23,917 bases of DNA from a virus. The notes beneath the pieces are model-generated. The model was given only the letters and a program-made list of their open reading frames with translations. It was not told the origin of the DNA and did no database searches. The position numbers and the translations under genes were made by a program. This document shows positions 1 through 23,917 of the stretch, piece after piece (position 1 is the first letter of the stretch; every line of letters begins with the position of its first letter). The stretch spans positions 1-23,917 of IMG/VR virus record IMGVR_UViG_3300048912_000090; one strand, 5' to 3'.

Positions 1-177
1 GTGTCGGGTGGCTATGTATGGGACCAAGGACCGTCCGAGCGCACCAACTCGCTGGCCGCATTCTTCAAGGCATGGAAGAAAACCCAGACGCATGAGTCGC
101 TGGTGTTCAGCGTGCCCAAGGAAAAGATCGATGCCGTGAAGGCGGCCGTCGCATCGGTCCTTAACGGATCTTCGTAG
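1..177 (+). CDS. 3' end of an unrecognised gene (58 codons visible)
   Basis: Frame 1 is open from the first base to a TAG at 175-177 and gives a 58-residue C-terminal fragment. It has an aromatic start (GGYVWDQGPSERTN), a basic stretch (KAWKKTQTH) and an amphipathic C-terminal helix (VPKEKIDAVKAAVASVLNG). The first codon is GTG, but no ribosome binding site can be seen before it, so the true start is probably outside the window. I do not recognise the family and propose no function. It lies upstream of the first early promoter and is transcribed in the same direction as the early genes. Confidence 0.6.
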   Translation: MSGGYVWDQGPSERTNSLAAFFKAWKKTQTHESLVFSVPKEKIDAVKAAVASVLNGSS

Positions 178-207
178 CCGATCGCACACATCGGCGCGAA
201 AAAACGC

Positions 208-236
208 TTGCTTTATTAATACATCGCAAGTACTAT
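208..236 (+). promoter_or_regulatory. Early promoter, family copy A
   Basis: The -35 box TTGCTT (208-213) and -10 box TACTAT (231-236) are separated by 17 bp. An inverted repeat CTTGC (207-211) / GCAAG (226-230) brackets the spacer and could be an operator. The spacer contains ATTAATAC. The promoter resembles those at 3368 and 6259 in spacing and sequence. A pyrimidine-poor leader with repeated ACA/CAA units leads to the AGAAGGA site of the 129-residue gene at 283. Use as a promoter is inferred. Confidence 0.6.
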
Positions 237-282
237 TCAACTCAGCAGCACACACAACAACAAACCAGAAGGAAACATCGAA

Positions 283-672
283 ATGAAAGCGCAAACCTTG
301 GCCCGCAACGGCTTATTACGCAGTATCGAAGCCTTCCGCCCGCAACAAGCTCCTGTTGCGCGTAAAAATTTGTCTGCAATGGATACACTGGCTGCTTCAG
401 TGCCTAAGTCAGTATTCATGCAGGAACTGCGCAAGGCCGGCGACGAGCACCTTTGCCCTGTCGCCGAACTGATCGAACTCCATCGTCAGGTGCAGATCGC
501 GGAGAAGGTGCCGGACATGTACGCCCTTCTGATGAATTTCGATCTGGAATGGCGTCGCTTTTCATCGATGTTTCCTGAAGCCGCCGCCGATGGCTGGCTC
601 TCCCTCCTTGTGAACCGTGCGCGCGTCCTGCGCGATGAAATCGACGAGATAAGCCATGCGGGCCGCGCTTGA
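283..672 (+). CDS. Hypothetical early protein, 129 aa
   Basis: This is the first gene behind promoter A. It starts at an ATG about 9 nt after an AGAAGGA ribosome binding site. The product is soluble and probably mostly helical. The N-terminal 30 residues are basic (ARNGLLRSIEAFRPQ). The rest alternates acidic and hydrophobic helices (ELIELHRQVQIAEKVPDMY, LLVNRARVLRDEIDEI). There are no membrane segments, cysteine clusters or recognisable catalytic motifs. First-gene position suggests an early, possibly host-takeover or regulatory protein, but this is a guess from position. The start of the gene shares the 10-mer CTTATTACGC with the 27-codon gene at 6336, which also follows a promoter of this family. 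Confidence 0.75.
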   Translation: MKAQTLARNGLLRSIEAFRPQQAPVARKNLSAMDTLAASVPKSVFMQELRKAGDEHLCPVAELIELHRQVQIAEKVPDMYALLMNFDLEWRRFSSMFPEAAADGWLSLLVNRARVLRDEIDEISHAGRA

Positions 673-736
673 TTGGGTTTTCTTCGCCGCCCTGCTCGCT
701 TGGTTCCTATGGGCTACACAGCCGGGGTGGCAATGA
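656..736 (+). CDS. Possible 26-aa single-pass membrane peptide
   Basis: An ATG at 656 opens 26 codons, overlapping the end of the 129-residue gene by 17 nt and ending in TGA at 734-736. The peptide is almost entirely one hydrophobic segment (WVFFAALLAWFLWA), as expected for a single transmembrane helix. The only Shine-Dalgarno-like sequence is a weak GAGAT. The stop overlaps the ATG of the next frame (733) as ATGA, the coupling pattern seen across this early region. Short phage membrane peptides are common, but no homologue is recognised and expression is uncertain. Confidence 0.3.
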   Translation: MRAALDWVFFAALLAWFLWATQPGWQ

Positions 737-906
737 GCGACGGCGCCGAGTGGTGGCAACAGCAAATTTCCGAAGAACACGAACAGCACGAACGAGAGAA
801 CAAACATGAGCACAGCAACGCTAGTCATCGGTCAGAGCGGAACGGGCAAATCCTCCTCCCTGCGCAATTTCGATCCGGCGCAGACCCTTTTGATTCAGAT
901 CGTTAA
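733..906 (+). CDS. Possible 57-aa hydrophilic protein overlapping the ATPase gene
   Basis: The ATG at 733 overlaps the TGA of the preceding membrane peptide and follows GGGGTGG. It encodes a very polar, Glu/His-rich peptide (EEHEQHERENKHEH) and runs 101 nt into the P-loop ATPase gene in another frame. The polar N-terminal part lies in DNA not otherwise coding. The C-terminal part may be only the shadow of the ATPase frame. No family is recognised. It could be a real small gene or noise between the 129-residue gene and the ATPase. Confidence 0.25.
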   Translation: MSDGAEWWQQQISEEHEQHERENKHEHSNASHRSERNGQILLPAQFRSGADPFDSDR

Positions 907-1456
907 GAAGCCGCTTCCCTTCCGAGCGAAAGGCTGGAGCTACCTGAGCAAAGAGAACCCGGACGGAAACATGTTCGTCACCGACGATGCCGCGCGCATC
1001 GTCAGCATTCTAGGCAAGACGCAGCGCAAGACGATCGTTATCGACGACTTCCAATACATGCTTGCGAACGAATTCATGCGTCGCAGCGGGGAAACTGGCT
1101 ACCAGAAGTACATGGACATTGGCAAGCACGCTTGGGACGTCCTGACGGCCGCTAACACGCTTCCTGACGACGTGCGCGTGTACATCCTCACGCACAGCGA
1201 GCAGCTCGATTCGGGACACACCAAGGCCAAGACGATCGGCAAGTTGCTCGACGAAAAGATCACCGTCGAAGGCTTGTTCACGATCGTCCTCAAGACCGAT
1301 GTTGTCGACGGCGAATACACCTTCACGACACGCAACAGCGGGCGCGACACGGTTAAAAGCCCGATGGGGCTGTTCGGCCAAGAGCGCATTCCGAACGATC
1401 TGTATCTCGTCGACGACGCAATCGTTGATTACTACGGCATCGGGCAAGCCGCTTAA
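806..1456 (+). CDS. P-loop AAA/RecA-like ATPase (Sak4-like recombination candidate)
   Basis: This 216-residue protein has a Walker A motif near its N-terminus (GQSGTGKSS, residues 9-17). A Walker B-like strand (TIVIDDFQY) lies near residue 90, and a sensor-like strand with a polar end (YILTHSEQ) lies near residue 130. Size and motif layout fit the short phage nucleotide-binding proteins called AAA_24 or Sak4-like, minimal RecA cores that promote single-strand annealing with an SSB partner. The next gene encodes a protein with an SSB-type acidic tail, and RusA and NinB lie downstream. A recombination or replication role is therefore likely but inferred. Other phage P-loop proteins, such as DnaC-like loaders, remain possible. 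Confidence 0.75.
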   Translation: MSTATLVIGQSGTGKSSSLRNFDPAQTLLIQIVKKPLPFRAKGWSYLSKENPDGNMFVTDDAARIVSILGKTQRKTIVIDDFQYMLANEFMRRSGETGYQKYMDIGKHAWDVLTAANTLPDDVRVYILTHSEQLDSGHTKAKTIGKLLDEKITVEGLFTIVLKTDVVDGEYTFTTRNSGRDTVKSPMGLFGQERIPNDLYLVDDAIVDYYGIGQAA

Positions 1457-1510
1457 TTGCCCTTCATCTGAGCCAAGAACAGCCAGATCAACCAGACCAA
1501 AGGAAACAGT

Positions 1511-2137
1511 ATGTACGCATTGAACCCGCAAGCAGCACGCCAGGCAGAACAGCGCAGCGAGCGCATCACCGAAATCGGCAAGTACGTCGGCCAGTTCACG
1601 CGAGCCGAGGATATCGAAAGCTCGAAGGGAACACGCGGCATCGACTTCGCCTTCGTGACCGCCGACAAGCAGACGGCGAACTTCACCCTCTGGACGTTCA
1701 ACACGGCGAACAAGGAACTGTTCGGCTTCAAGCAACTGCAAGCGCTGATGACGTGCCTGCGCGTCAAGAACATCGCGCCGAGTGATGCGGTCGTGAAGAA
1801 ATGGGACCGCGACACGCAGCAGGTTCAAGAGTTCGACGCCCAAGTGTTCGCCGATCTGATGAACAAGCCTGTCGGCATCCTGTTCGAGACGGAGGACTAT
1901 CTGAAGACGGACGGCTCGATCGGGACCAAGGTTGTGCCGGCCGCGTTCTTCGAAGCATCGTCCGAACTGATGGCGTCCGAAATCCTGGACAAGAAAGCGG
2001 CCGCGCATCAACTCGCCAAGATGATCCCGAATCTGCGCCATCGCCCGTTGCGCAATGCGGCCGCACAGCCTGCACCGGCCCGTGCATCAGCGCCCGCTGG
2101 CGGCTTTGACGACATGGACGACGATATCCCGTTCTGA
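1511..2137 (+). CDS. SSB-like protein with acidic DDDIPF tail
   Basis: This 208-residue protein starts after AAAGGAAA and ends in DDMDDDIPF. That is the hallmark of bacterial single-stranded-DNA-binding proteins, whose tail recruits replication and repair partners. The N-terminal 150 residues are rich in beta strands (GIDFAFVTADKQTANFTLWTF, VGILFETEDYL), compatible with an OB-fold. A flexible Ala/Pro linker (AAAQPAPARASAPAGG) precedes the tail. The body does not look like classical Ssb, so it may be a phage-specific SSB analogue. It lies just downstream of the Sak4-like ATPase, the usual pairing for annealing-type recombination. The tail is clear; the fold is inferred. Confidence 0.7.
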   Translation: MYALNPQAARQAEQRSERITEIGKYVGQFTRAEDIESSKGTRGIDFAFVTADKQTANFTLWTFNTANKELFGFKQLQALMTCLRVKNIAPSDAVVKKWDRDTQQVQEFDAQVFADLMNKPVGILFETEDYLKTDGSIGTKVVPAAFFEASSELMASEILDKKAAAHQLAKMIPNLRHRPLRNAAAQPAPARASAPAGGFDDMDDDIPF

Positions 2138-2192
2138 AATTAACAACGACCGCGCCGCTAGCACGCTCTAGCGGCGCACCAAGGGGAACAGC

Positions 2193-2705
2193 ATGGTTAA
2201 AGCCAGGGAGGCTGCATTAAGCCGCGACTACGTGGCAAGCCTATTTGAATACGAAGCAGAGACGGGACATTTGCGGAGAAAAGTGAGGAAGGGCGGGCAA
2301 GTTGCCGGCCAAGTCGCGGGAGGTCTGCTCACAGACGGCTATGTTTCCGTCGCGATAGACGGTCACCACTATCTCGCTCACCGGCTGGCATGGTTGCTCG
2401 CTTATGGCCAATGGCCAAATGGACAGATCGATCACATCAACGGTGCCCGCGCAGACAACAGGCTTTCGAATCTCCGTCTAGCAACGGGCGCTCAAAACTG
2501 TCGCAACCAGAAGACCAAACGCAGCAAAAGCGGCTTGAAAGGTGCCGCGTGGTGCTCGACTAGGCAGCACTATATCGCGACTATTCGGACAGAACCGGGA
2601 AAGCGAAAGACCCTAGGAAGGTTCAAGACGGCCGAAGAAGCGCACGAGGTGTACAAAGCCGCCGCACAACTCTATCACGGGGAGTTTGCAAGACATGGAG
2701 ACTAA
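2193..2705 (+). CDS. HNH endonuclease with AP2 DNA-binding domain
   Basis: This 170-residue protein has the HNH_3 layout. His-78 (AHRLAW) precedes the core IDHINGARADNRLSNLR near residues 88-104, with following Asn residues (QNCRNQ). The C-terminal part (about 114-165) resembles an AP2/ERF-type domain (GLKGAAWCSTRQHYIATIR, LGRFKTAEEAHEVY). This pairing is typical of free-standing phage homing endonucleases, which cut intron- or gene-less alleles and spread by repair. It starts after AAGGGGA and overlaps the next gene by 11 nt. Its position next to the SSB-like gene suggests lateral acquisition into the early operon. Its target site is unknown. Confidence 0.9.
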   Translation: MVKAREAALSRDYVASLFEYEAETGHLRRKVRKGGQVAGQVAGGLLTDGYVSVAIDGHHYLAHRLAWLLAYGQWPNGQIDHINGARADNRLSNLRLATGAQNCRNQKTKRSKSGLKGAAWCSTRQHYIATIRTEPGKRKTLGRFKTAEEAHEVYKAAAQLYHGEFARHGD

Positions 2706-2934
2706 AAATCTATCGGATTGGTTTCCGCGAGAAATTACGCCGGTTCACGTCGGCGTGTACGAAGTGCGCGTAAAGGCAAACGGCAAGATTGTACGGTGGT
2801 TCAGTTGCTGGACTGGCAAGCATTGGGGGCTGTCAGATCAGACGCCAAGAGCGGCATGGGTGCATTGCGATATGCCGAGCGATGCAGCAGCGCACGCAGG
2901 CGGGTTCGAATGGAGAGGATTGACGCATGACTGA
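2695..2934 (+). CDS. Small hypothetical phage protein, 79 aa
   Basis: The ATG at 2695 is preferred over the TTG at 2686 because GGGGAG (2679-2684) is 10 nt upstream of it. The product is a compact beta-rich protein (PVHVGVYEVRVKANGKIVRWFSCWTGKHW) with four tryptophans between residues 30 and 76 and a C-terminal WRGL. This pattern (P-V-H-x-G-x-Y-E-V ... W-x-G-x-x-W ... W-R-G) recurs in small phage proteins of unknown function. It overlaps the endonuclease gene upstream and the next gene downstream (2927), so it is translated as part of the operon. Confidence 0.65.
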   Translation: METKNLSDWFPREITPVHVGVYEVRVKANGKIVRWFSCWTGKHWGLSDQTPRAAWVHCDMPSDAAAHAGGFEWRGLTHD

Positions 2935-3169
2935 CGACGAAATCATCCAGACCTGCGGCGAATACTACGCGGACGGCACCTGGGACGATGAACTGCTAGG
3001 GTTTGCGCGGTTGATTGAGGGCATGACACTCAAGCGAGCGGCAGACATTTGCATGAAAGAGTACGACGAAGCGATGAAGCGCAAGCTATACGAGCTTGCA
3101 AGCGGAATGTGGATATGTCATGGCGCGATTTGCGCGGAGGCTGCAGCGTCAAAGGAGAAAGCGAAATGA
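2927..3169 (+). CDS. Hypothetical protein, 80 aa
   Basis: It starts at an ATG 9 nt after AGAGGA and overlaps the preceding gene by 8 nt. The protein is acidic at the N-terminus (MTDDEIIQTCGEYYADGTWDDE) and helical and basic in the middle (YDEAMKRKLYELA). Three further cysteines (residues 42, 64 and 69) do not form an obvious zinc site. No family is recognised. The TGA overlaps the ATG of the following gene as ATGA, consistent with translational coupling. Confidence 0.6.
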   Translation: MTDDEIIQTCGEYYADGTWDDELLGFARLIEGMTLKRAADICMKEYDEAMKRKLYELASGMWICHGAICAEAAASKEKAK

Positions 3170-3375
3170 GCACGTTAGACAACAAGCAGCCCGTTACCGT
3201 CGTATCGATCGAGCATATCCGCGAACAGCTCCGCATCGCAGAGATCGACATTGCAGAGGCGACCATGAGACGCGACGGCCTGCGATTCATTCTAGAGGTA
3301 CGCCAGAAGGACGACCCAATCGAGCAGGAACACCTTAATCGCACCAGAGCGATCATAGCGAAATTTTATGCGTGA
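3166..3375 (+). CDS. Hypothetical coiled-coil protein, 69 aa
   Basis: The ATG at 3166 is preceded by AAAGGAG (3151-3157) and overlaps the stop of the previous gene. An in-frame ATG at 3049 would add 39 residues but lies deep inside the previous gene and has no better ribosome binding site. The product is one long amphipathic helix (EHIREQLRIAEIDIAEATMRR, FILEVRQKDD) and probably forms a coiled coil. No family is recognised. It is the last gene of the first early block; promoter B starts at its 3' end. Confidence 0.6.
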   Translation: MSTLDNKQPVTVVSIEHIREQLRIAEIDIAEATMRRDGLRFILEVRQKDDPIEQEHLNRTRAIIAKFYA

Positions 3376-3396
3376 CTAATACACCGCACGCTTTAT
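3368..3396 (+). promoter_or_regulatory. Probable early promoter, family copy B (degenerate)
   Basis: The segment TAATACACCGCACG (3377-3390) matches TAATACATCGCAAG of copy A at 12 of 14 positions. The spacing to an upstream ATGC (3368-3371; TTGC in copy A) is the same, and the -10-like CTTTAT/TTTATT lies at 3391-3397. CACG (3387-3390) and CGTG (3399-3402) form a short inverted repeat over the -10. The boxes themselves are weak, so the call rests on resemblance to copies A and C and on position before the Gp157 block. Confidence 0.4.
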
Positions 3397-3422
3397 TTCG
3401 TGGCAATATGCTAGAACCGATA

Positions 3423-3445
3423 CGCCAGATGCTTTATGTCTGGCG
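3423..3445 (+). promoter_or_regulatory. Leader hairpin before the Gp157 gene
   Basis: CGCCAGA (3423-3429) and TCTGGCG (3439-3445) are perfect 7-bp arms around a 9-base loop TGCTTTATG. The hairpin lies 8 nt before the AAGGAG (3454-3459) of the Gp157 gene. It is not followed by a T-run, so it is not an intrinsic terminator. It could be an operator or a translational control element. Confidence 0.5.
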
Positions 3446-3465
3446 ATGACAACAAGGAGCCGGTA

Positions 3466-3963
3466 GTGAGCAATCTCTTCGAAATCGCGAGCGAGTACCG
3501 CGCAGATGCGGCGAAGCTCGAAGACCTGGACCTGGACGACCAGACGTTCGCTGACACGCTCGAAGCGATCAGCGGCGATCTGGAAACGAAGTGCATGAAC
3601 ACGGCGTTCGTCGCTCGCAACCTGGAGTCGACAGCAGCGCAGATCAAGGAAGCAGCCAAGGCCATGACCGAGCGCGCGAAGGCGCTTGAGAACCGAGCAG
3701 AGCGAATCCGCAAGTACCTGCTCGACGGCCTCACGCTGGCGCAGCGCGACAAGATCGATACGCCCTACTTCCGCATCAAGATTGCGCTCAATCCGCCGAG
3801 CGTTCAGATCGCAGACGAATCGCTGATCCCGGATGCGTACAAGACGGAACCGGAGCCGCCGAAGCCGATGCCGGATAAGAAGCTGATCGCGCAGGCGCTG
3901 AAAGATGGATTCGAAGTGCCGGGCTGCTCGCTAGTTCGCGGCAGAAGGCTCGATATCAAGTAA
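3466..3963 (+). CDS. Siphovirus Gp157-family protein
   Basis: The GTG at 3466, 6 nt after AAGGAG, gives the N-terminus SNLFEIASEYRADAAKLEDL that is typical of the Gp157 family. The in-frame ATG at 3436 lies inside the leader hairpin and has no ribosome binding site. The 165-residue product has a long helical coiled coil (about residues 40-90, rich in AKAMTERAKALENRAERIR). A conserved C-terminal beta section follows (YFRIKIALNPPSVQI ... IPDAYK ... KLIAQALKDG ... LVRGRRLDIK). Gp157 proteins are common beside phage recombination or annealing genes and were first linked to phage resistance in streptococci. Their biochemical role is not settled. It opens the second early block. Confidence 0.85.
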   Translation: MSNLFEIASEYRADAAKLEDLDLDDQTFADTLEAISGDLETKCMNTAFVARNLESTAAQIKEAAKAMTERAKALENRAERIRKYLLDGLTLAQRDKIDTPYFRIKIALNPPSVQIADESLIPDAYKTEPEPPKPMPDKKLIAQALKDGFEVPGCSLVRGRRLDIK

Positions 3964-3975
3964 CCGAGAACAACC

Positions 3976-4107
3976 ATGTCCACGACCTTAACGCTGCTGT
4001 CCGGTGGCTACCTTGAAATTGCATGCGCGAATCCTTGGGCCGAGCCGTTGCGCAGACATTACGTGATCCGGCGCACGGTCGATTACCGGTCGATTCCTTG
4101 GTGCTAG
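3976..4107 (+). CDS. Small hypothetical protein, 43 aa
   Basis: An ATG 13 nt after the Gp157 stop opens 43 codons ending in TAG at 4105-4107. The peptide (STTLTLLSGGYLEIACANPW ... RRHYVIRRTVDYRSIPWC) has two likely beta segments and no membrane helix. Its ribosome binding site is poor. It fills DNA with no other good coding candidate, and its stop overlaps a GTG start (4101) of the next gene. No family is recognised. Confidence 0.4.
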   Translation: MSTTLTLLSGGYLEIACANPWAEPLRRHYVIRRTVDYRSIPWC

Positions 4108-4289
4108 GCGTGGACAGGGGCGAATGCTTGCGCCGTTTCATGCAGGCAGTGAGAGACGGCCGCCGAGGCGACTACAGCAGCGCTAAGGCGATCGTCGAGA
4201 GCGTGAGGGGCAAGGCAGGCGATAGCGCCGCAGAGACGGCGAAACGCGAACTGTGGGCGTATATCCGCAGCGAGAAGAACACGAAATGA
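4101..4289 (+). CDS. Small basic helical protein, 62 aa (start uncertain)
   Basis: The reading frame is open from 4023 to a TGA at 4287-4289. I chose the GTG at 4101, which overlaps the stop of the preceding small gene (GTGCTAG). The alternative ATG at 4023 overlaps that gene by 85 nt, and an ATG at 4140 would shorten the product. The conserved-looking part is helical and basic (CLRRFMQAVRDGRRGDYSSA, AETAKRELWAYIRSEKNTK). No domain is recognised. Its stop overlaps the ATG of the RusA gene (ATGA), so it is part of the operon. Confidence 0.5.
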   Translation: MLGVDRGECLRRFMQAVRDGRRGDYSSAKAIVESVRGKAGDSAAETAKRELWAYIRSEKNTK

Positions 4290-4663
4290 CAGGCCAATCA
4301 CAGTTATACGGGGAATCGCAGATCCTAGTGCTCCCCCTCCCGCCTTCCGTGAACGCCTATTGGCGCAAGTCGCCAGTCGGCATGTACATCACGCAGCAGG
4401 GCAAAGACTTTCGCAAGCGCGTCGCCGAGATCGTAGCCGAGCACAACGCGAAGAAATTCGGCGATGCGCGTCTGTTCGTGGCGATGCGTGTTTGCGGTGG
4501 CGATAAGCGCCGGCGCGACATTGACAACTTCTGCAAGGCCGGCCTCGATGCGCTGATGCACGCAGGCGTATTCGACGACGACAGCCAGATCGACGAGCTG
4601 CACGTTTCCCGCGGGCCAATCGTCAAAGGCGGCCAGTGCATCGTTATGGTGGCGAAAGCATGA
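4286..4663 (+). CDS. rusA: RusA-family Holliday junction resolvase
   Basis: RusA enzymes are small dimeric endonucleases that cut four-way DNA junctions. This 125-residue protein has the N-terminal strand LVLPLPPSVNAYWR (14-27) and the catalytic section RRRDIDNFCKAGLDAL followed by FDDDSQIDELHV. Asp-78, Asp-80 and Asp-99 match the three metal-binding aspartates of E. coli RusA (70, 72, 91) with identical spacing. The ATG at 4286 overlaps the stop of the preceding gene. An upstream in-frame start at 4253 lies inside that gene and is less likely. It acts with the NinB-type protein encoded next and the annealing proteins upstream, as in lambdoid nin regions. Confidence 0.93.
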   Translation: MTGQSQLYGESQILVLPLPPSVNAYWRKSPVGMYITQQGKDFRKRVAEIVAEHNAKKFGDARLFVAMRVCGGDKRRRDIDNFCKAGLDALMHAGVFDDDSQIDELHVSRGPIVKGGQCIVMVAKA

Positions 4664-5058
4664 AAGAAACCATCTACCTTACGCCGACGAGCCGCGCATA
4701 CGCGATCGAATGCCTCAAGCGCCGCCCTGACGGCGATGTGCTGACGCTTTCCGCCCCTACCCGATCGAACGATCAAAACGCGCTCCTGTGGGCGCTCCTG
4801 ACGGACGTATCGAATCAAGTCGAGTGGTACGGCCGCAAGCTGACGCCTGCTGAGTGGAAGGATTTTTTCAGTGCGTCGCTTCAGAAGATGACCGTCGTTC
4901 CGAACATGGAAGGCACCGGGTTTATTGCGCTCGGACAGAGCACGTCGCGAATGACGAAGCGCATGTTTTCGGATCTTTGTGAGCTTATCCAGGCTTTCGG
5001 ATCCGAACGAGGCGTGCGCTGGAGTGCGCCGGCAAGTTACGAGGAATTTGCAGCATGA
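4660..5058 (+). CDS. ninB: NinB-family recombination protein (lambda Orf-like)
   Basis: This 131-residue protein has the NinB features: an N-terminal beta strand (KETIYLTPTSRAYAIECL), the segment RSNDQNALLWALLTDVSNQVEW and WKDFFSASLQKM. The C-terminal GERGVRWS-type end is present as GSERGVRWSAPASYEEF. Lambda NinB (Orf) binds single-stranded DNA and SSB and can replace RecF, RecO and RecR in phage recombination. The ATG at 4660 overlaps the RusA stop. An upstream in-frame ATG at 4636 lies inside rusA. A downstream ATGA overlap couples it to the next gene. Adjacency to rusA and the SSB-like gene supports the assignment. Confidence 0.88.
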   Translation: MKETIYLTPTSRAYAIECLKRRPDGDVLTLSAPTRSNDQNALLWALLTDVSNQVEWYGRKLTPAEWKDFFSASLQKMTVVPNMEGTGFIALGQSTSRMTKRMFSDLCELIQAFGSERGVRWSAPASYEEFAA

Positions 5059-5468
5059 GAGGAAGCCCCAAAGACCCGAACAGCTCGCGCTACCAGAACA
5101 GGCGACTCATCGTCGAACTGTTACAGAAAGAGCCTGCAACCGTTCCGCAGATCGCGGCCATGATGGGAATGTCTGTCAGCGGCGTACGCAAGCACATCAA
5201 CAACATGCACACGGCCAAGCCGAAGCAAGTCTATATCTGCGACTGGAGCCAGCGCGTCGGCGGACGTGGCGGCGACGGCGCTGCGGCGATCTACCGCGCA
5301 GGCAGCAAGCGCGATGTCGAGTTCGACAAAAAACGTGCGCGGGCCGATGCGTCTGCGCGCTACCGGGACAAGCTGTACGGTCTGCTGCTTGCCAAGGATG
5401 CGATCAAGCGCGGAACCTTCAATCCCTTCTGGCAGCTTACTGTACGTTCATCGGAAGCCGCGCGATGA
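5055..5468 (+). CDS. Helix-turn-helix DNA-binding protein, 137 aa
   Basis: A clear helix-turn-helix lies at residues 29-51 (TVPQIAAMMGMSVSGVRKHI) after a helix that forms the start of a winged-helix fold (RRLIVELLQKEPA). The middle is Gly-rich (GGRGGDGAAAIYRAG), resembling a wing. The C-terminal half is very basic and helical (KKRARADASARYRDKLYGLL). It could be a regulator or a replication-associated DNA-binding protein. I do not recognise a named family. The ATG overlaps the NinB stop and the TGA overlaps the next ATG. Confidence 0.75.
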   Translation: MRGSPKDPNSSRYQNRRLIVELLQKEPATVPQIAAMMGMSVSGVRKHINNMHTAKPKQVYICDWSQRVGGRGGDGAAAIYRAGSKRDVEFDKKRARADASARYRDKLYGLLLAKDAIKRGTFNPFWQLTVRSSEAAR

Positions 5469-5890
5469 AACGATCCGCACCGATGAAGCGTACCGGATTC
5501 AAGCGCCCCGAGCCGAAGCCGTTCGAGCTGGCCGATCGAAAGACGACGATCAAGCGCACGGCGATGAAGTCGCGCATCAAGAAGCCAACCGTAGCCGAAG
5601 GCTCAAAGTACCTTGCAGCGTGCCGCGGCGAACGATGCTTTCTCGGCGTCGTGTGCGGCGGAGACGCTTCGCCCGATATCGTTGTCCCCTGCCATAGCAA
5701 CCAGGGCAAGCACGGCAAAGGAATGGGGTTGAAGGCTGACCACGCCTACACCGTTCCGGGCTGTCATTGGTGCCATCAATGGCTAGACGCCGGCAAGGCA
5801 AGCAGAGAAGAAAAGTTCGCAACCTGGGATCGCGCATACGACGAATGGAAGTTCGTTCGCGATGGAAAAATGGAAGCTGAGGCAGCATGA
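5465..5890 (+). CDS. YbcO/DUF1364-type HNH-like nuclease
   Basis: This 141-residue protein has a basic N-terminal tail (MKRSAPMKRTGFKRP ... KTTIKRTAMKSRIKK). A Cys/His-rich nuclease core follows: Cys-53 and Cys-58, Cys-64, PCHSNQGKHGKGMGLKADH (75-93) and PGCHWCHQWLD (98-108). The order Cys, N-x-G-K-H-G-K-G, K-x-D-H, Cys-x-x-Cys-His matches the phage YbcO (DUF1364) family, which sits in lambdoid nin-type regions near rusA and ninB. It probably cuts DNA during recombination or replication. The ATG is chosen because it overlaps the preceding stop (ATGA). A much longer in-frame upstream extension is the shadow of neighbouring genes. Confidence 0.82.
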   Translation: MKRSAPMKRTGFKRPEPKPFELADRKTTIKRTAMKSRIKKPTVAEGSKYLAACRGERCFLGVVCGGDASPDIVVPCHSNQGKHGKGMGLKADHAYTVPGCHWCHQWLDAGKASREEKFATWDRAYDEWKFVRDGKMEAEAA

Positions 5891-6246
5891 AAAACACAAT
5901 CAACATCGGCCGTCAGCCGGAAACGATATCTCCGCACGAGCTGGCAGACGCCATGCAGGCAGGACGCGCGTATTCGCAAGAAGAAGTGATGGGACTACTG
6001 CCGGGACGCCCACGGGCTTGCGTGCGAGACACGCTGCATCTGATGGTGCAGAAGGGCATGGTCTGGCGCAACAACAGCAAGCGCGGCGCCATCACGTTCG
6101 AGTTATTGGAAGGTGAGCAACTTCGGGAGGCGATCGACAGCAAGACGAAGCGCGCCGAACCGCCCGCATGGATGAGCAAGAACCTAGTTGGCTATGAGCG
6201 ATCGCAGAACGGCTTCCGCGATCTGTGTTTACTCGCGCGAAAATAA
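5887..6246 (+). CDS. Winged-helix-like small protein, 119 aa
   Basis: Residues 15-80 look like a winged helix: SPHELADAMQAGRAYSQEEV, then a predicted recognition helix (RPRACVRDTLHLMVQKGMVW), then a beta hairpin (RNNSKRGAITFELL). The rest is charged (LREAIDSKTKRAEPPAWMSKN). It may bind DNA, perhaps as a regulator at the end of the recombination block. No named family is recognised. The ATG overlaps the nuclease stop. Promoter copy C begins 13 nt after its stop. Confidence 0.7.
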   Translation: MKNTINIGRQPETISPHELADAMQAGRAYSQEEVMGLLPGRPRACVRDTLHLMVQKGMVWRNNSKRGAITFELLEGEQLREAIDSKTKRAEPPAWMSKNLVGYERSQNGFRDLCLLARK

Positions 6247-6258
6247 TACAGCAGAAGC

Positions 6259-6287
6259 TTGCATTGCAGATACGCCCAAGGTATTAT
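6259..6287 (+). promoter_or_regulatory. Early promoter, family copy C
   Basis: TTGCAT (6259-6264) and TATTAT (6282-6287) are separated by 17 bp; the -10 box matches the sigma-70 consensus at 5 of 6 positions. ATAC lies 11 bp into the element exactly as in copy A, and both end in the form AAG-(G)-TAYTATTCA. The leader that follows is again rich in ACA/CAA and ends in AGAAGGA. Confidence 0.65.
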
Positions 6288-6300
6288 TCATCGCAATGCA
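6260..6300. promoter_or_regulatory. Inverted repeat flanking promoter C (operator candidate)
   Basis: TGCATTGC (6260-6267) and GCAATGCA (6293-6300) are perfect 8-bp inverted copies. One overlaps the -35 box and the other covers the likely transcription start. This geometry suits a dimeric repressor, or two dimers, and a similar but shorter pair flanks promoter A. No matching regulator gene is identified in the window. Confidence 0.5.
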
Positions 6301-6335
6301 GGAACAACAATAACCACACAACAGAAGGAACCAGC

Positions 6336-6419
6336 ATGCACAACTACTACCACTTCGCCTTATTACGCCCGTCCGTCTACGTGGCCGCCTTCTTCACACA
6401 CGATCGAAGCCCGTTATAG
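6336..6419 (+). CDS. 27-aa leader-type peptide
   Basis: An ATG follows AGAAGGA by about 6 nt and opens 27 codons ending in TAG. The peptide (MHNYYHFALLRPSVYVAAFF ...) is aromatic and moderately hydrophobic in its centre but not a clear membrane helix. It is the first reading frame behind promoter C, in the same position as the 129-residue gene behind promoter A, with which it shares CTTATTACGC. It could be a leader peptide, a truncated paralogue or a small functional protein. No family is recognised. Confidence 0.5.
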   Translation: MHNYYHFALLRPSVYVAAFFTHDRSPL

Positions 6420-6493
6420 CTCGGTCGTATCTAAAGCAGACAGACACTGGCGCGCGCATCGCCGCCTAGCCACCCTTCATTTTTGAGGAAAGC

Positions 6494-7657
6494 ATGACCC
6501 AAGAACTCATCCGCCAGTTGTTCAATACGGCGCGCAATGCAGACTCGCTTCAATCGTTCGAACGCGTCGCGGCTGAGATTCTCTCCGCGAGCATCGCCGA
6601 CACAGCGGGGGCGAAGCAGGACGATGTGAGGGATGCGCTCGATATTGCCGAGCAGCTTGACGAGATGAGCGACCGGATAACCCGCTTCAGCAATTACGAA
6701 GGCGACGCGGTGTGTGCTCGCGCGGCTCAACTTCTGAGGACGTTTGCCAACCATCAAGCCGCAAGACGCAAGGTCATGAGCGACGGCGATTTGCAAGACA
6801 TCGTGATGGGCCTGTTTGGTCGATACACCATTCCGGCGGATTACAAGCTAGCCAACTCGGTTGCGGAATTCGTTATGTCGAAGCTACCGCGCTCCGCGCC
6901 ATACGGCGCACCATTCACGACCGACGTTGCGCACTGCTGCGGCGATCCCGAGACGTGCAACGATCCGTGCGAGCCTGCTATCGACACAGCGGGGGCGCAG
7001 CCGGTGGCGTGCCCTCACTGTTGGGAAGTCGATTGCTTGACCTGCGGCACAGACGCCGCCCCTACGCCTGAGCGTGCGGACGCCGACACAGCGGGGGCGC
7101 AGAGCGCAGAGCAAGAGCGCGAGCGGTTTGAAGCAGATTACGCCGTCGTGTGGAACCGATCGATGCATGAAAACGGATGGGCGAGCGATCATACCGCCGA
7201 CGATGTGAGGGCGCTTCGCGAAGGAGATACATACGGAGAGGGACGCGACTATCTCAACGCGCGCTGGGAGGGATGGCAAGCCCGTGTTGCTCTCGCCGCC
7301 CCTCCCGCGAGTTCGGTAGCCGATGCGGCGGGGGCGAGTGAGGGGCAGGCGGAGCCGGTGGCGTGGATGTACACGAGCCATCGAGGCGTTGACCTGTGCC
7401 GCGTTCCGCTCGATGAGAACCTGAAAAAGCTCGCGCCTGCCGATATGGTCGAAGTGCCGCTCTACGCCCACCCCTCCGCCGAGATCGCCGCGCTGCGCGA
7501 GCGGATCGCGGGGATGGAGAAGGATGCAGAACGCGGCACGGTGACAGCTCTGCAAAGCGCAAGGCACGCGATCTATACCGCCGGCACGCTCGACGAATCG
7601 TTCAACTCCGTTCAGAAGTTGATCGACGCCGCCATTGCCAAGGGAGCGAGCAAATGA
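6494..7657 (+). CDS. Modular phage protein with repeated DTAGA linkers, 387 aa
   Basis: Four short linkers, DTAGA at residues 36-40, 164-168 and 198-202 and DAAGA at 277-281, separate distinct parts. These are a helical N-terminus, a middle section ending in a Cys-rich stretch (CCGDPETCNDPCEP), a CPHCWEVDCLTCG zinc-type site, a helical unit ending in YLNARWEGWQARVALA, and a unit of the form EPVAWMYTSHRGVDLCRVPL ... VEVPLYAHP. The last two units are widespread in phage proteins of unknown function. A C-terminal coiled coil follows (IAALRERIAGMEKDAE). The start follows GAGGAAAG. Function is unknown; the mosaic layout is the main feature. The TGA overlaps the next gene. Confidence 0.8.
   Translation: MTQELIRQLFNTARNADSLQSFERVAAEILSASIADTAGAKQDDVRDALDIAEQLDEMSDRITRFSNYEGDAVCARAAQLLRTFANHQAARRKVMSDGDLQDIVMGLFGRYTIPADYKLANSVAEFVMSKLPRSAPYGAPFTTDVAHCCGDPETCNDPCEPAIDTAGAQPVACPHCWEVDCLTCGTDAAPTPERADADTAGAQSAEQERERFEADYAVVWNRSMHENGWASDHTADDVRALREGDTYGEGRDYLNARWEGWQARVALAAPPASSVADAAGASEGQAEPVAWMYTSHRGVDLCRVPLDENLKKLAPADMVEVPLYAHPSAEIAALRERIAGMEKDAERGTVTALQSARHAIYTAGTLDESFNSVQKLIDAAIAKGASK
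6599..7099 (+). repeat. Three exact 15-bp linker repeats inside the 387-codon gene
   Basis: GACACAGCGGGGGCG occurs exactly at 6599-6613, 6983-6997 and 7085-7099, always in the same frame and encoding DTAGA. A diverged fourth copy (GATGCGGCGGGGGCG) is at 7322-7336. The identity at synonymous positions is higher than the protein alone would require, which suggests recent duplication or recombination at the linkers. Confidence 0.85.
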
Positions 7658-8154
7658 CGGACGAACAGAAAGCAGCGCTCGATCTGGCAATCCTGAATCT
7701 CAGGACTCACGGCGACGACCAGTTGCTGAGCGCCGTGCAACCGCTGATCGAGTTTTACGAATCCCGCGTATTGGCGGAGAGGAAGGAGCCGTGCGGCGGT
7801 TGTGGCGGGACGGGTCGCATGGTGCGCGATCCCGACATTGGCACGGATCAGGAATGCTTTGCGTGCGACGGTAGCGGCATCGACCAATTCACCCACCCCA
7901 CGCCGGATGATGCAAGCATTCAGGAGCGAATCCCGAAAGGCTGGTGCCTCTATGCATGCGATTTCTCTATTCAAGGTTCGCCGGGCAGCGTGACGTTGAA
8001 GAGAGACAAGGAAGGTGTGAGTTGGTGGTTCTCGCTTCCGGAATATCGGCGAGAAAAGACTGATCTTTTTTTGTACGGACGCGGCAAGACGATCGAGGAA
8101 GCGCTCGACGCCGCCATCGACCGAGCAAGGCAATCTGGGGAGGAAGGAAAATGA
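7654..8154 (+). CDS. Hypothetical protein with DnaJ-type zinc ribbon, 166 aa
   Basis: CGGCGGTG (residues 47-54) and CFACDGSG (68-75) form a C-x-x-C-x-G-x-G pair like one zinc-binding module of DnaJ. The N-terminal 40 residues are helical. The C-terminal half is beta-rich (SIQGSPGSVTLKRDKEGVSW) with a final helix (TIEEALDAAIDRARQ) typical of phage proteins that end in an A-x-D-A-A-I-D motif. There is no J-domain, so it is not a DnaJ chaperone. A structural or nucleic-acid-binding use of the zinc site is possible. It overlaps both neighbours by ATGA junctions. Confidence 0.75.
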   Translation: MTDEQKAALDLAILNLRTHGDDQLLSAVQPLIEFYESRVLAERKEPCGGCGGTGRMVRDPDIGTDQECFACDGSGIDQFTHPTPDDASIQERIPKGWCLYACDFSIQGSPGSVTLKRDKEGVSWWFSLPEYRREKTDLFLYGRGKTIEEALDAAIDRARQSGEEGK

Positions 8155-8648
8155 GAAAGCGAACGCACCGGAAGGTGTACGTCGAGAAGGAATTCATCAC
8201 GTCGTTATTCAACGCTGATGAGCCGATGCCAGAGAGTGAGCGCGTCGAGACGCTAACCGGCCTGCACGCAGCCGCCGTCGCCCTCTCGCGCGGATTTGGC
8301 GACGCCCACCATTGGGACACGCTGATCGTGGGTCTGAACATTGCCGTCAACGTATGCGCAATGGCGAAAAACGGTCACATCGGCCTTAACGCCGTGAACG
8401 AGGCCCGGAACGCACTGATTAGCGTTCGAGAGCGCGCGCACGATCTAGGACGGTACGTATTCACTGGCGAGGAATTGAGCGCGGTGAATGGCGGGATTCA
8501 CGTCTACGAGCAGATTATCGAGACGGTCGGGCGACGCCAGTATGTGCGGGCTTGCAAGATGTACACGCGCGACGCGAATGCCGGCAAGACGCGCAAGATC
8601 CTGCCGGGACAGGAGACGAAGCGGTTCAAGATGACGGCGGCTGTGTAG
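8151..8648 (+). CDS. Conserved-looking hypothetical protein, 165 aa
   Basis: The protein is basic at both ends (MRKRTHRKVYVEKEF; CKMYTRDANAGKTRKILPG) with a helical core rich in alanine (TLTGLHAAAVALSRGFGDA, LNIAVNVCAMAKNGHIGLNA). A helix near the C-terminus reads FTGEELSAVNGGIHVYEQII. There are no membrane segments or metal motifs. I do not recognise the family. It is the last gene of the third early block; its TAG lies 6 bp before the palindromes that open the partition region. Confidence 0.65.
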   Translation: MRKRTHRKVYVEKEFITSLFNADEPMPESERVETLTGLHAAAVALSRGFGDAHHWDTLIVGLNIAVNVCAMAKNGHIGLNAVNEARNALISVRERAHDLGRYVFTGEELSAVNGGIHVYEQIIETVGRRQYVRACKMYTRDANAGKTRKILPGQETKRFKMTAAV

Positions 8649-8653
8649 TCATA

Positions 8654-8681
8654 CGTGTGCGCACACGCGCATACGTATGCG
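8654..8681. repeat. Two adjoining perfect 14-bp palindromes upstream of par
   Basis: CGTGTGCGCACACG (8654-8667) and CGCATACGTATGCG (8668-8681) are perfect palindromes placed end to end. No T-run follows, so they are not an intrinsic terminator. Their position just before parA suggests a partition-site (centromere) or operator function. The first contains TGCGCA, which also recurs at 8702-8707 and 8724-8729. Confidence 0.6.
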
Positions 8682-8693
8682 TCACTTCCCCCA

Positions 8694-8729
8694 TTGATGT
8701 TTGCGCAAGTATGAACTAGGATTTGCGCA
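8694..8729 (+). promoter_or_regulatory. par operon promoter with TTTGCGCA direct repeats
   Basis: TTGATG (8694-8699) and TAGGAT (8717-8722) are separated by 17 bp, giving a plausible sigma-70 promoter. TTTGCGCA occurs at 8700-8707, in the spacer, and at 8722-8729, touching the -10 box. The copies are 22 bp apart, about two helical turns, so one protein could bind both on the same face. This is the expected layout for autoregulation by the ribbon-helix-helix partner or by ParA. Confidence 0.55.
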
Positions 8730-8748
8730 CAATAACAGGGGAAGGAAC

Positions 8749-9399
8749 ATGACCATCATAGCGATTGTGATGCAGAAGGGTGGCGTCGGCAAGACAATGA
8801 CCGCCACCAACGTCGCCGGTACGCTCGCCATGCAGGGCGGCTCTGTGCGCCTATACGACGCCAATCCGTACCAGTCCAGCGCGTACCAGTGGGGGCAGTT
8901 GCGCATCGACGCCGAAGTGCCGCAGAACCTAAGCGTCGTGCGGGTCGACCAAAATTACGGGCACGCCGTCACTGCTGACGCGCCGAACTTCGATCACATC
9001 GTCATCGACTGCCCGCCGAACCTCGATATGGAAACACGCGTCGCGATGGCATTGGCTGACATAATCCTGATTCCGTTGCGGATAGGCCAATTTGACGCCT
9101 GGAGCCTTGCGCAGACGGCGCACATAGTCAGGCAGAGAAGGGCGACGGTAACGGCGCCAGTGCGCGCTATCGCCTTCGTGAACGCCGTTCCGCACTACAT
9201 CAGGGCCGAGCTTGACGAATCGATCGACGTTATCCGGGAAATGGGAGACTTCGAACTAGGCCCGACGATCGTCGACCGCGCGGCATACCGGAAGGGCGCG
9301 AAACTAGGGCTTTCGGTTATGGAGTTGCCGCCCGAATACCGAGACGGGAAGGCGAGCGACGAGTTCGGAACGCTGATGGCGGGGGTTCTCAATGGCTAA
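8749..9399 (+). CDS. parA: ParA-family partition ATPase (short, type Ib-like)
   Basis: The ATG at 8749 follows GGGGAAGGAA. The 216-residue protein has the deviant Walker A motif QKGGVGKT (9-16) with the ParA-specific signature Lys-10 and Lys-15. A Walker A'-type strand (RLYDANPYQSS, Asp-38) and Walker B (DHIVIDCPP, Asp-87) follow. It lacks the N-terminal helix-turn-helix of long P1/F ParA proteins, which places it with the short ParF-like group. These proteins pattern on the nucleoid and pull plasmid copies apart with a small DNA-binding partner. The next gene encodes such a partner, so the pair should stabilise the episomal state. Confidence 0.93.
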   Translation: MTIIAIVMQKGGVGKTMTATNVAGTLAMQGGSVRLYDANPYQSSAYQWGQLRIDAEVPQNLSVVRVDQNYGHAVTADAPNFDHIVIDCPPNLDMETRVAMALADIILIPLRIGQFDAWSLAQTAHIVRQRRATVTAPVRAIAFVNAVPHYIRAELDESIDVIREMGDFELGPTIVDRAAYRKGAKLGLSVMELPPEYRDGKASDEFGTLMAGVLNG

Positions 9400-9640
9400 T
9401 CCTCCACTGAACCGCAGCGCTGTCGACGCCTTTATTGGCCAGCAACCAGCAAAGCCAGAGAACGAAGCACAGCCGACATTCCGCGAGCGCGACTCAACGC
9501 AGCGAATGGCGGTGAACATGCCAAAGAGCTTGTATGAGGAATTGCGCGCGTTTATGAAGCTGACTGACACGCCAATGTCTGACCTGCTTGTCGAAGGGGC
9601 GCGGCGCGAGCTGGCGCGGCGGAAGCAGGGCGGCAAGTGA
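9392..9640 (+). CDS. Ribbon-helix-helix partition partner (ParG-like)
   Basis: The ATG overlaps the end of parA by 8 nt. The 82-residue protein has a flexible, polar N-terminal tail (residues 1-36) and a C-terminal ribbon-helix-helix of about 38 residues (TQRMAVNMPKSLYEELRAFM, then LTDTPMSDLLVEGARREL). This is the architecture of ParG and similar type Ib centromere-binding proteins. There the folded part binds DNA repeats and the tail stimulates ParA ATPase. The palindromes and TTTGCGCA repeats upstream of parA are its likely targets. Identification rests on fold pattern, size and position rather than on clear sequence similarity. Confidence 0.8.
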   Translation: MANPPLNRSAVDAFIGQQPAKPENEAQPTFRERDSTQRMAVNMPKSLYEELRAFMKLTDTPMSDLLVEGARRELARRKQGGK

Positions 9641-10260
9641 TGAAGACCAAGATTGATACGACATTCCAGACCATGCAGCGCGACTTGTTCGAATCGGGGA
9701 TTGCCGCACAGATCGGGATGAGCGCCTTTGGTCTTTGGCAGGCCATCAAAAGCCACGCCGACTTCGACACTGGCGAGGCCGAGCCGGGAATCCGCCGACT
9801 TGCCGAAATGACAGGGATGGGGAAGAGCACCGTATCCGAGTGCGTGAAGATCCTTGAAAAACACAGGATGCTTCGCGTCATCACGAAAGGAAAGGGCAAG
9901 ACAGGGACGCTATACATCGCCCGCGAGCGCCTAGACATTCGGCTAGGAACGCGAGTTTTGTGCACAATCGTGGTCGACTATATCCCTATGAAGATTGGCG
10001 AGCGTCTAAAGGCAATCGGCGAGGCGGTGAACGAACGCGGGCGCGTCGACGCCGAAGCGCTCACAAACTGCGAGATCATTCCTGGAGACGGTTTTAGGTG
10101 GGATTCCACCGAAGGCGTTCTGAAGGCCGCGCTTCCAACAACTGAACTTGCGACGCCGCCTGATGAGGTTGATGAGGATTCTGCGCACCCTGCAGTGCGC
10201 CGTTTGATGGACACCCGGAGGCGGATCGCGGCAGCGCCGAAGGATATAGAAGAGATATAA
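9640..10260 (+). CDS. Winged-helix plasmid-type replication initiator (candidate Rep)
   Basis: The stop of the RHH gene overlaps the start (GTGATG), and the ATG at 9640 is preferred. The 206-residue protein has a helix-turn-helix near residues 50-78 (GIRRLAEMTGMGKSTVSECV) followed by a beta wing (MLRVITKGKGKTGTLYIA). A second less clear folded part follows, then an acidic, Pro-rich tail. A transcription-factor role is possible. However, four 20-bp iterons and a DnaA box begin 10 bp after its stop, and it is co-transcribed with par genes, so an initiator role is the better explanation. It does not show the obvious double winged-helix signature of Rep_3 initiators. Confidence 0.65.
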   Translation: MKTKIDTTFQTMQRDLFESGIAAQIGMSAFGLWQAIKSHADFDTGEAEPGIRRLAEMTGMGKSTVSECVKILEKHRMLRVITKGKGKTGTLYIARERLDIRLGTRVLCTIVVDYIPMKIGERLKAIGEAVNERGRVDAEALTNCEIIPGDGFRWDSTEGVLKAALPTTELATPPDEVDEDSAHPAVRRLMDTRRRIAAAPKDIEEI

Positions 10261-10270
10261 GTATGGTTTT

Positions 10271-10396
10271 GTCCGGCCACAGGTACGCTAAGCCGGTTTA
10301 GAGTTCGGCCACAGGTACGCTATGAGATTTAGAGTCCGGTCACAGGTACGCCAAAGTTATCCACATGCAGCGTAGTGTTCGGCTACAGGTACGCTA
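10271..10396 (+). repeat. Four 20-bp iterons
   Basis: The consensus GTYCGGYYACAGGTACGCYA occurs at 10271-10290, 10303-10322, 10334-10353 and 10377-10396, all in the same direction. Start-to-start distances are 32, 31 and 43 bp, close to three, three and four helical turns, so the sites can lie on one face of the DNA. The wider last gap holds the DnaA box. Confidence 0.92.
10357..10365 (+). promoter_or_regulatory. Perfect DnaA box
   Basis: TTATCCACA is identical to the high-affinity E. coli DnaA box. It lies between the third and fourth iterons and suggests that the phage initiator works with host DnaA. Confidence 0.85.
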
Positions 10397-10506
10397 AATC
10401 GGCTCCTAGCGTCCCATTGCCGGACACCTAGCGTTCATCACCGTGAACGCAAAAAAGAACCGATAATACCTATTATGTCAACATGCACAACAACAAAACT
10501 TCGACA

Positions 10507-10536
10507 TTGCAAATCGTTAGGTCTGTGGAGTATTAT
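10507..10536 (+). promoter_or_regulatory. Promoter before the 63-codon gene
   Basis: TTGCAA (10507-10512) and TATTAT (10531-10536) are separated by 18 bp. The -10 box lies within the palindrome GTATTATTAATAC (10530-10542), a possible operator. It lacks the ATAC spacer element of promoters A to C. Confidence 0.55.
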
Positions 10537-10579
10537 TAATACATAAGGCGTTTAACCAAATTAATAAAAGTGACAGACC

Positions 10580-10771
10580 ATGTTGCCAGCCCCGAAAAAA
10601 GCAACGGCAGAAGAATTCGAATGTTTCGCATTCCGGCTTCAGGACATTGACGATCTGGGTCTGTTCTGCTCGGTCGATGTTCGAGAAGAGGCACGGCGAC
10701 TGCTCGGCATGCCGCCGCACCCCAATTCAATCCCGCCGAAGAAGCAACCCACAACGGTTGAAGCGGCTTAA
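10580..10771 (+). CDS. Small acidic hypothetical protein, 63 aa
   Basis: This is the last rightward gene. It is separated from the origin by a promoter and converges with the leftward holin gene, overlapping it by 4 bp. The product starts with a basic segment (MLPAPKKATAEEF), continues with an acidic helix (FRLQDIDDLGLF) and ends in a Pro-rich tail. No clear ribosome binding site precedes the ATG (AAAAGTGA only). The family is not recognised. Its place beside the origin would suit a copy-control or regulatory role, but nothing in the protein shows this. Confidence 0.5.
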   Translation: MLPAPKKATAEEFECFAFRLQDIDDLGLFCSVDVREEARRLLGMPPHPNSIPPKKQPTTVEAA

Positions 10772-11310
10772 CCGCGGCTGTCCGCGTTTATTCGCGGATC
10801 TGCCTGCGCCTTGCCGCGGAAGAACGAGGCCACGCCGAGCACCGCGCCGATCGTCAGCGTTAGATCCGCTGACAACGGAACCGGCTGCACGTGAAAGAGC
10901 GGCAGGATGAACATCGACATAACGTAGAGGCCGAACACAAAGCCGATGAACGGGCGCCACGTATAGGTGGGCCAATGATCCGCCTTCGCTTCGGATTGCA
11001 TCGTCGCGTTGACATTGCCGATAGCGTCAGAACCGGCTTTGATAGACGCCTGATCGGTTGCCGCCTGGATCTGCGCCATCTGCACTTTGAAGTCGTTATC
11101 CGCCTTCTGAAGCGCCGCAATCGCGTCAGGCGACAGGCCGGCTTGAATCGCCTGCGTCACCTGATCGGATGTGCCCTCTTGATGACCGAGTACCGCGCTG
11201 CTTACCGCGCGCAACGCTGCGCCCGCCACCATACCGGCCGGGCCGCCAACAACAGACAAGGCAGTCGCCAGCGTTGGCGCGACGCCCCCAAGTACCTGTT
11301 TCCAGTCCAT
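10768..11310 (-). CDS. Holin of the 3-TM (GTA_holin_3TM) type
   Basis: The 180-residue protein has a hydrophobic N-terminal segment (about residues 9-40, VAPTLATALSVVGGPAGMVA). A long helical linker follows (NDFKVQMAQIQAATDQASIK), then WRPFIGFVFGLYVMSMFILP (119-138) and LTLTIGAVLGVASFFRG (150-166). The WRP-F-I-G-F-V-F and L-G-x-x-S-F-F-R-G-K motifs are typical of the GTA_holin_3TM family, named from gene transfer agents and common in proteobacterial phages. It should form the inner-membrane hole that releases the lysozyme encoded just upstream. It is the last gene of the leftward late operon. Confidence 0.85.
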   Translation of the reverse strand: MDWKQVLGGVAPTLATALSVVGGPAGMVAGAALRAVSSAVLGHQEGTSDQVTQAIQAGLSPDAIAALQKADNDFKVQMAQIQAATDQASIKAGSDAIGNVNATMQSEAKADHWPTYTWRPFIGFVFGLYVMSMFILPLFHVQPVPLSADLTLTIGAVLGVASFFRGKAQADPRINADSRG

Positions 11311-11311
11311 A

Positions 11312-11764
11312 TCAGCACCCCCGGCGCATCATGTCGGCAAGGCGCGTCGCCCTGCCCTTTACTTGCGTTGCCCATGCGGACGCCAACATACCGTCCGCTG
11401 CTGCGTCGTATTTGCCCTGACGCATGGCAACGAGCGTGTTACGGAAGCCGAGTAGTTTCGTGATTCCGAGATTGAACGCCATGTTCGCCAAAGCGCGCTG
11501 TCGCACGTCGTTGAGATCAGTCCACCAGGGCAAGTTGCGGTCAAGGTCGTGGAACACGTCTTCGAGATCGTCATCGAGCAGCGAATTAATCTGCATGTCG
11601 TTGAGCGGATATTTCCAGCCGGCCGGCAGAGGCTTCGAGTTCAGGTTGTGCCCGACGCCAACCGTTGGAATGCCCTTCGTGTCGTTGTACGGCGAATAAC
11701 GAACGCCCTCGTCGCGGCGCAGCTCGGCGATCAGCTTTTGAAGGTTCTCGTTATTCATCGACAT
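11312..11764 (-). CDS. T4-type lysozyme (GH24 endolysin)
   Basis: This 150-residue muramidase cuts the sugar backbone of peptidoglycan. The triad is Glu-19, Asp-28 and Thr-34 (RRDEGVRYSPYNDTKGIPTV), with the same 9 and 6 residue spacing as Glu-11, Asp-20 and Thr-26 of T4 lysozyme, followed by GVGHN. The RALANMAFNLG and FRNTLVAMRQGKYDAAADG segments are also typical. The second ATG (11764) is chosen because AAGGAG lies 6 nt before it; the first ATG (11770) touches that site. There is no signal or anchor segment, so export depends on a holin. It overlaps the upstream membrane-protein gene by 14 bp. Confidence 0.93.
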   Translation of the reverse strand: MSMNNENLQKLIAELRRDEGVRYSPYNDTKGIPTVGVGHNLNSKPLPAGWKYPLNDMQINSLLDDDLEDVFHDLDRNLPWWTDLNDVRQRALANMAFNLGITKLLGFRNTLVAMRQGKYDAAADGMLASAWATQVKGRATRLADMMRRGC

Positions 11765-11942
11765 TCGCATCTCCTTTGCGCAGGCGCTTGATCGACGAGT
11801 AAATCTGCAATGCCGTGTAAATCACGGACAGCGTGAGCAGCACGCGCGGGAAATTCGCGTCACTCCACGCGAGCGCCGTTGCGTACCACGGAGGCGCGAT
11901 TTGCGCGACCGTCTGTGCGACGGCTGAAGCGGTGTCTTTCAT
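11751..11942 (-). CDS. Small single-TM membrane protein, holin/antiholin candidate, 63 aa
   Basis: One transmembrane helix (about residues 33-49, RVLLTLSVIYTALQIYS) is followed by a strongly basic segment (KRLRKGD). The N-terminal half is helical and mildly polar (DTASAVAQTVAQIAPPWYAT). Such proteins beside endolysins are often holins or holin regulators. A 3-TM holin is encoded two genes downstream, so this one may be a second holin or an antiholin. The ATG lies only 9 bp after the terminator T-tract and has no Shine-Dalgarno sequence. No plausible upstream start was found outside the terminator. Confidence 0.65.
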   Translation of the reverse strand: MKDTASAVAQTVAQIAPPWYATALAWSDANFPRVLLTLSVIYTALQIYSSIKRLRKGDANVDE

Positions 11943-11950
11943 GGGATCGG

Positions 11951-11978
11951 AAAAGAAAAAGCCGCCCGAAGGCGGCTT
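11951..11978 (-). terminator. Intrinsic terminator after the second tailspike
   Basis: On the minus strand an 8-bp stem (AAGCCGCC / GGCGGCTT) with a 4-base TTCG loop is followed by TTTTTCTTTT. It lies 24 bp after the stop of the 475-residue tailspike and immediately before the small membrane protein gene. Confidence 0.88.
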
Positions 11979-12001
11979 AGGGTTACTTACGGCTGACCTT
12001 C

Positions 12002-13429
12002 TTACTGGTTCACGTTCGCGTGCCAGTAGAAAACGAGGTTGGACGCCTGCGATGCGTTGATCGTTATCGTGAACTGTGTTGCCGTCCACGAAGCAAGCCA
12101 CCAACGCGCGCCGAGCGTGTCGCCGGCCGGAACCAACTCGATCTGACCATTGCCCGGCGTGACAGCCAATCCATGATTGACGGTTACGCTGAACGTGCCA
12201 GCCGTGATCGTCGCAGTCCCGGTTTTCTCAGTGATAAATCCGGCGTTGCCCGAAAGGCTGAAATTGCTTGCGCTGGACTTGCCGAAGAGTGGCGTAGTCG
12301 TCGAAGTGAATGTGTTCCCTGACAGGCTGCCACCCGACACGGTCCCAGTAATGCCGATGCCCGTATTCAACTGGACGAACGTATTACCCTGAATGACGAT
12401 GCCTGTGTTCACTCCAGCGAGCGCAACCGCGGTCGTTACGTGGACGTTGTCGCCGCCAAAAATCGACCCGAGGATGAGAAGATTAGTAACGCCCGTCAAG
12501 TTCAGGTGCGTCCCGGTGTTCTGCACATCACCGAAGAAGCACCCGATAATCGTCAGGTTCGCAATAGGATTCGACGTATCGTTCCAAATCTGCGACGGCC
12601 CGAGCGACGGCCCCGGCTCAAATGAAGTCCGAAGAATCGTCCAAAAGTTATTCGGATTGGCAATAGCGGTCGTGCAGTAGCTGATCTCGCAGTTGCTTAC
12701 CGTGACGGCGTTGCTTGCGCCAAGCGAGCCATTCAAGCCGCCGCGGATCGCGCAGTTTGCCCGCGCGAAGATGCAGTTCTCGATGACGTAGCCGCTGACG
12801 TTATTGATCGCCACCAGGTTGCCAGCGGTGTTTGTCGTTCCGAGCTGAAGGAACTGGCATCCATCGATCTTGCCCTGCGTGATATTTTGCGGCGTCGCGC
12901 AGGAGGCATCGAGCAACGTTCCGCTATATGTGGCGCTCGTGTAGGCAAAAACGATGTCATGGAACGAACAGCCAATCCCGCCCGTGTTGTTGATGCACGA
13001 GGTCGAGCCTGATTGCGTGAACTTGATCATCGTGCCAACTGCGTTGCCACCCTGGAAGATGCCCCCGGCGCCACGCAAATGCACGTTGCTGAAGTTCGCC
13101 ATATTCCATTGGCCGGAGCAGATATAGACGCCTGCCGGGAACCACAGCGTACCGCCAGCAACGTTGACCGCGGCCAATGCGGCATTGATCGCGGCAGTGT
13201 CATCCGTTACACCATCGCCTACAGCGCCGAACTGCTTTACATTGACGCGGGTGCGCAGCTCAGACTGCACGGAAACAGGCGTCGCGCCGGTTCCCGCCTG
13301 AGTAAATGTAGAATCTGATGCCGAAAGCGAAGCCCATGCGGGAGGCAGGCTAGCTCCGCTAGAGCGCAGAACCTGGCCTACCGTTGAACTTGCGGGACTG
13401 ACCAATTGAACGGGTACGGTCGTCGTCAT
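12002..13429 (-). CDS. Second tailspike, beta-helix (pectate-lyase-like), 475 aa
   Basis: The N-terminal 60 residues (PASSTVGQVLRSSGASLPPA) differ from the first spike and probably serve for attachment. Residues 64-102 carry the pectate-lyase-3 entry motif VKQFGAVGDGVTDDTAAIN. A long right-handed beta-helix follows, with many G-N-x-F and I-x-x-C-x-F coils (NCEISYCTTAI, GIVIQGNTFVQL). The C-terminal domain is beta-rich (GTATITAGTFSVTVNHGL ... LVFYWHANVNQ), a pattern common at the ends of trimeric phage spikes. It should bind or cut surface polysaccharide of the host. A GAGG site lies 9 nt before the ATG. The substrate is unknown. Confidence 0.85.
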   Translation of the reverse strand: MTTTVPVQLVSPASSTVGQVLRSSGASLPPAWASLSASDSTFTQAGTGATPVSVQSELRTRVNVKQFGAVGDGVTDDTAAINAALAAVNVAGGTLWFPAGVYICSGQWNMANFSNVHLRGAGGIFQGGNAVGTMIKFTQSGSTSCINNTGGIGCSFHDIVFAYTSATYSGTLLDASCATPQNITQGKIDGCQFLQLGTTNTAGNLVAINNVSGYVIENCIFARANCAIRGGLNGSLGASNAVTVSNCEISYCTTAIANPNNFWTILRTSFEPGPSLGPSQIWNDTSNPIANLTIIGCFFGDVQNTGTHLNLTGVTNLLILGSIFGGDNVHVTTAVALAGVNTGIVIQGNTFVQLNTGIGITGTVSGGSLSGNTFTSTTTPLFGKSSASNFSLSGNAGFITEKTGTATITAGTFSVTVNHGLAVTPGNGQIELVPAGDTLGARWWLASWTATQFTITINASQASNLVFYWHANVNQ

Positions 13430-13448
13430 TGTATTTAACCTCGATAAT

Positions 13449-15488
13449 TTAAACCGTTACGCCGAAGCTGCGCCACGTACCCGGCGAGCCACCCGCAACA
13501 CACACGAAACCAACCGGGACGCCAGCCGAATTGCTGAGGTTCGTATTCCAGACGATTTCACCCGCGCCATGTGTCCCGCTTACCGGCGCGGCGGAACCAT
13601 ACGAAGTCAACTTGAAATTACTGTTCGCGCCAACGACCGTATAGGGCTGATTGATGCCGATGAACGTTTCGTTCGTTGCCGTGTTGAAGTTGCAGCCGGT
13701 GTTTTCAACGATGCCAACTTGGCCGTATGTAGGCTGCGACTGGTTATACGTGTTCCGGTAGAACTCGTTTGTTGCGCACGTCGACCCGAGGTAAATGATC
13801 GCGTTGCCAGGCAACGACTGGCCGACGTCGTAGAACTCGTTGTCGTAGACCTTGGATTGAACAACGTTCGTCAGGACGATTGGCGTATTCAGCAGGTTCG
13901 TGAACTTGTTGCCCTTGATCGTCATGCGCGAAGCGTTGGCAAGGCTGATGACATTCCCGCTCAGCACCGGATACGCAGCGTTCCCAACGATGTTGTCGCT
14001 GATGATGAACTGACCAGGACCAGTCAGCGAAATCAGCGCGGCACTAATCTTGGTCCCGCTCAATGCCGTCTTGTGATTGCCCGAGATGATGCAGTTATAC
14101 ATATTGTTCGAACCTGCCACGCCGCTAATTGGCAAGTCATAACCGCAAAACTCGTTGTTCTTGATCGTCACATCACGAACTTCTCGCCCCGTCTGCGCAG
14201 AAATATTCGCGTGCAGAAGGATCGGTGTTTCGTTGCTCGAAGTCGGATCGGCCGTCCACGTTGAGTTGTGGATATGCGTGTTGCCAGACCATCCCTGCAT
14301 GTCGATGCCGATATGTCCGTTCGAGTTCGCCGGAGCATAGAAATCGTTGTGATCCATCAGGGTATCGCCGCCCTGTTGAACCTGAATGCCGATTGTCGTC
14401 GCAAACGTGTTGTACAGAAATTCAGCGACACCATAGCCGGCGTTTGCCAGACCGTAGCCGCTCATGCCGACGAAGCTGTTGCGCACAACGTGCGAGCGCG
14501 TCGAGTAGTTCAGCAGAACGCCGTTCGTAGCGAGGCCATTGCCATCGAACACGAGGCCGTCGATCTTGGTGTAATACGGCGCGATATTGCCGTTCGCGTA
14601 CTGAATGGTCAGCATGGTCGTCATGCTGGCGCCCGCCCTAATCGTGCTTCTTCCGGGCGAAACGATGCTGACAGTCCGAATATCGGAGAAATACAGTTGA
14701 TAGTTCGTGCCGATAACGGGCTGAAGCGGAACCTGAACCGAACACGTCAGCGGCGACTTGATAAGGAACGTTTTGGACGACGGGAAATAGACCTCACCGC
14801 CGACGTTCGCAGCGAGTTGAAACGCCTTATTGATCGCGGCCGAATCGTCCGTCACGCCATCGCCGCACGCGCCGAAATTGGGATCTGTCACGTCCCAACG
14901 GTGGTTGATGCGGTTGTACAGCGCCGACCCAGGCGCTACGGTGGTATCGACGACGCTTCCGGCAGCCGGCGTATTGATCGGCAGCGTAACGCCACCCTTG
15001 ACCCATACTTGCAATACGCCGACCGGAATCGGCGCATTGAACGTGAGCGTCTTGAAATTCAGCGTGTAGGTCGTCGGCGATTGCGTGATGCCGTCGAACA
15101 CAACAGAGACGTTACCCTCTGCGCCGTAGACGTTTGCCAGCGTCAGGACGGTAGTCGTGCCCGCAGTGAAATCCGCGCCCGCGTTGAACACTTCATCGAT
15201 CAACTGGCCTTGAATCAGACCCGTCGATGCATCCGTAACGATCTGATCCCAAATCGTTACGCCCGATGCGTCGCAAACAACTTGACGATATGTGCCGCTT
15301 CCCCATACGATGGCTTGCCCCCGACTGTCAAGCAATACGGGGTTGGTGTTCTGGATCGTGCCGGCTTTATCCTGAAACGTAGGAAGCGGGTTCGTCGTTC
15401 CGGGAGCGTAGTAGTAGACGGAGCCACCCGCCAGAGGCGCGCCGTTTTGATCCACGAACTGAAGCTTTGCGTTCGGCAGAAGCTGCAT
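13449..15488 (-). CDS. First tailspike with virion-binding head and beta-helix, 679 aa
   Basis: Residues 1-90 form the common N-terminal virion-binding domain (LPNAKLQFVDQNGAPLAGGS, then PVLLDSRGQAIVWGSGTYR), as in many P22-like spikes. Residues 101-166 are a beta module also found in the 200-residue needle candidate. A pectate-lyase-3 beta-helix starts at about 204 (FGACGDGVTDDSAAIN) and continues to about 590 with repeated N-x-F coils. The C-terminal end (GSAAPVSGTHGAGEIVWNTN) is a typical spike cap. The ATG at 15488 has GAGG 6 nt upstream and begins the domain exactly; a TTG at 15500 is less likely. Expected role is receptor binding and polysaccharide cleavage. Confidence 0.9.
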   Translation of the reverse strand: MQLLPNAKLQFVDQNGAPLAGGSVYYYAPGTTNPLPTFQDKAGTIQNTNPVLLDSRGQAIVWGSGTYRQVVCDASGVTIWDQIVTDASTGLIQGQLIDEVFNAGADFTAGTTTVLTLANVYGAEGNVSVVFDGITQSPTTYTLNFKTLTFNAPIPVGVLQVWVKGGVTLPINTPAAGSVVDTTVAPGSALYNRINHRWDVTDPNFGACGDGVTDDSAAINKAFQLAANVGGEVYFPSSKTFLIKSPLTCSVQVPLQPVIGTNYQLYFSDIRTVSIVSPGRSTIRAGASMTTMLTIQYANGNIAPYYTKIDGLVFDGNGLATNGVLLNYSTRSHVVRNSFVGMSGYGLANAGYGVAEFLYNTFATTIGIQVQQGGDTLMDHNDFYAPANSNGHIGIDMQGWSGNTHIHNSTWTADPTSSNETPILLHANISAQTGREVRDVTIKNNEFCGYDLPISGVAGSNNMYNCIISGNHKTALSGTKISAALISLTGPGQFIISDNIVGNAAYPVLSGNVISLANASRMTIKGNKFTNLLNTPIVLTNVVQSKVYDNEFYDVGQSLPGNAIIYLGSTCATNEFYRNTYNQSQPTYGQVGIVENTGCNFNTATNETFIGINQPYTVVGANSNFKLTSYGSAAPVSGTHGAGEIVWNTNLSNSAGVPVGFVCVAGGSPGTWRSFGVTV

Positions 15489-15501
15489 GTATTGCCTCAA
15501 T

Positions 15502-15525
15502 AAAAAAACCCCGCACTAGGCGGGG
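15502..15525 (-). terminator. Intrinsic terminator before the first tailspike
   Basis: On the minus strand CCCCGC and GCGGGG pair around a 5-base loop and are followed by seven T. The T-tract ends 13 bp before the tailspike ATG, leaving no room for a promoter between them. It lies about 105 bp after the end of the ejection-protein gene. Confidence 0.9.
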
Positions 15526-15539
15526 TCGAGGGAGAAAAA

Positions 15540-15746
15540 ATGAATAGCGATCAGTTTTGGCGGCTTATATTCACAACCGCCTGCATTGCGACTTTGTCAG
15601 TCGCATATCCTCGTATCAAGGCATGGTGTCTAAGGGCCTGTGATCGCATTGACGAGCGCGTTGCCCGCAGGCGCGGCGAGTGGGACACCGTAGCGGGAAA
15701 GCGCATTCCCTATTGGGACCGCAGCCGCAGGCCGCTTCGTAAGTAG
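15540..15746 (+). CDS. Opposite-strand 68-aa gene between late genes
   Basis: An ATG at 15540 is preceded by GAGGGAG (15528-15534) at 5 nt, one of the best ribosome binding sites in the window. The 68-residue product has a hydrophobic N-terminal stretch (FWRLIFTTACIATLSVAY), perhaps one membrane helix, and a very basic C-terminus (ERVARRRGEWD ... DRSRRPLRK). The first 90 bp fill a gap between leftward genes; the last 117 bp are antisense to the end of the ejection-protein gene. It may be a moron-type gene. No convincing promoter or family is seen, and chance cannot be excluded. Confidence 0.45.
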   Translation: MNSDQFWRLIFTTACIATLSVAYPRIKAWCLRACDRIDERVARRRGEWDTVAGKRIPYWDRSRRPLRK

Positions 15747-17804
15747 CATCGTCGCCAGCTTGCCGCCCGCCTGCGTGTACGGGAGAGACGCCGCGCCAGC
15801 GGCAGCCAGCGTCGGCAGGATTGCGCCAGGAGCCGCGAAGGCGCCACCGCCGAGCAGATAGCCGAGCATCGAGCGCCCTGCCGTACCTGAATCGGGGTAC
15901 TTATTGCCTAGCACGCTTTGACCCGCGCTCGACCAATCCTGCATCAGCGCGTTACCCGTTGCGGTTGCGCCCTTCCCGGCCGATTTGTCCGCGCCACGCA
16001 CTGCGCTTTGCAACTGCGCCGCGGTGAATACGCCATCGTTGTTCATCGCGCCGGTCGATGCTGCAGCGCCACGCAAGCGCGCATAGTTCGCATACGCGGC
16101 GTTCGCACTTTTCAGCGATTCAGCCAACTCAGGCGCGTTGGTGCGTCCAAGCGATTGCTCAATCAGGTTCTTGACTTCGCCGACTGCCGCGCCGAGGTTG
16201 CGCTTATCGACAGATGGGTCGCTAGACCAGCCGCGAGACAGCCGCCCTAATTCGCTCTGAACTTCCTTGAGCGTCGCGCCATCCATCGACAAGGTTTGCG
16301 GGTTGATCTTGCCCGCAACCTGACGCTGCAACGTGTCGAGGAACTGCTTCTGTTCCGTTGCCGGCAACGACTGAGCCATCGACGCCAAGCCTTGCAAGCC
16401 CTGCTGGAACTGGCCGTCCGGCTTGAACGTCATCTGCGACAGCGTATTGTCGTAGACGTCGGAAATGGTCTTCTTGACCGCGGCAACGCCTTCGCTGCCC
16501 GTCTTCGCCCCATTCGCCACGTCTGCGAATTTCACGCCGAGAGGTTCAAGAACCTTGTCGTAGGTGGCCGCGTTGTAGCCCTGAAGCGCGCGTTGCTGAG
16601 CATTTCGGACGACGTTGCCGACACCCGGCAGGCTCGTCGCCATGTCTTCAACCTTCGACCAATTCCCGCCCTTGATCTGGCCGGGAGTGAGCGGCACACC
16701 CGCATCGAGCAACTTCTTTTGCGCCTCGCCGATCTTAGGTGCGACAGCTCCCCCGATCGCGCTAACGAGCGGATTGGCAACTGCGCCGACTGCTGCGCCG
16801 GTGCCGAGCTGCATAGCCTTCTGCTGCGCGTAGTTGTCGCCAGCGTTGACGACTGGCGTTGCCGCGGCGCTAGCTAGGCCGGATACCGCGCCAGCGCCGA
16901 TCTTCGCCAACAGTCCGCCGCCTGCACCGCTCGGCAGCGCCATCATCGGCGCACTGCCAATTACGTTGCCGGCCGCTCGGCCAATGTCGATGCCAGAGCC
17001 GCCCTGCGCCGCTCGCTGTTGCGCGTATTGCGCATCTTGCGACGTGATCGCCTGATCGACTTGCGGGACCGCGGCGTTGATATCCTTGGCGAACTGCGAG
17101 TCCGGCGCGATCTTGTTGGCAAGCCATGCGCCACCATGAACCATCGACTGAACGCCGCCTTTGATGACGTCACCGATACCCATCGTCACAGCGCCGGGCG
17201 CGTGCCACTCGCCTTGCGGCGAAGCGCCTGCCGACGGTTGCGCAGCCGGCGCAGGCTGTGCGGCCGGCTTCGTCGCCATGAGTTTGCTAAACGGATCGCC
17301 GTCAGCAGCAGGGGCAGACGGTGCGGCCGCAGTTGTCGAACCGCCCATTAGCTTGCTGAACGGGTCATCGCCCGCCGATGCGCCGCCAGCCGTAGGCGGC
17401 AGACCGGGAAGCGCGGATTGCGCCATTGGCTTTCCTTGATAGTTGGCGGAGATCCGCTTGACGTAGCCTTGCGTTTCCGGGAAGTTCGGGATTCCGCCCG
17501 CCTTGTCTACGGCGCCCGGCCCCGCGTTATAGGCCGCTAGAGCCGTATTCACGTCGCCGTATTTGTCGAGCATCTGGGCCATGTAGCGAGCGCCGCCCAT
17601 GATGTTCTGAACTGGATCGCTCGGATTCGAAACGCCCATCTCCTTAGCGGTTGCCGGCATCAACTGCATCAGGCCGGTCGCTTCTTTCGGAGATACAGCG
17701 TTCGGATTGCCCGAGCTTTCCTGAGTCATCATGGCCTTCAGAAGCTTCGGGTCTACGTTGTATTGCTTGCCCGCAGCCTCGAAAGCATCGTCATAGTTCG
17801 CCAT
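15630..17804 (-). CDS. Ejection protein with N-terminal lytic transglycosylase (P22 gp16 position), 724 aa
   Basis: Residues 1-125 form an SLT-type lytic transglycosylase domain: catalytic Glu-29 in MMTQESSGNPNAV, then EATGLMQLMPATA (41-53) and AAYNAGPGAV (90-99). It should open the cell wall during DNA entry. Two copies of DPFSKLM (147-153 and 170-176) in an Ala/Pro linker precede a long Gly/Ala-rich section with likely membrane-active segments (GLLAKIGAGAVSGLASAAAT). A helical section and a hydrophobic C-terminus follow. Position after gp7- and gp20-like genes matches gp16 of P22, which crosses the periplasm with the DNA. It is longer than P22 gp16 (about 609 residues), consistent with the added enzyme domain. 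Confidence 0.85.
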   Translation of the reverse strand: MANYDDAFEAAGKQYNVDPKLLKAMMTQESSGNPNAVSPKEATGLMQLMPATAKEMGVSNPSDPVQNIMGGARYMAQMLDKYGDVNTALAAYNAGPGAVDKAGGIPNFPETQGYVKRISANYQGKPMAQSALPGLPPTAGGASAGDDPFSKLMGGSTTAAAPSAPAADGDPFSKLMATKPAAQPAPAAQPSAGASPQGEWHAPGAVTMGIGDVIKGGVQSMVHGGAWLANKIAPDSQFAKDINAAVPQVDQAITSQDAQYAQQRAAQGGSGIDIGRAAGNVIGSAPMMALPSGAGGGLLAKIGAGAVSGLASAAATPVVNAGDNYAQQKAMQLGTGAAVGAVANPLVSAIGGAVAPKIGEAQKKLLDAGVPLTPGQIKGGNWSKVEDMATSLPGVGNVVRNAQQRALQGYNAATYDKVLEPLGVKFADVANGAKTGSEGVAAVKKTISDVYDNTLSQMTFKPDGQFQQGLQGLASMAQSLPATEQKQFLDTLQRQVAGKINPQTLSMDGATLKEVQSELGRLSRGWSSDPSVDKRNLGAAVGEVKNLIEQSLGRTNAPELAESLKSANAAYANYARLRGAAASTGAMNNDGVFTAAQLQSAVRGADKSAGKGATATGNALMQDWSSAGQSVLGNKYPDSGTAGRSMLGYLLGGGAFAAPGAILPTLAAAGAASLPYTQAGGKLATMLLTKRPAAAVPIGNALSRYGVPLAAPAGNALVNAITGP

Positions 17805-19288
17805 TATTGGGGACCGTTGATATAGCCGTTTTGGACCGCCCAGTTATATTGCGTGCGGAATGTCGCCTGCTCTTTCGGATTCATCTTCTTGACCATGCCT
17901 TGAATCTTGGCCGGGTCCATCTGATCGGCGATGAATACGCGCGGGTCCATCGTCGAACCAAACTGCGACTTCCACTGAGCGTATTGCGAAGGCTGCAAGC
18001 CGGCGTTCTGCCATGCCTGCATGCGCGCCTGATCCATGCGTTCGAGCGCGAGATTGACCTTCACGACGTCTTGCGCGGCGAGGTTGCTGATCTTCGTGTT
18101 GCCATTGCCGGACATTGCAGCGGAGAGCTGCGCATCCGTGCCGTGACCGAAAGAAGCCGCCTTTTGCTGCGCGTACTGCGTGAGGTACTTGTTCGCTTCG
18201 TCGTAGCTCGCAACCTTGTCGGCAGGACCGCCGAGCGTTGCAATCAGCCCGCGCACGGCGTTGAGCTTGTCTGCGCCCGTACCGGTCTGCGCCTTCGAGA
18301 GCGCGTCGCCGGCTTGCTGCAGCATGTTGATGCGCTGCCCGGATTGCGCATTCGACTGCTGATCGGCGACGAGCATGTCGCCGCCCGCGGCGTTCGCCTT
18401 CTGTACCGCCTCCACTGTGCCGGCAGCCGGCCCAGTTGCAACGACGCCACCATTCGAGGCGCCGTATCGGCCGTTGCTCTTGAAGCCTGCTGGCAACGCG
18501 TCGCCGTAGCCCTGCTCTTGCAGAACGCTTGCTTTGCTGCGCGTACCTGGCGTGCCATCCGGATTGATGACCGGCACTTGCGCCGCGGCATCGGACGGCG
18601 ACAGGCCGTTTCCGACCGTGTAGCCAACGGAGCCGACGCCCATCGACTGACCGTTCGCGCCAATCGCGTTCGGGTTCTGATTAACCGCAACAGTCGCCGG
18701 GCCTGTGTTGATCTGCGCGAATTGCGGCTTCATGTTGGCAAGTTGCTGCTCGCCAGAGAGCGCCGCATTGAAGTGCTGTGCGAGCCACGGCCGGATCTGA
18801 GCCGGATCTTGCGGCATGCTTTTCAGCTCCGCATCCGCGACTTGTCGCGGAATCGCGCCCGCATCAACCATCGTTCCGACGAAGCCTTGGATATCGGACG
18901 GCGAGAGATCCGCCTTCGTGAGCAATGAACCCATGCCGGAACGAAGCGCGCCCTGCGCCTTTTGGGCTTGATCGAGCCGCGTTGTATCAAGCGTGGCTTG
19001 CTGCTGATTCTGCGTGTTGATGCCTTGAATTACTTGCGGTAGGTTGTATGCCGCGTCAGGGTTCTGGCTCAGAATGCCGACGAGTTTGTTATTGTCGACT
19101 TTGCCTGTCGTTGCGTCGGTCGCCTGCTGATACGCCGCAGACGTTGCCCGGTTAGCCGCGAGCTGTTGCTGAGCCGCTAGGCCGTTCGCGTTGTACGCGC
19201 GGAACTGCGCGACTTGCAGCGCCGTTTGCAGTGGATTAGCAGGTTGCGGCGCGTTCGCGTTAAGGGCGATCGAAGTATCAAGAGCCAT
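17804..19288 (-). CDS. P22 gp20-like DNA ejection protein, 494 aa
   Basis: The protein is rich in Gln, Ala and Asn and mostly helical (LQVAQFRAYNANGLAAQQQL; DTTRLDQAQKAQGALR). It has a glycine-rich low-complexity middle (about 215-300) and a helical C-terminus (PKEQATFRTQYNWAVQNGY). It has no signal peptide or long membrane helix. Length is close to P22 gp20 (471 residues), and it lies between a gp7-like and a gp16-like gene with 1-bp overlaps on both sides. In P22 these proteins leave the virion and help make a DNA channel through the envelope. The call rests on order, size and composition. Confidence 0.75.
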   Translation of the reverse strand: MALDTSIALNANAPQPANPLQTALQVAQFRAYNANGLAAQQQLAANRATSAAYQQATDATTGKVDNNKLVGILSQNPDAAYNLPQVIQGINTQNQQQATLDTTRLDQAQKAQGALRSGMGSLLTKADLSPSDIQGFVGTMVDAGAIPRQVADAELKSMPQDPAQIRPWLAQHFNAALSGEQQLANMKPQFAQINTGPATVAVNQNPNAIGANGQSMGVGSVGYTVGNGLSPSDAAAQVPVINPDGTPGTRSKASVLQEQGYGDALPAGFKSNGRYGASNGGVVATGPAAGTVEAVQKANAAGGDMLVADQQSNAQSGQRINMLQQAGDALSKAQTGTGADKLNAVRGLIATLGGPADKVASYDEANKYLTQYAQQKAASFGHGTDAQLSAAMSGNGNTKISNLAAQDVVKVNLALERMDQARMQAWQNAGLQPSQYAQWKSQFGSTMDPRVFIADQMDPAKIQGMVKKMNPKEQATFRTQYNWAVQNGYINGPQ

Positions 19289-20037
19289 TAGATCGTGAAC
19301 CCGTAAGAGTTGTTGCCGGTCGTCGTTCCCGCGGCGCTCGTGCTGCCCGCGTTATTGTTCAGCAACGCATAGGTACTGGCGCCGTTGGCGATGCTGCTCA
19401 GGCCGTTAGACAGCGCGTTCGCAGAGCCGATCTGGCCGGCCGCGCTTGCGTTAGCTGCGCTCGTGAGCGTGTTACCAATGCTGTTCGCCGTCTGCGCGCC
19501 GAGGCTGCCGAGTCCAGCGGCCGCGTTCTGCCCGCTTCCGACCACGCTTTGCAAGCGGTTGACGTTGTTCGATGCCGTGTTGTAGTTCGTGTTGTACGTC
19601 TGCAAGGCACGGTTGTAGACGTCGTTGTACGTCGAGTCGGCGAGGCCGGTCGCATAGTTTGCCGCGCCCTTTAGCGCCGCACCTGACGTGCCAAGACCGC
19701 GTGCCGCAGCGCTGTTTTGCGTCGCCTTCAGCCCTTGACCGAGCGTGAATTGATAGCCTGGCGTTGCTTGCGCTTCTGCCGCCGTTGGCGCGCTGAACTT
19801 CTGAGTAAGCGCGGGGTTCGACAGCGCATCCCTCAGCGGGTTGATGTAGCTAGAACCCAAGTCCATATAGGGCTGAAGGTTCTGCTGCGTCTGTTGCCAC
19901 TGCTGCTGCTGAAGATCAGCGGCGTAGTTCGCGGCATCAGCCTGTTTGCTCGCGGCGCTTCTGGAAGCGCTCGAACTCATTGCGGCGCCTGCGGTGCCCG
20001 CGACAGCCGCGCCTACCCCTACTGCTGCTGCAACCAT
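19288..20037 (-). CDS. P22 gp7-like DNA ejection protein, 249 aa
   Basis: The ATG at 20037 has GGGGGA 6 nt upstream and is preferred over one at 20055 inside the previous gene. A hydrophobic, Gly/Ala-rich N-terminal segment (MVAAAVGVGAAVAGTAGAAM) resembles the one of P22 gp7. A helical Gln-rich part follows (LQQQQWQQTQQNLQPYMDLG), then ATPGYQFTLGQGLKATQNSA and repeated Asn/Ala/Gly-rich units. The motif P-G-Y-x-F-x-L-x-Q-G-x-x-A is typical of gp7-type injection proteins. It is the first of three adjoining ejection-protein genes. Confidence 0.8.
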   Translation of the reverse strand: MVAAAVGVGAAVAGTAGAAMSSSASRSAASKQADAANYAADLQQQQWQQTQQNLQPYMDLGSSYINPLRDALSNPALTQKFSAPTAAEAQATPGYQFTLGQGLKATQNSAAARGLGTSGAALKGAANYATGLADSTYNDVYNRALQTYNTNYNTASNNVNRLQSVVGSGQNAAAGLGSLGAQTANSIGNTLTSAANASAAGQIGSANALSNGLSSIANGASTYALLNNNAGSTSAAGTTTGNNSYGFTI

Positions 20038-20039
20038 AG

Positions 20040-20498
20040 TTAATCCCCCAACCACTTGGAGTAGGTTGTTTCAACCGGCTCAAACTTCAGGAACCGGAAC
20101 AATGCCGTCGCGTCGTGCGCATTCTTGCTGCCGACAAACCAGAGCTTCACGCCGCGGCGCTTAAGTTCTTTCTCGACGAACTTGAACAGGCGAACGCCAG
20201 CCATGCCGGTTCGCTTGTCTTCGCGGACGAAGAAAATATCCGGCGAGCAGGTCAGGCACGATTGGTAATGAAGACCCGTCGCGATGAAGCACACGAAGTA
20301 GGCGACGATCTCGCCCGCCTCGCGCCCGATTACCATCATCAGCGAACCATCCGCCTCGCGCGCGCGATATACATCGACTTTCGGATCGAGCGGAACGCCG
20401 TGCTCCTTGTGCAGCGAGATTTCGCCGTAGTGCTCATGCAGAAGCGGAAGCAGTTCGCCGTACACGTCCGAGAACTTCTCGACTGCGAATGTGATCAT
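20040..20498 (-). CDS. GNAT-family N-acetyltransferase, 152 aa
   Basis: The fold follows the GNAT pattern. The N-terminal helices (DVYGELLPLLHEHYGEI) precede strands (SLMMVIGREAGEIVAYFVCF). The acetyl-CoA strand-loop is DIFFVREDKRTGMAGVRLFK (87-106), where R/K-x-T-G-x-A-G takes the place of the Q/R-x-x-G-x-G/A loop. C-terminal strands (KLWFVGSKN, FLKFEPVETTYSKWL) complete it. GNAT proteins are known beside internal virion or ejection genes in several short-tailed phages, where their target is unclear. It abuts the oxygenase gene with no gap and lies directly before the gp7-like gene, so it is made late with virion proteins. Confidence 0.8.
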   Translation of the reverse strand: MITFAVEKFSDVYGELLPLLHEHYGEISLHKEHGVPLDPKVDVYRAREADGSLMMVIGREAGEIVAYFVCFIATGLHYQSCLTCSPDIFFVREDKRTGMAGVRLFKFVEKELKRRGVKLWFVGSKNAHDATALFRFLKFEPVETTYSKWLGD

Positions 20499-21074
20499 TC
20501 AGAACCTCAGATCTACGACAAGGTGAATGCGATCCTCTGCCGAGTTGTTGATAACTTCATGCTCGATCGCGTTTTGGAACCACCAGACTTCACCGGGACG
20601 CATCCATACTTGCTCGTCACCGCAGCGGAACACGTTGCCGGGTTCCGATTGGATGACGATGTGATAGCGATCCCAATATTCCGCATGCCAAGGCGAATCA
20701 GCGTGCGGGAAGATCCGGCCGCCCGGGACGATGCGATTCAACATGCAGCGCCCGAGCCGCGTCGCGCCCATCGAGGACATAAGCGCCATGATGTGTGCGC
20801 GCGCTTCAGGCAGTTCGTTGATCTCGTCGCGCCAGGGACATTCGTGCAGATCATGGCCGGCGAGTTTGTTCTGCTTGTAGAGATCAAGCTGCTCGTCGTT
20901 CTCGACGTTCACCTTGTCTTGAAAGCGCAGATATATCGTGTCGGTTTCTCCGAACGGCCCTTGCGGAAACTTGCGCAGGAAGTCGTCGGCCTTCCACAGA
21001 TCCGGCTTTCGATAGACAGCGTTCAACAGGGGTTGGACATTCAGCCCTTCAGCGATCTTCAGGAAGTTTCTCAA
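20499..21074 (-). CDS. 2-oxoglutarate/Fe(II) dioxygenase, aspartyl/asparaginyl beta-hydroxylase-like
   Basis: This 191-residue protein shows the iron-binding set His-124 and Asp-126 (FPHADSPWHAEYWDRYHIVI) and His-172 (NAIEHEVINNS). Arg-182 (DRIHLVVDL) is placed to bind 2-oxoglutarate. The C-terminal half (CGDEQVWMRPGEVWWFQNAIEH) matches the aspartyl/asparaginyl beta-hydroxylase core fold. Such enzymes hydroxylate Asp or Asn in proteins, or free amino acids. The N-terminal 100 residues are helical and not recognised. The gene overlaps the upstream small gene (ATGA) and abuts the GNAT gene, inside the virion operon. The substrate is unknown; a virion or host protein is possible. Confidence 0.87.
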   Translation of the reverse strand: MRNFLKIAEGLNVQPLLNAVYRKPDLWKADDFLRKFPQGPFGETDTIYLRFQDKVNVENDEQLDLYKQNKLAGHDLHECPWRDEINELPEARAHIMALMSSMGATRLGRCMLNRIVPGGRIFPHADSPWHAEYWDRYHIVIQSEPGNVFRCGDEQVWMRPGEVWWFQNAIEHEVINNSAEDRIHLVVDLRF

Positions 21075-21409
21075 GCGCTATCCTTTACGTATTCGATCCC
21101 GCTTATGCTGATCGAGCAGCCGTTACCGTCCGCGTAAAGCTGCGTGCCGGGTTCGAGTTTGTGATTGACCAGCTCAGGGAACTGCGCGGTCGCGCCGGCG
21201 CCTATGTTCTTTGACGCGATGCGCGTCGTCCCGTCAGCGGAGCGGCCAGCCGGAACCTTGTAGACGTTGAGCGTCACGACGCCGCCAGTCGGGTTGTTCG
21301 CGCTTGCCGCCTGAATAGATGCCGACGTAGCGGTTGCTGCGGTGTACAGGCTAGACGCGGCACCGGTCAGCGTCGCGCCCTTCACCATTTCTTTATATGT
21401 TGTTGTCAT
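21071..21409 (-). CDS. Small beta-rich late protein, 112 aa
   Basis: The N-terminal part is Ala/Thr-rich (VKGATLTGAASSLYTAATAT). A beta-sandwich-like sequence follows (GGVVTLNVYKVPAGRSADGT; IGAGATAQFPELVNHKLEPG; YADGNGCSISISGIEYV). This resembles small virion decoration or tail-associated proteins, and the gene lies between the fibre or needle candidate and the oxygenase. No family is firmly recognised. It is not similar in size to P22 gp14, which would occupy this position. Confidence 0.7.
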   Translation of the reverse strand: MTTTYKEMVKGATLTGAASSLYTAATATSASIQAASANNPTGGVVTLNVYKVPAGRSADGTTRIASKNIGAGATAQFPELVNHKLEPGTQLYADGNGCSISISGIEYVKDSA

Positions 21410-21412
21410 GCC

Positions 21413-22015
21413 TTACCCTCGTGCATAGACTGTCTGCGTGCCGACAGGGATCGCAGATGTGAACGTGATCGTCGTTCCGGCGATCGTGTATTGGTCGCTG
21501 CCCTGGAATACGCCGTCGAAATGCACCGTGACGGCCGCGGCGTTCGCGTATGCCTTCGATAGCGTCAGGCTCGTCGTTGTCCCAGGCGTGAAACCAGTTC
21601 CCGAGACGAATCGATCTTCAACCGTCGCCGTCATCGCGTCGAGCTTCGCCTTGTCCGCACCCGACATGAAGCCGTTCGCCGTTTGCGTAGCGACTGCATG
21701 AAGATCCGGCGCGTCCTGTATGCCGTGCGTCGGGACGAACGAATCAGGCTCGCTCTGCGTCACCGCGCCAGCAAGCACAGAAAGCGCCGCCTCGACGTCA
21801 GCAATACGCAGCGCGGCCCCGTAATCGACCGGCACCAGCGAGGCGATCTGTTGAGCCACTTCCGACAGTTCCTGAGTCGATCCGCTATCTCCCGATGTGC
21901 CGCCAGTTCGATTGAAAAGCGCGATCAGAAGCTGGAACCAGACCATCGAAAGCCGGCCCGTCTTCGGGTCGACCAGCGGCACGCCGACGTCTGGAAAGTT
22001 TGTCGGCGTGCTCAT
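21413..22015 (-). CDS. Tail needle or fibre candidate, 200 aa
   Basis: The ATG at 22015 overlaps the stop of the gp10-like gene (ATGA). The N-terminus (PLVDPKTGRLSMVWFQLLIA) is a common phage fibre motif. Residues 48-85 are heptad-like and may form a trimeric coiled coil. HAVATQTANGFMSGADKAKLDAM (106-128) is the G-F-M-S-x-x-D-K-x-K-L-D element of phage fibres. Residues 136-200 are a beta module also present in the first tailspike. In P22 the gene after gp10 encodes the gp26 tail needle, which plugs the tail. Synteny suggests the same role here, but sequence similarity to gp26 is not apparent. Confidence 0.65.
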   Translation of the reverse strand: MSTPTNFPDVGVPLVDPKTGRLSMVWFQLLIALFNRTGGTSGDSGSTQELSEVAQQIASLVPVDYGAALRIADVEAALSVLAGAVTQSEPDSFVPTHGIQDAPDLHAVATQTANGFMSGADKAKLDAMTATVEDRFVSGTGFTPGTTTSLTLSKAYANAAAVTVHFDGVFQGSDQYTIAGTTITFTSAIPVGTQTVYARG

Positions 22016-23436
22016 GTCCTGGCCCTCGACACATCGACCCATGCGCCGTTAAGCGCAGTCTTGACCGGAGCGGACCATGACAGTTCGAACACGCGTTCGC
22101 GCGCATAGCCGAGGCGCTGCCATTGAATCGACGTGAGGTATTCGCCAGCCTTGCCAAGCGAGTTTGTTACCGCGTTTCCCCAACTGCGCCCGCGGTCATC
22201 GGACCAGCGCAGGCGAATCTCAGGCTCTGCGGAGTCGCCGGGCAGGCCGTTACCGACTTCCATATCCGCGATGAATTGCCGGAACAGGACGCGGTTTCCA
22301 TCGGCTCCGCTGATGTGCGGGAAGCCCCGAACGCAGAGAAGCGGGTTACCGTTGTCGGTGTATGCGTTCGGGTCGAGCGCGTACACCTTGCCGGTTTCCC
22401 AGTCGCCAACGAGGTTTTGGCCGCCATTGAACGAATAGCAGTTCGCGCGGTGCCGGCTGAATGTGCCGTCTGCCTCCAGATATCCACGCTCAGCCCATTG
22501 GCCCGTTGCCGTGTCGAAGCACCATGTCTTATTGGCGGTCGGGAACGTCAACACGTAGAACGCGTGGCCGCCTTGCAGGTACGAAAAGCCGATCGCGTCG
22601 TCTATCCGGCTGTACGTTAGAAACTCCTGCTCCATCGCGTGCGTTGAGATCCGCTCAGCCGCGTAGTTGCGGCCGGCAAAAACAACGCCCTGCCCCTGCA
22701 GATCCTTGCCGACCCAAAACAGCGCGAGATCGATCTTTGCGACCGAGTGCTTCGCAGCGCATCCATGCTCGACGTACACACCCGGCATGCGGCCGAACGT
22801 GAAATCTGATGCGCCGGTGTTGTACCAAACTTCGGTTGTCTGCTCGCCGAACAACCAGATTTCACGGTGCATCACCGCAAGCGTGACGAGATTGTCCGAA
22901 TACGTCGACTTCGACGCGATATCTAGCGAATCGAACGTAATGTCGTTGTATTTCGAGATGTAGAAGTGCTGCGTGCCAGGCTGATTGAACACGAAATAGC
23001 CGTCGACATAATCCACGCGATCAGCCCCATAGAAAGCCGGGTCAGCGCATGGGATCATCACATTGGTTGTGATATCGACCGTGAATCCGTTCTTGGAGCC
23101 GTCGACAATGAACGCGTTCGTCCCGTTGTCGACCATCGACACAACGCCCGAAAGCGTGGAAAGCGCGCCGATCTGCTTATAGACGTTCGACGAATCCACG
23201 TAGTAGACATTCATGCCGACCACTTCGTAACGCTTGCCATTCGATGCCGTGTAGATGCAACGACTTTCCGCGGCAATGGGCGGCGTCGAAACAAGCGTGA
23301 GGCCCGGCGTCGGGTAATACGTGAACTGCGCGGCCGAGTCTTGCGGGTTCTGCTCAGCAAATAAATTTACCGACCGCTGTGCGTTAGCGATGACGCTTTT
23401 CGCGGTGTACGCACCGCCAGTCAGAGGAATCCGCAT
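22012..23436 (-). CDS. P22 gp10-like packaged-DNA stabilisation protein, 474 aa
   Basis: The length matches P22 gp10 (472 residues). The N-terminus (RIPLTGGAYTAKSVIANAQRSVNLFAEQNP) and TYYPTPGL are characteristic of the family. So are VEHGCAAKHSVAKIDLALFWVGKD, FWVGKDLQGQGVVFAGRNY and the R-I-S-T-H-A-M-E stretch. gp10 forms the hexameric lower part of the short tail, between gp4 and the needle, and keeps packaged DNA inside the capsid. The start is the first ATG and overlaps the gp4-like stop by 1 nt. The gp4-like gene upstream and fibre candidate downstream keep the P22 order. Confidence 0.93.
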   Translation of the reverse strand: MRIPLTGGAYTAKSVIANAQRSVNLFAEQNPQDSAAQFTYYPTPGLTLVSTPPIAAESRCIYTASNGKRYEVVGMNVYYVDSSNVYKQIGALSTLSGVVSMVDNGTNAFIVDGSKNGFTVDITTNVMIPCADPAFYGADRVDYVDGYFVFNQPGTQHFYISKYNDITFDSLDIASKSTYSDNLVTLAVMHREIWLFGEQTTEVWYNTGASDFTFGRMPGVYVEHGCAAKHSVAKIDLALFWVGKDLQGQGVVFAGRNYAAERISTHAMEQEFLTYSRIDDAIGFSYLQGGHAFYVLTFPTANKTWCFDTATGQWAERGYLEADGTFSRHRANCYSFNGGQNLVGDWETGKVYALDPNAYTDNGNPLLCVRGFPHISGADGNRVLFRQFIADMEVGNGLPGDSAEPEIRLRWSDDRGRSWGNAVTNSLGKAGEYLTSIQWQRLGYARERVFELSWSAPVKTALNGAWVDVSRART

Positions 23437-23894
23437 CAGTAATTAGAGCCGCTGTAGATGTTGTAACGCTGCTTCGAGCCGAGGCCGCGAGGCATCGTCA
23501 TGGACGGGATCTGGCTGTTCATTCGCTTCACAACACGCTTGGCATTCAGCGCGAGACCAATAAGCGAACGCTGCGGCTCGATCTGATACGACGGCGCGAG
23601 ATACAGGCCAAGGTTGTAGCGAATCGCAGCCATGTACTCAGGCGGCAGGTTGATGACTTGCCCTGTCGCCGTGAACTGCGGAAGCGCCTCCATCGTGACG
23701 ATGTGAAGCTGAAACGTGCTGTCCGGGATCGGGTAATACGTCAGGTTTCCAAGCGGGAAAGCCGGGTCGTAATAGGCCCACGCAGGGAACGATTGCAGCC
23801 CCTTCAATGCCAGGCGCGAATAGTCCTCCATCGACTCGATAATCCGAACCGGATAATCGATCGGCGTCGAGCTGCCCGCATTGAGCCGCGCATA
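23436..23894 (-). CDS. P22 gp4-like tail accessory factor, 5' end missing
   Basis: The frame is open from the contig edge. It shows 152 residues, 21 of them upstream of the internal Met at 23831 (YARLNAGSSTPIDYPVRIIES), so that Met is not the true start. The sequence SRLALKGLQSFPAWAYYDPAFPLGN, then YYPIPDSTFQLHIV and LPPEYMAAIRYNLGLYLAPSY, fits the P22 gp4 family. That family's twelve copies extend the portal and receive gp10. P22 gp4 has 166 residues, so only some 15 are probably missing. The gene is cut by adapter sequence rather than by a biological break. Confidence 0.85.
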   Translation of the reverse strand, partial: YARLNAGSSTPIDYPVRIIESMEDYSRLALKGLQSFPAWAYYDPAFPLGNLTYYPIPDSTFQLHIVTMEALPQFTATGQVINLPPEYMAAIRYNLGLYLAPSYQIEPQRSLIGLALNAKRVVKRMNSQIPSMTMPRGLGSKQRYNIYSGSNY

Positions 23895-23895
23895 T

Positions 23896-23917
23896 AGATC
23901 GGAAGAGCGTCGTGTAG
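23896..23917. other. Illumina adapter remnant at the contig end
   Basis: The last 22 bases begin AGATCGGAAGAGC and continue CGTCGTGTAG-like (GTCGTGTAG at the very end), identical to the standard TruSeq universal adapter read-through. They interrupt the gp4-like gene and are not phage sequence. Confidence 0.97.

Follow-up and report, generated by a model that had tools for sequence, protein, structure and literature searches.

The window analyzed here, a stretch of 23,917 nucleotides from an IMG/VR virus record, breaks off at its right edge within an open reading frame, and this raises the question of whether a phage genome ends at this position or only the assembled contig does. The initial annotation attributed the terminal 22 bases to TruSeq adapter read-through and named a comparison with the Illumina adapter sequence as a way to check this.

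Results

The plus strand of the window ends with GCATAT directly followed by AGATCGGAAGAGCGTCGTGTAG, which makes up the last 22 bases (23896-23917). These bases are the first 22 nt of the Illumina TruSeq read-2 (universal) 3' read-through adapter, with agreement in 22 of 22 letters from the adapter's first base onward; the comparison thus returned identity throughout and the attribution to adapter stands. In excerpts from the literature, PMC10038132 prints a 33-base read-2 adapter and PMC7303419 an "adapter 2", and both of these begin with the 22 letters found at the window's end. When both strands were searched, this was the sole site in the window that matches the 22-mer with three or fewer mismatches, and none of 100 dinucleotide shuffles of the window contained a match. 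The layout is insert followed by adapter on the plus strand, with the adapter placed directly 3' of the insert and its last base coinciding with the last base of the window, i.e. the orientation of a read-2 read-through. In these comparisons, we found no evidence against the adapter identity.

The same 22-mer was recovered from at least 120 other IMG/VR contigs (loci L002-L121; 128 copies in the listed loci). Among the listed copies, 114 of 128 are located within 60 nt, and 127 of 128 within 350 nt, of the contig end toward which they point, and these counts were unchanged when distances were rechecked in contig coordinates, given that 20 of the 120 listed loci are parts of longer contigs. The single exception, in L102, lies near one end and faces inward. 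Most of the listed copies (117/128) extend into more adapter letters, ten of them through all 58 letters compared, and the 22-mer read backwards gave no matches in IMG/VR as a control. The read-1 sister adapter is present in at least 120 loci with 128 copies listed, all of which lie within 250 nt of a contig end except for one copy in L138 at 1269 nt.

To define what phage DNA occupies the junction, we assembled a set of 71 relatives consisting of 69 IMG/VR loci, confirmed among 88 candidate stretches as relatives of the cut protein, and two genome contigs, confirmed among 24 candidate stretches in a scan with the neighboring head closure protein. For 63 of these, a DNA alignment starts within 150 bases of the edge; the remaining eight comprise two loci that start further inward (L295 and L296) and six that share 36-57% protein identity (L297-L302). 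In 60 of the 63, the first aligned base is the one at the junction or its inner neighbor. Of the other three, L253 and L278 have contigs that start inward of the junction, and the alignment of L303 starts deeper in the window. Phage DNA runs across the junction in 61 of the 63 aligned relatives, and in these the 22 columns at the adapter site match the adapter at 2-5 of 22 positions, whereas the next 22 columns match the window at 15-22 of 22 positions in 60 of the 61 (and at six in L303, which is read at an offset). The 12-base adapter core was absent from the searched stretches of the 72 relative loci L234-L305. In a phage collection, a DNA search gave three matches, all weak and partial, and a search with the head closure protein returned 46 records, each with less than 60% identity.

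The strongest case is L242, which is 99.78% identical to the window over 10,457 nt without gaps. Its alignment stops at 23895, and 23896 is therefore the exact start coordinate of the adapter. L242 then extends 39 nt past the junction as phage DNA; L234 has the same 39 nt, and L235-L241 show two differences from them.

In principle, the 22 bases could be real phage DNA that resembles an adapter by chance or through local recombination. Apart from their position in the record, nothing argues for this idea, and (i) the exact 22-base identity that was absent from all shuffles, (ii) the unrelated bases at this site in the aligned relatives, (iii) the end of L242 homology precisely where the adapter begins, and (iv) the outward-pointing end positions of the 22-mer across IMG/VR all argue against it. 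We consider this explanation refuted for practical purposes, because the relatives differ and L242 diverges exactly at the adapter; the chance that it is correct is vanishingly small.

The gene that is interrupted by the adapter lies on the minus strand and encodes a head-tail adaptor-like protein, of which the window retains the 3' part, i.e. 152 codons and the stop codon (23436-23894), and lacks the 5' 85 codons. The retained part matches positions 96-227 of 238 in phrog_12985 and positions 72-143 of 156 in phrog_637. In ten of 15 relatives examined, among them all eight with 99% protein identity, the full frame, counted from its first start codon, comprises 237 amino acids, 85 of which precede the junction codon, and this leaves 152 in the window; the remaining five relatives have frames of 238, 238, 238, 239 and 246 amino acids. 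The claim that the right edge is no phage terminus and that the gene is cut artificially is borne out by the 61 of 63 relatives that cross the junction and by the 237 codons of the full gene in the eight 99%-identical relatives compared to the 152 that are kept.

The full-length 237-amino-acid ORF of L236 matches PHROG 637, "head-tail adaptor Ad3", with E = 1.3e-11, and it is on this match that the putative "gp4-like" label rests, Ad3 being what we take to be the P22 gp4 class. With regard to Ad3 membership, the full-length relative fits the family profile and a head closure Hc3/packaged-DNA stabilization-like gene (22012-23436, minus strand; phrog_578, E = 1.1e-113) adjoins the cut gene in the window. 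A search of PDB sequences with the full-length adaptor-like protein gave nothing better than an insignificant match (E = 0.72). The head closure protein also has relatives with 80% and 70% identity in the genomes of Paraburkholderia kirstenboschensis (L303) and Pandoraea eparura (L304), respectively, which points to a host in the family Burkholderiaceae.

Upstream of the phage codons, the open frame on the minus strand begins with TRRSSDL, a false start (23895-23915, minus strand) that is translated from the adapter and in which the last codon is completed by phage base 23895. An excerpt of the DoMY-Seq report (PMC7949039) describes the 5' TruSeq adaptor as being translated into HSFPTRRSSDL, i.e. 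the same adapter in the same frame gives TRRSSDL; in that excerpt the peptide is an established linker component of a two-hybrid library, whereas here it forms the false N-terminus of a truncated phage protein.

The initial annotation predicted that terminase, portal and capsid genes should follow beyond the edge, and all of these are present outward of the cut gene in L236, in which a 152-amino-acid ORF without a PHROG match is followed by the major head protein, the scaffold, the portal and then the terminase large subunit; an exonuclease gene is located farther outward. The 36,329-base record behind L251, referred to here as G001, contains both window edges: base 1 of the window corresponds to base 6442 (99.85% identity over 676 nt) and base 23895 to base 20987, and the other window matches are in a consistent order. 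Relative to this record the window would lack about 14.5 kb. In G001, this interval includes O-like and DnaC-like replication genes, a terminase gene, an exonuclease gene and a repressor-like gene; the portal, scaffold and head genes were assigned from the corresponding part of L236 rather than in G001 itself. When the terminal 300 bases at either end of G001, G003 and G005 were compared, none of the three showed an exact end-to-end overlap of at least 10 bases, a sign of circularity, and the 14.5-kb gap is therefore based on the synteny with G001 and not on a closed genome.

The left contig edge also cuts an ORF: positions 1-177 on the plus strand encode the C-terminal 58 amino acids of a 123-amino-acid ORF (phrog_4254), which is seen as the longer ORF in L305 (9806-10177). 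No other 12-base adapter core was found on either strand of the window, so that none is present at the left end, and an adapter at this end was rejected.

Several observations concern other parts of the window. Positions 1-676 are 99.85% identical to 5767-6442 of G001, with other matched pieces of more than 100 nt at only 75-87%; the break in high identity coincides with the end of an ORF (283-672), and four more records (G003-G006) share part of the 676 bases with 95-97% identity. In G003, G004 and G005, the leader-like stretch at 203-276 recurs in weaker form (76-79%) after about 6 kb, and by eye a similar stretch is found near 6255-6330 of the window. This repeat is possibly a promoter or leader. 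A promoter and terminator scan of window positions 1-700 gave no promoter-like sites and two terminator-like sites compared to 0.9 expected. Further in, a ParA-like partition ATPase (8701-9399; PHROG 164, E = 1.4e-38) precedes a small ORF that matches nothing in Pfam (9392-9640) and a protein with weak matches to replication initiators or helicase loaders (9637-10260). Speculatively, the phage may, judging by these genes, persist as a plasmid.

A different explanation of the edge is that it represents a true physical chromosome end, such as a cos or pac end or a direct terminal repeat, to which adapter was ligated in many fragments. Adapters ligate to DNA ends, and a fixed end would therefore be expected to yield many fragments with the same junction; moreover, the L242 and L253 contigs also begin within 40 nt of the junction. 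Against this stand the 61 of 63 aligned relatives that cross the junction and the finding that none of the 63 begins exactly there. Also, phage DNA extends past the junction in L242, a near-identical phage across 10.4 kb, and the junction falls within a conserved structural gene; in L236, the corresponding point is separated from the terminase gene by about 5 kb. A natural terminus was rejected given that the genomes of the relatives do not end there, and we regard this explanation as very improbable. There is a similarly slight chance that fragment ends were enriched at 23895/23896 in the sample, for instance by a cleavage or packaging end of this one phage variant, which would make the junction common enough to be assembled.

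The region next to the junction differs from L242 in a distinct manner. Over the 10,457 nt aligned with L242, the window differs at 23 sites, every one of which is located at 23293-23703, i.e. 193-603 nt from the junction, and at these sites L234 agrees with L242 in 23 of 23 cases and each of L235-L241 in 21 of 23. This pattern appears to be a sign of mixed strains near the edge; the segment 23293-23703 of the window looks like a local exchange between strains that arose through recombination or during assembly. The L242 contig begins 39 nt beyond the junction and that of L253 begins 17 nt inside it. Because both begin this close, assemblers may have difficulty with this stretch for some further reason as well. 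The first 126 nt of L242 are exactly those of L234, which suggests a fork between co-occurring strains, and together with the clustered differences this sharing implies that a strain fork may have helped to end both the window contig and L242 there.

Discussion

Combining the identity of the terminal bases with the comparison to relatives, we are practically certain that the 22 bases are synthetic library DNA and that the phage genome continues; an untrimmed read-2 read-through would have ended the contig. We propose the following sequence of events: (i) a short fragment with an insert ending at 23895 would have been ligated to the TruSeq adapter, (ii) read 2, which we infer from the observed sequence and its orientation, would have passed through the insert into the adapter, and (iii) the untrimmed part of the adapter would have been used by the assembler as the last bases of the contig, with assembly stopping there. 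The edge itself, we infer, was made by an untrimmed read. The phage genome itself goes on, as the relatives show, with 85 more N-terminal codons and then the capsid, scaffold, portal and terminase genes.

This scenario is in agreement with what has been described for other sequence collections. In an excerpt of the study by Moeller et al. 2024 (PMC11536531), adapter contamination in MGnify genomes is concentrated at contig ends and the authors reason that the adapter broke contigs during assembly. As in the excerpt, a universal adapter adjoins a forward- or reverse-specific part, and contig ends carry the forward orientation and contig beginnings the reverse complement. Differently from the microbial genomes in MGnify databases treated in that excerpt, the case here is a phage contig in a virus record, i.e. 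the same artefact in another database. Untrimmed adapters are also a subject of PMC7953547, as seen from an excerpt.

Such artefacts extend to predicted proteins. For 68 of the 128 listed copies, a frame leading from the adapter into the contig stays open for at least 60 codons, a count made without a chance control, and in L002-L121 these frames open with LHDALPI, YTTLFRS or TRRSSDL. Given this count, false protein ends may well be frequent in records of this type, and adapter-derived open frames could introduce erroneous protein starts into databases. When the full-text literature was searched for the three peptides, the sole match was TRRSSDL as a designed linker (PMC7949039).

In total, the right edge of the window is an ordinary and known laboratory artefact at the edge of an incomplete phage contig and holds no biological novelty; the finding matters for data quality only. 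The last 22 bases are to be trimmed, the right edge is not to be taken as a phage terminus, and the cut gene should not enter databases as a protein starting with TRRSSDL, and the same tag is borne by the at least 120 other IMG/VR contigs.
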